Part shown: piece after piece, positions 1 to 64,000 of the stretch
Numbering within the stretch: position 1 is the first letter of the stretch
Layout of the letters: each line of letters begins with the position of its first letter
DNA from: Lachnospiraceae bacterium
GTDB lineage: Bacteria; Bacillota; Clostridia; Lachnospirales; Lachnospiraceae
Direction: 5' to 3'
Length of the DNA stretch: 64,000 nucleotides
Assembly (NCBI GenBank): GCA_017634975.1
Contig: JAGBMJ010000141.1
Location: forward strand, 1 to 64,000
Notes under the pieces: generated by a model
What the model saw: only the letters and a program-made list of their open reading frames with translations
The model's database searches: none
What the model was told of the DNA's origin: nothing
Program-made: the position numbers and the translations under genes

Positions 1-1
1 G

Positions 2-340
2 CAATTTGGTGAAAAAGAGACTATTATAGATAAGATTGCCGATTTGAAGGAGCAGCGTCGTGCGAAGCAGCCGCTGGAGTATGCCAGCGCCGGGTCTACC
101 TTCAAACGGCCGGAGGGGGCATTTGCGGGAAAACTGATCTCGGACGCGGGGCTGAAGGGCTGTGCGATCGGGGATGCCTGCGTTTCGGAAAAACATGCGG
201 GTTTTATTGTGAATAAAGGAAATGCCTCTGCCGATGAGATCTACCGGCTGATCCGGGAAGTACAGGATAAGGTGCAGCAGACCTCCGGGTATCTGCTGGA
301 GCCGGAAGTGATCATGCTCGGAGAATTTTATACGCAATAA
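2..340 (+). CDS. murB: UDP-N-acetylenolpyruvoylglucosamine reductase, C-terminal part
   Basis: The 3' end of murB; the gene continues past the left edge, and the open frame runs from base 2. MurB is the cytoplasmic flavoenzyme that reduces enolpyruvyl-UDP-GlcNAc to UDP-MurNAc with NADPH in peptidoglycan precursor synthesis. The visible part has the SAGSTFKRP segment carrying the active-site Ser, then AFAGKLI and VSEKHAGF, and ends with the LEPEV segment carrying the family's catalytic Glu. It ends where full-length family members end, so the C terminus is intact. It sits upstream of rapZ and whiA as in other clostridia, though an acyltransferase gene intervenes. The stop codon lies inside a perfect 18-bp inverted repeat. 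Confidence 0.95.
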
Positions 341-367
341 CGGAAATCGTTTCCGTTATTGCGTATA
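329..367. repeat. perfect 18-bp inverted repeat across the murB stop codon
   Basis: Arms at 329–346 and 350–367 are exact reverse complements around a 3-nt TCG loop. The left arm contains the end of the murB frame including TAA. It could form a strong RNA hairpin, but no T-run follows, so it is not a classical intrinsic terminator. It may be a processing or stabilising hairpin, or one end of a small palindromic element. Confidence 0.85.
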
Positions 368-434
368 AGCCTCCGGCAGGATGCGCACTCGCATGCAAGG
401 AGATCAGCCGCTAAAGCGGCACATGCTCGGCGCG

Positions 435-472
435 ACTCATAAACGAAACAGCAAGCTCTTTCGTTTATGAGT
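435..472. repeat. 14-bp perfect inverted repeat upstream of acyltransferase gene
   Basis: Arms at 435–448 and 459–472 are exact complements with a 10-nt loop. A shorter GCCGC/GCGGC hairpin lies between this and the 329–367 repeat. TATAAT at 472–477 directly abuts the right arm and could be a -10 box for the gene starting at 502, though I find no convincing -35. Together 329–472 looks like a structured intergenic element. Confidence 0.7.
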
Positions 473-501
473 ATAATAAAATCGGATCGGAAAGAAGCAG
501 T

Positions 502-1629
502 ATGAATCAGGACGAAGCGGTACAAAATCAGGGGCGGACCATGAAGAAGCCCGTACATAAACGCAGGCGGGAACTATATTTTGACGTTTTATGGATCTTT
601 GCCATTTATTTTATGATCTTTTCCTATTCGGAAGGGGCGAATTCCTATACCATGTGCGAAGTGGCTACGGTGCCTTACTATGTATGCCTGTTGTTTTCGG
701 CGTTTTCCCGTTTTCCGCTCTGGCTGTGTCTGATGATCTCGGGAGCATTGCTTCTGGATAAGGATGAGAGCATCCTGGTGATCTGGAAAAGGCGTATCAG
801 CCGTGTCGCGACCATTCTGCTTCTGGCATCGTTTGCATATTATATGAATGAAGTGCTCTCGGGCAGGGAAGCGTTTGATCTGACGCGTTTTATCCCTGAT
901 CTGTACAGCAGGGATCAGATCCCGCAGTTCTGGTATCTGTATGCGTATCTGGGCTTTCTGATCTGTCTGCCGTTTCTGCGGCCGATGGTCAAGAATATGC
1001 GCAACAATGTATTTCTGTACCTGATCGCCGCCGTATTTGTGCTGTCCTCGATCCTGCCGCTGATCGATGCCAAGATCCTGCTGGAACGCTACAGCCTCAA
1101 TCCGAATATGAAGCTGGAATGGCTGATGGAAGTCATCTTTATCTATCCGGTGATGGGATATTTCTTCCATCACAGACTGGAGCAGGACGTATGTAAAAAG
1201 CTCGCTCCGCTCCTGATCGCGATCGATCTGGTCTGGATGGTCTATTATGTCTATATGCAGGCGATGAGCGGTGTTTCCGCCGGTAACTATGATATGTATC
1301 CTTCCTATCACAGTCCGATCACGATGCTGCACTGCGTAACCCTGTTCATTACAGCGAAGGCGTATTTCAGCAAACGGGAGAAGAGCAAATGCCAGCGCTG
1401 CATCGGCAGCTTCGGCGGCTGTTCTCTGGGGATCTACCTGCTGCATGGATTTTTTATCAACAATCGTATTGCCGCGATCGAGAAACTGCGCCTGATGCTC
1501 GGCGGGGATATCCAGAACGGAAAAGCGCTTTTTGCAGGATTACTGTGGGCATTGATCGTATATCTGATCTGTTTTATCATTACCTGGCTGATCCGCAGGA
1601 TCCCGGCAATGAAGCGTCTGACTTTATAG
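502..1629 (+). CDS. acyltransferase 3 family membrane protein
   Basis: A 375-aa integral membrane protein of the acyltransferase 3 (OafA/WecH-like) type, which transfers O-acyl groups such as acetyl to cell-surface polysaccharides. About ten hydrophobic segments follow a basic N terminus. The early YFDVLWIFAIYF segment and the PLWLCLMISGALLL segment around residues 70–85 are typical of this family. The usual first-helix catalytic His is not obvious. The ATG at 502 has only a GGAAAG-like site; an in-frame ATG at 541 after AGGGGCGG is an alternative giving a 362-aa protein. It is inserted between murB and rapZ, which are usually closer. The target is unknown. Confidence 0.75.
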   Translation: MNQDEAVQNQGRTMKKPVHKRRRELYFDVLWIFAIYFMIFSYSEGANSYTMCEVATVPYYVCLLFSAFSRFPLWLCLMISGALLLDKDESILVIWKRRISRVATILLLASFAYYMNEVLSGREAFDLTRFIPDLYSRDQIPQFWYLYAYLGFLICLPFLRPMVKNMRNNVFLYLIAAVFVLSSILPLIDAKILLERYSLNPNMKLEWLMEVIFIYPVMGYFFHHRLEQDVCKKLAPLLIAIDLVWMVYYVYMQAMSGVSAGNYDMYPSYHSPITMLHCVTLFITAKAYFSKREKSKCQRCIGSFGGCSLGIYLLHGFFINNRIAAIEKLRLMLGGDIQNGKALFAGLLWALIVYLICFIITWLIRRIPAMKRLTL

Positions 1630-1651
1630 TACCCTGATCGGAGGGCTGTAT

Positions 1652-2509
1652 ATGCGTTTTGTGATCGTCACCGGTATGAGCGGTGCGGGAAAACAGACAA
1701 CGATGAAGATGCTGGAGGATATGGGCTTTTATTGTGTAGATAATCTGCCCCTTCCTCTTTTTGATCGTTTTGTGGAACTGGTCGTACGTCCCGGCGGAGA
1801 GATCACCAAAGTGGCTTTGGGGCTGGATGTACGTGCGGATCAGGATTTTGATGAAGCCGAACTGGCCCTGCAGCGGATGCGGGATAAGGGCATCTCTTTT
1901 GAAGTGATCTTTATGGATGCGGACGATGCCGTACTGATCAAGCGCTATAAGGAAACCCGCCGTATACATCCGGTTTCGGGCGGAGGAAGTCTGGAAGAGG
2001 GGATCCACAGGGAGCGCCAGATCCTGCAGAACGTAAAGAAACGGGCGGATTATGTCTTTGATACCTCCAATCTGCTCACACGCGTACTGAAGGAGGAGCT
2101 GGACCGGATCTTCCGGCAGAACCAGGAATACAGCAGCCTGATCGTCCGGGTGGTCTCGTTCGGATTCAAGTACGGGATCCCGATGGATGCCGATCTGGTC
2201 TTTGATGTTCGTTTTCTCCCGAATCCCTATTATATTGACGAATTGAAATATCAGACGGGGAATGATGCCCCGGTACATGATTATGTGATGAGCTTTCCGG
2301 AGGCGGGAGAATTTCTGCAGAAGCTGACGGATATGCTGCAGTTTCTGATCCCGAATTATATCAAAGAGGGCAAACATCAGCTGGTGATCGCCGTGGGATG
2401 TACCGGAGGTAAGCACCGGAGTGTGACACTGGCAAACGAGCTGTACGAAAGCCTGCATAAACAGGGGAATTATGGAATCACGATCACACACAGAGACGAA
2501 AAACTCTAA
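1652..2509 (+). CDS. rapZ: RapZ/YvcJ family nucleotide-binding protein
   Basis: A 285-aa cytoplasmic P-loop protein of the RapZ/YvcJ family. In E. coli RapZ is the RNase E adaptor that controls GlmS synthesis; in Bacillus YvcJ is a GTPase/nucleotide-binding protein of unclear target. The N terminus has the Walker A motif GMSGAGKQT, then CVDNLPLPL. The C-terminal domain carries NPYYIDELK and the conserved GCTGGKHRSVTLANEL segment. Length matches the family. The next gene starts inside its last 38 bases. Context murB–rapZ–whiA–HPr-like matches the Bacillus yvcJ–yvcK–yvcL–crh order except that yvcK is missing here. Confidence 0.95.
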   Translation: MRFVIVTGMSGAGKQTTMKMLEDMGFYCVDNLPLPLFDRFVELVVRPGGEITKVALGLDVRADQDFDEAELALQRMRDKGISFEVIFMDADDAVLIKRYKETRRIHPVSGGGSLEEGIHRERQILQNVKKRADYVFDTSNLLTRVLKEELDRIFRQNQEYSSLIVRVVSFGFKYGIPMDADLVFDVRFLPNPYYIDELKYQTGNDAPVHDYVMSFPEAGEFLQKLTDMLQFLIPNYIKEGKHQLVIAVGCTGGKHRSVTLANELYESLHKQGNYGITITHRDEKL

Positions 2510-4163
2510 TTGGCCGCAGTGGCTGTTCTGGCCGGTTTTATTGGTCTGCCTTTTGCCGACCATTTTTTTTATGTGGCAGGATACCTACCGCAGCGGAGAC
2601 GAGATCATCACGTACGGTATGGCCAATGAGCCGGAACAGGGCTGGATGTTTTCCAAAGGCCGGATCCGTGCGTATCTGGATACGGAGATCTTCGGAGACG
2701 GTGCGGGTGGTGTTCCGGGCAATCTGTTCAGAGCGGCAAAGGATGTGCTGCAGAATAAGAAGCAAGCCGCTTTTTTTCAGATGGAGCGGCCGTCAGAGAC
2801 CGGATGGTATACCGGCGCAGAGATGCAGGACTATCTTGCAATCACCGAAGGGGAATCTTTTCGTCCGGGCGATATCTACCTGAACGGAATGGGGGACGAT
2901 GCCAATTCGTTTCTGTACTATCTGCTGCTGCACCTGATCTCGTCCGTTGCACCTGCGATCTCTGCCGGTAAATGGAGCGGGTTTGTACTGAATCTGCTCT
3001 GTCTGGTGGCAAGCCTGTTTCTGCTGGACGGGATCGCGGCTGTTTTTGTGGAAAAAAGAGGCACCCGCTGGCTGATCCTCTTTCTCTATGGATGTTCCGC
3101 GGCGGCGGTGGGGGTATTTACCAATATCCGTCCGTATGCGCTTACGATCGTGACACAGGAAGCGCTGCTGTTTTTGCACCTGAGGATGCTGACGAGGCTG
3201 GACCGGAACGGTACAGCAGATGCGAAACGCTATATCCTTTGGCTGGTTCCGGTGTATGTGCTGGGGTATATTTCACAGTACACCACAGGGATCTGGGCCG
3301 TATGCCTGGCACTGTATACGATCGTCCGGGCAAAGGGGCATAGTGAATTTCTTCGAAGCTATATGATCACCGGTATCCTCGCGGTGATCCTGGGCATCCT
3401 TGTGGATCCGATGTCCGTGCTGGGATTGCTCTCAAAGCTGAAAGGTACGCAAAGCAGCGGTATGGCAGAGATTTTCGCTGCGATGCTGCAGGCCGGTGTG
3501 GAAGGTGTCTTTGGCACACCGCTCTGGCTGCTCCCGGCGGGGGCGCTGGGCGGGATCGCGCTGTATCGCTATCTCAGTGCGGAAAGCCGGCCGCAGATCC
3601 GGCAGATCACGTATTTCTGCGGGCTTCCGGTTGTTTATGCGCTTCTTTCCACCTTTTTGATGAAGGGACATAAGATCAATATCATACTGCCCTACTTTTT
3701 TATCCTGCTGGGGATGCTGATCGCATATGCTGCAGGTGAGCCGAAGCGGTGGAAGAGGATCCTGCTGGTCGTATGTTTTCTTTTCTGGGCGGGCGGGATG
3801 TTCAGTGATCTGTCTCAGAAGAAAAAAGAGGAACGGAAGGACTATCTGCTGCTGGAGGAGCAGCTGGCACAGCAGGATACGGACCGTATCGTCTTTCTTC
3901 GTGACCATGGCGCCGGCTATGATAAGATCCCGTTACTGGGACAGTATGAGCAGGTTTACCTCTGGACGGCAGACGACGGCTGGGAGGACTATGCGGCGGA
4001 AGTATCGCAGGCACTGGGAGAGGATGGTCTGCTGCTGCTTGATGGCGATCCGGAAGAACTGTGGCGGGAGGCGCAGGCCGCCGGGATCGCGGAAGGGAAG
4101 CAGACGGAAGTGCTGTTTGATAACGGGCAGAGCAGGCTGGTACGGATACAGGCAGTAAAATAG
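2472..4163 (+). CDS. GT-C-like polytopic membrane protein
   Basis: A 563-aa protein with a first membrane segment near residues 15–35, a long acidic external loop, then about nine hydrophobic segments up to about residue 440 and a soluble C-terminal domain of about 120 aa. The acidic SGDE in the first external loop and the overall layout resemble GT39/GT-C glycosyltransferases that use polyprenyl-phosphate sugars. This is a fold-level inference; no family signature was certain. ATG 2472 follows AGGGGAATT and overlaps rapZ by 38 bases, so the two are probably translationally coupled. It interrupts the usual rapZ–whiA neighbourhood. Confidence 0.6.
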   Translation: MESRSHTETKNSNWPQWLFWPVLLVCLLPTIFFMWQDTYRSGDEIITYGMANEPEQGWMFSKGRIRAYLDTEIFGDGAGGVPGNLFRAAKDVLQNKKQAAFFQMERPSETGWYTGAEMQDYLAITEGESFRPGDIYLNGMGDDANSFLYYLLLHLISSVAPAISAGKWSGFVLNLLCLVASLFLLDGIAAVFVEKRGTRWLILFLYGCSAAAVGVFTNIRPYALTIVTQEALLFLHLRMLTRLDRNGTADAKRYILWLVPVYVLGYISQYTTGIWAVCLALYTIVRAKGHSEFLRSYMITGILAVILGILVDPMSVLGLLSKLKGTQSSGMAEIFAAMLQAGVEGVFGTPLWLLPAGALGGIALYRYLSAESRPQIRQITYFCGLPVVYALLSTFLMKGHKINIILPYFFILLGMLIAYAAGEPKRWKRILLVVCFLFWAGGMFSDLSQKKKEERKDYLLLEEQLAQQDTDRIVFLRDHGAGYDKIPLLGQYEQVYLWTADDGWEDYAAEVSQALGEDGLLLLDGDPEELWREAQAAGIAEGKQTEVLFDNGQSRLVRIQAVK

Positions 4164-4188
4164 TAACTCTTTGGGTGTTGATTTATCT

Positions 4189-4212
4189 TGCCCTCCCCTC
4201 GAGGGGAAGGCA
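4189..4212. repeat. family B palindromic repeat, short copy
   Basis: CCCCTCGAGGGG core flanked by GCC and GGC forms a tight hairpin in the gap between the membrane protein and whiA. It is the hairpin part of a repeat seen at seven other places in the window; the GATGAGGTG tail is absent here. Confidence 0.7.
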
Positions 4213-4236
4213 TATTGTATTTTTCAGAGGTAATAC

Positions 4237-5130
4237 ATGTCATTTTCTTCGGAAGTAAAATCGGAACTGGATAAGCAGATCGGAGCATCCCGTCACTGCC
4301 AGATCGCAGAGATGGCGGCCTATGTGGCAAATATTGCTAAAATTCAGGATGGGAAATTGCGGTTTCATAGTGAAAACGATAGACTTTTGAAAAAGGTCTT
4401 TACATTGCTGCAAAAAACATATAGCATTAATTCGGATGAAGAAGGGGAAGGCAGTCAGCTTACGGTCTCGGATGCGGCGCAGGTTGCGTATGTAACGGAG
4501 TCGGTGCATTATGCGGAGATGCAGGGCGGTGCCGTTTCGCCTTTGCTGCTAAAAAACAGCTGCTGCAGACGGGCGTATCTGAGAGGGTGTTTTGCATGCA
4601 TCGGTTCGATGAGTGATCCGGAAAAGAGCTATCATCTGGAGTTCTACTGCAGTGGGGATATGCAGGCCGGGCAGCTGTTGGAAGTGCTGCAGGAATTTGG
4701 TATAATGGCCAGGAGCACGGTACGCAAAGGGCACACGATCGTCTATCTGAAAGAGAGTGAAGCGATCGCGGAATTTCTGAATGTGGCCGGTGCGGTACAG
4801 GCGATGATGGAGCTGGAAAACCTCCGGATCGAAAAAGAGCTGAGAGGAGACGCCAACCGCAGGGTGAACTGTGATACGGCAAATATCCAGAAAACGCTGA
4901 ACGCAGCAGAGCGGCAACTGGAAGACATCCGGTATCTGGAGCGGTATTACGGGCTGCAGAGACTGAATGATCCGTTACGGCAGATGGCAGAGGTAAGGCT
5001 GGAGTACCCGGAAGCGACACTGGCAGAGTTGGGAGAACTGCTGGATCCGCATGTGGGTAAATCCGGTGTGAACCACCGGCTGCGGAAATTGTCGGAGATC
5101 GCGGAAGAACATCGTAACCGGAATTCGTAG
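4237..5130 (+). CDS. whiA: WhiA DNA-binding protein
   Basis: A 297-aa homologue of WhiA, a Gram-positive protein with an N-terminal LAGLIDADG-like domain and a C-terminal helix-turn-helix. In Streptomyces it is a sporulation transcription factor; in Bacillus it affects cell division and chromosome segregation. MSFSSEVKSEL is the typical N terminus. The middle has CCRRAYLRGCF and GDANRRVNCDTAN, and the C terminus has TLAELGELLDPHVGKSGVNHRLRKL, the helix-turn-helix. AGAGG lies 6 nt before the ATG. Followed by the HPr-like gene as in Bacillus whiA–crh. Confidence 0.97.
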   Translation: MSFSSEVKSELDKQIGASRHCQIAEMAAYVANIAKIQDGKLRFHSENDRLLKKVFTLLQKTYSINSDEEGEGSQLTVSDAAQVAYVTESVHYAEMQGGAVSPLLLKNSCCRRAYLRGCFACIGSMSDPEKSYHLEFYCSGDMQAGQLLEVLQEFGIMARSTVRKGHTIVYLKESEAIAEFLNVAGAVQAMMELENLRIEKELRGDANRRVNCDTANIQKTLNAAERQLEDIRYLERYYGLQRLNDPLRQMAEVRLEYPEATLAELGELLDPHVGKSGVNHRLRKLSEIAEEHRNRNS

Positions 5131-5174
5131 GGAACATCAGACGAAGCTTGGGGACAGAGAATGGGAGGAAAACT

Positions 5175-5423
5175 ATGGAAAGAACAGTAGCAGTGGCATT
5201 GAAAGACGGCATTGACGCGGATATCGTATCCGTACTGGTGCAGACCGCATGCAAGTTTGACAGCAGGGTGTATCTGAAAGAAGGTATGCGCCGCGTGAAT
5301 ATGAAGAGTATCATGGGAATGATGAACATGGTGGTACCCAAGGGCAGGGAAGTGACGGTGATTGCGGAAGGGGATGATGAGTCCGCAGCGGTGGAAGCAG
5401 TGGAGAATCTGCTGGCCGGTTGA
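5175..5423 (+). CDS. HPr-like (Crh-type) protein lacking the catalytic His
   Basis: An 82-aa HPr-fold protein. The start is ATG 5175 with GGAGG 8 nt upstream; an in-frame ATG at 5148 has no ribosome site. The regulatory serine region VNMKSIMGMM is intact, as in HPr and Crh. The phosphocarrier loop, normally GLHARP, reads GIDADI: His-15 is Asp and Arg-17 is also Asp. It therefore cannot accept phosphate from enzyme I, and like Bacillus Crh (His to Gln) it probably acts in regulation through the serine site. Position after whiA matches crh. Whether an HPr kinase phosphorylates it cannot be told from this window. Confidence 0.85.
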   Translation: MERTVAVALKDGIDADIVSVLVQTACKFDSRVYLKEGMRRVNMKSIMGMMNMVVPKGREVTVIAEGDDESAAVEAVENLLAG

Positions 5424-5483
5424 ATCGCGCATCCTTCGCCTGCGTGACAGAGATCTCCTCAGGGGGGAAAGCAGAGGATGGAT

Positions 5484-6392
5484 TTACAGACCCTGCGATT
5501 TCAACAGCAGGTAGACACACCACAATAAGAATAAGTGAACGGGGTAGAAAGCGTAGAAGAAATATTTCGGCTGTCTGCCCCGTTTTCCATTGTACAAAGA
5601 GACCGGGATGAGACATCCCAGAGCAAAGAATTCCCGTGGGCTCGAGAGGGTCAGGATCAGACAGCAGAGCGCGGCGGCCGGTACCGGATAGTACCGGAGC
5701 AGCCAGACCGCACAGATCGCCAGAACACCGATAAAGCTGTAATCGGTATACAAAAAAGCAGCAACACAGCAACCCAGCGCGATGAGCAGGGTATACAGAA
5801 TGCAGCGGTAGAGAACGAAGGTAAACGGAGCCATCTCTTTTCCGGCACCCGTCCGGAAGAGGGCAAGCTCGTGTTCAAAGCTCTCCATTGCCAGGATCAC
5901 GGCGGCTCCGATGAAAAGTGTAAAAAACACGTTCTGGGAGTGCCAGAGAAACGGTCTGTGGGTAAAAGCCAGGTCAAAAGGGATCTCCGAGAGCAGCGCG
6001 AAGATACCCAGGCGCAGCAGGTACTTTTTCCTGCTTTTGGTGTGCTGCAACCCTTCGATCAGCAGGAAGATATAGATGGGGAAAGCGATACGGCCGATAT
6101 CCCGATGGATATTGTAAATATCCCAAAGGGTTCCTTTTCTGCTGCCATGCAATAAGAAAGACAGCGTCGACGCACCGATATGATCGATCAGCATGGTGAT
6201 CAGCGCGATCCACTTCAAAACGGATGCCGGAAACGGATTGGTCGGTTTTACGGAAAATGCCCCATAAAAGGGAGGATGCCAGGCAAATCTTTGGAGATTC
6301 ACCTGGCATAAATTATGAAAAAGTTTTTCTGATAATGTCTTATTCGGTTCTTCGGACTTTTTATTATCTCTGTCCTTCGATGATATTATCAT
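5484..6392 (-). CDS. TraX family membrane protein
   Basis: A 302-aa membrane protein of the TraX family, named after the F-plasmid pilin acetylase but widespread as chromosomal proteins of unknown acyltransferase role. After about 55 residues without hydrophobic character comes LKWIALITMLIDHIGA, the family's first helix with the conserved DHIG, then DIGRIAFPIYIFLLIEG and LRLGIFALLSEIPFDLAF. Six to eight membrane segments follow. The true start may be internal, since the charged N-terminal stretch is unusual for the family. It converges with the HPr-like gene, whose stop is about 60 bases from its own. Confidence 0.8.
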   Translation of the reverse strand: MIISSKDRDNKKSEEPNKTLSEKLFHNLCQVNLQRFAWHPPFYGAFSVKPTNPFPASVLKWIALITMLIDHIGASTLSFLLHGSRKGTLWDIYNIHRDIGRIAFPIYIFLLIEGLQHTKSRKKYLLRLGIFALLSEIPFDLAFTHRPFLWHSQNVFFTLFIGAAVILAMESFEHELALFRTGAGKEMAPFTFVLYRCILYTLLIALGCCVAAFLYTDYSFIGVLAICAVWLLRYYPVPAAALCCLILTLSSPREFFALGCLIPVSLYNGKRGRQPKYFFYAFYPVHLFLLWCVYLLLKSQGL

Positions 6393-6469
6393 AATCTAAA
6401 AAAATGGATGAATGATGTGTATATGATTAACTTAAACAAAACAAATTATGAACGGAATATGAACGGAAC

Positions 6470-6991
6470 TCACGCCTTTTCCGGCTCCGGATATTCCACG
6501 CCGAAAGTCTCCACGGTCATTGTTTTGATCTTCTGTTCCTTCTTCGGACGGTCGCTGTAATCCGTCTCGGTCTCGGCGATCGCATTTACCACTTCCATCC
6601 CCTCGGTTACCTTACCGAATGCAGCATATTCCCCATCCAGGTGCGGAGAGGTCTTGTGCATGATGAAAAACTGGCTGCCCGCAGAGTTCGGCATCATGGA
6701 TCTTGCCATGGAAAGTACGCCGGGGGTGTGCTTTAAGTCATTCGCGAAACCGTTGTGGGAAAACTCACCCTTGATGTGGTAGCCCGGGCCGCCCATACCG
6801 CTGCCTTCCGGGTCACCGCCCTGGAGCATAAAGCCCTTGATCACACGGTGGAAGATCAGGCCGTCATAAAAGCCCTTTTTGATCAGACTGATAAAGTTAT
6901 TGACCGTATTCGGTGCGATCTCGGGATAGAGTTCTGCCTTCATCACGCTGCCGTCGGTCATAGTGATCGTTACGATCGGATTCTGTGCCAT
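6470..6991 (-). CDS. cyclophilin-type peptidyl-prolyl cis-trans isomerase
   Basis: A 173-aa cytoplasmic cyclophilin without signal peptide. FHRVIKGFMLQGGDP, containing the catalytic Arg, is followed by GSQFFIMH and LDGEYAAFGKV, all hallmark cyclophilin motifs. The start chosen is MAQNP at 6991, preceded by AAAAGGAGAA; a longer frame starting at 7036 has no ribosome site. A C-terminal tail EYPEPEKA extends past the fold. It has its own promoter (7035–7063) that overlaps that of the divergent glycosyltransferase gene. Confidence 0.95.
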   Translation of the reverse strand: MAQNPIVTITMTDGSVMKAELYPEIAPNTVNNFISLIKKGFYDGLIFHRVIKGFMLQGGDPEGSGMGGPGYHIKGEFSHNGFANDLKHTPGVLSMARSMMPNSAGSQFFIMHKTSPHLDGEYAAFGKVTEGMEVVNAIAETETDYSDRPKKEQKIKTMTVETFGVEYPEPEKA

Positions 6992-7034
6992 AAGATATTC
7001 TCCTTTTTTCGGGTATTGTATAGACAATGCAATC

Positions 7035-7063
7035 ATTGTAGCGGATTTTCTGCTTTATTTCAA
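7035..7063 (-). promoter_or_regulatory. sigma-A promoter for the cyclophilin gene
   Basis: Read on the minus strand, TTGAAA (7058–7063) and TACAAT (7035–7040) are separated by exactly 17 nt. The expected transcript start near 7028 gives a leader of about 37 nt before ATG 6991. Confidence 0.7.
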
Positions 7064-7073
7064 CAGAAAAATG

Positions 7074-7082
7074 TGGTATAGT
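7074..7082 (+). promoter_or_regulatory. extended -10 promoter placing the start at the ATG
   Basis: TGG followed by TATAGT (7077–7082) is an extended -10 element. The -35 position (7054–7059) is poor and overlaps the opposing promoter. The predicted transcript start, 6–7 nt downstream, falls on ATG 7089, so the mRNA may be leaderless; no Shine-Dalgarno sequence is present. Confidence 0.5.
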
Positions 7083-7088
7083 GATACT

Positions 7089-8294
7089 ATGAAAAAACAG
7101 ACAATTTTGATCGTTCATAACAGATATCTGATCCCCGGCGGGGAAGATGTGGTGGCGGAGAATGAAGCTGCGCTGCTGAAGAGTCACGGGCATAAGGTGC
7201 TGAGCTATATCCGGGATAACAAGGAGATCACGGAATACGGCAAAGGAAAGAAGCTGCTTTTGTCCGTAACGATGTTATTTTCGTGGAAGACCTATTTTGA
7301 CATACGGCGGATCATCCGGGAGGAGGGTGTGGATGTGGTGCATGTGCACAACACCCTGCATCTTGTGAGTCCGTCGGTTTTTTATGCTGCAGTGGCGGAA
7401 GGGGTGCCGGTGGTACAGACCATGCACAATTTCCGTATGCTCTGTCCGGCGGGAACGTTTTTCCGCCGGGGGAAGATCTGCGAAAACTGCGCAAGACAGG
7501 GGCTTGAGTGCGCGGTAAAGAACAGCTGTTATCGGAACAGTTTTCTGCAGACGCTGGCCGTTACGGGGATGACACAGTTCCACCGGATGACCGGGATCTG
7601 GAAAAAAGTACATTTTATCGCATTGACGGAGTTTAACAAAGAGAAACTCCTGATGCTCAACCGCGGGTGCAAACGGATCGATCCGGAAAAGGTGTATGTG
7701 AAGCCGAATTTCACAAAGGAGCCGGATGAAAAGGGGGAGATCACTTCATCCGAACTGGCTGTTTCCGGCAAACCGTATTATGTTGTGATCGGACGCATCG
7801 AGCGCCTGAAGGGCAGCGCAATGATCGCCAAAGCGTTTGCAAGGACCAGGAAACGTGTGATCTTTATCGGATCCGGTGAGCAGGAGGGGACACTGTGCTG
7901 TTACATCAGCCGCAACCATCTGCAGCGGATCGAGCTGGCAGGACAGCTCTCCCATGACGAGGCGATGCGCATCCTGTCCGGGGCACAGGCGCTGGTGACA
8001 GCCTCCCAGTGGTACGAGACCTTTGGCATGGGTGTGATCGAAGCCTATGCGAGAAAGGTTCCGGTGATCGCTCTGGACCAGGGCAATATCGGCAATCTGG
8101 TGATCGATGGCGTGACCGGCAAGAAATTTAAGAATAACGTAGACTCCCTGAACCGTGCGATTGCGGCATTTGAGAAGCTGGATCGGAAGCAGCTCGGAGA
8201 GAATGCCTATAAAGAGTATCTGGAGAAGTATTCGGCGGAAGGAAACTACCGCATACTGAAGGAAATCTATGACCGGATGACCGGGGAAAACTGA
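7089..8294 (+). CDS. GT4 family glycosyltransferase
   Basis: A 401-aa GT-B fold glycosyltransferase, presumably adding a sugar from a nucleotide sugar to a lipid-linked glycan. The N terminus has LIVHNRYLIPGGEDVVAENE, where the GGxE-type loop is typical of GT4. A Cys-rich segment CENCARQGLECAVKNSC near residues 135–150 is found in a subset of these enzymes. The C-terminal domain has VIGRIERLKG and the nucleotide-binding WYETFGMGVIEAYA motif. The start ATG 7089 is preferred over upstream in-frame codons because homology begins there, although it lacks a ribosome site. First gene of the long polysaccharide cluster. Confidence 0.9.
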   Translation: MKKQTILIVHNRYLIPGGEDVVAENEAALLKSHGHKVLSYIRDNKEITEYGKGKKLLLSVTMLFSWKTYFDIRRIIREEGVDVVHVHNTLHLVSPSVFYAAVAEGVPVVQTMHNFRMLCPAGTFFRRGKICENCARQGLECAVKNSCYRNSFLQTLAVTGMTQFHRMTGIWKKVHFIALTEFNKEKLLMLNRGCKRIDPEKVYVKPNFTKEPDEKGEITSSELAVSGKPYYVVIGRIERLKGSAMIAKAFARTRKRVIFIGSGEQEGTLCCYISRNHLQRIELAGQLSHDEAMRILSGAQALVTASQWYETFGMGVIEAYARKVPVIALDQGNIGNLVIDGVTGKKFKNNVDSLNRAIAAFEKLDRKQLGENAYKEYLEKYSAEGNYRILKEIYDRMTGEN

Positions 8295-8311
8295 CGGGAG
8301 AGACGGCCACA

Positions 8312-9274
8312 GTGTATCGTATCGCGCATATATTGGCTTATTTCCTGAATGGGACGGGAAAGTGGCCGGACTATATCGATTGGTATATGGCATCGTGCCG
8401 GGCAAACAGCACGATTGATTTTTTTATTTTTACGGATGATCACTCACTTGCGAAATGGGAAGAGACACCGAATATCCATATCGTCTATATGACCTTTGGT
8501 GAGGTGACAGACCGGATCCATGAACGTCTGGGACCGGTGAAGATCACGAAGCCCTATAAGCTCTGTGATATGAAACCCGTATATGGTCATATTTTCCGGG
8601 AGTGGATCAAAGATTACGATTTCTGGGCATTCGGGGACTGCGACCTGATCTTCGGTGATCTGCGGAAGACTTTTACGGATGCTTTTCTGGATCGGTATGA
8701 CTGGTTCCAGATCCTGGGGAATCTGGAGATCATCCGCAATACGGATGAGGTAAACCAGTATTACCGGCTGCAGCGGCCGGAGTGGTCAAAACACCGGGAT
8801 TTCATCTGGGACAATATCATGCGCGAGGAGGAAAATCAGGCGTTTGACGAGCAGAATGGCCTGCCGATGATCCTGCGTGAGAATGAAAAAAAGATCTACT
8901 GGAACCGGGAGAATTTTGTCAATATCTATCAGCCCGAAAAGGGCTACCAAAAGATGATCGACAATACGGTGCAGCATAACACGCTGTTTCAGTATTGGAA
9001 GTGGGAAAACGGCAGCATTTATCATGTGAATGCTCTGACGGGAAAAAAGAAGGAATATCTGTATATCCATTTCAGCAACCGTAAGCTGAAGACGATACCG
9101 TATGAAGGGCAGGACGAAGTTTTTATTACCGTCAATTCCGAATTGAAAAACAGCATACACCGGAAGGATACCTTTGCAGGCGGGGATTTTGTGAAGGTAT
9201 ATACAAAGAAGATCCGGGAGTATATCAAGTGGCATCTGACCCATCTGCATGGGAAAGACAGATCGGAATTATAA
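8312..9274 (+). CDS. DUF6625-like protein, probable glycosyltransferase
   Basis: A 320-aa soluble protein with a GTG start after GACGGGAGAG. The N-terminal pattern, SCRANSTIDFFIFTDD followed by KLCDMKPVYGHIF and DFWAFGDCDLIFGDL, resembles the DUF6625 family found in capsule loci; the FGDCDLIFGD stretch looks like a GT-A DxD-type metal/nucleotide-sugar site. It lies 17 bases after the GT4 gene and is probably in one operon. Substrate unknown. The assignment to this family is from memory of its sequence style, not a search. Confidence 0.65.
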   Translation: MYRIAHILAYFLNGTGKWPDYIDWYMASCRANSTIDFFIFTDDHSLAKWEETPNIHIVYMTFGEVTDRIHERLGPVKITKPYKLCDMKPVYGHIFREWIKDYDFWAFGDCDLIFGDLRKTFTDAFLDRYDWFQILGNLEIIRNTDEVNQYYRLQRPEWSKHRDFIWDNIMREEENQAFDEQNGLPMILRENEKKIYWNRENFVNIYQPEKGYQKMIDNTVQHNTLFQYWKWENGSIYHVNALTGKKKEYLYIHFSNRKLKTIPYEGQDEVFITVNSELKNSIHRKDTFAGGDFVKVYTKKIREYIKWHLTHLHGKDRSEL

Positions 9275-9358
9275 AAGACAGATCTGATATAAAAAAGATA
9301 GCAACCGGAAGAACCGACCGTTTTGAGACGGTTACGGATGAGGTAAGGATTCAGGAAC

Positions 9359-11047
9359 ATGGCACAGGAAGATTTTCCGATCAAAAAAGAAGCGGTAGAA
9401 CATTTTGCGGAAGTAAACCGCCGGCAGTGGAGCGAAGGCGCCGTAACGGCAACGGACAAATACGTCTTTGTCAATCTCTCGATGGTGAGGATGCAGATGG
9501 CGTGGGTGGTGCCTAAGCTGCTCTATGCGAAGGGCGTAGCGGATACGCTGGGGGCAAGGGTGATCGTGATCACCTGGCGGGAGCAGCCGCTTTTGGATGA
9601 GGTGTGCGATTCCTTTGGTTTTGCGCACTATTGCATCGAGAAAGAAGATAAGAAAAATCTGCGGTTTTTTGCAAAGGCGCTGATGAAGGTGCTGTTTTTT
9701 ATGTTGCGTGACGGTACCGGCAGCGGGCTGCAGAAAATGAAAATACCGGTAGATTTGCCTGGCGGCAAATCTTTGAAGCGCCTCAAAGCCGGCGCGGGCT
9801 CCCCCAAGCAAAGCTTGGGGGCAGAAGAATTTAACGCGGGACGAGCGATCTATGAGGATATCCTGCGCACGTCGGAGCTCTCGACGATCCGCAGTGCAAG
9901 AAATAAGATCTGCATCAAAAAAGCAACGCATATCCTGTGGATGTTCTATACGCTGCAGGCATACTGCAAAAAGCATCCGCCGGTCTTTGCGCTGGCGGAC
10001 GATGCAGCATATCACGAAGCGCTGCTGTCCTCCCTGTTCCATTCATGCGGAGCAAAGGTGATCAACAGCAACCAGGAGCAGGAGATGGTGCTTGGCTTCG
10101 ATGCAAACGGTAATCCGAACCGTATGCATCTGATGATGCAGCTGAAGTACCGGGAGATGATCGATGGTCTCGGGGAGAAAGAAGTGGAACGTGCGGAGCA
10201 GATCCTGGAGGAACGTTTCCGCGGAAAGAACGGCCGGGATATCGACCGTGGCGCCTTTAAGGACAAGCGGGTGCTGACCCGTGAGGAAGCCGTTGAGGAA
10301 CTGCATCTGGACCCGAAGAAAAAGAATGTCGTGATCATGGCACATACCTTTACGGATGCCGTGTACAATTACGGGGATCTTTTCTACCGTGATTATTATG
10401 ACTGGACGGAGAATACACTGGCACTGGCAGCAAAGAACGATCAGGTCAACTGGATCTTAAAACCGCATCCGACGCGCAGTGCCTATCACGAATCGCAGGA
10501 TTCCATCGAGGATATGTTTGCGCGGTATAAGAAGGACAATATGTTTTTCCTTTCGGATGAGTTCAGTGCGGAGAGTATCAAGAATCTGGCGGATGTGCTC
10601 ATAACGATTGGAAGCAATGCCGGCGGGGAGTTTTCCGTGGTCGGTATCCCGGCGGTGATCGTGGGCAAACCGTTTTACGGAAATCTGGGCTTTACCATCG
10701 AGCCGGCATCGAGGGGAGCGTATGAGGAGTGCCTCGCACACATTCAGGATGTGAAGCCTTTATCGGAGGAACAGATCCGGACAGCGAAGAAAGCCTTTTA
10801 TCTGCGCAATCAGTACGGCCCGGCGATCCTGGGGACGAAGTACGATGATGAATTCGGCAGTCTGGTCAACGAGCAGTACAGGCATATGGGCGATAAGATG
10901 GCACTGGCGTATTTTGAGAGCAACCGCGGAACGGAAAAATACAATACGCAGATCACGGAAAGTATCACGGAATATATAGAACACCATGATATGAAAACAT
11001 GTAAGTATTATACGCAGGGGGTGCTGCGGGCGGAGGAACTGCAATGA
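9359..11047 (+). CDS. GT-B-like capsule/teichoic polymerase-type protein
   Basis: A 562-aa soluble protein. Its C-terminal half has [23 protein letters not shown], a stretch with [23 protein letters not shown], and GPAILG. These resemble capsule polysaccharide biosynthesis and CDP-glycerol glycerophosphotransferase proteins, where a conserved HP and a T/S-E/N-x-G loop bind the nucleotide sugar. Residues 132–155 are encoded by a family A palindromic repeat inserted in frame in a linker between the N-terminal Rossmann-like part and the rest. The ATG at 9359 lacks a strong ribosome site (AAGGATT upstream). It overlaps the next gene by 4 bases (ATGA). Confidence 0.6.
9751..9823 (+). repeat. family A palindromic element, full copy, inside a CDS
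   Basis: A 73-nt element with three hairpins: AGATTTGCC/GGCAAATCT, TTTGA/TCAAA, and GCTCCCCCAAGC/GCTTGGGGGC. It is read in frame as 24 codons starting [11 protein letters not shown] and ending SLGA. The same element occurs at 12780, 19560 and 31724 as full copies and elsewhere as parts. Confidence 0.9.
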
Positions 11048-11736
11048 GTATCGTAAACTCTATGACACATGGGCTGAAACAGTATATTCACAGGTCAAGG
11101 CAGAAAGGAAAGCATATCGTTTTTGAAGGAAAGGCGGAGCTGGATTCGACGGATCAGTTTGAAGGCTGCAACCGTCTGGCAAACGGCGTCACGTTCCTAA
11201 ACAGCAGGATCGGCTATGCGAGCTATATCGGCGAGAACTGCTTTATCAAGAATACGGTGATCGGCCGCTATACCTGTATCGGCAATGATGTGATGACCAT
11301 GGCAGGAGATCACCCGACGGAAAAGTTTGCGTCGATCCATCCGGCGTTCTATTCCACGCACAAACAGTGCGGTTTCACTTATGTGTCTGCGGATAAATAC
11401 TCGGACTTTAAGTGGCTGGACGCAAAGAAAAAGATCACGGTGATGATCGGAAACGATGTGTGGATCGGTACGGGCGTGCGCATCATGGAAGGCGTGCATA
11501 TCGGCGACGGTGCCGTGATCGCGGCAGGTGCGGTGGTGACCAAAGATGTGGAGCCGTATGCGATCGTCGGCGGGGTTCCGGCCAAACATATCAAATACCG
11601 TTTCACGGAAGAGCAGATCCGGAAACTGACGGCATTGTGCTGGTGGAACAAAGGCGAGAAATGGATCCGAAAGCATGCGGAGCTGTTTGAGGATGTCGAA
11701 AAACTGCTGGCGGAAACGGCCAAAGAGGAAGCGTAA
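11044..11736 (+). CDS. CatB/VatB-like hexapeptide-repeat acetyltransferase
   Basis: A 230-aa left-handed beta-helix acetyltransferase. Hexapeptide repeats run from about residue 55 ([20 protein letters not shown]) to 180 ([19 protein letters not shown]), ending in the [16 protein letters not shown] signature of the CatB/NodL branch. The catalytic His is in [14 protein letters not shown]. Likely O- or N-acetylates a sugar of the surface glycan using acetyl-CoA. ATG overlaps the preceding stop, indicating translational coupling. Confidence 0.9.
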
Positions 11737-11754
11737 GGATACAGGGACGGACCG

Positions 11755-13587
11755 ATGCTGAAGAAGATTTTTGCTGTATTGGATAAAAAACAGAGGATTG
11801 AAGTATTTTTGATCATGATCGTGATCTTTATCAATTCCCTGTTTGAGCTGGCCGGGGTATCCTCGATCATGCCGCTGTTCGAAGCGGTGACAGATCCGAA
11901 GGTGATCGAAGAGAAGGCTATGTTTCAGTGGGCGATGCGCATCCTGCATCTGCAGAGCGGCACCCGGCTGATCGTTGTGATGGCGCTCGGACTGGCGGCG
12001 ATCTATGTGATCAAGAACCTGTATATCCTGTGGATGAACCGCGTGATGTATAAATTCTCTTACGAGAATCAGGCGAAGCTGGCAGGTAAGATGTTTGAGT
12101 GTTACATCTGGCAGGATCTGCAGTTTCATTACGTGCATAATGTAGCGGAGCTGAACCGGAACGTGGAGCTGGATATCGCCAGTTTCTTCTATACGGTACT
12201 GAGCATCCTGCAGCTGGTGACGGAGCTTCTGGTATGCTTTGTACTGGTGGTCTTTCTGGCATTTGTGGATTTTGAGACCACGATGGTGATGGCATTTCTG
12301 ATGTCGTTTCTGGTGCTGCTGTTTTTGTTTGTTTTCAAGAAACGGATGAAGTATTACGGCGCAAAAAGCCGTGTGTATTCCGAGGGCAAATCGAAATGGT
12401 TCCTGCAGTCCTTTAACGGGATCAAGGAGATCAAGACGGTCGGTAAGGAAGATTTTTTCACCGAGCAGTACCGGTCGAATTATGATAATTACGCCAAGAT
12501 CATGCAGCGGCAGCAGGTGCTCAACAGCATCTCGAAACCGGTCGTGGAAATGATGTGCATCAGCGGTATCCTGGTCTTTATGGCGGTCCGCATCATGGCG
12601 GGAGCGGATATGCTGGCTTTTGTTCCGAAGCTGACGGTATTTGCCATGGCAGCCTTCCGTATGATGCCGTCCTTTAACCGTATCAGCGGATATCTCAATT
12701 CGATCATGTTCAACAAAGCGTCGGTGGATGCGGTTTATCACGATCTGGGTGAGATCGCGAAAATGACCGTAAGAAAGGAAGATTTGCCGGATGGCAAATC
12801 TTTGAAGCGCCTCAAAGCCGGCGCGGGCTCCCCCGAACAGAGTCCGGGGGCAGAACAAGAAAAAAAGGATGCTGCGGAGACGGAGCGCTGGACGCTGAAG
12901 CATAGCATCGTGGCAGAAGATATCACCTTTGCGTATGAGAGCAAACCGGATGTAACGGTATTGAACGGGGTGACGATCGAGATCCCGAGCAAAAAGTCGA
13001 TCGCGCTGGTAGGCAGTTCCGGCGCCGGCAAAACAACCCTGGCGGATGTTATCCTGGGGCTGTACAAGCCGCAGTCCGGAAGGATCCTGATGGACGGAAA
13101 AGATATCCATGAGAATATGGATGCATGGCGGAGGATGATCGGTTATATCCCGCAGAACATCTATCTGCTGGACGATACGATCCGAGCGAATATCGCGCTG
13201 GGGGTACCGGAAGATAAGGTGGATGACGACAAGATCTGGGCGGTACTGGAGGAAGCGCAGCTGGCGGATTTTATCCGCGAGCAGGAGAAGGGGCTGGATA
13301 CGAACATCGGTGACCGCGGTGTGAAGCTCTCCGGCGGACAGAGACAGCGTATCGGCATCGCAAGAGCCTTGTATACGGATCCGGAACTGCTGGTGCTGGA
13401 TGAGGCGACATCGGCACTGGATACGGAAACGGAAACCGCGGTTATGGATGCGATTTTCCGGCTGTCCGGCAAAGTGACGATGATCGTGATCGCACACCGT
13501 ATCACGACGATCCGCAACTGCGACCATATCTACAAGATCGCGGACGGAACAGCTACGGAAGTAAAATACGAGGACTTAGTTCAGTAA
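11755..13587 (+). CDS. ABC transporter, fused permease and ATPase (lipid/glycan exporter type)
   Basis: A 610-aa half-transporter of the MsbA/PglK type. Six membrane segments lie in residues 1–320. The ATPase domain has Walker A GSSGAGKTT (about 420), signature LSGGQRQR (about 525), Walker B LLVLDEATSALD (about 545) and the switch His in VIAHR. In this cluster it probably flips a lipid-linked oligosaccharide or teichoic precursor. Residues 343–366, exactly in the linker between the two domains, are encoded by a full family A repeat; normal family members have no such insert. ATG 11755 follows GGACGGACCG. Confidence 0.93.
   Translation: MLKKIFAVLDKKQRIEVFLIMIVIFINSLFELAGVSSIMPLFEAVTDPKVIEEKAMFQWAMRILHLQSGTRLIVVMALGLAAIYVIKNLYILWMNRVMYKFSYENQAKLAGKMFECYIWQDLQFHYVHNVAELNRNVELDIASFFYTVLSILQLVTELLVCFVLVVFLAFVDFETTMVMAFLMSFLVLLFLFVFKKRMKYYGAKSRVYSEGKSKWFLQSFNGIKEIKTVGKEDFFTEQYRSNYDNYAKIMQRQQVLNSISKPVVEMMCISGILVFMAVRIMAGADMLAFVPKLTVFAMAAFRMMPSFNRISGYLNSIMFNKASVDAVYHDLGEIAKMTVRKEDLPDGKSLKRLKAGAGSPEQSPGAEQEKKDAAETERWTLKHSIVAEDITFAYESKPDVTVLNGVTIEIPSKKSIALVGSSGAGKTTLADVILGLYKPQSGRILMDGKDIHENMDAWRRMIGYIPQNIYLLDDTIRANIALGVPEDKVDDDKIWAVLEEAQLADFIREQEKGLDTNIGDRGVKLSGGQRQRIGIARALYTDPELLVLDEATSALDTETETAVMDAIFRLSGKVTMIVIAHRITTIRNCDHIYKIADGTATEVKYEDLVQ
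12780..12852 (+). repeat. family A palindromic element in the ABC transporter linker
   Basis: A 73-nt copy with the same three hairpins as at 9751; the first loop differs (CCGGATGG). It is read in frame as [12 protein letters not shown] and SPEQSPGA. The host frame stays open on both sides. Confidence 0.9.
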
Positions 13588-13603
13588 TTTCAGGAGATAA
13601 GAA

Positions 13604-14563
13604 GTGGAAGATACATTGATCAGCATCATCGTTCCGGTCTACAATACGCAGAGGTACATCGGCGAGTGTATAGAGAGTCTGATGATCCAGACGTACCGGA
13701 ACATCGAGATCCTGGTGGTGGATAACGGAAGCGATGACGGCACCTATGAGATCTGTCAGGAATATGCGAAGAAAGATCCCAGGATCCGTCTGATGCGCGC
13801 CGGATTCCGGCAGCAGCATGTGGCGAGAAATACGGCTCTCGAGGAAATGCGCGGGGAGTATTTTTCGTATGTGGATGCGGACGATTATGTTTCGGAAAAT
13901 TATATCCAAAAAATGTATGAGACCGCAAAAGAATATGACGCGGATATGGTGATCTGCGGATATACGGCGATGCTGGAATGCCGGGACGATCTGATCGATG
14001 TGACCCGCAATACCTTCAAAGCGGATCCTTCCAAAAAACTTCGGAAGAATAACTGGGCCAAGCTGTACCGCAGCGATGTGTACCGTTCCGTCCGTTACAA
14101 AGATATGCGTATGGGCAGTGACGGCGTCTACAGTACGGAGATCTTTGAGATCTCAACGAATGTAGCCTACTGCGGCTATTCCCTGTATGCGTATCGCGCT
14201 TATATCCCGAGTGTGACGCATGCCAATTTTAACAAAGCATGGTTTGAACGTCTGGACCGTCTGTATGCCGAAGGAGACAAGAGTGAGTTTCTGCGTCTGG
14301 CAGAAAAAGGCATCCAGGTGATCAACGTGCGGCGTGAAGAACAGCTCTATCATAAGGAACTGCGGATGTTGAAAGACCGGATCGATAAAGCAAAAGAAAA
14401 AGACTATGTTCTGCGCGAGGAACTGTATCAGCAGCTGCAGGAACTGATCGGACGCTCGCATGTCGGGATCGTGAAGTTTGCGTATCTGAAACTGAAGCAT
14501 TTTTATACTTCGCAGGCAGCGGCGCACCGGACCAGGACCAATTACCGCTGCAAACTGGATTAG
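13604..14563 (+). CDS. GT2 family glycosyltransferase
   Basis: A 319-aa GT-A glycosyltransferase. The N terminus LISIIVPVYNTQRYIGECIE is classic GT2, followed by EILVVDNGSDDGT and the metal-binding YVDADDYVSENYIQ. The C-terminal 100 residues are charged and helical. GTG start at 13604, with CAGGAG 8 nt upstream; it lies 17 bases after the ABC transporter. Substrate unknown. Confidence 0.93.
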   Translation: MEDTLISIIVPVYNTQRYIGECIESLMIQTYRNIEILVVDNGSDDGTYEICQEYAKKDPRIRLMRAGFRQQHVARNTALEEMRGEYFSYVDADDYVSENYIQKMYETAKEYDADMVICGYTAMLECRDDLIDVTRNTFKADPSKKLRKNNWAKLYRSDVYRSVRYKDMRMGSDGVYSTEIFEISTNVAYCGYSLYAYRAYIPSVTHANFNKAWFERLDRLYAEGDKSEFLRLAEKGIQVINVRREEQLYHKELRMLKDRIDKAKEKDYVLREELYQQLQELIGRSHVGIVKFAYLKLKHFYTSQAAAHRTRTNYRCKLD

Positions 14564-14593
14564 TCCTGCCCCAGGGCAAATCTTTATTGTCTT

Positions 14594-16183
14594 ATGAATA
14601 ATCATCAGAACTTACATGTACAAGAAAACAAAAAGACGATCCTGTTGTGCGCGGCTGCGGCAGTGCTTTCCGTGGCCTTTTCTTATGTGATCAGCCGTTT
14701 CGGCGGCGCATATATCCGAAACCGTTTCCCGGCCGGTGTGATCGCGGCGGAAGGGGAGTGCTTTTTCTATACCCTGCTGTATGTGTTTGCCTTTGCACTG
14801 ATATTGGTGCGGGTTGTTTGCGGACAGACAAAGCTGCAGAAAGAATGGCTGGATAAACTGATCCTGTTCTATACGCTGTTTCTGTTTACGTTTACTTTCA
14901 CGTATTACGAAGATACCAAGATGATCTATGAAAATGCGCGGGTAATGAAAAGTGCCATCAAGCATGGCGAGTTTTTCCATTACTACGATTATGCATTTGT
15001 TCAGAGCCGATACCGGATGAATGCAAACTACAACGTGATGCTGTATTTCATCTACATCATCTGTTTCCTGCCGTACGATCTCTTAAATAAGATCGTTGGT
15101 GACATACCATTATACTATGGGCATATCTGGTACAATTTCATCGTCAGCCTGGTCTATATGTTTACTGCGTGGCAGGTGAAGCGCCTCTTAAAGATCTGGA
15201 GCATCCCTGCGAAGACGGCAGATCTGATCGGCATCCTGTATTTTATGAATCCGGTTCTTTTGTTCACTACGGTTGGGATGAGCCAGCTGGAGATCTTTTA
15301 CATCGCCGTATTTCTGGAAGGCCTGATCCTGTTTGAAAAGGGAAAGACCGATAAAGCATGCCTGGTCTGGTCGGTTTCCGTTGCGATGAAGATGTTTCCG
15401 GTCCTGGTCGTGATCCCGATGCTTTTGCTGCGGGAGAAAAAACTGGCAAAGCTGGCACGGTATGTGGCCGAAGTGATGGGGCTGTCTTTGGTGTTTCATC
15501 TGATCTACGGAAGCTCGGAAGGGTGGATACAGAACCAGCTCTACAATCCGCATTACCGCAAGCTCTTTGCGAACCAAATCCCGGCACAGACCAAAGCGGC
15601 AGCGGTCTTTCTGGTGGTTTATCTGCTGATCCTCTTTGCCTGCTGGGCATACAAGGGAAAAGAGAATTACAGAACCACGATCCTGTGCGGCCTTGCCGTC
15701 TATACCGCATTTTTATGTTTCTGCGGCTGGAATCCGCAGTATATCGCCATGACAGGGCTATTCCTGGTGCTGGGGACGCTTCTTGCGAAGGAGCCTTATC
15801 TTTATCTGGGCATCGAAACATTTCTGTCCCTCGGCTACATCCTGACGGTGTGGTACCATTTCGGAGATGTGAACAATACGATGGTGTTGTGCGGTATTGT
15901 CGGCGGTTTCCGCTATATCGACACATTGCCGGTACTGTTTTCGGAGTTTGTGGGAGCCGTCACTGCGTTTGAGTATACGGAAGAAGTGGCGGTCAGTATC
16001 TCGACGGCAGCCGGTATCTTTCTGGTGCTGTATTGCCTGTACAGCGTTTGGAAACACAAAGAAGAAAAGACGGAAGAAGTGAATGGATCTGCATGGGACT
16101 TCCCGGCGGGCTATCTGTATCTGCCAATGCTGCCGGTGTATGCGATCCTTCTCTTTTCGGGGATACTGTCGTTTTCTTTGTAA
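14594..16183 (+). CDS. polytopic membrane protein, GT-C (GT87-like) mannosyltransferase type
   Basis: A 529-aa protein with about twelve membrane segments. The first external loop contains TYYEDTKMIYENARVM and a later loop has HYYDYAFVQSRYRMNANYN; acidic pairs in the first loop and an aromatic-rich loop are typical of GT-C transferases using dolichol/undecaprenyl-phosphate sugars. The long middle block VMLYFIYIICFLPYDLL and the segment LYFMNPVLLFTTVGMSQLEI recall GT87-type proteins. Family-level call only. The stop is followed at once by a family A half-repeat. Confidence 0.6.
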   Translation: MNNHQNLHVQENKKTILLCAAAAVLSVAFSYVISRFGGAYIRNRFPAGVIAAEGECFFYTLLYVFAFALILVRVVCGQTKLQKEWLDKLILFYTLFLFTFTFTYYEDTKMIYENARVMKSAIKHGEFFHYYDYAFVQSRYRMNANYNVMLYFIYIICFLPYDLLNKIVGDIPLYYGHIWYNFIVSLVYMFTAWQVKRLLKIWSIPAKTADLIGILYFMNPVLLFTTVGMSQLEIFYIAVFLEGLILFEKGKTDKACLVWSVSVAMKMFPVLVVIPMLLLREKKLAKLARYVAEVMGLSLVFHLIYGSSEGWIQNQLYNPHYRKLFANQIPAQTKAAAVFLVVYLLILFACWAYKGKENYRTTILCGLAVYTAFLCFCGWNPQYIAMTGLFLVLGTLLAKEPYLYLGIETFLSLGYILTVWYHFGDVNNTMVLCGIVGGFRYIDTLPVLFSEFVGAVTAFEYTEEVAVSISTAAGIFLVLYCLYSVWKHKEEKTEEVNGSAWDFPAGYLYLPMLPVYAILLFSGILSFSL

Positions 16184-16185
16184 CA

Positions 16186-16212
16186 GGCTCCCCCGAACTC
16201 TGTTCGGGGGCA
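16186..16212 (+). repeat. family A third hairpin, intergenic
   Basis: Only the GCTCCCCCGAAC/GTTCGGGGGC hairpin of family A is present, directly after the 14594–16183 gene. The following GTTAGGAG may provide the ribosome site for the gene at 16233. Confidence 0.8.
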
Positions 16213-16232
16213 GTTAGGAGTGGTCATAATAG

Positions 16233-18863
16233 ATGAAAGAAAGTCTGAAAAAAACTCTGCCGGTCCTTGTGGTCGGGATTCTCTTTATGATCTATGTGCT
16301 GCTGTGGTACAAGCAGTTCAGTTATTTTCACTATTCGGGAGAATCGTTCGCGCTGGATGATGCCGGGCTGCAGAATAAAGCAGCCGGAGCAAAGGAAGCG
16401 ATCGTTACACCGGGATCTGATTTTCCGGAAAGGCTCGGCAGGATCGTCTTCTGGCCGACGAAGTATTCGGAGATTACCGTGGAAAACGGCGGTACAGAGC
16501 CGGTGGCGCTTGTGATCACGGATTACGAAGGCAGGGGCGACGTATCTTTTCAGGAGCCGCAGGTGATCTCTGCAGACGATGCGTATGCATGGGTGGCGGA
16601 CGGACGGGACAGCTATGTGCTGACGGTGTATAGTGCGCCGGGAGCGGAGGCCGGGAATATCCGGATCCATTACGATAACCACGGCTATATGGGGCGCTGG
16701 AAGAAATGCATCTATGCGGTACTCGGGAGCATGGCAGTCGTTACGTTCTTTAGCGCACTTGGTCTGGCACTGCAGAAAAAGACGGAGCGGAAGACCCTGT
16801 CCTGGATCGCATTTGGTGCTGCGGTACTTTGCGGAGGTGTTGCCGGCTTTGCCCACCATATACGTCTGGAGGATACATGGCTCTATGCGGGAGCCTGTTT
16901 TCTGTCGGTTTTTCTCTCTGCGATCGCTATCGTCTGCGCGGCGAAAAAAGAGGAATACAGCGAAGAGACTGTACAAAAAGCAAAGCCCGTCGTACACACT
17001 GTTTTCTCAGCGCTGCTTGCTATGGCAGTGCATTTTCTGTTTTTGTCGGCCGGGAGCGATTCGGTATTCTGGCGTTTTACCGGGACTCTGGATTCCAACC
17101 GAAGGATCCTCGGTTATCTGATCGTGGTGATCGTGTTCCTGCTGGCATTTCTGATCCTGGAGCATTGCAAATTTACCGGAACGCTGGTGAAGCACATGCT
17201 CTGCTGTTTCCGGGAGCGTGTCGCGGTGTGCGCAGGTATCTGCACGATCGTTGTGCTGTGTGATCGGTATAATGATCACAGGGTATTGTCGTTTCTGTTC
17301 CTGGCAGGCATACTGCTTGCAACGATGAAGATCAAAGCGATCCGCATCTCGAATCCGTTCTGGCCGGTCTATTATGCGGCGCTTGTTGTGCTCATTGCCG
17401 CAAACCATTGTGTGATCAATCTCTGGAGCACCGGCAGGACGGCAGATGTGTATCATACCGGTACCTTATACCATTCACTCTACTATGTGGCAAACGGCCT
17501 GCCCTTCCCCGGAGGACTGCGGCAGATGTACGGGCATTTTGCGCTGTTCTACAAGATCCCGCTTCTGCTCTTCGGAAACAATATGCGTACCGTGGGCTGT
17601 ACAACGGCGGTGTTTGCAGGGATCGCGGCACTGTGCCTGCTCCTGTTTCTGCACCGGAGCTTAAAGGAAGACCTCTCCCGGCTGATCGCAGGACTCCTGG
17701 TCTTAAACTGCTTCATCATCAACCAGTTATATCTGCAGACCTTCCCGCTGCGTATGCTGTGGCCCTTTGTGCTGCTGCTGTATAGCAGCTTCGTGGGGGA
17801 GAAAGGGATCACCGTCACGAAGAAGATCATCGGGTATCTTCTCTGTGCGCTGGCGATTGTCTGGAATATGGAGAGCGGTCTGGTATGCACAGTATCCTGG
17901 GCGGTCGTAGCGGCTGTATCGGCCAATGCGAAAGAGTCGGAACATTCCGGATTGCCGGATCTGCTCCTGCGGGTTCTGAAGGAGATCCCTTTTGTGGTGC
18001 TGGAGATCCTCACCGCCTATATGATCGTGAAGGGCTACAACATGCTCCTGACGGCGCCGGGAGAACGTATGGCGGAGTTCCTCGACTGGAAAAAGGAAAT
18101 GTCGACCATGGCGAGAGAGGAAGCGGGCGATACCAGTAACGGCAAGCTCTTCTGGAGCAATGCGCCGTGGATCGCCATCGAACTGTTCCTGCTGTGCAAT
18201 GCTGCGCGCCGGGTACACCTGCTGGTAACCCAGAAGAAGCTTTGCCCGGGAAACGATGCCGGCAGGCTTTTTCTCACGGTCTTTGCCATCGGGATCATGA
18301 TCTACTGGATGGGACGGCCGGAGGAATACGACTCCATGGCACCTTATGTGGGGGCGCTGCTGGTGCTGGCCTACGAAGGTGTGGTGGCACTCGGCGCGGG
18401 CTCCCCCGAACAGGGTTCGGGAGCAAAGGAGCAAAACGGGGATGTAGTCCGCCGGTACGCATATATGATAGCACTTGCGGCATTGTCTCTCGGGATGGCC
18501 GGTTACCTGGGGCATACGGCGGAAAAACTGGTCTATACCCGACAGAATCTGGCGGAGAAATCGATCGCCGACTACGGCGCGGTACGGAATGCTCTGCAGG
18601 CCTTCGATGCCGCCGTGCCGGAGGATACCTATGTGGAAGCCTACGGCATCGGTGTGATCTATATGTCTCTCGGAAGAGAATTGACGAACGACGGTCTGGG
18701 CTGGGGCAACGGTACGGCGGATCTGGAAGACAAGGTGCGTGACCGCAGATGGGTGCTGTTGAATGGAAGCAATGAGGCGGATATCCCGTTTTTGAAGAAG
18801 GAAAAAGAGATCCGCTTTGGGACAACGGTATATACATTGTACAGGAATGATTCCGGAGAGTGA
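16233..18863 (+). CDS. large polytopic membrane protein of the polysaccharide cluster
   Basis: An 876-aa protein with one N-terminal membrane segment (residues 8–26), an external beta-rich domain of about 125 residues, then about 13 further membrane segments and a small C-terminal external domain ending KKEKEIRFGTTVYTLYRNDSGE. The plan resembles GT-C glycosyltransferases or polymerases, but I recognise no family. Residues 720–733 come from a partial family A repeat in a cytoplasmic-type loop. Ribosome site TAGGAGTGG about 13 nt upstream. The neighbouring 18970 and 21153 genes encode proteins of similar layout. Confidence 0.6.
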   Translation: MKESLKKTLPVLVVGILFMIYVLLWYKQFSYFHYSGESFALDDAGLQNKAAGAKEAIVTPGSDFPERLGRIVFWPTKYSEITVENGGTEPVALVITDYEGRGDVSFQEPQVISADDAYAWVADGRDSYVLTVYSAPGAEAGNIRIHYDNHGYMGRWKKCIYAVLGSMAVVTFFSALGLALQKKTERKTLSWIAFGAAVLCGGVAGFAHHIRLEDTWLYAGACFLSVFLSAIAIVCAAKKEEYSEETVQKAKPVVHTVFSALLAMAVHFLFLSAGSDSVFWRFTGTLDSNRRILGYLIVVIVFLLAFLILEHCKFTGTLVKHMLCCFRERVAVCAGICTIVVLCDRYNDHRVLSFLFLAGILLATMKIKAIRISNPFWPVYYAALVVLIAANHCVINLWSTGRTADVYHTGTLYHSLYYVANGLPFPGGLRQMYGHFALFYKIPLLLFGNNMRTVGCTTAVFAGIAALCLLLFLHRSLKEDLSRLIAGLLVLNCFIINQLYLQTFPLRMLWPFVLLLYSSFVGEKGITVTKKIIGYLLCALAIVWNMESGLVCTVSWAVVAAVSANAKESEHSGLPDLLLRVLKEIPFVVLEILTAYMIVKGYNMLLTAPGERMAEFLDWKKEMSTMAREEAGDTSNGKLFWSNAPWIAIELFLLCNAARRVHLLVTQKKLCPGNDAGRLFLTVFAIGIMIYWMGRPEEYDSMAPYVGALLVLAYEGVVALGAGSPEQGSGAKEQNGDVVRRYAYMIALAALSLGMAGYLGHTAEKLVYTRQNLAEKSIADYGAVRNALQAFDAAVPEDTYVEAYGIGVIYMSLGRELTNDGLGWGNGTADLEDKVRDRRWVLLNGSNEADIPFLKKEKEIRFGTTVYTLYRNDSGE
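18392..18425 (+). repeat. family A partial element inside a membrane-protein gene
   Basis: The 3' part of family A: CGGCGCGGGCTCCCCCGAAC, loop, then GTTCGGGAGCA. It encodes GAGSPEQGSGAK in frame. One arm has a mismatch (GGGAGC rather than GGGGGC), suggesting an older copy. Confidence 0.8.
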
Positions 18864-18927
18864 TGGTGTGTTGATAATTAAAGGCAGTTTTGATATACTA
18901 CCTTACTGTATGTTGAAGTCGGATACT

Positions 18928-18963
18928 CGCCTTCCTCTTGAGGGAAAGGCGATGGATGAGGTG
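18928..18963 (+). repeat. family B repeat with GATGAGGTG tail
   Basis: CGCCTTCCTCTTGAGGGAAAGGCG hairpin followed by GATGGATGAGGTG. The tail ends 6–7 nt before ATG 18970, so GAGGTG of the repeat may serve as that gene's ribosome binding site. Confidence 0.75.
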
Positions 18964-18969
18964 TGATAT

Positions 18970-21126
18970 ATGGGTGTTTTGGCAATCTTTCCCATTGCTG
19001 CGGCATTGGCAATATGGTTTCAGCGGCGGTTTGAGATCATGATCTTTCCGGCCGTCGGACTGATCACGATCACGATGGCGATCGCCGGAATGGCCGGCAT
19101 ACTCGGGATCGGCGTGTATGTTCCGCTGGTATATGCGGTGGTGTCGGTGGTGTATCTGATCCGGCACAAAAAGATGATCTCCGCATACGTACTGACTCCT
19201 GGCTTTGCGGCGTTTTGTATTTATCTGGTATTCTTTTTTATCTATGCCAAAGGCTGGCGTTTTCTATCCGAGGCAGCGATCACGCAGTACGCTCCTTCGG
19301 TATTGAGTTTGTTTGAATACGATTCCTTGCAGGATCACTGCCTGTATTACCATCTGAACGATCCGTTTCCTTTGGGAACGCTCTGGGCCTATTACTGCAA
19401 CCGGCTGATCGGCGGGTATGCGGACTGGAAGTGCATCTTTGCGTTTGATGTGCTTGTGATCGCCGGTGTAATGCCGCTGTTCTGTCAGATCCGGACGATC
19501 CGCGGGGGAAAGAAAGCCGGCGCAGGCTCCCCCGGGCAAAGCGCGGGGGCAAAGAAGGAAGATTTGCCTGGCGGCAAATCTCTGAAGCGCCTCAAAGCCG
19601 GCGCGGGCTCCCCCGAGCAAAACTCGGGGGCAAAGAAGGAAGATTTGCCTGGCGGTGAAGAGTGGCAGTGGCTTGTGATGTTTGCGATCGGCCTGTTTCT
19701 CCCGCTATTAAAGATCTTTGATGCGTACCGGAGCTTTGATATGGCGGTTCCGCAGGCAACGGCAATGGTCTATACCATCTTTATTTTATCCCGTATGGTC
19801 CGGCGCGGGCTCCCCAAAGCAGGTATGAAAGGGAACGTCCTGTTTGCGGCGTATGGCCTGTTTGCGGCGATCTCCCTGACACGTTACGGTGCATTTCTGG
19901 TGATCCCGCTGCTGGCGTCCTGTTGTGCGGTGGCGATCGTCAGCCGGCAGCATCGGAAGAGCTTGGTGCTTACGATGATCGCGGGCGTTATCCCGGCCTT
20001 TCTGCTGAATCTGTATAACTATGTGCAGCAGGAGATCGAGCTTAAAAGGCTGCTGCTCCTTCCCGGAAGTGTTCTGGGATGTCTTCTGCTGGGGATTGTC
20101 GTTGCCCTGGTTGCGGGACTTTATGTGAAAGGAAAAAAGAAGACCGCTGTGGTGATCGCGATCGCAGCGACGGTCGTGGCCCTGGGAGCCGTGGTATTGC
20201 TGCTGCGTAACAGCAGTGTACAGGAATATGTGATCAATGAAGTAGTCGAGTTTACGGATAAACTGTTCGAAGGCAAAGGGGAAGAGGAGTATGTTCTCGG
20301 GAAAAAGGTGATCCGGATCTACGACACCACCTTCCTGCTCCTTTTGATGATCTTATCCGGTATCGTCCACGGCCGGGTAAAGAAAAAAGCGCGAAGTACG
20401 GGCACGGCTCGCGCAGAAAAGGAAGATGAGAAAATTTGCTATACCTTTCACGGGGCATTCATCTGCGGGGTACTGATGTATCTTGTGGTGCTCTGTGTTC
20501 TGTATATCCTTGTACTTCGTCCGCCGAAGGTGACGCCCATTCCGGTGATCGCGCATTTTGTGGCGCCGGTGATCGTCGTGTCTGCCGCGGGATTGTTTTT
20601 GCAGTCCTTCCGTGCGTGGAAAAAAGATCTTGTACTGGCGGCAGCCGGGCTCCTTCTTCTGGCTTGTGTGTATACGGATCCGGTGGGAGAGATCTTTAAC
20701 AAGCCGGAAGAGGAATATATGTATCCGGTGATCCATGAATGTATCGAGAACGGTGAGATCGAATTTACCGGGGAAGACAGGGTCTTTCTGATGGATCCGG
20801 AACTGTTACGTACCATACCGCCCGAGTTTTGCTGGGAAGTGTATCCCGCAGGTGCGGCTACCGTCAGCGGTCTGCATTTCAATGCGGATCCGTACCGCTG
20901 GAGTGCCGGAGAGATCCAGTTCACGATGACGGTAGAGGAACTGGAGGATCTGCTCCGGGAAGGCGGATATACCTATGTGTATCTGCGGCATATCGTGGAT
21001 TTCCATATCGGCAAGTATCATACGCTGTTTGTTGAGCCGGGACCGGGTATGCAGAATGACGCGATCTATCGTGTGGAGTATGATGATGAGGGACAGCTCT
21101 GGCTGAACATCATCGCACAGGATTAA
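18970..21126 (+). CDS. large polytopic membrane protein with tandem family A peptide insert
   Basis: A 718-aa protein with five to six membrane segments in residues 1–175, an insert at about residues 182–229 encoded by family A repeats (KKAGAGSPGQSAGA, then a full unit [12 protein letters not shown], then a truncated one), further membrane segments from about 228 to 585, and a soluble C-terminal domain of about 135 aa containing GEIEFTGEDRVFLMDPELL and YTYVYLRHIVDFH. The C-terminal domain pattern resembles that of GT-C-type proteins in this cluster. Family not recognised. Start supported by GAGGTG from the upstream family B repeat. Confidence 0.6.
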   Translation: MGVLAIFPIAAALAIWFQRRFEIMIFPAVGLITITMAIAGMAGILGIGVYVPLVYAVVSVVYLIRHKKMISAYVLTPGFAAFCIYLVFFFIYAKGWRFLSEAAITQYAPSVLSLFEYDSLQDHCLYYHLNDPFPLGTLWAYYCNRLIGGYADWKCIFAFDVLVIAGVMPLFCQIRTIRGGKKAGAGSPGQSAGAKKEDLPGGKSLKRLKAGAGSPEQNSGAKKEDLPGGEEWQWLVMFAIGLFLPLLKIFDAYRSFDMAVPQATAMVYTIFILSRMVRRGLPKAGMKGNVLFAAYGLFAAISLTRYGAFLVIPLLASCCAVAIVSRQHRKSLVLTMIAGVIPAFLLNLYNYVQQEIELKRLLLLPGSVLGCLLLGIVVALVAGLYVKGKKKTAVVIAIAATVVALGAVVLLLRNSSVQEYVINEVVEFTDKLFEGKGEEEYVLGKKVIRIYDTTFLLLLMILSGIVHGRVKKKARSTGTARAEKEDEKICYTFHGAFICGVLMYLVVLCVLYILVLRPPKVTPIPVIAHFVAPVIVVSAAGLFLQSFRAWKKDLVLAAAGLLLLACVYTDPVGEIFNKPEEEYMYPVIHECIENGEIEFTGEDRVFLMDPELLRTIPPEFCWEVYPAGAATVSGLHFNADPYRWSAGEIQFTMTVEELEDLLREGGYTYVYLRHIVDFHIGKYHTLFVEPGPGMQNDAIYRVEYDDEGQLWLNIIAQD
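19513..19655 (+). repeat. tandem family A cluster: partial, full, partial
   Basis: Three units in a row: a 3' partial at 19513–19551, a full element at 19560–19632 and a 5' partial at 19641–19655, joined by the same AAAGAAGGAAGATTTGCC junction. The host frame stays open throughout, giving about 48 repeat-derived residues. The shared junctions suggest growth by tandem duplication rather than separate insertions. Confidence 0.88.
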
Positions 21127-21152
21127 TTTTATGGGAAGAGGCATAAAGTAAG

Positions 21153-24020
21153 ATGAATCTGTTGTATCGATTGCTGATACTGCCGATCGAGTATCTGATC
21201 GAAGTGGTATTCACGGTTATGAATAGTTTTTTCGGACGCGAGGGATTTGCGATCATCGCAGTGAGCGTGGCGATCAGCACCCTCGTGCTTCCGCTGTATC
21301 TGCGTGCGGATGCGATCCAGGAAGAGGAGCAGGAAAAGCAGAAAAAAATGGAGCGCTGGCTCACACACATCAAAAAGCACTTCTCCGGCGACGAACGTTA
21401 TATGATGGTCAACGCGTACTATGCGGAGATGAACTATAAACCGCTGTATGCTTTAAGGGGACTGATCCCGCTGTTTCTGCAGATTCCTTTTTTTATTGCG
21501 GCCTTTCATTTCCTTTCCAATATGCAGCGCCTGCAGGGCTGTTCCTTCGGGCCGATTGCGGATCTGGGAGCGGAAGACGGGATGCTGGTGATCGGCGGCC
21601 TGGCCATCAACGTCCTGCCGGTCATGATGACTTTTTTTAATGTCCTTTCCACGGTGATCTATACCAGGGGATTTTCATGGAAACAAAAACTCCAGCCCTA
21701 TCTGCTGGCACTGCTGTTTCTTGTCCTTTTGTACCACAGCCCCTCCGGACTGGTGTTGTACTGGATGATGAACAATCTGTATTCCTTTCTGAAAAATCTG
21801 ATCACCAAGACAACCAAAAATCCCGCCGTGGTGGTCGGCGGGATCAGTTTTGCCGGTGCGACCGGGATCCTGCTCTTCCTGATCCGGAGCGGCAAACTGC
21901 AGGAGAAGATCACGGTGCACGATCCGGAAAAACTGCTTTTGTATTTTGTATTTATCGGTATCGTACTGCTTCCGTGCCTGCGCGTGGTATTTCAGAAGCT
22001 TCTTCGGAAGTATCGCAAAATTCCAAACCCGCGCAGCGGGTGCGACACTCCAAGCTCCGTTAGGAGCGCGACAAGGATTTCGAAGAAATCCCGATCGGAA
22101 TTCGAAGAATTCCCGATGACCGCGACGGGCTCTCCCAAGCAAAGCTTGGGGGCAAAGACTCCTCCCTATGCGCTCGTGTTTGCGGAAGAACTGGCATTTA
22201 CCGTACTTATGGGTGCGGTGATCCCGCTTCTGGTGATCGCGGTGTGTCCGCTGGATTTCCTGGCACTGGACCGTACCACATCACCGCTGCATTATGTAGC
22301 CTTTGCCACGACAGTATCGGCGGGGTATTTTCTCGTCTGGGGAAATATCATCTACGGGCTGGCAGACGGCAAAGGCCGGCGGCTGTTTTCGGAAGGCCTG
22401 TTCGTGCTGATGCTGGTGTGCCTGATGAATGTGATGCTGTTCCGTGCGAATGTGGGTAACGTTTCCGCAATGCTGGAATTTGATATCCTGCCGCGCTTTG
22501 TACGCAGGATCAAAGCGATCAACCTGCTGGCGATCGCGGCGGTCCTGCTGCTGGGGCATCTGTTCTGGAGATATGCGGGGAAGATCAGAAACAGTGTGGT
22601 GCCGGTCATGCTCCTTTCCCTGTGTTTTATGGGAGGGAAAGATATCCTGTCCACTTACAGGAGCATTCAGGGCGTGTCCATGGAGGAAGAAAGAGTCGAT
22701 TACACCCTGCCGTTCAGTAAGAACGGCAGGAACGTGCTGGTCATCATGCTGGACCGTGCCATCGGCGGTTTTATTCCATACATCATGGATGAGAAACCCT
22801 TCCTGAAAGAACAGTTTGAAGGCTTTACCTATTATCCGAATACGCTGTCGTTCGGGACACATACCACGACCGGTGCGCCGGGACTGTATGGCGGCTATGA
22901 CTATACGGCGGTGAAGAGAAATCTTAATGCCGCGCAGCTGTCCAAAGCGGAGCAGCACGACCAGTCGCTGCTCACGATGCCGGTTCTGTTTGGGGAAGAG
23001 GGCTATCATGTGACGGTAACGGATCCGCCCTTTGTACACTGGGAGTCGGTCCCGGATCTGGAGATGTTCCGGCAGTATCCGTACATCACGGCATTTGAGC
23101 TGCGCGGGACCCTGCCGATGGGATACAGCGTAGAAGGGTATCTCAAAGCGAGGGAGCGCAACTTTGTATTCTACAGTCTGTTCCGCTGCATGCCGGCCTT
23201 TCTGCAGGATGAAGTCTATGATACCGGCGGCTATCTGGCGGCGGACCGCAATTATTTCCTGGGGGAGGAATCGTTCCGCGAGGGATATACGACCCTGCAG
23301 AATATGTCGGAGATCACCGAGGTCCGGGATGACCATGAGAATTACTTTCTGGATATCTGCAACAATACGACGCACGGTGCGGCGCTTCTGTCCCTTCCGG
23401 ACTATCGTATGGACCGTATGCCGGATTACAGCGGCATCGATATCGCGGCGGATAAGGAAGTGGATGGTAAGGTGCTGCATTTTGACCGCAATGACCTGTC
23501 GTTCAATGTCGGACATTATCATTCCAATATGGCGGCACTGCTGGTACTGGGAGAGTATATGGAGCGCCTGAAGGAATGGGGGATCTACGACAATACCAGA
23601 ATCATCATCGTATCGGATCACGGCTTTGATCTGGAGCAGTTTGACTATATGCTCTTTGATAACGGGGTGGATGTGGAAGCCGTCAATCCGCTGCTTCTGG
23701 TGAAGGATTTTGACTGCAGGGATGCGTTTAAGACTGACGGTCAGTTTATGATGAATGCGGATGTGCCGACACTTGCGACACAGGGACTGATCGAAGATCC
23801 TGTCAATCCCTTTACCGGCAGTCCGATCAATATGGACGGCAAAAAGGACGGTGCGGTCCTCTGGTGGCCGGGCGGATATGCATTTAAGGAAGTCAGCTTT
23901 GACGGAGACCGCTATTCCGAGCCGCATTGGTATCACGTACAGGATGATATTTTTGATGAGAAGAACTGGACGCGTCTGGAAGTGAATGAAGCGGAAGGAC
24001 GCCCGCTGAATCCGGATTAA
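21153..24020 (+). CDS. YidC/Oxa1-like domain fused to a sulfatase/LtaS-like transferase domain
   Basis: A 955-aa protein. Residues 1–220 match the YidC/Oxa1 core: LILPIEYLIEVVFTVMNSFF, a charged helical hairpin with QEEEQEKQKKMERW, IPLFLQIPFFIAAFHFLSNM, and LLYHSPSGLVLYWMMNNLYS. After further membrane segments (to about 500) comes an external domain of the alkaline phosphatase/sulfatase superfamily: NVLVIMLDRAIGG (about 525), THTTTGAPGLYGG with the likely nucleophile Thr, and IIIVSDHGFD (about 823). LtaS-type enzymes transfer phosphoglycerol from lipids. Residues 288–335 come from stacked palindromes inserted in frame. Possible role: modification of the surface polymer made by this cluster. 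Confidence 0.8.
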   Translation: MNLLYRLLILPIEYLIEVVFTVMNSFFGREGFAIIAVSVAISTLVLPLYLRADAIQEEEQEKQKKMERWLTHIKKHFSGDERYMMVNAYYAEMNYKPLYALRGLIPLFLQIPFFIAAFHFLSNMQRLQGCSFGPIADLGAEDGMLVIGGLAINVLPVMMTFFNVLSTVIYTRGFSWKQKLQPYLLALLFLVLLYHSPSGLVLYWMMNNLYSFLKNLITKTTKNPAVVVGGISFAGATGILLFLIRSGKLQEKITVHDPEKLLLYFVFIGIVLLPCLRVVFQKLLRKYRKIPNPRSGCDTPSSVRSATRISKKSRSEFEEFPMTATGSPKQSLGAKTPPYALVFAEELAFTVLMGAVIPLLVIAVCPLDFLALDRTTSPLHYVAFATTVSAGYFLVWGNIIYGLADGKGRRLFSEGLFVLMLVCLMNVMLFRANVGNVSAMLEFDILPRFVRRIKAINLLAIAAVLLLGHLFWRYAGKIRNSVVPVMLLSLCFMGGKDILSTYRSIQGVSMEEERVDYTLPFSKNGRNVLVIMLDRAIGGFIPYIMDEKPFLKEQFEGFTYYPNTLSFGTHTTTGAPGLYGGYDYTAVKRNLNAAQLSKAEQHDQSLLTMPVLFGEEGYHVTVTDPPFVHWESVPDLEMFRQYPYITAFELRGTLPMGYSVEGYLKARERNFVFYSLFRCMPAFLQDEVYDTGGYLAADRNYFLGEESFREGYTTLQNMSEITEVRDDHENYFLDICNNTTHGAALLSLPDYRMDRMPDYSGIDIAADKEVDGKVLHFDRNDLSFNVGHYHSNMAALLVLGEYMERLKEWGIYDNTRIIIVSDHGFDLEQFDYMLFDNGVDVEAVNPLLLVKDFDCRDAFKTDGQFMMNADVPTLATQGLIEDPVNPFTGSPINMDGKKDGAVLWWPGGYAFKEVSFDGDRYSEPHWYHVQDDIFDEKNWTRLEVNEAEGRPLNPD
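22028..22154 (+). repeat. five stacked palindromes inside a CDS, last one family A
   Basis: Successive perfect hairpins: CCCGC/GCGGG (22028–22040), GCTCC/GGAGC (22054–22067), GGATTTC/GAAATCC (22075–22091), GGAATTC/GAATTCC (22097–22113), then the family A hairpin GCTCTCCCAAGC/GCTTGGGGGC (22129–22153). All are translated in frame (RSGCDTPSSVRSATR and following) in a loop between membrane segments. Confidence 0.8.
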
Positions 24021-24026
24021 AAAAAT

Positions 24027-24063
24027 GCCTTCCCCTTGAGGGGGAAGGTGACTGATGAGGTGT
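24027..24063 (+). repeat. family B repeat after the YidC-like fusion gene
   Basis: GCCTTCCCCTTGAGGGGGAAGGT hairpin followed by GACTGATGAGGTG, 6 nt after the stop of the plus-strand gene and just before the end of the convergent peptidase gene. It may act as a hairpin barrier; no strong T-run follows. Confidence 0.75.
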
Positions 24064-24075
24064 TCTTTCGTTAAC

Positions 24076-25569
24076 TTAATTACCGCTATATTCTTCCCAG
24101 CCGCTCCAGCTCTGGTTGAATTCTTCGTAATCGTAGTATTCGCTGCTGTCGGCATTCTCCGGGAACTTGCTCAGCCATTCAACGTAACGTTTGTCGATGC
24201 CGATATTGGCGTAGACACGCTCCATGGAACTGTAGAAGCTGTTATCTCCGTAAGGCAGGGTGACGGCCAGACCGGTCAGGCCCAGGTTGTCGTCGGTGCA
24301 GTTGTAGTAGGCCACGGCAGCAGCCAGACGGGATACCAGTCCCTTGGTCTCGCGGGAATCGATCGAAACGGCAAGCGCCAGCAGATCGGTGATGTAATAC
24401 TCCTGCAGGTCGGAGGAGACGCGGCAGGCCGGCAGCGCACGGCCGGTGCGTGCCACCTCACGGCTGAAATTGGTCGTCAGCAGTGCGGCTTCGTTGGCAT
24501 AGGCAAAGCTCATCCAGCTGTCAAAAGCTGACGGGATGTAGCGTTCGTCGATCAGTGCCAGCGTGGAGCTGTCTCCTTCATAACGGTTGTTCCGGTTGGC
24601 GGCTACCATATCATCCACCAGGATGGTGCCGAGAGATACGGTATCGATGGAGGTGTTTTCAGACAGCGCCGTCAGCCAGCCCTCGTAGGACCATCCCAGT
24701 GCCGATTCGAAATCTTCGGACAATATACAGTAATCGCAATAATCGTAGACTGCATAGCAGGTCTCGATCGAGGACATGATGCAGGCGTCCATGCCGATGA
24801 AATCAAAGACGACGCCGGCTTCCTTCAGAGACTGCTGCAGCTCGTCGATGGTCAGGGAAGCATCGTAGCGGCGGTACTGATCCCAGCCGAATCCGTCTAC
24901 CGCGCCGCCGCCGTGATCCCACAGGATCAGGAAATAGCGGTCTGCGGGGTATTTTTTGGCAGACCAGGTGATGAAGTCGGTCAGGGTGTCCGGATCGGTG
25001 CAGTCCAGCTGATCCAGAGTATCATCCACCAGGAGCACATCCTTTTCGTCCAGGATGAAGCGCTGGGTGTGGTCGTTCATAATGCCGTAGTCCTGCCATT
25101 TCTTGGTACCCAGGGTCTCGATCACGATATTGACTTTTTCATTGTAAGGCGCCTTGAGCATCTCGCGGATGTCCTGCGTGGCAAAGCCGTAATCCGTTTC
25201 CAGATTGGAGCCGTTCATATAGACCATGACCGTGACGGTATCCTCGCCGTTTCCGCGCGGGGTGACCAGCGGCTGTCTTACCAGACGGTTCTGTACGGCG
25301 GCGATTCGGTCTCCCTGGTCCGCTCCGTCCGGATTTTCCTCGGTACCCTTCTGATTCTCCGTGATATTTGCTTCCGCCAGTCTGCCACGCTCGGTGCTGT
25401 GCAGCCTGCCGCGGGAAGAATTCTGCAGCCTGCCGCGTTCAGAAGCCAGCGCCTGTGCCTGCAGGTCGCGGGTCACCAGGACCGAACCGATCACGGTGTA
25501 GACCACCAGGATCGATAAGATCACGGAAAAGATGATGATGATGTGTTTTCGTTTCGTTTGATAATCCAT
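24076..25569 (-). CDS. clostripain-type (peptidase C11) membrane-anchored protease
   Basis: A 497-aa protein with an N-terminal signal anchor (residues 10–30), so probably exported and tethered. Residues 35–65 hold three near-repeats around the triplet GRL (SERGRL, SSRGRL, STERGRL), an odd linker rich in Arg. The catalytic domain starts at VTVMVYMNGSNLE. It contains LWDHGGG with catalytic His219 and MDACIMSS with catalytic Cys263, both as in clostripain. C11 peptidases cleave after Arg/Lys and are often self-activating, so the Arg-rich linker could be a self-cleavage site (inference). No ribosome site; a -10 box lies 7 nt upstream of the ATG. Confidence 0.88.
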   Translation of the reverse strand: MDYQTKRKHIIIIFSVILSILVVYTVIGSVLVTRDLQAQALASERGRLQNSSRGRLHSTERGRLAEANITENQKGTEENPDGADQGDRIAAVQNRLVRQPLVTPRGNGEDTVTVMVYMNGSNLETDYGFATQDIREMLKAPYNEKVNIVIETLGTKKWQDYGIMNDHTQRFILDEKDVLLVDDTLDQLDCTDPDTLTDFITWSAKKYPADRYFLILWDHGGGAVDGFGWDQYRRYDASLTIDELQQSLKEAGVVFDFIGMDACIMSSIETCYAVYDYCDYCILSEDFESALGWSYEGWLTALSENTSIDTVSLGTILVDDMVAANRNNRYEGDSSTLALIDERYIPSAFDSWMSFAYANEAALLTTNFSREVARTGRALPACRVSSDLQEYYITDLLALAVSIDSRETKGLVSRLAAAVAYYNCTDDNLGLTGLAVTLPYGDNSFYSSMERVYANIGIDKRYVEWLSKFPENADSSEYYDYEEFNQSWSGWEEYSGN

Positions 25570-25576
25570 AATACAG

Positions 25577-25582
25577 AGTATA
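25577..25582 (-). promoter_or_regulatory. -10 box immediately upstream of the peptidase start codon
   Basis: Minus-strand TATACT is separated from ATG by 7 nt, which would put the transcript start at about the first base of the ATG. The -35 position is weak; TACAAT slightly further upstream is an alternative. Confidence 0.35.
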
Positions 25583-25616
25583 GCATTATTGTAATGTTTT
25601 GGCTAGTCCGGGCTCA

Positions 25617-25653
25617 GTCACCTCATCCGTCAGCTTCCCCTTGAGGTGGAAAT
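25617..25653 (-). repeat. family B repeat, minus orientation, degraded
   Basis: CACCTCATCCGTCAGC followed by TTCCCCTTGAGGTGGAA is the reverse complement of the family B tail and hairpin, with imperfect arms. It lies between the divergent peptidase and glycerophosphotransferase genes. Confidence 0.65.
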
Positions 25654-25692
25654 TGAAAAATTGAAAAATCTTTGTGAACAACACCTAAAGAA

Positions 25693-25721
25693 TTGAACAG
25701 CAGACGTTTCTATGTTATAAT
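25693..25721 (+). promoter_or_regulatory. strong sigma-A promoter
   Basis: TTGAAC (25693–25698), 17-nt spacer, TATAAT (25716–25721). The predicted start near 25728 gives a leader of about 37 nt to ATG 25765. It should drive the 25765–29641 genes, which are closely spaced. Confidence 0.8.
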
Positions 25722-25764
25722 ATAGCGGATTGACTGTAAGTAATTTATGGAGGCGGATTTCGAA

Positions 25765-27066
25765 ATGTACCTGTTATATATCGATCCAGGAACCGGAAGT
25801 ATGCTGTTCGCGGCGCTGATCGGTATTTTTTCCACATTGCTGTTTTTCTTTCAGAAACTGTGGATCAAGTTTAAGTTTGTATTGAGCGGAGGGCGCATCA
25901 AGGATAAGACCTCGGACGAGAAGCTGCCTTATGTGATCTTCAGCGAAGGCAAGAGCTACTGGAACGTATTTAAGCCCGTATGCGAAGAGTTTGAAAAGCG
26001 CGGGATCGACTGCGAGTACTATACGGCAGATGAGAAGGATCCGGCACTGGAGCAGGGGTATGAGCACGTACACTGCACTTTCATCGGGGACGGCAACAAA
26101 GCCTTTGCACGGCTGAACATGCTGAATGCGCGGGTGCTGCTGGCGACCACGCCGGGGCTGGAAGTATACCAGTGGAAGCGTTCCCGGAACGTGGGCAAAT
26201 ACGTGCACATCTTCCATTCGCTGGATGAGGGCACGGCTTATCGTATGTTCGGACTGGACTTTTATGATTCCGTACTGCTGGTCGGAGATTTTCAGGAACG
26301 TTACATCCGCAAGCTCGAGGAGCTCCGCGGTATCCCGCAGAAGGATCTGCAGGTGGTGGGCTGCACCTATATGGACGGTCTGCTGGCACGCAGGGACAAA
26401 GAGGGCGAAGCAAAACCGGCAGAAAAGCAGAAAACCGTTTTGCTGGCACCGTCATGGGGCGAGATCTCCGTACTGAACCGTTATAAGGAGAAGCTGATCG
26501 ATGCCCTGCTGGCTACCGACTACAAAGTGGTGATCCGCCCGCATCCCCAGTCCTTTAAGGTGGAGATGGATATTCTGCAGCCGCTGATGGACAAGTACGG
26601 GGATAAGGTAGAGTGGAACCGCGATGCGGATAACTTTGACATCCTGAACCGCTCGGATATCCTGATCAGTGAGTTTTCCAGCGTGGTGTTTGACTTTGCT
26701 TTTGTGTTTGACAAACCGGTGCTGTGTTTTGCCGGAGGACAGTCGGATATGGCGCCGTACGATGCGGCCTGGATCGATGAGGAACCCTGGAAGCAGCAGG
26801 TATTCCCCAAGCTCGGCAAGATGATCACGGAAGAAGATTTCGGCAGTTTCCAGTCCCTGATGGATGAGCTGGTAGAGAGCACCGAGTATCAGAAGAGCCG
26901 TGACGATCTGCGCGAAGCCAGCTGGCAGAACCGCAGGCATTCCGCGGAAGGGATCGTGGATTATCTGGTAGAGACGGCTGCGCGGATGCAGGAAGAAGAA
27001 GATAAGCAGGCGGCAGACGAAAAGGAAGATTCTAATAAAAAAGGAAATAAAGAGGAAACAAGGTAA
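25765..27066 (+). CDS. CDP-glycerol glycerophosphotransferase-like protein
   Basis: A 433-aa protein of the TagB/TagF-like family that transfers glycerol phosphate or related units onto teichoic-acid precursors. The N terminus YIDPGTGSMLFAALIGIFSTLLFFF is a membrane helix with a motif common in this group. Later come VLLAPSWGEISVL, VVIRPHPQSFK and the family's SEFSSVVFDFAFVFDKPVLCF segment. ATG 25765 is chosen because GGAGGCGGA lies about 9 nt upstream; an in-frame ATG at 25747 has no ribosome site. The last 30 residues are very charged (EEEDKQAADEKEDSNKKG). The XpaC gene follows after 2 bases. Confidence 0.88.
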   Translation: MYLLYIDPGTGSMLFAALIGIFSTLLFFFQKLWIKFKFVLSGGRIKDKTSDEKLPYVIFSEGKSYWNVFKPVCEEFEKRGIDCEYYTADEKDPALEQGYEHVHCTFIGDGNKAFARLNMLNARVLLATTPGLEVYQWKRSRNVGKYVHIFHSLDEGTAYRMFGLDFYDSVLLVGDFQERYIRKLEELRGIPQKDLQVVGCTYMDGLLARRDKEGEAKPAEKQKTVLLAPSWGEISVLNRYKEKLIDALLATDYKVVIRPHPQSFKVEMDILQPLMDKYGDKVEWNRDADNFDILNRSDILISEFSSVVFDFAFVFDKPVLCFAGGQSDMAPYDAAWIDEEPWKQQVFPKLGKMITEEDFGSFQSLMDELVESTEYQKSRDDLREASWQNRRHSAEGIVDYLVETAARMQEEEDKQAADEKEDSNKKGNKEETR

Positions 27067-27068
27067 CG

Positions 27069-28424
27069 ATGGCAGTAGGTGATTATGATCGCGTACAAAT
27101 GAAAGAAGTGATCACGGACGGCGTATCCCGTGTGACGACAACGGTGCAGGACGCGCTCAAGAGCGGTGATTACAGCAATCTGAGCCGCAACGTGTCTGCG
27201 GAGATGGAGAATCTCTTCAGCAATATCGGCAGGACGGTGAACATATCGCCGAATCAGAGATATCAGAACGGGATGCCGGTACAGGATACGCCGGGATACA
27301 GCAATCTGGCAAATGGTGCAAATTACAGAAATACCCAGACCTATCGAAGGGTGCGGGACATCAATCAAAGACGTTATCAGGCGGCACAGAACATACCGAA
27401 TGCGGTCCCGGTGCGTCAGAACGGCACATATCAGAACCCGGTATTATATAAGGACATGAAGAACGCCAAAGCAGGGACGCTGATCGGGACGATCATAGGA
27501 TATTTTATCGGCGCTCCGGCCGCGATGTTTTCACTGATCTGTTTCATCGCTTCTGTGGCGGACGGCGATATCGTGGGTGGGATCGTAGGTGCTCTGTTCC
27601 TCTTTGTATTTACTGCCGCGGGACCGCTGACCGGTGCGATCTTCGGGACGCTGCATCTGAAGAAGATATCGCTCTATGAGAAGTATTTAAACCTCCTGCG
27701 GGATAAGACCTATGCTCCTACCGAGACGCTCTCGGAAATGACCGGGAAGAGTAAGGATGAGACGATCAAAGAACTGCAGAAGATGATCAGTAAGGGATGG
27801 TTCCGGCAGGGACATCTGGATGAGAACGGCGATACGCTGATCACCAGCGAAGAGACCTATCAGCAGTATCTGCACACGCTGCAGATCGCTGCGGAGCGTA
27901 TGGCAGAGGAACAGGAGAAGGCCGAAGCGAAGATACGCGAATACGGCGGTCTGACCGAGGCGCAGCATGATATCATCGCACAGGGCGAACAGTATATCGC
28001 GGAGATCCGTGCGTGCAACAAGGATATCCCGGATGTGGATGTGACGGCAAAGCTGGACCGTATGGTGCATTCCGTTGAGGTGATCGTGGAGCGTGCCAAG
28101 AAGCAGCCGGAACTGACGGAAGATATGACCCGTCTGATGAACTACTACCTGCCCACGATGGTGAAGCTGCTGCACAGCTATGCAGATCTGGATTCACAGG
28201 GCAAGACGAGTGCCAATATCGAGAAGTCCAAGAGAGAGATCGAGGATACGATCGATGTGATGAACGAAGCGTTTGACCGGCTGTTTGACAGTCTGTTTGA
28301 AGATACGAGCCTGGATATTTCCACGGATGTGGAAGTGATGCGAACCCTGCTTTCGCAGGAGGGACTCACCGGGCACTCGTTCGGATCCAACCAGACCCTG
28401 CCGGGAACAAACGATCAAAACTAA
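27069..28424 (+). CDS. XpaC-like 5-bromo-4-chloroindolyl phosphate hydrolysis family protein
   Basis: A 451-aa protein. Residues 1–130 are soluble and Asn/Gln-rich; a pair of membrane segments (TLIGTIIGYFIGAPAAMFSLICFIA and IVGGIVGALFLFVFTAAGPLTGAIFG) lies near 140–200. It then has a helical C-terminal domain with KTYAPTETLSEMTGKSKDET and MTRLMNYYLPTMVKLLHSY, the latter typical of XpaC. XpaC and TelA form a conserved pair in Firmicutes; molecular role unknown, with links to envelope stress in other species. Its C-terminal end is acidic. It is followed 32 bases later by telA. Confidence 0.8.
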   Translation: MAVGDYDRVQMKEVITDGVSRVTTTVQDALKSGDYSNLSRNVSAEMENLFSNIGRTVNISPNQRYQNGMPVQDTPGYSNLANGANYRNTQTYRRVRDINQRRYQAAQNIPNAVPVRQNGTYQNPVLYKDMKNAKAGTLIGTIIGYFIGAPAAMFSLICFIASVADGDIVGGIVGALFLFVFTAAGPLTGAIFGTLHLKKISLYEKYLNLLRDKTYAPTETLSEMTGKSKDETIKELQKMISKGWFRQGHLDENGDTLITSEETYQQYLHTLQIAAERMAEEQEKAEAKIREYGGLTEAQHDIIAQGEQYIAEIRACNKDIPDVDVTAKLDRMVHSVEVIVERAKKQPELTEDMTRLMNYYLPTMVKLLHSYADLDSQGKTSANIEKSKREIEDTIDVMNEAFDRLFDSLFEDTSLDISTDVEVMRTLLSQEGLTGHSFGSNQTLPGTNDQN

Positions 28425-28456
28425 GAAACTATTAAATTTATGAGGAGGTCTATATC

Positions 28457-29641
28457 ATGGCAGACACAGGGGTAACAGAAGCATTACAGGGTGAATCTAC
28501 GACACCGTCCTTGACGCTGAATCCGTTTGGCACGGCAGAAGCACCCAAGCCGGAGGAGATACAGCTGACGACCGGCAAGCAGGAAGTGGCGGATGCGAAG
28601 GAAGTGATGGAGCAGCAGCTGACACCGGAAGAGATGAAGATGGTGGATGATTTTGCGGCACAGATCGATATCACCGACAGCGGCACGATCATGACCTATG
28701 GTGCAGCGACCCAGCAGAAGATGGCGGACTTTTCCAACCGTGCGCTGGATAATGTACGTACCAAGGATATGGGTGAGGTCGGCGAACTGCTGACCGGCGT
28801 GGTAGCCGAGCTGAAGGGCTTTAACGGCGAAGAGGAAAAGGGTATCAAGGGCTTCTTCAAGAAACAGGCCAACAAAGTGGAAATGATGAAGGCTAAGTAT
28901 GACCGCACGGAAGTGAACATCAACAAGATCGTCGGCGCACTGCAGGATCATGAGACCCGCCTGATGAAGGATGCGGCTACGCTGGATAAGATGTATGATA
29001 TGAACCTGACCTACTATAAGGAACTGTCCATGTACATCATCGCCGGCAAGAAGAAACTGGAAGAGGCAGAGAACAAGATCCTGCCGGAACTGCGTGCCAA
29101 GGCACAGCAGACCGGTCTGGCAGAGGATGCACAGGCAGCCAAAGATTATCAGGATATGTGTGACCGCTTCTCCAAGAAGCTGACCGACCTGGAACTGACC
29201 CGTACCATTGCGATGCAGACCGCACCGCAGATCCGTATGATCCAGTCCAATGACATTATGATGGTGGACAAGATCCGTTCCACCGTAGTAAATACGATCC
29301 CTCTGTGGAAGAGCCAGATGGTCATCGCACTGGGGATCCACAATGCGACTGAGGCAGCCAAGGCACAGCGCGCGGTAACGGATGTGACCAACCAGATGCT
29401 GCTGAAGAATGCAGAGGCTCTGAAGATCGCAACGATCGAGACCGAGAAGGAATCCCAGCGCGGTATCGTGGATCTGGAGACGCTGAACAAGACCAACCAG
29501 AACCTGATCTCTACCTTTGATGAGGTAATGAAGATCCAGGCAGAGGGGCGTGAGAAGCGTAAGCAGGCCGAGCAGGAAATGGCTCGTATGGAGACCGAAC
29601 TGAAGAACAAACTGATGGAAGTACGCGACAGGAAGTATTGA
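28457..29641 (+). CDS. telA: TelA family (toxic anion resistance) protein
   Basis: A 394-aa helical cytoplasmic protein of the TelA/KlaA family, named for tellurite resistance. Conserved TelA stretches seen are FKKQANKVEMMKAKYDRTEVNI, MYDMNLTYYKELSMYIIAGKK, QTAPQIRMIQSNDIMMVDKI and IPLWKSQMVIALG. The C terminus is coiled-coil-like. AGGAGG lies 8–9 nt before the ATG. Codon use looks strongly biased to common codons, suggesting good expression. Pairing with XpaC is the usual arrangement; sharing an operon with a glycerophosphotransferase-like gene hints at an envelope role (inference). Confidence 0.93.
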   Translation: MADTGVTEALQGESTTPSLTLNPFGTAEAPKPEEIQLTTGKQEVADAKEVMEQQLTPEEMKMVDDFAAQIDITDSGTIMTYGAATQQKMADFSNRALDNVRTKDMGEVGELLTGVVAELKGFNGEEEKGIKGFFKKQANKVEMMKAKYDRTEVNINKIVGALQDHETRLMKDAATLDKMYDMNLTYYKELSMYIIAGKKKLEEAENKILPELRAKAQQTGLAEDAQAAKDYQDMCDRFSKKLTDLELTRTIAMQTAPQIRMIQSNDIMMVDKIRSTVVNTIPLWKSQMVIALGIHNATEAAKAQRAVTDVTNQMLLKNAEALKIATIETEKESQRGIVDLETLNKTNQNLISTFDEVMKIQAEGREKRKQAEQEMARMETELKNKLMEVRDRKY

Positions 29642-29681
29642 TCCAGAAGGACACCTACGCAAAGAAAGAACCGGATCGTTT

Positions 29682-31616
29682 ATGACCGATATCGTATTTT
29701 TGTTTTGTACGCTGGTATTGTCGGTTTCCTGTGTCGTGTATTTCCTGAGCAGGAAACAGCTGCTGAGAACGCAGAGTAAGGTGTTTTTGTGGATCCTGCT
29801 CTTTGTATCGTTTTCGGCAGCCGTCGACATTGTCAGTAATTATATTGAGAATAACTATATCGCTGCAGGATCGCTCTTTACGACACAGTATTGCACACAG
29901 GTCCTGTATCTGATGGCACACCAGACTCTGGCGCCCCTTTACTGCCTCTACATCATGATGGTCAATGGTGTGGGGGTCAAAAGGGGCAAGGGGTTTTTTA
30001 TCTTATTGCTTCTTCCGATGTTCATCGCCATCTTTATGGTCATGAGCAATCCCTTTACGGGCTGGGTCTTTTACTATGACGATTACCGCAAGTTTCAGCG
30101 TGCTCCCGGAGAGCTCGTGATCTATGTGATCAGCGGTGTTTATCTCCTCGTCAGTATCTTCTATATGATCCGCTACCGGAAAGCCGTTTCCGGGGCAACC
30201 AACCTTGCTTTGTGGTATTTCTTCAGCTTTACACTGGTCGGTGTAGCGGTACAGGCGCTGCATCCGGAACTGAAGGTGGAGCTGTTTGCCGAGACGATCT
30301 CGATGCTGGGCGTGATGCTGACGGTGGAAAATGATGACGAATTCATCGACAGTACTTCGAAAGTATACAACCGGCAGGCGTTTCAGAGCGATAACGTGCG
30401 CATGATCCACACCGGTCACAAATATGCCGTGGTGTGTCTGAATATGACCAACATGCGCTTTTATACCCGTATGCTGGATTACAACGATATGACGGAAGTG
30501 ATCCGTATGATGGCACAGTGGCTGCGGGACCTGAGCAGGGATGCGACGGTATACCGTATCACGCCGAACAATCTGGCGCTGATCATCTTTTACCACGATG
30601 TGGAGCAGGTGGATGCCATCGTGGAACGCATCGAGGAGCGTTTTGCGGACGGATGGGTGTATAAAAATGTCTCCCTGGATCTGAATACGCTGATCCGTGT
30701 GGCGATGGTACCGGAGGAACTCTCCGAGCCGGATCTGCTGCTGGAGCTGGCGGAAGAAAATGCCGAGGTGGAACACCGGGGCGTACAGATCCAGCGCGGA
30801 AGCGAGCTGTATTTTATCACGCGGCGTGCACAGGTGGAAGAGGCTCTGAAGCGGGCATTGTCTGAGGGGCGTTTTGAAGTCTATTACCAGCCCATCTGGG
30901 ATGCGAAGAAAGACCGTATCATATCGGCAGAGGCACTGCTGCGATTGCACGATCCGGTTCTGGGACGATTGTCGCCGGATGAGCTGATCCCGATCGCCGA
31001 GCGAAACGGCATGATATCCGAGATCGGCATGGTCGTATTTGAAGAGGTGTGTGCGTTCCTGGCAGACAAGCGTGTCAAGCGCCTGCATCTGGATTATATC
31101 GAGGTGAACTTAAGCATCTACCAGCTGATCATGGGCAATACGCTGGAACGTTTCCGCGAGATCATGAAACAGTATGAGATCGAGCCGGAGCAGATCAATC
31201 TGGAGATCACCGAGACGGCTTCTGCCAGCGCATCTTCCTCCCCGGTCAGCGTGATCAACGAGATGAAGGATGCGGGCTTTACCTTTTCACTGGATGACTA
31301 CGGGACGGGGTATTCTAACCTGACCTACATCATCAGCATGGACTTTTTGAACATCAAGTCGGACAAAGGACTGCTCTGGGATGCGGATAAGAACCGCAAC
31401 TCCCGGATGCTTCTGGGGGATACGATCCGTATGCTGCGCCGTTTGGGTGTAAATGTGATCCAGGAAGGCGTGGAGACGAAGTACCAGCTGGATTTTGTGC
31501 TGGAAGCCGGCGCCAATCTGATTCAGGGCTTCTACTTCTCGCAGCCGCTGCGCCCGGATGCTTTTATCGATTATGTGGAGCGGTTTAAGGGGGAGAAAAC
31601 GGACAAAACAAAATAG
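29682..31616 (+). CDS. membrane c-di-GMP phosphodiesterase (degenerate GGDEF + EAL)
   Basis: A 644-aa protein. Seven membrane segments in residues 1–215 form a sensor domain. Residues 215–370 look like a GGDEF domain, starting DDEFIDSTSKVYNRQAF, but no GG(D/E)EF motif is present, so cyclase activity is unlikely. The EAL domain (375–640) has AEALLRL, VNLSIYQL, ITETAS, LDDYGTGYSN, IKSDKG and QEGVET, the residues needed for metal binding and catalysis, so it is probably an active phosphodiesterase. It starts 41 bases after telA, without a clear ribosome site. Its stop is inside a bidirectional terminator. Confidence 0.9.
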   Translation: MTDIVFLFCTLVLSVSCVVYFLSRKQLLRTQSKVFLWILLFVSFSAAVDIVSNYIENNYIAAGSLFTTQYCTQVLYLMAHQTLAPLYCLYIMMVNGVGVKRGKGFFILLLLPMFIAIFMVMSNPFTGWVFYYDDYRKFQRAPGELVIYVISGVYLLVSIFYMIRYRKAVSGATNLALWYFFSFTLVGVAVQALHPELKVELFAETISMLGVMLTVENDDEFIDSTSKVYNRQAFQSDNVRMIHTGHKYAVVCLNMTNMRFYTRMLDYNDMTEVIRMMAQWLRDLSRDATVYRITPNNLALIIFYHDVEQVDAIVERIEERFADGWVYKNVSLDLNTLIRVAMVPEELSEPDLLLELAEENAEVEHRGVQIQRGSELYFITRRAQVEEALKRALSEGRFEVYYQPIWDAKKDRIISAEALLRLHDPVLGRLSPDELIPIAERNGMISEIGMVVFEEVCAFLADKRVKRLHLDYIEVNLSIYQLIMGNTLERFREIMKQYEIEPEQINLEITETASASASSSPVSVINEMKDAGFTFSLDDYGTGYSNLTYIISMDFLNIKSDKGLLWDADKNRNSRMLLGDTIRMLRRLGVNVIQEGVETKYQLDFVLEAGANLIQGFYFSQPLRPDAFIDYVERFKGEKTDKTK

Positions 31617-31638
31617 CGCCCTTTTGTGACGCTATTTT
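31610..31638. terminator. bidirectional terminator between the EAL gene and tRNA-Ala
   Basis: AAAATAGCG (31610–31618) pairs with CGCTATTTT (31630–31638). Read on either strand the hairpin is followed by or contains T-rich flanks, so it can end the plus-strand EAL gene and the minus-strand tRNA. Confidence 0.7.
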
Positions 31639-31640
31639 CG

Positions 31641-31713
31641 TGGAGCCGAAGGGGATCGAACCCTCGACCTCAGCGTTGCGAACGCTGCGCTCTCCCAACT
31701 GAGCTACGACCCC
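31641..31713 (-). tRNA. tRNA-Ala, anticodon CGC
   Basis: A 73-nt cloverleaf on the minus strand. The acceptor stem is GGGGTCG with CGGCTCC, including the G3:U70 pair that marks alanine tRNAs. The anticodon stem is CAGCG/CGCTG around loop TTCGCAA, giving anticodon CGC for GCG codons. The T arm contains GGTTCGATCCC. The 3' CCA is not encoded. A family A repeat lies immediately 5' of it. Confidence 0.96.
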
Positions 31714-31723
31714 GCAGTAAGGT

Positions 31724-31796
31724 AGATTTGCCTAGCGGCAAATCCTTGAAGCGCCTCAAAGCCGGCGCGGGCTCCCCCGAGCGAAGCCCGGGGGCA
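31724..31796 (+). repeat. family A palindromic element, full copy, in the tRNA leader
   Basis: A full 73-nt copy (first loop CTAG, last hairpin GCTCCCCCGAGC and GCCCGGGGGC). It lies 11 nt upstream of the tRNA 5' end and downstream of a likely tRNA promoter, so it would be transcribed as its antisense strand in the pre-tRNA leader. Confidence 0.9.
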
Positions 31797-31809
31797 ATTA
31801 AGCAAGCTA

Positions 31810-31838
31810 ATGATAGCACTCTGGTGAAAAAAACGCAA
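31810..31838 (-). promoter_or_regulatory. likely promoter of tRNA-Ala
   Basis: On the minus strand TTGCGT (31833–31838) and TATCAT (31810–31815) are 17 nt apart. It predicts a start near 31803 and a leader of about 90 nt that contains the family A element. Confidence 0.45.
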
Positions 31839-31890
31839 GAGTCATTTCAAAGATGTGATCTTGTCTTTGGGATGATTTTGGGATAAAAGG

Positions 31891-33363
31891 ATGAAGACTG
31901 ACAAGAAAGAAGAAAAAACGGAAGAGATCCGGGCCGCCGGAGCGGCGGATCAGGCCAGCGATTACGAGTTTATACGGGAACAGATCAAGGAACGTCCGGT
32001 CAACCGGAAGAAGATCTTCCGCCGTATGTTGTTTACTGCAGGTATGGCGGTTCTGTTTGCCACCATCGCCTGCCTGACCTTTCTGCTGCTGGAACCGGTA
32101 TTCAGCAAACTGCTGAGTTCGGATGGAGAATCGGAGCTCAAGGTGGTTTCATTGCCGGAACAGACGGTGGATGACGATCCGGTGCAGGCGGAGGTGATCC
32201 CGGAGGCGGATGACGATCCTGTGCAGCTGGTGATCGAGACACCGATCGAGAATATGAGCTTAAATGACGAGGATATCGTAAGCGGTAATGCAGCAGCGGC
32301 TACGGCCAGTGAAAACCGGGCAGAGCCGACAGCGGCGCCGGAACCGACGATCGTCGCCGGGGATACGATCATCTACGAGACCGTACCACTGGAGATCGAG
32401 GATTACCGGCAGCTGTACCGTAAGATGTATGCGCTGTCGGAAGAGGTGCAGAAGAGTCTGGTGACGGTGACCGGAGTGCATTCGGATATGGACTGGATGA
32501 ACGATCCGTATCTGTCCACACAGAAGACCACCGGTGTGATCATAGCGGATAACGGCTATGAACTGCTGATCCTGGCGGACTCGACCAAGCTGGAAGCGGC
32601 GGAGACACTGCGCGTGACCTTTGCAAACGGGGATACCGGTACACTGAATATAAAGGCGGTGGACAGCGATACGAAGCTTGGGGTGTATGCGATCCGTCTG
32701 ATGGAGATCAGTGCGGACACCCGAAAGGCACTGAGTGTTGCAGTCCTGGGTGCATCCTATACCAGCAATGTGCTGGGCAATGCCGTGATGGCGGTCGGCA
32801 GTCCGCTGGGAAACGCGTCCATCTGCTATGGTGCGGTCACCTCGGCCCAGACGATGGTGGGCGTGCGGGATGCGGCATATCAGCTGCTTACCACGGATAT
32901 GCAGGGAGATAAGAATGCCAGCGGTGTGATCGTGAATCTGCGCGGACAGGTGGTCGGCATCCTCTGCCATGGGCACGAGGCAGAGGGGCTGGAAAATCTG
33001 CTCTGCGGATATGGTATCAGCGGGATCCGGCGGTTGATCGAAGATCTTTCCAACCAGGTGGTACGGCCGTATATGGGGCTGCATCTGAGTGATGTGGCGC
33101 CGGACGTGGTGAAGGAACTGGGACTGCCGGACGGTGTATTTGTGGAACAGGTAGAGATGGATTCGCCGGCAATGGCAGGCGGTCTGGCCAAAGGCGATCT
33201 GATCCAGAAGGTCGGGGATATCACGGTGAAGACGGTATCGGAGTATATGGCGGCGCTGGCAGTGCAGGAGGCCGATACGGAAGTAGAGATCACCTATGCG
33301 CGCCTGAGCGGACAGGAATACCGGACGATGAGTGTGAGCGTACAGCTGGGCACGAGAGAATAA
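31891..33363 (+). CDS. HtrA-like trypsin-fold/PDZ protein with lost catalytic triad
   Basis: A 490-aa protein: cytoplasmic N terminus of 50 residues, one membrane helix (about 50–72), an acidic linker, a trypsin-like domain (about 180–390) and a PDZ domain (about 395–485, with VRPYMGLHLSDVAP, GVFVEQV, AMAGGLAKGDLIQKVGD). It aligns with HtrA/DegP proteins, but the segments that should carry the triad read GYELLILADSTKL (no His), DSDTKLGVYAI (Lys in place of Asp) and GDKNASGVIVN (Ala in place of Ser). It is therefore likely a pseudoprotease that binds peptides or misfolded exported proteins. Confidence 0.85.
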   Translation: MKTDKKEEKTEEIRAAGAADQASDYEFIREQIKERPVNRKKIFRRMLFTAGMAVLFATIACLTFLLLEPVFSKLLSSDGESELKVVSLPEQTVDDDPVQAEVIPEADDDPVQLVIETPIENMSLNDEDIVSGNAAAATASENRAEPTAAPEPTIVAGDTIIYETVPLEIEDYRQLYRKMYALSEEVQKSLVTVTGVHSDMDWMNDPYLSTQKTTGVIIADNGYELLILADSTKLEAAETLRVTFANGDTGTLNIKAVDSDTKLGVYAIRLMEISADTRKALSVAVLGASYTSNVLGNAVMAVGSPLGNASICYGAVTSAQTMVGVRDAAYQLLTTDMQGDKNASGVIVNLRGQVVGILCHGHEAEGLENLLCGYGISGIRRLIEDLSNQVVRPYMGLHLSDVAPDVVKELGLPDGVFVEQVEMDSPAMAGGLAKGDLIQKVGDITVKTVSEYMAALAVQEADTEVEITYARLSGQEYRTMSVSVQLGTRE

Positions 33364-33396
33364 GAGAATCAAAACAGAAAGAGGTTAATTGAAAAA

Positions 33397-34329
33397 ATGA
33401 GGTACATCAAAGATTTAGCAGAAGGCAATAAGATCCAGGGGATCTATTACTGCAAGTCAAAGGTATTGACGGAGACGAAGGCGGGAAAGCCCTATGAAAA
33501 CGTGATCCTGCAGGACAAGACAGGGATCCTCGACAGCAAGGTGTGGGAGCCGTACAGCCCGGCTATCGGTGAATACGAGGCGGGGGACTATATTGAAGTG
33601 ACGGGCGACGTGATCACCTATAACAATGCACTGCAGGCGAAACTGTACCGGGTGCGTAAGTGCCAGGAGATCGAGTATGATCCGGCGGATTATATGCCGG
33701 TTTCGAAAAAGGATATCTGGGAGATGTATGAGGAACTGTTGGCACTGGCGGATTCCGTACAGGACAAAAACTTAAAGGCCCTGCTGGACAGTTTTTTCCG
33801 GGATGACAAGTTTGCCGGGGATTTCCGTAAGGCATCTGCGGCAAAGACGATCCATCACGGATTCATCGGCGGGCTGCTGGAGCATTCCCTGAGTGTGGCG
33901 AAGCTGTGCAGCTCGATGTGTGAGAACTATCCGATCTTAAACCGTGACCTGCTGATCACGGCGGCGCTGCTCCACGATGTGGGCAAGCTCCGCGAGATCG
34001 CACCCTTCCCGGAGAACGACTACACCGATGAGGGGCAGCTGCTGGGACATATCTATATGGGAGCACTGATGGTATCGGAAAAAGCGGCCGGGATCAACGG
34101 TTTCCCGGACGAACTCTCCCGCGAACTGCAGCACTGCATCCTGGCGCATCATGGGGAATTGGAATACGGCTCGCCGAAGAAACCGGCATTGATCGAGGCG
34201 CTGGTGCTGAGCTTTGCCGACAATCTGGATGCCAAGGTGGAGACCTTTATCGAACAGTTGGAGAATAATGACCGGAAGGGATGGCTCGGCTATTGCAAAT
34301 TGCTGGATTCCAACATCCGCAGAACGTGA
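33397..34329 (+). CDS. YhaM-like 3'-5' exoribonuclease (OB fold + HD domain)
   Basis: A 310-aa cytoplasmic protein. Residues 1–90 form an OB nucleic-acid-binding domain (VILQDKTGILDSKVW, GDYIEVTGDV). The HD domain follows with HHGFIGGLLEHSLSVAKL, AALLHDVGKLREI and CILAHHGELEYGSPKKPALIEALVLSFADNLDAK, the usual metal ligands of the YhaM family. YhaM degrades RNA and single-stranded DNA from the 3' end. Ribosome site GAAAGAGG before ATG. The methyltransferase gene begins 9 bases after its stop, so they are likely one transcript. Confidence 0.93.
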   Translation: MRYIKDLAEGNKIQGIYYCKSKVLTETKAGKPYENVILQDKTGILDSKVWEPYSPAIGEYEAGDYIEVTGDVITYNNALQAKLYRVRKCQEIEYDPADYMPVSKKDIWEMYEELLALADSVQDKNLKALLDSFFRDDKFAGDFRKASAAKTIHHGFIGGLLEHSLSVAKLCSSMCENYPILNRDLLITAALLHDVGKLREIAPFPENDYTDEGQLLGHIYMGALMVSEKAAGINGFPDELSRELQHCILAHHGELEYGSPKKPALIEALVLSFADNLDAKVETFIEQLENNDRKGWLGYCKLLDSNIRRT

Positions 34330-34338
34330 GAAAGATTT

Positions 34339-35751
34339 ATGTATAAGAAAAATGAGATCATAGAATTACAGATCACGGACCTCGGTTCGGAAGGGGAAGG
34401 CATCGGAAAGATCGATGGCTTTCCTTTTTTCGTGAAGGGGGCACTGCCGGGAGATACCATCCGTGCAAGTGTGATGAAAGCCAAAAAGAATATGGCATTT
34501 GCGAGGATGCAGGAGATCCTGACTCCGTCGTCGGACCGGATTGAAGCACCCTGCCCGGTCTTCGGGCGCTGCGGTGGCTGCCAGTTGATGCATCTGTCCT
34601 ATCCGGCACAGCTTCGCTACAAGGAGCAGAAGGTGAAGAACGCATTGCAGCGCATCGGCGGAGTGGCGGAAGAAGAACTGAATGCGGTCATGGAACCGAT
34701 CATAGGGATGACTCCAAACCCGCAAAGTGCTGTCCCTTTACGCTACCGCAATAAAACCCAGGTACCCTTTGGGAAAGACCGCGACGGCAATACCATCTAT
34801 GGTTTCTATGCGGGACGTACCCATGCGGTGATCCCCTGTATGGACTGTCTGCTGGGGGTGGAAGAGAATAAGGATATTCTGGAAAACGTTCGTCAGTGGA
34901 TGGAAGAAAACCACGTGCAGCCTTATGACGAAACCACCGGCAAGGGGCTGCTGCGCCATGTGCTGATCCGCAAGGGATTTCATACCGGTCAGATTATGAC
35001 ATGTCTGGTGATCAACGGGAAGAAGCTGCCGAAGAAGGAGGCGCTGTGTGAGCGGCTGGCGCAGATCCCGGGGATGCATTCCATTTCGATCAGCGTAAAT
35101 GAAGAAAATACCAATGTGATCATGGGGGATAACTACGAGACGATCTGGGGAGAAGACAGGATCTGTGATGAGATATGCCGCTTGGGGGCAGAAAGTATTA
35201 CATACGGTATTTCTCCGCTTTCGTTTTATCAGGTCAATCCCGTGCAGACGGAAAAACTGTATACCACGGCATTGGAATATGCTGGTCTGACCGGTAACGA
35301 AACCGTATGGGATCTGTACTGCGGGATCGGAACCATATCGCTCTTTCTGGCAAAGTCCGCGAAGCAGGTGTATGGTGTGGAGATCGTCCCGCAGGCCATC
35401 GCAGATGCCAAAGAGAATGCAAAACAGAACGGGATCACCAATGCGCAGTTTTTTGTTGGTGCGGCAGAGGAAGTGTTGCCGGCATACTATCGTGAACGCC
35501 GGACAGATAGCAGCTGTCATCCCGACGTGATCGTTGTGGATCCGCCCCGTAAAGGCTGTGATATCGCCTGCTTAGAGACCATGGTACAGATGCAGCCGCA
35601 GCGCATCGTGTACGTAAGTTGCGATCCCGCCACCCTGGCCCGCGACATAAAATACCTGCGTGAGCAGGGCTACAAACTGCAGCGGGTCCGCGCATGTGAC
35701 ATGTTCCCAAACAGTTTCCATGTAGAAACCGCCGCATTACTGGTACGGTGA
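34339..35751 (+). CDS. 23S rRNA (uracil-5-)-methyltransferase, RlmD/RlmCD type
   Basis: A 470-aa SAM-dependent RNA methyltransferase. It has an N-terminal TRAM domain (LQITDLGSEGEGIGKIDGFP), a Cys cluster CPVFGRCGGC that binds an iron–sulfur cluster, the SAM site VWDLYCGIGTISLFLA, VVDPPRKGC, and the catalytic VSCDPATLARD. Members methylate U747 and/or U1939 of 23S rRNA; which one is not decidable here. Residues HPDVIVVDPP are preceded by a short variable insert. It ends an apparent yhaM-like operon. Confidence 0.95.
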   Translation: MYKKNEIIELQITDLGSEGEGIGKIDGFPFFVKGALPGDTIRASVMKAKKNMAFARMQEILTPSSDRIEAPCPVFGRCGGCQLMHLSYPAQLRYKEQKVKNALQRIGGVAEEELNAVMEPIIGMTPNPQSAVPLRYRNKTQVPFGKDRDGNTIYGFYAGRTHAVIPCMDCLLGVEENKDILENVRQWMEENHVQPYDETTGKGLLRHVLIRKGFHTGQIMTCLVINGKKLPKKEALCERLAQIPGMHSISISVNEENTNVIMGDNYETIWGEDRICDEICRLGAESITYGISPLSFYQVNPVQTEKLYTTALEYAGLTGNETVWDLYCGIGTISLFLAKSAKQVYGVEIVPQAIADAKENAKQNGITNAQFFVGAAEEVLPAYYRERRTDSSCHPDVIVVDPPRKGCDIACLETMVQMQPQRIVYVSCDPATLARDIKYLREQGYKLQRVRACDMFPNSFHVETAALLVR

Positions 35752-35756
35752 TCCCC

Positions 35757-35908
35757 TTGCCTTTCCCTTGAGGGCGCTGTGTGCCAGTGGCACACGTTTA
35801 GCGCGGACCGGTCCAATGCGTCCGGGGGACGCATGCTCTGGACCGACCGGAGCGGAGCGTAGACCCGGCAGGCGAGACAGGTGTCAGCGAAGCTGACGGA
35901 TGAGGTGT
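35757..35908 (+). repeat. family B repeat with nested hairpin insert
   Basis: The gap of 310 bases between 35752 and 36061 holds no gene. The family B start (TTGCCTTTCCCTTGAGGG) and its tail (GTCAGCGAAGCTGACGGATGAGGTG) are about 115 nt apart instead of adjacent. Between them are GCGCT/AGCGC enclosing TGTGCC/GGCACA (35774–35804) and GGTCCA+ATGCGTCC pairing with GGACGCAT+TGGACC (35810–35844). It looks like a palindrome inserted into a palindrome. Confidence 0.75.
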
Positions 35909-35934
35909 AAATCTAAAGGATGATAGGGATGTTC

Positions 35935-35984
35935 ATTTTAGAACTCCAAAATGTTGATCCGCGGACATTTTGGAGTTCTAAAAT
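35935..35984. repeat. perfect 20-bp inverted repeat upstream of the DUF4143 ATPase gene
   Basis: Arms 35935–35954 and 35965–35984 are exact complements around a 10-nt loop. TTGACA follows at 35986, with TATCGT 17 nt further as a poor -10, so the repeat may be an operator, or one end of the accessory block that begins here. Confidence 0.85.
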
Positions 35985-36061
35985 GTTGACAAAGTACCAT
36001 TTTTGTAATATCGTAAGGCTATAGGAAACGGTGAAACGGTAAAATAAAAAGGAGTACCATA

Positions 36062-37369
36062 TTGTTAAGACGAAAAGCGTATGATGCCCTGCAGCAATGG
36101 AAGAAAGAAAAAAACAAGAAATGTCTTCTTGTTCAGGGAGCACGACAAACGGGAAAAACCTATATAATCGAATGTTTCGGAACAGAGCAGTATGATGAAA
36201 TGCTGGAGATCAACTTTAAGGAAACGCCGGATGCTGCGGAGATCTTCAAGGGTAGCTTAAAGGTAGATGACCTTCTGATGGCGTTGAGATTCCGTTATCC
36301 GGATAAAAAACTGATACCGGGATCAACACTGCTTTTTTTTGATGAGATCCAGGAATGCGCGGAGGCTATCACATCCCTGAAGTTTTGGGCAAATGATAAC
36401 CGATATGATGTGATCGCGTCCGGCTCTTTGCTTGGTATCGATTATAAGCGTGCATCCTCCTATCCTGTGGGTTATGTGGATTATCTGAAAATGCATGGAT
36501 TGGATCTGGAAGAGTTTTTATGGGCGCTGGGGATCACGGAAGACATGATAGCATCGCTCAGGGATTACTTTGATAAAAAGCAGGTTATTCCGGATGTCAT
36601 TCATAATCAGATGATGCAGTATTTTCGCACTTATATGGCGTTGGGAGGCATGCCGGAAATTGTAAATAGTTATGTATCGGAACATGATTTTAGCAAGGCA
36701 GACCGGCTGCAGCGTGCTTTGCTGCAAGGCTATCAGTACGATATTGCTCATTATGCTGTTGCTGAAGAAAAAGTAAAGGCGGAGAAATGTTTTCTATCTC
36801 TTGGAAAACAACTTTTAGATAAAGATAATCATAAATTTCAGTATAAAGAAGTGGAGCATGGCGGACGTGCGCAGAAGTATTATTCCAGTGTGGAATGGCT
36901 TTTGCGGGCCGATATATTACAGCAGTGTCGTTTGGTAACAGATGTGCGTTATGATCTGGACGATTATGCGCGGGATGATTTTTTCCGCGCCTATACAACG
37001 GACCTTTCTCTGTTATTGCCCATGAAAGATTATTCCTTAAAACAGCACATAGTGGAAAATACCCTGCAGGGGAATTCCAAAGGCGGTATCTATGAATGCG
37101 TGATCGCTGATCTGTTAGGGAAGAAAGACTATCCGTTGTATTTTTATAAAAAAGAAAGCACCAAATGGGAACTGGATTTTCTTTTCCAAAAGGAAGGTGC
37201 CGTGATCCCTATTGAGGTTAAAAGCGGCAATAGTAAAGCAGTATCTCTGAATCTGTTTATGAAAAGCAGGCAGGATATACCAATAGCATATAAACTGCAC
37301 GATGGAAATATCGGAGCAGCAGAAGATCGGATCTGGAGCTTGCCGCTATATATGGCGATGTTTCTTTGA
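36062..37369 (+). CDS. AAA ATPase with DUF4143 domain
   Basis: A 435-aa protein with TTG start at 36062, 10–12 nt after AAAAAGGAG. The ATPase domain has Walker A GARQTGKT and Walker B TLLFFDEIQE, then a sensor-like VIASGSLLGI. The C-terminal DUF4143 part ends with WELDFLFQKEGAVIPIEVKSG, a PD-(D/E)xK nuclease-like core. Such proteins are abundant, mobile and poorly understood; some are linked to toxin or defence roles, without proof. Base composition from here to about 41.5 kb looks more AT-rich than the flanks, suggesting acquisition. Confidence 0.9.
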   Translation: MLRRKAYDALQQWKKEKNKKCLLVQGARQTGKTYIIECFGTEQYDEMLEINFKETPDAAEIFKGSLKVDDLLMALRFRYPDKKLIPGSTLLFFDEIQECAEAITSLKFWANDNRYDVIASGSLLGIDYKRASSYPVGYVDYLKMHGLDLEEFLWALGITEDMIASLRDYFDKKQVIPDVIHNQMMQYFRTYMALGGMPEIVNSYVSEHDFSKADRLQRALLQGYQYDIAHYAVAEEKVKAEKCFLSLGKQLLDKDNHKFQYKEVEHGGRAQKYYSSVEWLLRADILQQCRLVTDVRYDLDDYARDDFFRAYTTDLSLLLPMKDYSLKQHIVENTLQGNSKGGIYECVIADLLGKKDYPLYFYKKESTKWELDFLFQKEGAVIPIEVKSGNSKAVSLNLFMKSRQDIPIAYKLHDGNIGAAEDRIWSLPLYMAMFL

Positions 37370-37577
37370 TACGGATTGCCTCTCTGCTTTTCTTTGGTGA
37401 GCTTCAGAGAGTACCACATCTACTGGCCAGGGTTGATACGTTGAAGAATAATGGGGATCTTTCCGTTGAGAGTATGGAAGGTTAAGGCGATTGAGGATGC
37501 CATGAGGCATTTTCAGATGATTCCATAGGGTTCTGGGATTTGAGGAAGCTCGGGAGCGAGAGGAGTGAATACTACAG

Positions 37578-38102
37578 ATGGACGACAATTATATGAAACG
37601 TTGTTACGAGCTGGCGATCAGCGCCGGAAAAAAGGGCTATGATACTTTTGGCGCAGTTCTTGTTCATAAAGGGGTAATTCTGGAAGAGGCTGAAAACACG
37701 GCAGACTATGTTCACAAGATATTCGGACATGCGGAATTCAATCTGGTTCATAAATGCGCTAACAAGTATTCCGATGAAATCTTGGAAAACTCGGTCGTTT
37801 ATTCCAGTTGTGCACCCTGCGAACGGTGCCTGGCGGCAATCGCGTCCCTTGGGGTGCACAAAATCGTATGCGGTGTCTCCTATAAAGAGTTTTGCAAGCT
37901 GTTGCCCTTTGATTACCAGGCGGTGGATCGCAAAGGGCTATTAAAACAATTGGGCATTCAGATGACGCTCACAGAATCCGTACTCGAAGAAGAAGGGATG
38001 CACGTATTTGAATGGTGGGGCGGTGAATATCACCCGCTTGAGGAACTCATTGCGGAAATGGATGAAGTGAAAAAGAAACAAAAAACAGGAGTAACAGATT
38101 AA
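37578..38102 (+). CDS. nucleoside/guanine deaminase-like protein (CDA fold)
   Basis: A 174-aa zinc-dependent deaminase of the tRNA-adenosine/guanine deaminase superfamily. GHAEFNLVHK supplies the catalytic Glu and a zinc His, and SSCAPCERCLAAI supplies the two zinc Cys. The start is ATG 37578 with GAGGAG about 12 nt upstream. The substrate is not fixed by sequence. The 208-bp gap before it contains only a possible gene remnant. Its stop overlaps the next ATG (TAATG), so translation is coupled with the acetyltransferase. Confidence 0.85.
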   Translation: MDDNYMKRCYELAISAGKKGYDTFGAVLVHKGVILEEAENTADYVHKIFGHAEFNLVHKCANKYSDEILENSVVYSSCAPCERCLAAIASLGVHKIVCGVSYKEFCKLLPFDYQAVDRKGLLKQLGIQMTLTESVLEEEGMHVFEWWGGEYHPLEELIAEMDEVKKKQKTGVTD

Positions 38103-38845
38103 TGAACCTGGAAGATTGCTACATTGAAGAGGATTTGTTCCCCAAAATCTTTACAGATTATGAGGAGAGGGAATACGGAATCCTTTTCTTTAATACCGAT
38201 AATAAGGATTCTTATGATTCGAACCATGCAGTGATATATAAAGATAAGATTCATGATCTGCAGCATGTGCTTTCGGATATTACCGAGTTTTATAAGGAAA
38301 AGGGATGCAGTCCCATCATATATCAATCCATGCTGGATGATAACTGGTTCGATGAAATACAAGAAGAACTCTCGTCGGCTGGGTTTAAGAGTTGGATCGA
38401 AGGCCAGGAATATATGCTCCAAGTGGACGAGAACAGTATCGTTCCCAATCCGGAAATAAAAGTCATAAAAGTTTCGGAATGGAGCGAAGGGATAGAGAAT
38501 GTGTTTATTGAAGCGGAAGAACCATGGGAGATCAAGGTAGCGAAGAAAACGCTGGATTGCCCGGAAACATGGATGTTTGCAGCAAGTATGAATGGTAAGA
38601 TTATCGGATTATTGTACGGACATATTTCAGAGAGAGCCTGCCGGGTAGATTATCTTCTTGTTTCCAAGAAACATAGAAAAGCCGGTGTGGGACGTGCTCT
38701 GTTTTATAACTATGTGGAATGGTGCAGGCAAAATGGTATTGATAATGTCTATATATGGCCGGACGGAGAGACACCCAAAAGAATATATGAAGAAGGCGGC
38801 TACAGAGTAGTTGAAATCCGCAAGGCAGGACGCGCAGTATTGTGA
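38102..38845 (+). CDS. GNAT family N-acetyltransferase
   Basis: A 247-aa protein. The acetyltransferase domain lies in the C-terminal half: ETWMFAASMNGKIIGLLYG, RVDYLLVSKKHRKAGVGRAL (the acetyl-CoA pyrophosphate loop) and the final YEEGGYRVVEIRKAG. The N-terminal 120 residues are a second, diverged GNAT-like or accessory region. Substrate unknown. It is translationally coupled to the deaminase gene, suggesting related functions. Confidence 0.85.
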   Translation: MNLEDCYIEEDLFPKIFTDYEEREYGILFFNTDNKDSYDSNHAVIYKDKIHDLQHVLSDITEFYKEKGCSPIIYQSMLDDNWFDEIQEELSSAGFKSWIEGQEYMLQVDENSIVPNPEIKVIKVSEWSEGIENVFIEAEEPWEIKVAKKTLDCPETWMFAASMNGKIIGLLYGHISERACRVDYLLVSKKHRKAGVGRALFYNYVEWCRQNGIDNVYIWPDGETPKRIYEEGGYRVVEIRKAGRAVL

Positions 38846-38961
38846 GAATAGCAAGGATAGACAGATAATAGATTGATCCGGACAAAACGGAACATAAATT
38901 GACAAGATATCTTTTCCGACTCCGTGTAGAATACAATCATCAGAGAGAAGGAGTGTGACAA

Positions 38962-39846
38962 ATGGAGTGGCTTACCTGCATTAGGAAGGCAATCGATTAC
39001 ATGGAAGAGCATATGGAAGATAACATCAGTGCGCAGGATGTTGCGGGACAGGTCTTTATGTCATCATTCTTTTTTCAGAAGGGATTTTCAATGATGACCG
39101 GGTATGGGCCGGGTGAGTATATCAGAAACCGCAGACTGTACAAGGCGGCATTGGACCTTCAGAAATCGGACGAAAAGATAATCGATATAGCATTCCGTTA
39201 CTGCTATGAAACACCCGATAGCTTTACAAAAGCTTTTTCGCGTTTTCATGGTGTGAGCCCTTCCCAGGTGCGTGAAGGCGCACCGATAAAACCATTTCTT
39301 CCTCTGAAAGTTGAAATTTCTATTCGCGGAGGTAATAAGATGGATTACAAGATTAAAACTATGACCGGCTTTAAGGTGATCGGATTTGCAAGAGTTTTTG
39401 ATGGAGAAACTTCTTATGTGGAGATCCCCAGGTTCTGGGATGAAATCAGAGAAAAATATGCAGACAGTGTATGGAAAGGAAATGCTCCGACAAATACATA
39501 TGAAAAAGCAGTCGTAGATAACAACATCGGTGAATATGGTGTTTGCGTTGATGATGTCGGCGATGGCAGGTTCAGCTATATCGTTGCGGGTATTTACAAG
39601 GGCGGCGATGTGCCGGAAGGCATGACCGTTTATGAGCTTCCGGATTTTGACTGGGCGATTTTTGATTGTTACGGTTCCTGCCCTAAGGCGCTTCAGGATG
39701 TAAACACTAAAATCTGGAAAGAGTGGCTGCCGGGCAACCCTGACTTTGAGTTTCCGGGCCGCGTAAATATTGAGTGGTATGGAGACGGAGACCCGGGTGC
39801 TTCGGACTATCACGCTGCAATCTGGATTCCTGTGAAAAAGAAATAA
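38962..39846 (+). CDS. AraC family regulator with GyrI-like effector domain
   Basis: A 294-aa transcription factor of the Rob/SoxS-plus-GyrI layout. Residues 1–105 hold two helix-turn-helix motifs (ISAQDVAGQVFMSSFFFQKGF and KIIDIAFRYCYETPDSFTKAFSRFHGVSPSQVR). Residues 130–294 are a GyrI/AraC-E domain (MTGFKVIGFARVF, YVAGIYKGG-like segment, WIPVKKK) that usually binds hydrophobic or cationic drugs. GGAG lies upstream of ATG 38962. TTGACA at 38899 has no well-spaced -10, so its promoter is uncertain. It may control the two following genes. Confidence 0.9.
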   Translation: MEWLTCIRKAIDYMEEHMEDNISAQDVAGQVFMSSFFFQKGFSMMTGYGPGEYIRNRRLYKAALDLQKSDEKIIDIAFRYCYETPDSFTKAFSRFHGVSPSQVREGAPIKPFLPLKVEISIRGGNKMDYKIKTMTGFKVIGFARVFDGETSYVEIPRFWDEIREKYADSVWKGNAPTNTYEKAVVDNNIGEYGVCVDDVGDGRFSYIVAGIYKGGDVPEGMTVYELPDFDWAIFDCYGSCPKALQDVNTKIWKEWLPGNPDFEFPGRVNIEWYGDGDPGASDYHAAIWIPVKKK

Positions 39847-39863
39847 GCAGGAGGGCGGAAAGA

Positions 39864-40736
39864 ATGAATCAGACCGTTTTGGATTGGCTTTTGGAGGATA
39901 CAAATCCTGAGGTAAAGCTCAGAACCCTGAAGGAGTATGAACATTTACAGGACAATGATGAAACTGTTATAGCATGCAAAAATGAACTGCTTGGCAGCAA
40001 AGTATACCAGCGCGGACTTAAAAAACTCGGAAAAGAAAAAAACTGGGACAAGTATGATGCAATCCTTGGCTTTGCCGAATGGGGATTGACTAGGGACGAT
40101 ATCGGAAAGGACATCGATAGTGAGGTGTTCAGACTGATTGAAAACACAGGCTTTAAAATGTTGTGCGGCGAGCCGCTTTTGCTGAGGAACCTGGTTAAAC
40201 TGGGATATGGTCAGGAAGATGTTATAAAAAACGAGATTGAAAGTGTTCTCAGACTGATTCAGGAAGACGGCGGATTCAGGTGTATCAGTACTAACAAGAA
40301 GATCAATAATCCAAATAAACCTCATAAAAGCTGTGCGCGTCTGACAGTGGAATACCTTTTGCTGGTCGCGGAGCTTTCACTTAAAGGGTACAAACCTGAA
40401 TGTGCTGACGTCTTGGTGCATTATTTTACAAAAAGAAACATTTTCTACCGAACAGACGATATGAAAACGCCAATGGTAGACGTTATGTTAGGGACATTCT
40501 ACCCGCCGGATCCGATTAAAATCGGAGCTCACCAGATTATATATGCACTGCATGTGTTGGGATGTACATCTGATTCAGAAGCCATGCAGGCCGGGTACAG
40601 AGTGCTGGATCAACACAGACTGGAGAATGGCAGATATGTGTTGACTGCATCCAAAAGTGTACCGGCATTCAAGGTCGGAAATGTCGGAGAAGAGAACAAG
40701 TGGGTAACATTTTACGCATACATGGCGCAGGAATAG
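39864..40736 (+). CDS. alpha-toroid-like protein (prenyltransferase/squalene-oxidase repeat type)
   Basis: A 290-aa soluble protein. The start is ATG 39864 with GGAGGG upstream; a longer frame from 39774 overlaps the regulator gene and is unlikely. Helical repeats contain motifs such as GFAEWGLTRDD, LVKLGYGQED, QEDGGFRC and LENGRYVLTASK, which recall prenyltransferase/squalene-oxidase repeats. No clear catalytic signature was found. Eighteen bases after the AraC gene and 9 bases before the DinB-like gene, so probably one operon under that regulator. Confidence 0.5.
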   Translation: MNQTVLDWLLEDTNPEVKLRTLKEYEHLQDNDETVIACKNELLGSKVYQRGLKKLGKEKNWDKYDAILGFAEWGLTRDDIGKDIDSEVFRLIENTGFKMLCGEPLLLRNLVKLGYGQEDVIKNEIESVLRLIQEDGGFRCISTNKKINNPNKPHKSCARLTVEYLLLVAELSLKGYKPECADVLVHYFTKRNIFYRTDDMKTPMVDVMLGTFYPPDPIKIGAHQIIYALHVLGCTSDSEAMQAGYRVLDQHRLENGRYVLTASKSVPAFKVGNVGEENKWVTFYAYMAQE

Positions 40737-40745
40737 GAAGCAAGC

Positions 40746-41402
40746 ATGAATAAGGAATGGTCGGTACTTAATAAGACGATGCAGACAGAACTTAAGAAGA
40801 GAGGTACATTCAATCAGGGTATATTTTCACTCATGAAGTTGCGAGATGAGTTATGGAATACGATTCTTTCTCTGAAGAATGAATTGAGCAGTGATGAGTT
40901 CAATGCAATACCGTTTATAAATGCAGAAGGCTATCATAGTAAGACGATAGCATACTCTCTGTGGCATGTTTTCAGGATCGAAGATATTGTTGCTCATACG
41001 CTGGTAGCAGAGGATCAGCAGGTTTTCTTCAAGGGAGACTATCAGAAGAGGATTAATGCTCCGATCATCACAACCGGGAATGAACTTGTGAAGCAGGAAA
41101 TTGCAGATTTTTCGAAAGAACTTAATCTGGATGAACTGTATCATTATATCGGTGAAGTAAAAGACAGTACCGAGGTGGTACTGGAAAGCCTTTCTTTTGA
41201 TGATATTAAAAAGAAAATTTCGGACGAAACAAAAGAGAATCTGAGATCGCTCCATGTGGTAAGCGAAGATGAAAATGCCGTCTGGCTCATCGATTATTGG
41301 TGCAACAAGGATATTCGTGGATTGATCCAAATGCCGTTTTCCAGACATTGGATTATGCATCTTGAAGCGTGCCTGAGAATTAAAAGTAAGATTCATACGT
41401 AA
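40746..41402 (+). CDS. DinB-like four-helix protein
   Basis: A 218-aa protein. SLWHVFRIEDIVAHTLV near residue 75 and FSRHWIMHLEACLRI near the C terminus place His residues as in the metal site of DinB/DfsB-fold proteins, which include thiol S-transferases and many stress proteins. AGGAAG precedes ATG by 5 nt. Last intact gene of the accessory block. The call rests on His placement and helical layout, not on a search. Confidence 0.55.
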   Translation: MNKEWSVLNKTMQTELKKRGTFNQGIFSLMKLRDELWNTILSLKNELSSDEFNAIPFINAEGYHSKTIAYSLWHVFRIEDIVAHTLVAEDQQVFFKGDYQKRINAPIITTGNELVKQEIADFSKELNLDELYHYIGEVKDSTEVVLESLSFDDIKKKISDETKENLRSLHVVSEDENAVWLIDYWCNKDIRGLIQMPFSRHWIMHLEACLRIKSKIHT

Positions 41403-41529
41403 AGAAATACAGCGAAGTGTTAACGCTATCGGGATTGTATCAAAAGCAGGGCGATATGGAGGAACCTATGCACATTCTGATATAGCTTTAGAGTTCGCTT
41501 CATGGATTTCAGCAGAATTTAATCCTTAA
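41401..41529 (+). pseudogene. fragment of a KilA-N domain protein
   Basis: The frame in phase with 41401 encodes VNAIGIVSKAGRYGGTYAH followed by SDIALEFASWISAEFNP and a stop. This matches the core of the KilA-N domain of phage and mobile-element proteins, whose usual sequence here is GRYGGTYAHKDIAFEFASWISPEF. There is no start codon or the rest of the protein, so this is a remnant of a lost mobile-element gene at the right end of the AT-rich block. Confidence 0.8.
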
Positions 41530-41554
41530 AGTGCAAGCCGGATACAAAAAATAT

Positions 41555-43627
41555 TTATTTGTGTTCTTCGGAAATCTCGCGGACGCGGTCGGCATTCTCC
41601 ACGAAAGCCCTGGCGATCAGAGGATCGAAATGGGTACCGATACCTTCCTCGATGATAGACATCGCCTTTTCAAAAGTAAAAGGCTTCTTGTAGCTCCTGG
41701 TGGAGACCAGTGCATCAAAGACGTCCGAGATGGCCATAATGCGGGCAGAAAGCGGGATCTCTTCGCCTTTCAGACCGCAGGGGTAGCCGGTGCCGTTCCA
41801 TTTTTCGTGATGATAGGTGGCCAGGTTCAGGGCTTCCTCCAGGTAACCGGTATCGGCGCTGAGTGCCATAGCGCGCTCGATGATCTCTTTGCCTGCAGTG
41901 GTATGTTTCTTCATTTCGGTATATTCTTCGTCCGTCAGTTTGCCGGGCTTGTTCAGGATCGCATCCGGCACTTTGATCTTGCCCACATCGTGCAAAGGAG
42001 CTGAGTTGATCACGGTTTTGGCGTAGGCATCATTGATCTGCTCCGGATAGATCTGTTTTTCTTCCATGATCTGCAGGATCAGCCGCACATATTCCGCAGT
42101 CTTGCGGACATGGTCTCCGGTGCATTTGTCACGGCTTTCCACCATATCGGCGAGGATGTAGATCAGACCGTTCTGCATGTTTTCGATCTGCTCGCCTTTT
42201 TTCTGCACATCATCCAGATAGTTTACAGTATCCTTCAGGGCGTGCACCAGCACTTCGTAGAGGTTTTCCAGTTCGTCTCCGGTGGCGATCTGCAGGGATT
42301 GCAGGCGTTCCACACCGGCTTCCATGTTTTCATTGTCTTCCGCAAACCGGTGTGCGGCAGCGGTCATAGCATCGAGCGGGTAGGTCAGATGGTAGTCGGA
42401 ATACCACAGGCACAGTACCAGGATCAGGATAAAGAAACCGATGAACAGGGACAGGATCCTTGCAAGGAAACTGATGGCGTTTCGCTCCAGGGAAGCCATA
42501 CTGATGTCGGTGCAGGCGTAGCACACACAGTTTCCATTGGAATCGTACACCGGCTCATAATCGGTCAGGAGCCAGCCATAGGTATCGTTGGTTATGACCG
42601 GATCGATATCCTTTCCGGCCAGCAGGTCCGGGATCACATCGGTAAAGGACTCATCAAAGGGGATCACATCGCCCAGCGCGGCGCCGGGGAGACTCCCAGT
42701 ATCCAGGTCAAAGACCACGTGGCAGCCATCCTCGCGGATCTGATAGACGTAGATATACTCTATATAATGCGCACTGTCACGCAGTTTGTAGAGTTTCTGC
42801 AGCGTATCCGCATAATCCGGTGCGGAGGCGCCCTCGGTCAGGTAATCGTTGATCCGGTCCCCGTCGATGGTCAGGGCGGTCATGGTTGCCACATTTTTGC
42901 CGATGGTGGTAAACTGCTCCTGCGCAAAATTGCGATAGAGGAAAAAACTGATGGCGGTCGTGGCAAAAATAACGATCACCATGATGATGCAGATCAGCAG
43001 GGTTATTTTGGTACGCAGCGGGAATTTGCGGGTGCGCGTCTTACGGGCCTCCCGGATCTCCGAGCGGGTCATCGCCTTCTGGCGCCAGTCGGTCAGAGCC
43101 AGCAGGGAAGAGGAGGTTTTTGGCAGGATCTTTATTAATACGAAGGAAATGACAACGGTGATCGCCTTATCGAGCAGATCCAGTTTCAGATCGGACCATA
43201 ACTGCGCTGCGAAGGTCAGGTCGGATCCGTAGATAAACCAGGTGAGGACGGAACCGACGCCGCCGCCGAAAAAGGCAAGGAAGGGGATGGTGAGAAGCGC
43301 CTTCCACCACGTATCGTAAAAACCGCGCTTGGCCAGAAAGGTCGCGGTAAAGGCGATCAGTACGCTTACGCCGGCATAGTACATATTCGTGATGTCTGCC
43401 GTGGAATTGATGATATTGGTGAGATACCCCACGAAGATCCCGGGGAGATAGCCGCCCAGAACAGCGCCCAGCAGGGTGCCGATATTATCGATATAAAGGG
43501 GAAGCCCCAGATATTTTACAAAGCGGTTTGCGGAAATATTGATGAAAATAAACAGCACATAGATCAGTACCAGTTTCAGTTTCCGGACAGCTCCGTCAGA
43601 TGTTTTGGTCACGAAATCTTCCGCCAT
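41555..43627 (-). CDS. membrane HD-GYP phosphodiesterase with ECF-like N-terminal domain
   Basis: A 690-aa protein. The start is ATG 43627, with GGGAGGG 8 nt upstream; an upstream in-frame ATG at 43663 lacks a site. Residues 15–170 form a multi-helix domain (LYIDNIGTLLGAVLGGYLPG) resembling ECF/QueT-type small-molecule binding S-components. A second helix at about 230, an external sensor region and another helix at about 390 follow, then a HAMP-like stretch. The HD-GYP domain starts about 490: DHVRKTAEYV, PLHDVGKIKVPDAILNKPGKL, HHEKWNGTGYPCGLKGEEIP, SDVFDALVSTRSYKKPF. All catalytic residues are present, so it likely degrades cyclic di-GMP. Confidence 0.9.
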   Translation of the reverse strand: MAEDFVTKTSDGAVRKLKLVLIYVLFIFINISANRFVKYLGLPLYIDNIGTLLGAVLGGYLPGIFVGYLTNIINSTADITNMYYAGVSVLIAFTATFLAKRGFYDTWWKALLTIPFLAFFGGGVGSVLTWFIYGSDLTFAAQLWSDLKLDLLDKAITVVISFVLIKILPKTSSSLLALTDWRQKAMTRSEIREARKTRTRKFPLRTKITLLICIIMVIVIFATTAISFFLYRNFAQEQFTTIGKNVATMTALTIDGDRINDYLTEGASAPDYADTLQKLYKLRDSAHYIEYIYVYQIREDGCHVVFDLDTGSLPGAALGDVIPFDESFTDVIPDLLAGKDIDPVITNDTYGWLLTDYEPVYDSNGNCVCYACTDISMASLERNAISFLARILSLFIGFFILILVLCLWYSDYHLTYPLDAMTAAAHRFAEDNENMEAGVERLQSLQIATGDELENLYEVLVHALKDTVNYLDDVQKKGEQIENMQNGLIYILADMVESRDKCTGDHVRKTAEYVRLILQIMEEKQIYPEQINDAYAKTVINSAPLHDVGKIKVPDAILNKPGKLTDEEYTEMKKHTTAGKEIIERAMALSADTGYLEEALNLATYHHEKWNGTGYPCGLKGEEIPLSARIMAISDVFDALVSTRSYKKPFTFEKAMSIIEEGIGTHFDPLIARAFVENADRVREISEEHK

Positions 43628-43661
43628 CAAAATTCCCTCCCATTTGTCGTGGATATGCTTC

Positions 43662-43691
43662 ATTATAGCATGTCCGGTATTATGTCATCAA
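43662..43691 (-). promoter_or_regulatory. promoter of the membrane HD-GYP gene
   Basis: On the minus strand TTGATG (43686–43691) and TATAAT (43662–43667) are 18 nt apart. The predicted start near 43655 gives a leader of about 28 nt. Confidence 0.55.
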
Positions 43692-43710
43692 CAAAATGCA
43701 CATATTTTAG

Positions 43711-43739
43711 TGGAAAGATAACGTGACATTTGGTATAAT
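43711..43739 (+). promoter_or_regulatory. promoter of the MCP/binding-protein gene
   Basis: TGGAAA (43711–43716), 17-nt spacer, then TATAAT (43734–43739) preceded by TGG (extended -10). It is divergent from and only about 20 bp away from the HD-GYP promoter. Confidence 0.6.
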
Positions 43740-43812
43740 TTACGATATATGGGGGCAGAGCACGCAATTTGGGGCGTGCACATAGGCGTCTGTGAAAAGG
43801 GGGTACAGTTCT

Positions 43813-45690
43813 ATGTTTCATAAGAAGGAATCTCACGAAAGCGATATCATCAGGGCGAATCTGACAACGTTTGTTGAAGCGACGAAAGTGAATGTGGTGA
43901 CACTTTCCGATGCGATCAATGTGCTCTCCGAGAGCGTGGATGCCAATACCAGGGGGAATGAGCAGATCGCAAACAGTGTGACCGGTGTGGCGGAAAAGGC
44001 CGGCGAGCAGCTGGAACTGGTGAAGGATAATCTGGATCTCATCGAATCCAACGATACCAATATGCAAAACATCGATGTGGCATTGACGGATATCCGTACC
44101 ATATTGAATGAAACGGTGGAAGAAAGCAATAACGGCATCCGCCGGATCGAAGATCTGGATCGTGATATGAAGGCAATGTCGGAGGATCTGGGCCGCATCA
44201 ACGATATCCTGTCGGAGTTTAACAGTGAGATCGAGCGCATCAGTGAAGTGGGTGATTTCATTGTAGAGATCAGCGACCAGCTGCGGATGCTCGCCTTTAA
44301 TGCTTCGATCGAGGCGGCCCGTGCCGGAGAGGCGGGACGCGGTTTTTCCGTAGTGGCCAATGAGATGAGTACGATGTCCTCCAAGACCAGAGACGGTATG
44401 CAGACGATCAATAAGATCCTCGAGGAGATCACCGAGTCGAGCGGCAAGGTCAACGACAGCATCGAAAACTGTACGGATACCTACAACCGGAGCAACCAGA
44501 CCTTTGCTTCGGTAAGCGATGCTTTCCACACCATTACGGACAGCTCGCGTGGGATCTACGATAAACTCAAGGAGATCTCCGGAATGTTTGCGGTCATGAG
44601 CGATAACTCCGGCAAATCCCGGATGAAGGCAGAGAACCTGTTTGAAGCGGCAGAAGCGATCAGTGAAAAAACGCATGAGATCGCAGCCGTATCGGAAGAG
44701 GTGGCGGCGGAATCAGCGAGGATCGGCGGAAATACCGAAAATCTGGATAATATGCTCACCGGGATACGGCATCTGCTGAAGCAGTATAACACCTCGATCG
44801 TTCCGACGACCAAAAAGAGCAGCCGGCAGATAAAGATCTTGATGATGAGTATGCTGGATAATGATTTCTGGTACGGCGTACGCAAAGGCGCGCTGTATGC
44901 CGGAAAGGAATTGGAAGACTGTCATGCCATACTGGAGTATGTTCCGCTGATCCCGAAGGAGCGTTCTCTGGATGAGATGGTGTGTGATGCCGTTCAGTAT
45001 GCGATCGACCGGAACTTCGACGGCATTGTATTCCCGGGATTTCTGGGTGGTGCCAATAAGTATTTCAAGGCGGCAGCGGCAAAGGGCATCCGGATCATGG
45101 CCTATAACTGCGACTGCAATAAAGAGATCCCGAGGATCGCCTGCCTGCGTCCCGATCCGCTGGAGCCGGGCATCCTGGGGGCAAAGGCTGCGGAAAGGAA
45201 AGTGGGCGGAAAGGGCAGTGTCCTGATGCTGACCGGTGACCGTTCGGTCGGTGTCAATGTGGAACGCAGCAGCGGCTTCCGGAACCAGCTGAAGACGATG
45301 AAGGGGTTGAAAGTCTGTGATGAACTGACGGTTCCCGATGATGCGGACGGTGTGTATAAGATCGCGAAGAAGGGACTGGATGCACATCCGGAGGCGGACA
45401 TTGTATTCCTGACCAACGGCTTCCCGCTGGCGGCGGCCAAAGCGATCCGCGATGCCGGGCGCAGCCGGAAAACTTCGCTTGTATGTTTTGATCATAATGA
45501 GGAGATCTTTGCGGAGATCAAGAGCGGGATCATCTGTGCGGCCATCGGGCAGGATGCCTTCGGACAGGGGCACGATCCCATCATATGGTTATACAACCAT
45601 ATCGTTGCCGGTGAGAAGCTGGAGGAATTCATCCCCTGCAGTCTCTCCGTCGTAGACAGTTCCAACGTAGACAGCCTGGTGGGAGTATAA
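43813..45690 (+). CDS. soluble MCP signalling domain fused to a sugar-binding-protein domain
   Basis: A 625-aa protein with no membrane segment. Residues 15–330 are coiled coil with the MCP hairpin tip LRMLAFNASIEAARAGEAGRGFSVVANEM. Residues 345–625 match type I periplasmic binding proteins of the ribose/galactose class: DNDFWYGVRKGALYAGKEL, DGIVFPGFLG, GKGSVLMLTGDRSVGVNVERSSGF, ADIVFLTNGFPLAAAKAI. The ligand domain is thus cytoplasmic and C-terminal, the reverse of usual chemoreceptors. ATG 43813 follows AAGGGGG; an in-frame GTG at 43792 has no site. It could report an internal sugar to CheA or act in a non-chemotactic pathway. Confidence 0.85.
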   Translation: MFHKKESHESDIIRANLTTFVEATKVNVVTLSDAINVLSESVDANTRGNEQIANSVTGVAEKAGEQLELVKDNLDLIESNDTNMQNIDVALTDIRTILNETVEESNNGIRRIEDLDRDMKAMSEDLGRINDILSEFNSEIERISEVGDFIVEISDQLRMLAFNASIEAARAGEAGRGFSVVANEMSTMSSKTRDGMQTINKILEEITESSGKVNDSIENCTDTYNRSNQTFASVSDAFHTITDSSRGIYDKLKEISGMFAVMSDNSGKSRMKAENLFEAAEAISEKTHEIAAVSEEVAAESARIGGNTENLDNMLTGIRHLLKQYNTSIVPTTKKSSRQIKILMMSMLDNDFWYGVRKGALYAGKELEDCHAILEYVPLIPKERSLDEMVCDAVQYAIDRNFDGIVFPGFLGGANKYFKAAAAKGIRIMAYNCDCNKEIPRIACLRPDPLEPGILGAKAAERKVGGKGSVLMLTGDRSVGVNVERSSGFRNQLKTMKGLKVCDELTVPDDADGVYKIAKKGLDAHPEADIVFLTNGFPLAAAKAIRDAGRSRKTSLVCFDHNEEIFAEIKSGIICAAIGQDAFGQGHDPIIWLYNHIVAGEKLEEFIPCSLSVVDSSNVDSLVGV

Positions 45691-45695
45691 AAAAA

Positions 45696-45719
45696 GATCA
45701 GAGCCGGAGGGCTCTGATC
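45696..45719 (-). terminator. intrinsic terminator of the fRMsr gene
   Basis: GATCAGAGCC (45696–45705) pairs with GGCTCTGATC (45710–45719). Read on the minus strand it is followed by seven T, a standard terminator for the 50214-to-45739 transcript. On the plus strand no T-run follows. Confidence 0.85.
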
Positions 45720-45738
45720 GGTCATCTTCAATAAAGGT

Positions 45739-46377
45739 TCAACAGCTCTGCTCGTATTCGCGACGCAGGGCTTTTTTTTCGACATCGGAGAGCTGGTTGT
45801 AGATGGGATCCACCATTTCGTAGGTCTGCGCCAGACGCTTTACGGCAAACAGCCACAGTTCAAAGGGCATACCCGGCTTACCGGAAGCAGACTTCGGCTG
45901 GGCCGGAAGAGCATCGGCCAGCGGAGACAGATCGGCGCAGCGTTCCAGCGTAAGGGTGAAGGATTTCAGACCTTCCTGATCTGCCAGAGAGAAACGTTTG
46001 ATGATCGGGCTGTCAATATCCAGAACGGCAACGATCCTGCCGGCATAATGCAGGGGCAGAACGATCTCGGAATCCGTAGCGGGATCACAGGCGATATGTC
46101 CATGGAATTCGTGGACGTTCGGGATGCAGAGCACCAGGTCTTTTTCGACGGCGGTACCGCACACGCCCTTGCCGATCTCCAGGCGGGTGCAGGCAGGCTT
46201 GCCCTGGAAGGGGCCGAGATACAGGCCTTTGGCGTCACGGATATAAAAACCGGCCCAGTTGATGCCGGGAATGGCTCCCATCAGCAGGGCGGATGCATTG
46301 GCAAAAAGAGGCAGCCAGGACTGGTCGCCTTTTGCAAGTTCACGGATCTGGTTTTCGAGTAATTTATAGTCAGTCAT
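45739..46377 (-). CDS. free methionine-R-sulfoxide reductase (GAF domain)
   Basis: A 212-aa protein. Residues 1–150 are a GAF domain of the fRMsr family with NWAGFYI, LGPFQGKPACTRLEIGKGVC and HIACDPATDSEIVLP; the Cys residues at about 62, 72 and 96 match those used to reduce free methionine-R-sulfoxide. Residues 160–212 are an extra C-terminal helical region (YEMVDPIYNQLSDVEKKAL) absent from small fRMsr enzymes. AGGAGA lies before ATG 46377. It starts 15 bases after the stop of the large HD-GYP gene and probably shares its transcript. Confidence 0.9.
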   Translation of the reverse strand: MTDYKLLENQIRELAKGDQSWLPLFANASALLMGAIPGINWAGFYIRDAKGLYLGPFQGKPACTRLEIGKGVCGTAVEKDLVLCIPNVHEFHGHIACDPATDSEIVLPLHYAGRIVAVLDIDSPIIKRFSLADQEGLKSFTLTLERCADLSPLADALPAQPKSASGKPGMPFELWLFAVKRLAQTYEMVDPIYNQLSDVEKKALRREYEQSC

Positions 46378-46392
46378 ATTAATCTCCTTTTT

Positions 46393-49300
46393 TTATCCAC
46401 GCTCCTGCAGTTCCTTGAGCAGCATATAGGTGTCGCGGTAGTCACTGCGGCGGGTATTGTTGAGGATATGGGTCAGGTCTTCGCGCACCTTGCAGTCCGC
46501 AAACAGTGCCGCAATCGCCGGGGAGTAGCGGGTGCCGGCACCCTCCTGGATCTCCAGGAAGATCTCGTCCGGTTTCTTGCCGGTGCTGTAACTGCGGCCT
46601 ACCGTATCGGTAGCGGCATCCAGGCAGTCGGCGACGGTCACGATATCGATGATCACCTTTTCCTGCAGATGTGCCACATCGTACCCTTCCGGATACCCCT
46701 TGGTGCCGTCGTACCAGCGGTGATGTCCGATGGCGACCGGCGCATAATCCCGGGTGGAGGCGTGGCGTTTGAGCATTTCCGCACCCAGCGTGGTGTGGTG
46801 CTTGAGCATGGAAAACTCGATATCGAGGATCTTGCGCCCGTAGATCGAGATCATATCGATCATCGGGAGCTTGCCGAAATCGTGACAGCAGGCGGCGTGA
46901 TAGCAGAAGTCCACGATCTTCTTTTTGTACAGTTCCACTTCTTCCACGGTCCTGCATTCCTGCACGCCCATAAACAGTCCGGGATTGCGTTTGATCAGAT
47001 GCTCACACAGACAGCGGCTTAAGCTTCCCACCATCATACTGTGTACGTAGGTAGGCGGGTGCAGGAGTGCCATACAGCGCAGGCCCATTTCTTCAAAACT
47101 CATCGCCTGCGGTACCTCGATGTAATCCATCAGAATGCCGGAGAAGTATTCCATCACCGGAGAGTACACGCCGTCTCCGGGCAGATGGTACATATAGTCC
47201 AGCAGCTGGTCGTAGAGCCATTGCAGCTGACGGCCGTCTGCTTCCGTCAGTTCCTGCTCACGATAAGTCAAAAGATACTCATAGGGCAGCAGGATGTTGG
47301 TAAATACGGCATCCACGGTGAAGCGGTAGTCGCTGTTCTTTTCGTACAGATCCAGAAGGATCTTGCGGTAATCTTCTGCGCTGAGCTGCCCGCTGTAGTA
47401 CCGGCCGCGGGCGACGATCATCTCCTTACGCTCCGGGGGCAGGAAGACGGCATTCTGCGGGCGGTTTTCATTCCACAGTGCGTCCAGCTGTTCGGTATAA
47501 ACGGCGATCTCTTTGCGCTGCTTCTCATCGAAGCCCTGCAGGTTACCGCATTCCGTAGCCTGTCCGAAATATTCGAGACAGCGCAGTTTGTGGTAGTTCC
47601 AGTCGAAGTCCGGTGCGTTTTCCGTATAGAACGGATCCGAGGCCAGGTTCAGGGCTTCCTTCAGCTTGCGCATAAATCTGCCGTTGGACTTCGGGTCCGG
47701 ATGCGTGTTTTCGTAGAGCGCCGTGGCATAGCGGGCGTTGAGCAATACCGTTTCCCGCTCACGCATAGGCAGCGTCAGGAAGCGTTCGTGATCCAGAAAC
47801 AGCTCCAGTTCCCGAGCGATGGACAGACCTTCCCGCCGGTACTTCTGCGTAATCTCTGCTACATAACGCAGGCGTTTGCTGCGGTTTAACTGTGTGTAGC
47901 AGGACATGATGTGCCGGTCCCCCTGACGGATGATATCGGAGCTGTCCCCCTTGGATACGGCATCGGAAAAAAGTTTCCGGGATACCAGATACAAAAGGCT
48001 CATGTCCAGGTCGATATACTCGGAAGCGTGCATCAGCTGGTCGTAGAAGACTTCCAGGGCATCCACTTCTTCCCGGTCGAGCTGCCGACGGGATTTCAGC
48101 AGCGGATAGAGTGTCTTCTCCAGCATCTGCCGGTTTTCCGCAGCCAGCGCACCGATCTCGCGGAAGTGCTGGTTCAGCAGTATGGCATATTCCGAGGCAT
48201 CCTCCATATCCGTGATACTCGGGACGGACAGCTTGCGCACACGGTCGATGCTCAGTACCAGTTCCTTCAGACGCGTATTGAAATTCTGGATCGCGTTGGC
48301 CTGCATACGGCGAAGCAGCAGGTAGGTATTGCGGTAATTGTCTTCACGTCCCTTCTTCAGCAGGAATTCGATGTCGTGCATCACTTCCGGCCGGTCGAGC
48401 AGGGAGACGATCTGCGGGGAGTAGCGTTTGCCGCTTCCCTTTTTGAGCTCCGAAACAAGCCGGTTTACGGATTTGCCGATCTTGTAGCTGCGGCCGATCT
48501 GATCCGTTGCGGCATCCAGACTGTCGGCTACCGTGACGATATGGATCAGGACACGGTCCGGGCTTTCGTTGATATCAAAAGAAGCGGGATAGCCCTTGGT
48601 GCCGTTGAACCAGCGGTGGTGGCCCCTTGCGATGTCCGCATAGTCCTGTGTGGAAAGATAGCGGGACAGCTGCGCGGCACCCATATCCGGATGCATGCGG
48701 ATGATCATATATTCCGTATCCAGAAGCCGCCGGCCGTACACAAAGATCGTATCGATCATGCAGATCTTGCCGAAATCGTGACACAGACCGCCGTGGAAGG
48801 CGCGGTTTAGGATATGGTCTTTCTTTTGCTGCACCTCTTCTGCTGTCTTGCAGCCGCAGACACCGATAAATTCTTCCGGTGCGGTGCGCAGCAGATGCTC
48901 GCACAGACAGCGTGAAAGGACTGCTACCTGCATGGAATGCACATAGGTAGGCGGATGCAGAGCAGCCATACAGCTTAAGCCCATTTTTTCAAAGGTCTCT
49001 TCGCCCGGGATCTCGATAAAACGCTCCAGGAACGAGGAGAGGTATTCGAGCATATAGCAGAAAGCATCCCGGTTATCCGAGTGCAGGATGTAGTTGGTGA
49101 TCTGCCGGTAGAAGCCGCGCAGTACCTCCTGCTTCTCCTCATCGACTTCTTCGCCTTCCAGCGTCGCCATATATTCGGTCGGGATGAAGATATTGGCCAG
49201 TACCGAATACATATCGTAGCGGGAATTGGAATAGCGGGTATACAGGGACAAAAGCTCGCTGCGGTAATCGCCGATCTGGGTGCGGCCGCCGTAGTAATTG

Positions 49301-50214
49301 TTGCGGGCGGTGATCAGATCCAGCTGCACACGGGGCAGGATGTTATCGTTTTCCTTTTCGTCCCCATGCCAGAGCCGGTTCAGCAGGTCCGTAGTCTTCA
49401 TGACGGTGGCGCACTGCTGCGGTGTCAGTTTCCAGTGGTTGCCGTTTTCCGTCAGCTGGCCGATGTGCTCGAGGCAGCGGAAACGGTGGTAGTTCCAGTC
49501 ATAGCCGGGGGTGTGTTCCCGGAAGAACGGGTCATCCGCCAGCGCAATGGAATGCTTCAGTCTGCGGATGCGCTCGTCGTTGCTGTGCTTGTCCGTTGAG
49601 TAGAAGGTCGAATAGAGCGTCACATAAAAACGCGAATGAACCAGCACGGTTTTTTTCGCTTCACTGCTCTTCAGGCGCAGGAACATCTCCGGCTGCAGAT
49701 ACTGCAGAATCAGCTCGGAAGCCCGCAGGCCCTCCTTGCGGTAAAACGAGCACAGATCCTCCGACACGCGGATGCGGTTGGTGCGGTTCATATTGTTGTA
49801 GCAGGCGTTGATATGGATACCGCTCTGCAGCACGATGGCTTCGTCGTCTTTCTTGGCGACGGCATCGGTGAGCAGGCGTCTGGAAATATGAAACAGCAGG
49901 GAAAGATCCAGCTCTTCTTCCGGCCAGGGATTGAGCAGATAATGACAGAATTCCCGCAGGGTGGAGACGGTCTCTTCCGGAAGAGGCTTTTTGGATGCCA
50001 GGATCGGACTGAGCACCCGGTCCATCATGGCACGGTTCTGTTTTGCGATGGAGCCGATCTCGCGGAAATGCTGCTTGAGCACACGGCTGTAGCCGTCTCC
50101 GGTACCCACGCCGCCGATCTTGGGCGAAGATAAGGTACGCGTGCGGATGATACGCTGTACGAAATCGTGCAGTTCCTGTTTTAATTCGGTTGATTCCGGT
50201 GTAGTATTTTCCAT
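46393..50214 (-). CDS. tandem two-unit HD-GYP-like protein
   Basis: A 1273-aa cytoplasmic protein made of two homologous units (about 1–640 and 655–1273). Each has about 400 residues of helical sequence starting with a pattern like RTRTLSSPKI or RVRKLSVPSI, then an HD-GYP-like domain. Unit 1: HSMQVAVLSRCLCEHL, CHDFGKICMID (about 478), HHRWFNGTKGYP (about 531), VADSLDAATDQIGRSY. Unit 2: HSMMVGSLSRCLCEHL, CHDFGKLPMID (about 1110), HHRWYDGTKGYPEGY. The HD and GYP motifs are intact, but HHE is HHR. The helical part is of unknown family. AAGAGGG precedes ATG 50214. It likely acts on a cyclic dinucleotide. Confidence 0.8.
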   Translation of the reverse strand: MENTTPESTELKQELHDFVQRIIRTRTLSSPKIGGVGTGDGYSRVLKQHFREIGSIAKQNRAMMDRVLSPILASKKPLPEETVSTLREFCHYLLNPWPEEELDLSLLFHISRRLLTDAVAKKDDEAIVLQSGIHINACYNNMNRTNRIRVSEDLCSFYRKEGLRASELILQYLQPEMFLRLKSSEAKKTVLVHSRFYVTLYSTFYSTDKHSNDERIRRLKHSIALADDPFFREHTPGYDWNYHRFRCLEHIGQLTENGNHWKLTPQQCATVMKTTDLLNRLWHGDEKENDNILPRVQLDLITARNNYYGGRTQIGDYRSELLSLYTRYSNSRYDMYSVLANIFIPTEYMATLEGEEVDEEKQEVLRGFYRQITNYILHSDNRDAFCYMLEYLSSFLERFIEIPGEETFEKMGLSCMAALHPPTYVHSMQVAVLSRCLCEHLLRTAPEEFIGVCGCKTAEEVQQKKDHILNRAFHGGLCHDFGKICMIDTIFVYGRRLLDTEYMIIRMHPDMGAAQLSRYLSTQDYADIARGHHRWFNGTKGYPASFDINESPDRVLIHIVTVADSLDAATDQIGRSYKIGKSVNRLVSELKKGSGKRYSPQIVSLLDRPEVMHDIEFLLKKGREDNYRNTYLLLRRMQANAIQNFNTRLKELVLSIDRVRKLSVPSITDMEDASEYAILLNQHFREIGALAAENRQMLEKTLYPLLKSRRQLDREEVDALEVFYDQLMHASEYIDLDMSLLYLVSRKLFSDAVSKGDSSDIIRQGDRHIMSCYTQLNRSKRLRYVAEITQKYRREGLSIARELELFLDHERFLTLPMRERETVLLNARYATALYENTHPDPKSNGRFMRKLKEALNLASDPFYTENAPDFDWNYHKLRCLEYFGQATECGNLQGFDEKQRKEIAVYTEQLDALWNENRPQNAVFLPPERKEMIVARGRYYSGQLSAEDYRKILLDLYEKNSDYRFTVDAVFTNILLPYEYLLTYREQELTEADGRQLQWLYDQLLDYMYHLPGDGVYSPVMEYFSGILMDYIEVPQAMSFEEMGLRCMALLHPPTYVHSMMVGSLSRCLCEHLIKRNPGLFMGVQECRTVEEVELYKKKIVDFCYHAACCHDFGKLPMIDMISIYGRKILDIEFSMLKHHTTLGAEMLKRHASTRDYAPVAIGHHRWYDGTKGYPEGYDVAHLQEKVIIDIVTVADCLDAATDTVGRSYSTGKKPDEIFLEIQEGAGTRYSPAIAALFADCKVREDLTHILNNTRRSDYRDTYMLLKELQERG

Positions 50215-50239
50215 AAGATATATACCCTCTTACTAATCT

Positions 50240-50268
50240 ATTTTAGCGAAAAAAGGGGGGGTTTTCAA
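50240..50268 (-). promoter_or_regulatory. promoter of the tandem HD-GYP-like gene
   Basis: On the minus strand TTGAAA (50263–50268) and TAAAAT (50240–50245) are exactly 17 nt apart, giving a start near 50233 and a leader of about 19 nt containing AAGAGGG. Confidence 0.75.
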
Positions 50269-50279
50269 GTGTATCCGTA

Positions 50280-50308
50280 TTGACTTCAATAGTTGTTTTT
50301 ACTAATAT
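50280..50308 (+). promoter_or_regulatory. promoter of the single-unit HD-GYP-like gene
   Basis: TTGACT (50280–50285), 17-nt spacer, TAATAT (50303–50308). The expected start coincides with ATG 50316, suggesting a leaderless mRNA. It lies back to back with the 50240–50268 promoter. Confidence 0.5.
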
Positions 50309-50315
50309 AAAATAC

Positions 50316-52265
50316 ATGGATCCGCATTTGAATGAATATGTCAGCAATACCGCGAGGATCCGCGCATTATCGTCTCCGAGTATCCAGGATATCGACAATG
50401 CGGCGGAATACGGTACCCTGCTGCAGGACAATTTCATAACGATCGGCCAGCTGGCCAGGGAAAACCGGGATATCCTCTCGGAGCATCTTTTTCCGTTCCT
50501 GGAAGAGAGCGCATCCGTTACGAATGCCGATCTGGAGGGACTCGGGCGTTTTGAGGATTCCCTGCTGGATGCACAGACCATGGAAAATCTGGATCCCGCG
50601 ATCCACGCGGAGATCTCGGACAGTCTGCTGCACAAGGCAGAGCATGGGGATTCGGTCAAGCTTTTGTTAAAACAGCTGGATCGCGAGATCACGGCCTGCT
50701 ATACGATGCAGAATATTACCAGACGTTTAGGCACCTTTCCGCAGATCGCCGCAACCTACCGGGAGCGCGGACTGGAAGCCGGCAGAAAGATCCGGGATTA
50801 TCTGGAGCCGGAAGCCTTTGCCGGGCTTCCCGATAACGAGTGCCGCGAGCTGGTGCTGATCAATGCACGTAATATGTGGCTGCTTTACGAAGGGGAAACA
50901 CTTTCGCCGGAGAAAAACCGCGATCTGCTGGTGCAGATGGAAAAGGCGCTTGCACTGGCGGATGCGCCGTATTACCGCAGGCGTATGCCGATGTACGACT
51001 GGAGTTTTCATGAATTCCGCGCACTGCAGGATATCCTGAAACTGACGGAGTATAACAACGCGCGGGCGTTTCCTGCGGATGCGATCGAAAAGATCTGCGC
51101 ATACGGGGAACGTCTGGACCGGCTCTGGCATTCGGCACCGCTGTTTTATAAGGATCTGATGCACGAAAACGAACTGCAGATCCTGCTTGTGCGTGTCCGC
51201 TATCTGAACGGACAGGTTGCGGTGGAGGACTACCGCCGGAATCTGCTGGAGCTTTACAATTCGCGGGACCGGAACGACTATTCCCAGGCGGGGATGACGC
51301 TCAATCTGATGCTGCCGGCGGAATATATCCTGACACTGGATCCGGAGGCTCTGACTGAGGATGCCAAATACCAGGTCAGCCGCTTCTATCACGATACGCT
51401 GAATTATGCATTCCATATGTCGGGGCGTGATTCCCTGAGCTTTATGCTGGGATTTCTGTCCCATCTGCTGGATTGTTTTATCGAAGTGCCCGGAGGGATG
51501 ACCTTTGGCGAGATGTGTCTGGACTGTCTGGGTGCCCTGCATCCGCCGACCTACGTGCACAGCATCATGGTCGGGCAGATCACGCGCTGCCTTTGCCGGC
51601 ATCTGATGCGTCTGCATCCGGAATACTTTGCAAAGGTACCGATGGCGGGGGATACGGAAGCAATCCTCGGATTTGCCTATCAGTCGTCGGTCTGCCACGA
51701 TTTCGGCAAGCTGCTGATCACGGATACGATCATGGTTTACGGGCGCAAGCTTTTGGACAGCGAGTTTTTCCTGCTGCGCACCCATCCGAAGAGCGGCGCG
51801 GATATGATGCTGAAACACGAGTCCACACGGCCGTATGCAAAGATCGCACTGGCACATCACCGATGGTATAACGATTCAGCCGGCTATCCGGATGATCTGT
51901 GTACGGCGGAACTGCCGGAAAAGGTCTTTATCGATCTGGTCTGCTGTGCGGACTGTCTTGATGCGGCGACGGATACGGTCGGACGCTCCTACAACCGGGG
52001 CAAGACGATGGATGACTTTATCCTGGAGCTCAAGGAAGGCGCCGGGACACGGTACGCCCCATATCTGGCAGAGCTGTTTGATGATGCGGCGCTGCGGCGC
52101 GACCTGCGCTTCCTGCTGCAGCAGGGCAGACGCAGCAGTTATTCCAAGGTGTACCGCCAGTTAAAGGACCTGACGGACCAGAGCGTGCTCTACGGCGAAA
52201 ACTATGATTATAATGTGCTGGTGGCTTCGACGGTCGGCGGCACCTTCCGCCAGACGTTCTCATAA
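50316..52265 (+). CDS. single-unit HD-GYP-like protein, paralogue of 46393–50214
   Basis: A 649-aa protein homologous along its length to each unit of the neighbouring 1273-aa protein: NEYVSNTARIRALSSPSI matches the unit N termini. The C-terminal domain has HSIMVGQITRCLCRHLMRLHP, CHDFGKLLITD (about 460), RTHPKSGADMMLKHES, HHRWYNDSAGYPDDL and CADCLDAATDTVGRSYNRGK. ATG 50316 is chosen because homology starts there; a TTG at 50280 lies in the promoter and no ribosome site is visible. It is divergent from its paralogue, and a single-domain response regulator follows downstream. Confidence 0.8.
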   Translation: MDPHLNEYVSNTARIRALSSPSIQDIDNAAEYGTLLQDNFITIGQLARENRDILSEHLFPFLEESASVTNADLEGLGRFEDSLLDAQTMENLDPAIHAEISDSLLHKAEHGDSVKLLLKQLDREITACYTMQNITRRLGTFPQIAATYRERGLEAGRKIRDYLEPEAFAGLPDNECRELVLINARNMWLLYEGETLSPEKNRDLLVQMEKALALADAPYYRRRMPMYDWSFHEFRALQDILKLTEYNNARAFPADAIEKICAYGERLDRLWHSAPLFYKDLMHENELQILLVRVRYLNGQVAVEDYRRNLLELYNSRDRNDYSQAGMTLNLMLPAEYILTLDPEALTEDAKYQVSRFYHDTLNYAFHMSGRDSLSFMLGFLSHLLDCFIEVPGGMTFGEMCLDCLGALHPPTYVHSIMVGQITRCLCRHLMRLHPEYFAKVPMAGDTEAILGFAYQSSVCHDFGKLLITDTIMVYGRKLLDSEFFLLRTHPKSGADMMLKHESTRPYAKIALAHHRWYNDSAGYPDDLCTAELPEKVFIDLVCCADCLDAATDTVGRSYNRGKTMDDFILELKEGAGTRYAPYLAELFDDAALRRDLRFLLQQGRRSSYSKVYRQLKDLTDQSVLYGENYDYNVLVASTVGGTFRQTFS

Positions 52266-52266
52266 T

Positions 52267-52328
52267 GAGCCATGGGGACGGTTCTTGTGGCTCATTTTGA
52301 GCCGGAGAACCGTCCCTGTGGCTTTTTT
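52267..52328 (+). repeat. family C REP-like palindrome acting as terminator
   Basis: GAGCCATGGGGACGGTTCT, a loop with GGCTCATTTTGAGCC, then AGAACCGTCCCTGTGGC and eight T. The T-run makes this copy a plausible intrinsic terminator of the 50316–52265 gene. Other copies are at 53001, 60437 and 60996. The rest of the 317-base gap to 52583 holds a family B repeat and AT-rich sequence with short inverted repeats. Confidence 0.85.
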
Positions 52329-52330
52329 TT

Positions 52331-52374
52331 CTTGCCGTCCCCTTAAGGGGGAAGGTGGCCGAAGGCCAGATGAG
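52331..52374 (+). repeat. family B repeat
   Basis: CCGTCCCCTTAAGGGGGAAGG hairpin, then GGCCGAAGGCC and GATGAGA. It directly follows the family C copy, so two unrelated palindromes are adjacent. Confidence 0.7.
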
Positions 52375-52582
52375 ATGTCTTATCTCGAGGTGCAAAAATT
52401 TCACCACAAGATGAGGTGGCTCTATCGAGATCAAAAAATTTGACCTCGATATGAGGACGCAAAGTACCGTAGCCAAAACATGGGGTAAAATGATAGACAC
52501 TTCACCCGCTTAATGATATAATGTATATACATATCAGCACGGTGAAGACCTCTTTGGACTTTTGGAGAAAGGGGGCGGTCTT

Positions 52583-52960
52583 ATGAACATGAGCGGGCGG
52601 AAAAAGAGCATTCTGATCATCGATGACGATCCGGTCTATATGAAGATGGTGCACGAATGGCTCAAGGATGATTTCAAAGTAACGATGACCATCAGCGGCG
52701 GACAGGCGCTGGACTGGCTGAAGGAAAACAAGGCGGATCTGATCCTGCTGGACTATGACCTGCCGGTGATGCCGGGGCCGCAGATCCTCGAAAAGCTCCG
52801 GAGCGGTGCGGACACCAAAGAGACACCGGTGATGATCCTGACGGGGCAGAACGACCGGGAGAGCATCATGCGCATCCTGTCCCTGTGTCCGGCGGATTAC
52901 CTCTTGAAGAATATCGGAAGGGATGAGCTGCGGAACAAAGTGGCGAAATTTCTGAAGTGA
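52583..52960 (+). CDS. single-domain response regulator
   Basis: A 125-aa CheY-like receiver with no output domain. SILIIDDDPVYMKMV gives the acidic pocket, LILLDYDLPVMPGP the phosphorylated Asp, MILTGQ the Thr and YLLKNIG the Lys. ATG 52583 follows GGGGGCGG; the upstream in-frame ATG at 52562 has no site. No kinase is adjacent; the nearest signalling proteins are the HD-GYP-like genes upstream. It is an orphan regulator that may act on them by protein contact (inference). Confidence 0.93.
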   Translation: MNMSGRKKSILIIDDDPVYMKMVHEWLKDDFKVTMTISGGQALDWLKENKADLILLDYDLPVMPGPQILEKLRSGADTKETPVMILTGQNDRESIMRILSLCPADYLLKNIGRDELRNKVAKFLK

Positions 52961-52967
52961 CATCGAT

Positions 52968-52996
52968 ATCCCCGTCGTGATCGGCGGGGATTTTTT
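52968..52996 (+). terminator. terminator of the response regulator gene
   Basis: ATCCCCG (52968–52974) pairs with CGGGGAT (52985–52991), followed by a run of T. Confidence 0.85.
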
Positions 52997-53000
52997 GAAA

Positions 53001-53056
53001 GCCACGGGGACGGTTCTTGCGGCTCATTTTGAGCCGGAGAACCGTCCCCGTGGCTC
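53001..53056 (+). repeat. family C REP-like palindrome
   Basis: GCCACGGGGACGGTTCTTG, inner GGCTCATTTTGAGCC, then AGAACCGTCCCCGTGGC. The outer arms pair over 17 bases. The rest of the 410-base gap between 52961 and 53370 holds a terminator, a small inverted repeat and the pfl promoter and leader. Confidence 0.85.
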
Positions 53057-53107
53057 ATATCTCATATCGGCGCTGTTAAGCGCTTTTTTGTGCAAATTCT
53101 GTTTTAT

Positions 53108-53121
53108 GTAACATTAGTTAC
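53108..53121. promoter_or_regulatory. GTAAC-N4-GTTAC inverted repeat upstream of pfl
   Basis: A short perfect dyad about 130 bp upstream of the pfl promoter. It could be a binding site for a redox or global regulator, but it does not match a consensus I can name with confidence. Confidence 0.3.
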
Positions 53122-53243
53122 GGACAAAATCCTTCCGCGGGAATACTATGATCCCAGAGTCGGGAAGCGGTAGACATAACGTAACAACGCTTTTTTCGGA
53201 CAGATCCGTACAACATTTATTTATGAAAAAACGGTGTTCAAGG

Positions 53244-53273
53244 TTGACTATTGCCATCAAAACGGCTTATAAT
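53244..53273 (+). promoter_or_regulatory. pfl promoter
   Basis: TTGACT (53244–53249), 18-nt spacer, TATAAT (53268–53273). The transcript would start near 53280 with a GC-rich leader of about 90 nt before the AGGAGG ribosome site and ATG 53371. Confidence 0.75.
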
Positions 53274-53370
53274 AGACAGAGCTTGCGGGCGTGCCAAACT
53301 GCGCCCTCGGGGTACACGATTAGCGACCACAGTGGCCGTTAAATAATATCATTTTATAGGAGGCAATGCA

Positions 53371-55425
53371 ATGAGTGCAGAGTTTAGACCAGAATGGGAA
53401 GGCTTTACCGGCGGTAAGTGGGTAGGCGAAATCAACGTTCGTGATTTCATTCAGAAGAACTACACACCGTATGATGGTGATGATTCTTTCCTCGTAGGAC
53501 CGACACAGAACACAAAGGATCTGTGGGCGCAGGTACTGGATCTGTCCCGCCAGGAACGTGAGGCAGGCGGTGTATTGGATATGGATACCAAGGTAGTATC
53601 TACCATCACTTCTCACGGCCCGGGTTACCTGGACAAGAGCAAAGAGACCATCGTAGGTTTCCAGACCGATAAGCCGTTCAAGCGTTCCTTGCAGGTATAC
53701 GGTGGTATCCGTATGGCTGAGAAGGCTTGCGCAGACAATGGTTACACCGTAGATCCGGAGATCAGCGAGTTCTTCTCCGTACACAGAAAGACACACAATG
53801 CAGGCTGCTTTGATGCTTACACACCGGAGATGCGTGCATGCCGTTCCTCTCACGTAATCACAGGTCTTCCTGATGCTTACGGCCGTGGACGTATCATCGG
53901 CGACTATCGTCGTGTGGCACTGTACGGTATCGACAGACTGCTCGAGGACAAGCAGGCACAGAAGGATTCTACCGGCCGCGTGATGACCGATGATGTTATC
54001 CGTCTTCGTGAAGAGCTTTCCGAGCAGATGACAGCTCTGAAGATGATGAAGGAAATGGCTGCTTCTTACGGCATCGACATTTCCAAGCCCGCTACAAACG
54101 TACAGGAAGCTATCCAGTTCACATATTTCGGTTATCTGTGCGCAGTTAAGGAGCAGAACGGTGCAGCAATGAGCCTTGGCCGTACTTCTACTTTCATCGA
54201 CTGCTACGCAGAGCGTGACCTGAAGAACGGTAAGTTCACTGAGGAGCAGATCCAGGAATTCGTTGATCACTTCATCATGAAGCTTCGTTGCGTTAAGTTC
54301 GCACGTACACCGGAATACAACCAGATCTTCGCAGGCGATCCTGTATGGGTTACCGAGTCTCTGGGTGGTGTAGGTGTTGACGGACGTCACATGGTTACCA
54401 AGACCAGCTTCCGTTATCTGAACACCTTAAACAACCTGGGTGCAGCTCCCGAGCCCAACCTGACCGTTCTGTGGTCAACCAGACTGCCCAGACCCTGGAA
54501 AGAGTTCTGCGCTAAGATGTCCATCAAGTCTTCTTCCATCCAGTATGAGAATGATGACCTGATGAGAGTTACCCACGGTGATGATTACGCTATCGCTTGC
54601 TGCGTATCCTCCATGCGTGTTGGTAAGGAAATGCAGTTCTTCGGAGCTCGTGCTAACCTTGCAAAATGTATGCTGTACGCTTTGAACGGCGGTATCGATG
54701 AAGTATCCAAGAAGCAGGTTGGTCCGAAGTATCGTAAGTACGAAGGCGATGTGATCGAGTATGATAAGTTCATGCCGATGTTCGAAGATATGATGGAGTG
54801 GCTGGCAGATGTATATGTAAATACTCTGAACGTAATCCACTACATGCACGACAAGTACTGCTACGAGCGTGCACAGATGGCTCTGCACGACAGAGACGTA
54901 CGCCGCTACTTCGCAACCGGTATGGCTGGTCTGTCCGTAGTTGCAGACTCCCTGTCCGCAATCAAGTACGCTACCGTTAAGCCGATCCGTGATGAGGACG
55001 GTATCATCGTAGATTTCGAGACCACAGGAGACTTCCCGAAGTATGGTAATGATGATGATCGTGTTGACCAGATCGCTCACGACCTTGTTTCCAAGTTCAT
55101 GATGATGATCCGTCGTCACCACACCTACAGAAATGGTTTCCCGACCATGTCTGTATTGACCATTACTTCTAACGTAACCTATGGTAAGGCAACCGGTAAC
55201 ACACCGGATGGCCGTCGTAAGGGACAGCCGTTTGCTCCGGGTGCCAACCCGCTGCACGGCCGTGATACTCACGGTGCAGTAGCTTCCCTGTCTTCCGTAG
55301 CCAAGCTTCCGTTCGAAGACAGCCAGGATGGTATCTCCAATACCTTCACCATCATTCCGGGTGCCCTGGGTAAGGAAGATCAGGTATTTGCAGGCGACAT
55401 CGAAGTAGACCTGAGCAAGAAATAA
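53371..55425 (+). CDS. pflB: pyruvate formate-lyase catalytic chain without glycyl-radical domain
   Basis: A 684-aa chain that converts pyruvate and CoA to acetyl-CoA and formate in anaerobic fermentation. The catalytic adjacent cysteines are C410–C411 in [12 protein letters not shown], and [22 protein letters not shown] near the C terminus is typical PFL. Normal PFL is about 740–760 aa and ends with a glycyl-radical domain. This chain stops after [20 protein letters not shown], just where that domain should start. The missing part is encoded separately at 55766–56011. Codon use is strongly biased, as in highly expressed genes. AGGAGG lies 8 nt before the ATG. Confidence 0.95.
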
Positions 55426-55440
55426 GTAAAAACACAAACC

Positions 55441-55492
55441 TTGCCTCCCCCCTTTTGGGGGAAGGTGTCAGGCAAAGCCTGACGGATGAGGG
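55441..55492 (+). repeat. family B repeat between the split pfl genes
   Basis: GCCTCCCCCCTTTTGGGGGAAGG hairpin followed by GTCAGGCAAAGCCTGACGGATGAGGG. It fills most of the 85-base gap between the catalytic chain stop and the 72-aa gene. The distal GGGAGG used as ribosome site by the next gene lies just after it. Confidence 0.8.
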
Positions 55493-55510
55493 AAAAGGGA
55501 GGAAAGCGAT

Positions 55511-55729
55511 ATGGCAGATCAGAATATGACGGAAGAGCAGATGATCCAGGATCTGGTAGCGCAGTTGGACGGTGGTTTTGCCAACGGTGTAGGTCATGTA
55601 AATGTAGACGTGGACGAAAATGCTTCTGCAAAGAAGGAAGTAGAGACCATGGGCTGCACGGATTGCTCCCGCACGCCGCTCGCATGCTCCGTACCGACCC
55701 TGCATCAGGGATTGGACGATTACGAATAA
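55511..55729 (+). CDS. small protein resembling a radical-less half of the PFL glycyl-radical domain, with Cys tail
   Basis: A 72-aa protein not matching a family I know. Residues 15–35 (LVAQLDGGFANGVGHVNVDV) parallel the start of the glycyl-radical domain encoded 37 bases downstream ([20 protein letters not shown]). After that, the part with the radical Gly is absent; instead there is KKEVETMGCTDCSRTPLACS with C49, C52 and C59 and a final acidic YE. GGGAGGAAAG precedes ATG 55511. Being between the two PFL pieces, it may guard, chaperone or redox-tune the radical domain. This role is inference. Confidence 0.8.
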   Translation: MADQNMTEEQMIQDLVAQLDGGFANGVGHVNVDVDENASAKKEVETMGCTDCSRTPLACSVPTLHQGLDDYE

Positions 55730-55765
55730 TTATTAGGAATCGAATCTGATAGGAGGAAAATAACA

Positions 55766-56011
55766 ATGGCAGAAGCTAGTACAGCACAGATCAACAATCT
55801 GGTATCTTTATTGGATGGATATGCAACCAAGGGCGGTCATCATCTGAACGTTAACGTTCTGAACAGAGAGACCCTGCTGGATGCTCAGGCTCATCCGGAG
55901 AACTATCCGCAGCTGACCATCCGTGTATCCGGTTATGCAGTTAACTTCATCAAGTTGACTCCGGAGCAGCAGGCAGACGTTATCAGCCGTACATTCCACG
56001 AGAAGATCTGA
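55766..56011 (+). CDS. stand-alone glycyl-radical domain of pyruvate formate-lyase (GrcA-like)
   Basis: An 81-aa protein that matches the C-terminal domain of PFL end to end: [20 protein letters not shown], then [19 protein letters not shown], with radical glycine G56 in RVSGYAV, and the usual end ISRTFHEKI. In E. coli a similar spare part, YfiD/GrcA, repairs oxygen-cut PFL; here it is the only copy visible, so it must complete the truncated chain. AGGAGGAAAATAACA precedes ATG. It sits in the same orientation 340 bases after the catalytic chain, with the activase gene downstream. Confidence 0.95.
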
Positions 56012-56026
56012 TCGCGAGGCAATAGC

Positions 56027-57646
56027 TTGAGCGGTTCTGATCGTAAGACGATAACGACCAAGAGCAAAGAACAGGCGCAGGGAGTGGCAACATTCCCTGC
56101 GTTTTTGTGCTCTCTATTGTTCGGAATGGGTATTTTTTTGTTTGCCACCGTGTTTTTTGCACATGTTCATCCGCTGGTTCCCTATGATATGGACGACTGG
56201 CTGTATGTCGGCTGGCGAAGAAATGCCTATCCCATCTGGAAGGACTGGAATCCTGCCAGGATCTTTCCGGAAACCTTTATGTCTCTGGTTTCGGACTTCG
56301 GCGTGCATGTACTGATGCCGATATTACATCTGGATTATATATACGCCCTGATCCTTGCGCATGCCATATCGGTGGCATCTTTTATCACATTGTATGTGCT
56401 GTTGTTCCGCTCTTTTATAAAGGAGAAAACAAACATCTCCTTCGCGGCATCCTATATGCTGACGCTGTTATTTCTGCTGTTTCATTTCAGCATCTTCCGG
56501 CGGCAGTACAACGGAAACCAGCATCTGTTCTGGACCTTTAATGTGACGGGCTATTATTACTATGTGATCCCGAACCTGATCAATGCTTCGCTGGTATTGT
56601 TCTTTATGGGGAAGGGACGCGACGGGATCCGGAATCTGTCCCCGATCCGAAAAGGGATTTTGCTGCTGAGTATCTATCTGGCAATGTTTTCCAATCTGTT
56701 TTCCAGCATTATACTGGTGGTTCCGGCTGCCGGGGAGGCGGTGGCAGACGCGTATCTGTGTATGGTGAAGCGGAAGCAGAGTTTGAAACAGTATCTGGAA
56801 AAAACATTCTGGAATCTGTTGATCGCCGGCCTCTGGCTGGTTTCTCTGGTCTATGAAGCCAATGGCGGGCGCGCGGATGGTGCGGGCAGTTTTGCGCTCT
56901 CCGAGAGTATCTCCGGATTCTTTGCCTGGGGCAGACAGTTGAATATGCAGACGACGGCATTGTCGCTGTTGATCGTGGCGGTGGGAGCAGTCCTTTGGCT
57001 TTGTTCTTTAAGGAAAGATGCGCATCCGGATTCGGATCAGAAGAAAGATGCAGGATCGCAGTCGGCTGCTGTGAACGGAACATCTTCGGGAAACAGCCGA
57101 TGGATCTCAGGCGATGTTCCGGTATCTGCTCCCGGCTTTGTCTTTTGTATGCTGATCTGTGCGGCCTTTGAGATCCTGCTCTGTGCAAAGGTAGGCGTGG
57201 ACAAGCTCGAGATCTGCCGTGTGATCTTCAGTGTATGTTTCTATGCATTTATGGTGATCTTTTGGTTCGCGGGTACGATCCTCGTAAAGTTCCCGAAGAC
57301 CCTGATCCTGTTACCGCTTATCTTCTATGTTTTGCTGATGAATACTCGCATGGGCGAGCGGATCTTCTTAGAGGAGAATGGGATCAATCTGGATGCACAG
57401 CTGTGCATCGCGATCGATCAGGATATCATCGATCAGGTGATCGCTGCTGACCATGCAGGGCTTACGGAAGCCGTGATCGTAGTGCCGCTTGAGGAGGATC
57501 AGGAGGAGGACAACTGGCCTCACGTGATCCGTATGGGGAGTGCACTTTCCCAGACACTCTACAAACATGGCATCATCAGCCGGCGCCTGGAGCTGGAGAT
57601 CCGCCCTGACCATGCCATGAACGAGAAATACGGATTACAGTACTGA
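56027..57646 (+). CDS. GT-C-like polytopic membrane protein within the pfl locus
   Basis: A 539-aa protein with TTG start 15 bases after the radical-domain gene and GCGAGG upstream; the first membrane helix begins before the first internal ATG, which supports the TTG. About ten membrane segments follow. The first external loop has PYDMDDWLYVGWRR, with the acidic pair typical of GT-C enzymes. A soluble loop at about 325–365 is Ser/Asp-rich. The C-terminal 90 residues are soluble. Its presence between the radical domain and the activase is unexpected; it may be a recent insertion. Confidence 0.55.
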   Translation: MSGSDRKTITTKSKEQAQGVATFPAFLCSLLFGMGIFLFATVFFAHVHPLVPYDMDDWLYVGWRRNAYPIWKDWNPARIFPETFMSLVSDFGVHVLMPILHLDYIYALILAHAISVASFITLYVLLFRSFIKEKTNISFAASYMLTLLFLLFHFSIFRRQYNGNQHLFWTFNVTGYYYYVIPNLINASLVLFFMGKGRDGIRNLSPIRKGILLLSIYLAMFSNLFSSIILVVPAAGEAVADAYLCMVKRKQSLKQYLEKTFWNLLIAGLWLVSLVYEANGGRADGAGSFALSESISGFFAWGRQLNMQTTALSLLIVAVGAVLWLCSLRKDAHPDSDQKKDAGSQSAAVNGTSSGNSRWISGDVPVSAPGFVFCMLICAAFEILLCAKVGVDKLEICRVIFSVCFYAFMVIFWFAGTILVKFPKTLILLPLIFYVLLMNTRMGERIFLEENGINLDAQLCIAIDQDIIDQVIAADHAGLTEAVIVVPLEEDQEEDNWPHVIRMGSALSQTLYKHGIISRRLELEIRPDHAMNEKYGLQY

Positions 57647-57649
57647 ACT

Positions 57650-57669
57650 ATCCCCTCAAGGGGAAGGCA
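57650..57669 (+). repeat. family B hairpin, short copy
   Basis: TCCCCTCAAGGGGAAGGC lies 4 nt after the membrane-protein stop. Only the hairpin part is present. Confidence 0.6.
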
Positions 57670-57711
57670 AGAGGTAGTACCGCTGCATAGAAATTATTGC
57701 AGATAAGTCAA

Positions 57712-57740
57712 TTGAAGTGTTTCAGGAGATGTAGTAAAAT
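57712..57740 (+). promoter_or_regulatory. promoter of the PFL-activase gene
   Basis: TTGAAG (57712–57717), 17-nt spacer, TAAAAT (57735–57740). A separate promoter means the activase can be expressed independently of the pfl genes. Confidence 0.7.
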
Positions 57741-57774
57741 ACAAATATCCAAGAAAAAACCGGGAGGGTGCGAT

Positions 57775-58533
57775 ATGAAAGGACGAATTCATTCGACAGA
57801 GAGTTTCGGAACAGTAGACGGACCGGGTGTCCGTTTTGTAGTATTTTTGCAGGGGTGCCCAATGCGCTGCGCGTATTGCCATAATCCGGATACCTGGGAT
57901 CCGAAAGGCGGAACACCGACGGAGGCATCCGAGATCATCGAGCAGTATATCCGTAATGAGAGCTTTTATCAGGGCGGCGGTATCACCGTAACCGGTGGAG
58001 AACCGCTGATGCAGATCGATTTTCTGCTGGAACTGTTTACACTGGCAAAGCAGCACAACATCCATACCTGTATCGATTCCTCCGGTATTATGTATCACCC
58101 GGGTGAGAGCGAGTACAATAAGAAGCTGGATGAGCTGATGAAGATCACGGATCTGGTGATGCTGGATATCAAGCACATTGATCCGGAGAAGCATAAATGG
58201 CTGACGCAGCAGCCGAATGACGGGATCCTGGCATTTGCGAAATATCTGGATGAAAAGCATGTGGACGTGTGGATCCGTCACGTAGTGGTGCCGGGGATCA
58301 CGGACGACGATGAGTACCTGTATAAGCTGGGCTATTTCATTGGCGGTCTGAGCAATCTGAAGGCACTGGATGTGCTGCCGTATCATACGATGGGACTGCC
58401 GAAGTATGAGAAACTGGGTATCGAATACCGCTTAAAGGGTGTGCCGGCCATGGACAAGGAAGTGGTGCTGGAGAAGAAAAAAGTGATCCTGGACGGTATA
58501 CGAAAACGCCGCGAGGAGTTACAAGGGAATTAG
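57775..58533 (+). CDS. pflA: pyruvate formate-lyase activating enzyme
   Basis: A 252-aa radical SAM enzyme that abstracts hydrogen from the PFL glycine to form the radical. The cluster motif is C28-x3-C32-x2-C35 in GCPMRCAYCHNPD, preceded by STESFGTVDGPGVRFVVFLQ, the standard PFL-activase N terminus. TGGEPLMQ and VMLDIKHIDPEKH follow. ATG 57775 is preceded by GGGAGGG; an upstream in-frame ATG at 57697 precedes the promoter and is rejected. It should act on the separate 81-aa radical domain here. Confidence 0.97.
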   Translation: MKGRIHSTESFGTVDGPGVRFVVFLQGCPMRCAYCHNPDTWDPKGGTPTEASEIIEQYIRNESFYQGGGITVTGGEPLMQIDFLLELFTLAKQHNIHTCIDSSGIMYHPGESEYNKKLDELMKITDLVMLDIKHIDPEKHKWLTQQPNDGILAFAKYLDEKHVDVWIRHVVVPGITDDDEYLYKLGYFIGGLSNLKALDVLPYHTMGLPKYEKLGIEYRLKGVPAMDKEVVLEKKKVILDGIRKRREELQGN

Positions 58534-58652
58534 TTAAGCCTAATCAAGATTTCGTAACACTAATATATGCCGATATGCTACTATGAATATGGTCGGGGAA
58601 GACTAAATTAACAGCTGTTTATGGCTGAGAGAAAAACAGGAGGAAATGAAAA

Positions 58653-58823
58653 ATGGCATATGTTATTAAAGACGGATGTATTTCTTGCGGAACTTGTGCA
58701 GGCGGATGCCCGGTAGGCGCTATCTCTGAGGGTGACGGCAAGTTCGAGATCGATAAGGATACCTGCATCAGCTGCGGCGCTTGCGCTGGCTCTTGCCCGG
58801 TAGGTGCGATCGAAGAGGAATAA
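58653..58823 (+). CDS. 2[4Fe-4S] ferredoxin
   Basis: A 56-aa clostridial-type ferredoxin with two cluster motifs: C9, C12, C15, C19 (CISCGTCAGGCP) and C38, C41, C44, C48 (CISCGACAGSCP). AGGAGG lies about 9 nt before ATG 58653. It carries low-potential electrons and may supply the activase, which needs a reductant; this link is inferred from position. TGCTACTAT near 58576–58584 is a possible extended -10. A terminator follows at once, so it is probably a single-gene transcript. Confidence 0.97.
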   Translation: MAYVIKDGCISCGTCAGGCPVGAISEGDGKFEIDKDTCISCGACAGSCPVGAIEEE

Positions 58824-58847
58824 GAAATTCCGAATAAGATTAAAATG

Positions 58848-58887
58848 ATCCGGCTGTTTCCGATGTGGAGACAGCCGGATTTTTTTA
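58848..58887 (+). terminator. ferredoxin terminator
   Basis: ATCCGGCTGT (58848–58857) pairs with ACAGCCGGAT (58871–58880), followed by seven T. Confidence 0.92.
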
Positions 58888-59517
58888 CATATTTTTATAG
58901 TGCTGACAAAGATCTTTCAGAAAGCATTCTTCGCATTTGGGGCGCTGGGATTTGCAGATGGTGCGTCCCAGTGCGATCAGCTGTGTGTTGATGGCGATCC
59001 AGTGATCCTTCGGGATGGCCTTCATCAGGGCATACTCTACCTTTTCGGGATCTTCCTCTCCCGTGAGTCCGAGCCGGCGGGCCAATCGTCCCACGTGGGT
59101 ATCGACGACGACGCTTGGTTCGTGAAAGACATTGCCGCGGATCACGTTGGCGGTCTTGCGGCCCACGCCAGGCAGGGAAGTCAGGCTTTCGAGGTCCTTT
59201 GGTACTTCACTGCCAAAGTCGTCTCGAAGACGTCGGCAGCATGCAATGATATTACGTGCTTTATTATGGTAGAAACCGGTTGAATGGATATCCTTCTCCA
59301 GCTCCGTTAGATCGGCATCGGCAAAGGCTTCGATATCCGGATACTTCACAAACAGATCCCTGGTCACCAGATTGACCCGGGCATCCGTGCACTGGGCGCT
59401 CAGTATGGTGGCGATCAGCAGCTGCCAGGCATTTTGGTGGTCTAAGTAGCAGGGAATATCGGTACCGTATTTCGCGTCCAGACGCGACAGAAGTTCTTTG
59501 ATCTCTGACTTTTTCAT
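58885..59517 (-). CDS. nth: endonuclease III
   Basis: A 210-aa DNA glycosylase/AP lyase that removes oxidised pyrimidines. The helix-hairpin-helix LPGVGRKTANVI holds the catalytic Lys, VVDTHVGRLARRLGL the catalytic Asp, and the C-terminal C-x6-C-x2-C-x5-C (CKSQRPKCEECFLKDLC) binds a 4Fe-4S cluster. Length is normal. GAGGA lies 8 nt before ATG 59517. In the 266-base gap to the next gene, TATAAT and its complement ATTATA lie 2 nt apart at 59606–59619 and may be opposing -10 boxes. Confidence 0.96.
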   Translation of the reverse strand: MKKSEIKELLSRLDAKYGTDIPCYLDHQNAWQLLIATILSAQCTDARVNLVTRDLFVKYPDIEAFADADLTELEKDIHSTGFYHNKARNIIACCRRLRDDFGSEVPKDLESLTSLPGVGRKTANVIRGNVFHEPSVVVDTHVGRLARRLGLTGEEDPEKVEYALMKAIPKDHWIAINTQLIALGRTICKSQRPKCEECFLKDLCQHYKNM

Positions 59518-59680
59518 TGGGAATCCTCGTTATTGTTCATGGATATTGTTCCGCGAGACATTTTCGCAGGAAAACCCGGATTGCGCAGCAAACCGGACGT
59601 TACTGTATAATGTATTATACCATGAACCGTTTAGGGTGTATGCAATTTATAGTAATTATTCACAAATATTTAATAAAATG

Positions 59681-59709
59681 TTGACAAAAACAGAAAAAAA
59701 TCATATATT
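59681..59709 (+). promoter_or_regulatory. strong promoter of the SCP2-like gene
   Basis: TTGACA (59681–59686), 17-nt spacer, TATATT (59704–59709), in A/T-rich DNA that could act as an UP element. Predicted start near 59716. Confidence 0.8.
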
Positions 59710-59783
59710 AATCTTTGTAGTATTTTGAATAACGCTTATAAAAGTGAAGGGAATCTGTTGTTAACAGAGGAAGGGAGAGAGTT

Positions 59784-60341
59784 ATGACTTATGAAGAGAT
59801 CGTCGGCTATGTAAAGAAGAAGGCTGCGAAGGCAGATGCAAAGAATTTCGGTTCTGTTGCAGTCCAGATTGATATTACGGGCGAGGGCGAAGGCGCTTTC
59901 TATGTAGCAGTTGCAGATGGAAAGGTCGATGTTCAGCCGTATGAGTATTTTGATCACAATGCAAAGGTGATCGCAGACGGAAATGATTTCATTGCATTTC
60001 TGGATGGCAAGAAGGGTGCAGAGGTTCTGACCGTTGCCGGAGATGAGAATGCTGTAGCGATCGTAAAGAGCTTCGCTGCTGCAGAAAAGGCACCGGTAAA
60101 GAAGGCTGAAAAGCCTGCTGCAGAGAAGAAAGCACCGGCAAAGAAAGCGGAGCCGAAGAAGGCAGCAGCAAAGCCGGCAGAGAAGAAGGAAGAAGTAAAG
60201 AAAGTTGAGCCTGTAAAGGCAGAAGTGAAGAAAGCAGAAGCAAAGCCTGCTGCAGAGAAGAAAGCACCGGCAAAGAAGGCAGAGCCGAAGAAAGCCGTTG
60301 CAAAGCCGGCAGCTAAGAAAACTCCTGCAAAGAAGAAATAA
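59784..60341 (+). CDS. SCP2-like domain with Lys/Ala/Pro-rich histone-H1-like tail
   Basis: A 185-aa protein. Residues 1–100 look like a sterol-carrier-protein-2 fold: GSVAVQIDITGEGEGAFYVAV, then DVQPYEYFDHNAKVIADGNDFIAFLDG, a typical lipid-binding layout. Residues 103–185 are almost only K, A, P and E, containing two near-identical blocks (AEKKAPAKKAEPKKA at about 112 and 158). Such tails bind DNA or RNA or polyanions. GGGAGAGAG precedes ATG, and a strong promoter and terminator suggest an abundant monocistronic product. Function not known. Confidence 0.75.
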   Translation: MTYEEIVGYVKKKAAKADAKNFGSVAVQIDITGEGEGAFYVAVADGKVDVQPYEYFDHNAKVIADGNDFIAFLDGKKGAEVLTVAGDENAVAIVKSFAAAEKAPVKKAEKPAAEKKAPAKKAEPKKAAAKPAEKKEEVKKVEPVKAEVKKAEAKPAAEKKAPAKKAEPKKAVAKPAAKKTPAKKK

Positions 60342-60385
60342 GTAAAGCTATAGCCGAACTTTTCTAAGCGTATAAGATATTTCAG

Positions 60386-60416
60386 CAGAGGAAACCGTTG
60401 TTTCCTCTGTTTTTTT
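60386..60416 (+). terminator. terminator of the SCP2-like gene
   Basis: CAGAGGAAAC (60386–60395) pairs with GTTTCCTCTG (60400–60409), followed by seven T. Confidence 0.93.
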
Positions 60417-60436
60417 ACATTATAAGTCTATAGTAA

Positions 60437-60499
60437 TGAGCCATGGGGACGGTTCTTGTGGCCCATTTTAAGCCGGAGAACCGTCCCTGTGGTTCATTT
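60437..60499 (+). repeat. family C REP-like palindrome
   Basis: GAGCCATGGGGACGGTTCT, inner GGCCCATTTTAAGCC, then AGAACCGTCCCTGTGG. Inside a 342-base gene-free gap (60342–60683) that also holds a terminator and two direct repeats. Confidence 0.85.
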
Positions 60500-60607
60500 T
60501 GTGCGGCGATGAGAGTCGACCCAAAAAAAAGAGTGCCAGCCGGAACGGTTATCAGGGACAACTCGTCTTTGCTGACACTATTTTACATTCTATCAGGAAA
60601 ACTGCGC

Positions 60608-60680
60608 TGCAATTCCTGTAAAGCAAAAGCTCGCCGGGGTGCCTTGCAATTCCATTAAAGCAAAAGTTAAACGGGGACGC
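60608..60680 (+). repeat. two imperfect 36-bp direct repeats
   Basis: Copies at 60608–60643 and 60645–60680 share TGCAATTCC, TTAAAGCAAAAG-like and CGGGG blocks. They end 4 bases before the stop of the minus-strand DUF1858 gene. Function unknown. Confidence 0.65.
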
Positions 60681-60683
60681 TGA

Positions 60684-60899
60684 TCACAGCTCGGCGTCGT
60701 TGTTGACTGCTTCCAGCAGATCTTCCACGTCGAAGCCGTGTACCATAGCAGCTTCTTCCAGGGTCTCGCCCTGGGAGGCCGGGCAGCTGAAACAGAACAT
60801 GCCTGCATTCATCAGGACCGTTGCGATCTCCGGCTTGGTCACCAGAGCTTCACCGATCGTCATATCCTTTGTGATCATGATTTTCTTTTCTTCTTCCAT
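60684..60899 (-). CDS. DUF1858 domain protein
   Basis: A 71-aa protein. [47 protein letters not shown] matches DUF1858, a small domain with a CxxC pair (FCFSCP) found alone or in hybrid-cluster and ScdA-like proteins linked to metal or redox stress. The start is ATG 60899 with AAAGGA upstream; a longer frame to 61124 crosses the promoter and a repeat and is rejected. Confidence 0.88.
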
Positions 60900-60951
60900 A
60901 AATATATCCTTTCTGTGCGTATCTGTAATGATAGTAATAACATCTTCAAGT

Positions 60952-60980
60952 ACTATAGCATAGAAGAAGGCAAACTGCAA
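60952..60980 (-). promoter_or_regulatory. promoter of the DUF1858 gene
   Basis: On the minus strand TTGCAG (60975–60980) and TATAGT (60952–60957) are 17 nt apart, giving a leader of about 45 nt. Confidence 0.6.
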
Positions 60981-60995
60981 GTCGATGATAAGAGT

Positions 60996-61050
60996 GAGCC
61001 GGAGAACCGTCCCTGTGGCCCAAAATGAGCCGGAGAACCGTCCCCATGGC
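60996..61050 (+). repeat. two family C half-units in direct orientation
   Basis: GAGCCGGAGAACCGTCCCTG and GAGCCGGAGAACCGTCCCCA occur head to tail, separated by GGCCCAAAAT. Unlike the other copies, both halves face the same way, so no large hairpin forms. Confidence 0.8.
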
Positions 61051-61077
61051 GGGCACGATAAAGGGGGATCTGAATAT

Positions 61078-61107
61078 TTGACAAAGCAAAAGCAGCATGC
61101 ATATAAT
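61078..61107 (+). promoter_or_regulatory. promoter of the 61143 gene
   Basis: TTGACA (61078–61083), 18-nt spacer, TATAAT (61102–61107). Predicted start near 61114, followed by GGGAGGGGAG before ATG 61143. Confidence 0.85.
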
Positions 61108-61142
61108 ATAATATCTATAGGCAATTCTAGGGAGGGGAGATT

Positions 61143-63125
61143 ATGGACAACAACCTGAACAACATTCCGGAAAACAATGGTACGTCCGTGAATGGCAGCA
61201 ACACTCCGGCGGAAAACAGCAGCGGTATGAATACGGCCGGCACATCCGATTATACCGGGGCGGCGAATAATGGCGGGATCCTGAACGGGTACGTGATGAA
61301 CAGCGATCCGGGATATACGCAGAGTTTTGCGCAGGGCAACCCGAATGGTGCGGAGCCGCAGAATTCGAAGCAGAAATCCAAGGTGCTTCCGATCGTGTTG
61401 GGAGCGGCAGGTGTGGTTGTTGTGGCTGCTGCGGTATTGGGTTTTGTATTCCGCGGAGCGCTGGCGAACGGCTGGGCGCGCCTGACCAAGTCACCGGAGG
61501 AATATACCCGTTATGTGCTGGAGAAAAATCTGCTCGATAATGATCTGATGTGGAAAGGCTATGACGAGTCCTATAAGCAGGTGGCCGATCTGAAGGGGAT
61601 GAAGCTCAGTGGCGAGGTCCGCATGGAGCTTTCCAAAGATGTGATCAATATGGTCGAGGATGCTTATACGGATTATCAGAACACACGATACAGCAGTTAC
61701 GGCGGTTATGAGTATTATGATGCCTATTATGAATACATAGAGGAAGAATGGGAAAAGGATAACTATGATTATCTGGACTATGATGAATGGGTAAAAACCT
61801 ACGATCCGGGGGATGGTGGCGATGATGGCGGTGCACCTGCGATCCAGCTGGGAGCGCTCTCGGATATCGCTATGATCTACGAGGTGGAGCGCGGGGATGA
61901 CGCGATACGGGCGATGCAGGCACTGCAGCTGGCCGATAAGGAGTATCTGCTGACCATGAACGAGATCTACGATTCCGACAAGCATGAACTGTATCTGCAG
62001 ATGCCGGAGATCAACAAGGACTATGCGAAGCTGGAGCTGGAAGAGATCGCGGATCAGGATGATCTGGAGGAGCTGGATAATGTTCTCTTTGGAACCGATG
62101 TGAAAGCAGTGATGATGGATCCGAAGACCGCCAGGAGCGTATCTAACCGCTACTTTGATCTGCTGGTCTCCAAGATCGATGATGTGGAGGAGAAGAAAGA
62201 TACCTTTGAAGCGGCCGGACAGGAGCAGAAGTGCCTTACCCTGAAATTTACGGTGGATGGGGATATGATCAAAGAAACCGGTGTGGAACTGTGCGAAACC
62301 CTGAGCGATGACGGCGAGCTGCGAAGCTATTTTACCGATTATGCCAAAAGCTACCTGCCGACGGAAGATGTGGATGATATGTGGGAAGAGCTGTCGGATC
62401 AGCTGAAGCAGACCGCGGAAGAGATCGAAGATGCGGATATTGATACCGAGATGGAATGCACGCTGTATGTGGACAATATCGGTCAGATCATCGGTGTTAA
62501 GTTTATGGATGAGAAGGAAGAAAACGGCTTCCTCTGCGGATATGTCGTGAAGAGCGGCAAGTTGAATTTCGAACTGTCCTGTATGAAAGACGATGAGGAG
62601 ATCGTGAATCTGGAGGGCATCGGAAAGCTTGGAAAATCCGGTGTGACGGCAGACTTTGACCTCACGATCCGCGCGCAGGGGCTGAAAAAGAAGATCTCAT
62701 TTGCTCTGGAGAATATGACGCCGAAGGGCGGTGTGTTCACAATGGAACTGAACCAGTTCTATAAACTGGCTCAGCTGGCGGGAGTGGTCGATGATGAGGA
62801 AGATGACTATGCGAAACTGATCAAGGACGCTACGCTGCGCATCGAATATCATTCGGACGGTAAGAAAATGGATGGTTCCGTAGGGATCTTAAATGACGGA
62901 GATAAAGTGGCATACGTGAGCTGGAAGAGCGAAGTGGCGAATGCCGGAACGATCGAAATGCCTTCTTCCAAGGAGTCGGAAAAGATTACGGACGAATACG
63001 AGATGATGGAGTATCTGGAGGACTGTGACCTGGATTTGTTTGTGGATAAGCTGGAGGAACTTGGCCTGCCGAAGGAAGCCGCCGATGAGCTGCGCGAAGA
63101 GTTCGAAGATATCGAGTATTATTAA
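61143..63125 (+). CDS. acidic single-span membrane protein of unknown function
   Basis: A 660-aa protein. Residues 1–75 are Asn/Gly/Ser-rich and hydrophilic, a membrane helix follows ([21 protein letters not shown]), and the rest is extracytoplasmic. The external part is very acidic, with a Tyr-rich segment near 182–215 ([20 protein letters not shown]) and a beta-rich later part ([32 protein letters not shown]) of the kind seen in Lachnospiraceae lipoprotein-like domains of unknown function. I recognise no catalytic motif. Strong promoter, ribosome site and terminator suggest a single-gene unit. Confidence 0.75.
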
Positions 63126-63131
63126 AAAACG

Positions 63132-63167
63132 CTGTTCGGGATCTTTGCGGTTCCGAACAGTTCTTTA
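63132..63167 (+). terminator. probable terminator of the 61143 gene
   Basis: CTGTTCGG (63132–63139) pairs with CCGAACAG (63153–63160), followed by a T-rich stretch. Confidence 0.75.
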
Positions 63168-63239
63168 CATTATAAGAAATTGCTGACGCAGGGGTTCCGC
63201 GAGGGAATCCTATGAACATAAAGAAAGGGGTTACGGAAT

Positions 63240-64000
63240 ATGAGTACATTTGCAGTAGCAGGGATCACACAGCTGGAGACGATCATAAACGTGGGAGAGA
63301 TCCCGATCAAGTATCAGCCGCTGACCAGTGAGCGGAACAGCATCCATATTGCACCGGGCGGCGATGCATATAATGAGACGCTGGCGCTCAAGTGGCTGGG
63401 GGATGAAGCCTTGCTGCTTTCCCTGGTGGGGCGGGATCAGGACATGAGCATCTTCAATCCGGCGGGGCGCAAGGTGACGATCTCGACCGAGTATATGATG
63501 CCGCTTCTGGAAGAGATGCCGATGCAGGTGATCCTCTGCGATAAGGAGCGCCGGCAGCAGATCTTTGAAGATATCAAAGGACTGCGTGAGGTGAACTACG
63601 ATATGTCCATGGTGGCACCCCTGATCGCGCGCTGCGATATGCTGGTCCTTTCCAATGCGAATTTCTGCCGGCCGTTCATCAAGGTGGCACAGCGTTACCA
63701 CCGCCCGATCGCGGTCAATGTGCATGAATATCTGAAGGAAAAAGAGAATTACAACAAAGACTTTTTGAAAGCGGCGAGTGTGCTGTATTTCAGTGATGAT
63801 ACGATCCACGAAGATCCGTTTGAATTTGTGGCGGATATCGCAAACCGTTATAAGTCGGAGATCATCATTCTCGGACAGGGAGCGAAGGGGCTGGTCCTGT
63901 ACGACCGCGCAAGGAATATCAACGTACATTATAACAGTGTGAAGACCAATGAAGTGGTGAATACGGCAGGCGCCGGAAATGCACTGCTGGCATGCTTTCT
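63240..64000 (+). CDS. PfkB/ribokinase-family protein, N-terminal part
   Basis: An open frame from ATG 63240 to the right edge (253 codons visible). AAGGGG lies upstream. The fold is PfkB-like: TFAVAGITQLETIINV, the substrate-binding IAPGGDAYNETLALKWLGDEALLLSLVG, then IIILGQGAKGLVLYD and VVNTAGAGNALLACF near the end. In active enzymes the last motif is DTxGAGD with the catalytic Asp; here the first D is N and the GAGD aspartate is Asn (codon 63978–63980). Kinase activity is therefore doubtful. The substrate is unknown, and the C terminus is outside the window. Confidence 0.85.
   Translation, partial: MSTFAVAGITQLETIINVGEIPIKYQPLTSERNSIHIAPGGDAYNETLALKWLGDEALLLSLVGRDQDMSIFNPAGRKVTISTEYMMPLLEEMPMQVILCDKERRQQIFEDIKGLREVNYDMSMVAPLIARCDMLVLSNANFCRPFIKVAQRYHRPIAVNVHEYLKEKENYNKDFLKAASVLYFSDDTIHEDPFEFVADIANRYKSEIIILGQGAKGLVLYDRARNINVHYNSVKTNEVVNTAGAGNALLACF

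Follow-up and report, generated by a model that had tools for sequence, protein, structure and literature searches.

A cysteine-tailed small protein encoded within a split PFL operon of Lachnospiraceae, and its apparent replacement in relatives by a tail on the PFL large chain

A 72-residue protein, here called X72, is encoded between the two pieces of a split pyruvate formate-lyase (PFL) in the window, the whole stretch of 64,000 nucleotides of Lachnospiraceae DNA analyzed here. Its first half is homologous to the start of the glycyl radical domain, and its second half is related to cysteine-bearing tails carried by the PFL large chain of relatives without X72. The link to split PFL, the homology of both halves and the replacement of X72 by a PFL tail emerge from sequence comparison. 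The favored reading, at a probability of about 0.5, is that PFL works here from three pieces, a large chain, a GrcA3 cartridge and a dithiol module, the last being X72. Within it, X72 rather probably docks in the strand slot, and a redox reaction of its dithiol at the active site would be given slightly under even odds. The features of the window that bear on this reading are as follows.

53371..55425, + strand: PFL large chain, 684 aa (Pfam PFL-like, 2.6e-213), stopping before the radical domain
54598..54603, + strand: active-site Cys pair C410-C411 (IACCVSS) of the PFL chain, from sequence and alignment
55497..55502, + strand: GGGAGG, ribosome-binding-like by eye, 8 nt 5′ of the X72 ATG
55511..55729, + strand: X72, 72 aa, an ORF between the PFL chain and GrcA3 with a partial radical domain and a dithiol tail
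55544..55612, + strand: X72 residues 12-34, the adaptor half, which by profile and BLASTP is a homologue of the first part of the radical domain
55640..55726, + strand: Cys module of X72, residues 44-72, with C49, C52 and C59 followed by SVPTLHQGLD, related to the tails of X72-less split PFLs
55766..56011, + strand: GrcA3, stand-alone glycyl radical domain, 81 aa (NCBIfam NF038360, 159.2 bits against a cut-off of 158)
55931..55933, + strand: codon of the presumed radical glycine G56 (RVSGYAV) of GrcA3, from the sequence and from E. coli PFL alignments ending at G734
57775..58533, + strand: PFL-activating enzyme (radical SAM), 252 aa (TIGR02493, 299.7 bits, cut-off 231.75)

The large chain matches TIGR01255 with 1087 bits over positions 1-665 of 744, and its residues 6-673 align to 8-681 of E. 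coli PFL (1h16 row). Since GrcA3 aligns to residues 682-757 of the same protein, the enzyme is split at about 681/682. Judged by eye, the C410-C411 pair is the probable counterpart of E. coli PFL C418/C419, whose role is treated in an excerpt of PMC12338860. The C-terminal tail of the 684-aa chain contains zero Cys. A 72-aa frame lying between two PFL pieces had been proposed in the first-pass annotation, and the chain and the 81-aa domain are indeed found on either side of it. The closest relatives of both X72 and the PFL are MAGs labelled Lachnospiraceae.

Several other elements surround these genes. A 539-aa ORF on the + strand, membrane protein-like by eye, separates GrcA3 from the activating enzyme. 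Just 3′ of the latter, a 56-aa ORF (58653-58823) resembles a 2[4Fe-4S] ferredoxin by eye and is a possible electron donor for the activating enzyme. A long inverted repeat (53000-53058, by eye) precedes PFL, and ORF translations suggest a similar element within 52030-52500. The stretch between PFL and X72 (55445-55500) is hairpin-rich, with GTCAGGC..GCCTGAC recognizable by eye. The exact 26-base hairpin pattern occurs in this genome only here and on a duplicate contig; on contig C102 of the same assembly, X72, GrcA3 and the hairpin pattern recur at coordinates identical to those in the window, which probably reflects assembly redundancy. Rfam at gathering thresholds yielded no match over 52900-58900.

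X72 is a genuine protein-coding gene. At least 395 relatives were confirmed among 591 candidate stretches, and 80 of them were kept and read. Over 46 near relatives (1035 pairs) the median pN is 0.192 and the median pS 0.803, and dN/dS is about 0.105 over the 259 unsaturated pairs. Neither Pfam nor NCBIfam holds a family describing X72; the earlier remark that no described family fits it is thus upheld as far as these two collections go. A search of the open-licence literature found no description of, or experiment on, X72, the Cys tail or split PFL in these bacteria.

The gene is closely tied to split PFL. The order PFL-X72-GrcA3 is observed in 79 of the 80 kept loci, the contig ending at the 80th, and all three genes occur together in 49 of 58 further regions, one of which (L162) is ordered PFL-GrcA3-X72. 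X72 is present in 77 of 299 genomes of the same family; 85 genomes matched at E<=0.01, and eight with weak matches only (E about 0.002-0.01) were not counted. Beyond the family it was detected at E<1e-6 in four of 391 genomes of the class (G445, G555, G350, G404). Homologues with no link to PFL had been named at the outset as evidence that would speak against a PFL-related role, and the opposite pattern was obtained, with a stand-alone GrcA3 accompanying X72 in 76 of the 77 genomes that have it; the completeness of the one exception, G006, is 67%. Stand-alone GrcA3 itself is found in at least 114 genomes, at least 38 of them without X72. A Cys-module profile run against 60 relatives' genomes returned 29 matches below E 1e-4 in frames of 74-105 aa, and the four that were inspected (L240-L243) are all X72 beside PFL and GrcA3.

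The stricter statement that X72 always lies in the operon was rejected, as it is located away from PFL in L122, L127, L130, L132 and L239. For four X72s away from PFL, split PFL is encoded elsewhere in three of the genomes. Two distant copies (L127 4971-5180 and L132 4995-5204) lie, by eye, near ORFs resembling the kinase and reductase of proline synthesis in both genomes. A second X72-like family was also noticed (L167 4932-5213, L168 4965-5222, L169 4977-5291, L171 4971-5219 and, more weakly, L170 4947-5189), with the pattern MIEEI..HLD...RMSV... followed by CC and YGR.A.ETVGLLDMYTD. Its members occur in genomes that also have X72, and no PFL or GrcA3 was found on the stretches examined. Extra stand-alone GrcA3 genes, with no PFL on the stretch examined, are present in the window's own genome (L199 4064-4306, contig C89) and in relatives (L203, L205, L206); these PFL-less genes resemble spare cartridges.

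The adaptor half of X72 corresponds to about residues 682-709 of E. coli PFL. BLASTP aligns X72 12-34 to GrcA3 9-31 with 11 of 23 residues identical. The Smith-Waterman score of the pair is 48, reached by 0 of 5000 shuffles; as the top shuffle attains 47, this single pair alone is modest evidence. Profiles are more telling: hhalign of 64 X72s against 19 GrcA3s gives 96.6% (E 5.7e-10 for one comparison, 34 columns), and in single-sequence scans with the GrcA3 model NF038360, 53 of 64 members match at E<=0.1, the best at 8.6e-7. The window's own X72 reaches E 0.15 and 12.1 bits, against the model's cut-off of 158. A strand signature, GH-x-N, is nearly invariant in X72 (G28 64/64, H29 63/64, N31 61/64). 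A class-wide X72 profile also gave weak matches (E 0.001-0.01), over profile positions 1-37, on frames of 744-806 aa, and these are full-length PFLs (16 ends examined). The radical glycine loop RVSGYA is absent from X72 and from 22 inspected members of the 64-row alignment. Both parts of the original description, a partial copy of the radical domain and the loss of its radical loop, were therefore confirmed by the profile matches and by the missing RVSGYA.

This half invites comparison with GrcA/YfiD, since X72 12-34 shares the start of the radical domain and is encoded in the same operon as GrcA3. Unlike GrcA/YfiD, X72 lacks the radical glycine loop, is too short to accommodate the C-terminal helix and bears a Cys tail in their place.

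The Cys module has a conserved core. Across the 64 aligned members (L158 and L159, which end before C59, were left out), C59 and P62 are kept in 64/64, C52 and A58 in 63/64, T63 in 61/64 and C49 in 36/64. Two cysteines per protein are found in 26/64, three in 37/64 and four in 1/64, and the typical motif is [DE]C-x3..6-AC-x-[IV]P[TN]-L-x-EG-x-D. The distance from N31 to C59 is 25-36 residues, with a median of 28, and N28 and G56 of the window's GrcA3 likewise lie 28 residues apart. The three-cysteine CxxC tail noted in the first-pass annotation is present here as C49, C52 and C59, but the CxxC itself is a trait of a sub-clade. A CxxC metal site as the core of X72 was accordingly rejected, because C49 is kept in only 36/64. 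The two frames set aside (L158 5019-5207 and L159 5001-5240, both on the − strand) stop soon after the second Cys; in the L158 genome the X72 profile match runs on past the TAA, and the pair may represent a truncated form or a pseudogene.

Among 51 split operons with no adjacent X72 and a readable PFL end, 45 have a PFL tail with at least two Cys, while tail Cys are found on 0 of 130 PFLs beside X72. In the first batch, the large chain had a Cys-pair tail at 30 of 32 loci. A second batch of 20 regions, taken as a test after the rule had been seen, gave at least two tail Cys in 15 of 19, one region (L238, with no PFL on the stretch) being left out. Examples are DCANMACNIPNIEESID (L187) and DCSNGACASPTLFEGLD (L207). 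None of the 45 Cys-bearing tails has fewer than two Cys, and the last two lie 0-6 residues apart; C-x4-C is the commonest spacing (18/45), and adjacent CC accounts for 12/45. The fuller motif C-x-[IVAST]P[TN] is found in 27 of the 45, and the other 18 include a CACCEPN group and short CC ends. By hhalign, X72 matches all 45 tails at 95.6% (E 1.1e-8) and a motif-selected alignment (25 of the 27 motif-bearing tails) at 97.1% (E 6.9e-11). The Cys half of X72 and the PFL tails thus appear alike at the sequence level beyond their cysteines. The 18 motif-less tails and the 12 adjacent-Cys tails may be of independent origin and could differ in how they act.

A sensitive X72 profile detected no intact X72 in the 45 tail genomes; it matched GrcA3, PFL tails and one frame of full-length PFL size, and in one tail genome (G057) a doubtful frame with two stops. 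Six operons of the 51 have no tail; for one of them (L210), a divergent X72 (L239) is encoded at another site in the genome. The remaining five (L198, L222, L229, L230, L231) have neither form, which indicates that the module is dispensable in some lineages and led to rejection of the statement that X72 is needed for every split PFL. A dithiol tail is also missing from three further operons (L200-L202), whose genomes encode X72 at another place; one of the three has a single Cys. Apart from the C-terminal end, the PFL positions that differ between X72-bearing and X72-less operons are scattered sites and are confounded by phylogeny. As 45 of 51 X72-less operons have the tail, it is the Cys tail that persists and not the partial copy, and the copy is best seen as an adaptor.

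With the tails left out, a quick IQ-TREE phylogeny of 120 PFL rows shows X72 and the tail in alternation. Of the 15 changes that the X72 label needs, starred branches force at least 8; the tail label needs 13, of which at least 6 are forced. Independent pairs on starred branches agree 6 to 0 under the median pairing (p 0.031, range 0.031-0.125, the sign test giving 0.125 under the least favorable pairing), and 35 of the 117 forks of this quickly searched tree are open. The rows comprise the window, 14 of the 58 near-family X72 loci with a complete PFL, 47 of 49 divergent X72 loci, 44 of 45 tail operons and five of the six without a tail; two of the eight full-length rows fell out. Most simply read, the sequences point to several events in which PFL gained the Cys module by fusion and the adaptor was lost, or to events in the opposite direction. 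Some tails may have had a separate origin. What is kept seems to be the Cys pair at this place, with the radical-domain copy bringing it there.

These observations are consistent with the following mechanism. The working part of X72 would be its C-terminal Cys module, and the first half would copy the stretch by which the radical domain plugs into the large chain, so bringing the module to that chain in trans. Once the module is fused to the large-chain C-terminus, the adaptor would become needless and X72 could be absent. When GrcA3 is missing, is being exchanged or has been cleaved by O2, a slot beside the active site would stand open, and a strand-tethered dithiol could reach the active site while the radical domain is out. 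The dithiol might enter this slot and form a reversible mixed disulfide with the active-site Cys-Cys pair, or re-reduce it, so that the large chain would stay repairable until a fresh GrcA3 docks. The variable Cys spacing is easier to reconcile with a flexible dithiol than with a rigid metal site; plain thiols, or a metal bound jointly with the large chain, would be compatible with it too. A fuller version of this scheme is possible but less likely than not: the three-piece PFL would serve strict anaerobes with GrcA3 as its disposable cartridge, the tethered dithiol entering the emptied radical channel, capping the catalytic Cys pair as a reversible disulfide under O2 and yielding the site to a new GrcA3. 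The dithiol would be supplied either as a tail or on X72 as a decoy radical domain, with lineages having switched between the two several times.

Parallels can be drawn with other radical enzymes. In class I and monomeric class II RNR, a Cys pair lies on the C-terminal tail of the radical enzyme's large chain, as in the tailed PFLs. The tail of E. coli NrdA has the spacing C-x4-C, the same as the commonest PFL tail. RNR belongs to a different enzyme family, the likeness lies in the Cys-pair tail, and an active-site disulfide is not known to be part of the normal PFL cycle. A Cys-rich domain encoded by a separate gene is reported for the NrdJ subclass NrdJa+b in a portion of PMC5704485.

PDB sequence searches with the X72 and tail profiles gave weak or chance matches only (thioredoxin, adenosylhomocysteinase, a stretch of a viral glycoprotein), together with a designed protein at E 0.0005 in which no stretch passed alone. 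The top solved matches of the 684-aa chain are 38la and 38lb ("Formate acetyltransferase"), which are known by chain name and may be a natural split or a construct. The former ends in LGKED, and the latter continues with GECDMC, a Cys-containing end. Radical-domain searches of the PDB found no radical domain in either entry, no X72-like partner is among the PDB matches listed, and nothing on the two entries was found in the open-licence literature.

The main rival to a dithiol role is that X72 or the tail acts as a docking factor, giving the truncated chain its missing recognition element in trans and aiding GrcA3 and activating-enzyme docking and radical installation, with a structural role for the Cys. 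It owes this standing to E. coli PFL residues 696-733, described in an excerpt of PMC8683613 as a recognition element needed for docking of the spare part YfiD, since the X72 copy partly covers them; this overlap also speaks for the adaptor role in the favored reading. The large chain, whose match to E. coli PFL reaches residue 681, resembles tPFL, from which residues 696-759 were removed; the same excerpt reports undetectable YfiD binding by tPFL and a glycyl radical concentration 32-fold lower than that of cPFL:YfiD. The first half of X72 matches part of the stretch that the large chain is missing, and the conservation of PTL/PNL, EG and D behind the Cys is suggestive of a binding motif. However, the fused tails occur where X72 is missing without containing any copy of that stretch, and two Cys are among the best-conserved residues of X72. 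Docking aid is possible, with the odds well against it. A related proposal, that X72 plugs the radical-domain slot as a placeholder against oxygen and proteases until GrcA3 displaces it, draws on the same homology to the radical-domain start and on a tether length similar to that leading to the radical glycine. The fused tails keep the Cys pair but lose the plug, which makes plugging unlikely as the shared task, and as an account of X72 the proposal is doubtful.

A metal or Fe-S accessory role would place X72 with the small subunits of benzylsuccinate synthase (BSS beta and gamma) and 4-hydroxyphenylacetate decarboxylase (HPAD), which like X72 are small, Cys-containing partners of glycyl radical enzymes. 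According to an excerpt of PMC12590467, small subunits of this type adopt a HiPIP-like fold with a [4Fe-4S] cluster, and BSS beta offers an example of an accessory part by which the formation of thiyl radicals is controlled. X72, by comparison, has two widely kept Cys; the four needed for a [4Fe-4S] cluster of its own are available in 1 of 64 members, most having two or three, and the 0-6 spacing of the tails varies as well. The chains of these small subunits are not among the matches of the PDB profile searches, and such a role is improbable. That X72 is a functionless, decaying duplicate of GrcA3 would account for its position next to GrcA3 and its missing radical loop, but is contradicted by the low dN/dS, by the invariance of C59 and P62 and by the replacement of X72 by a related tail at several places in the tree; this explanation can very nearly be dismissed.

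PFL is a central fermentation enzyme and the textbook case of oxygen damage. A conserved third part that relatives swap for a Cys tail on PFL points to upkeep or restoration of the enzyme in gut and rumen anaerobes, of which no description was found in the open-licence literature. With the three-part arrangement, the assembly of split glycyl radical enzymes and their survival in air become directly testable. The Cys tail or X72 also provides a genomic marker by which hundreds of small proteins without a Pfam or NCBIfam model can be annotated.
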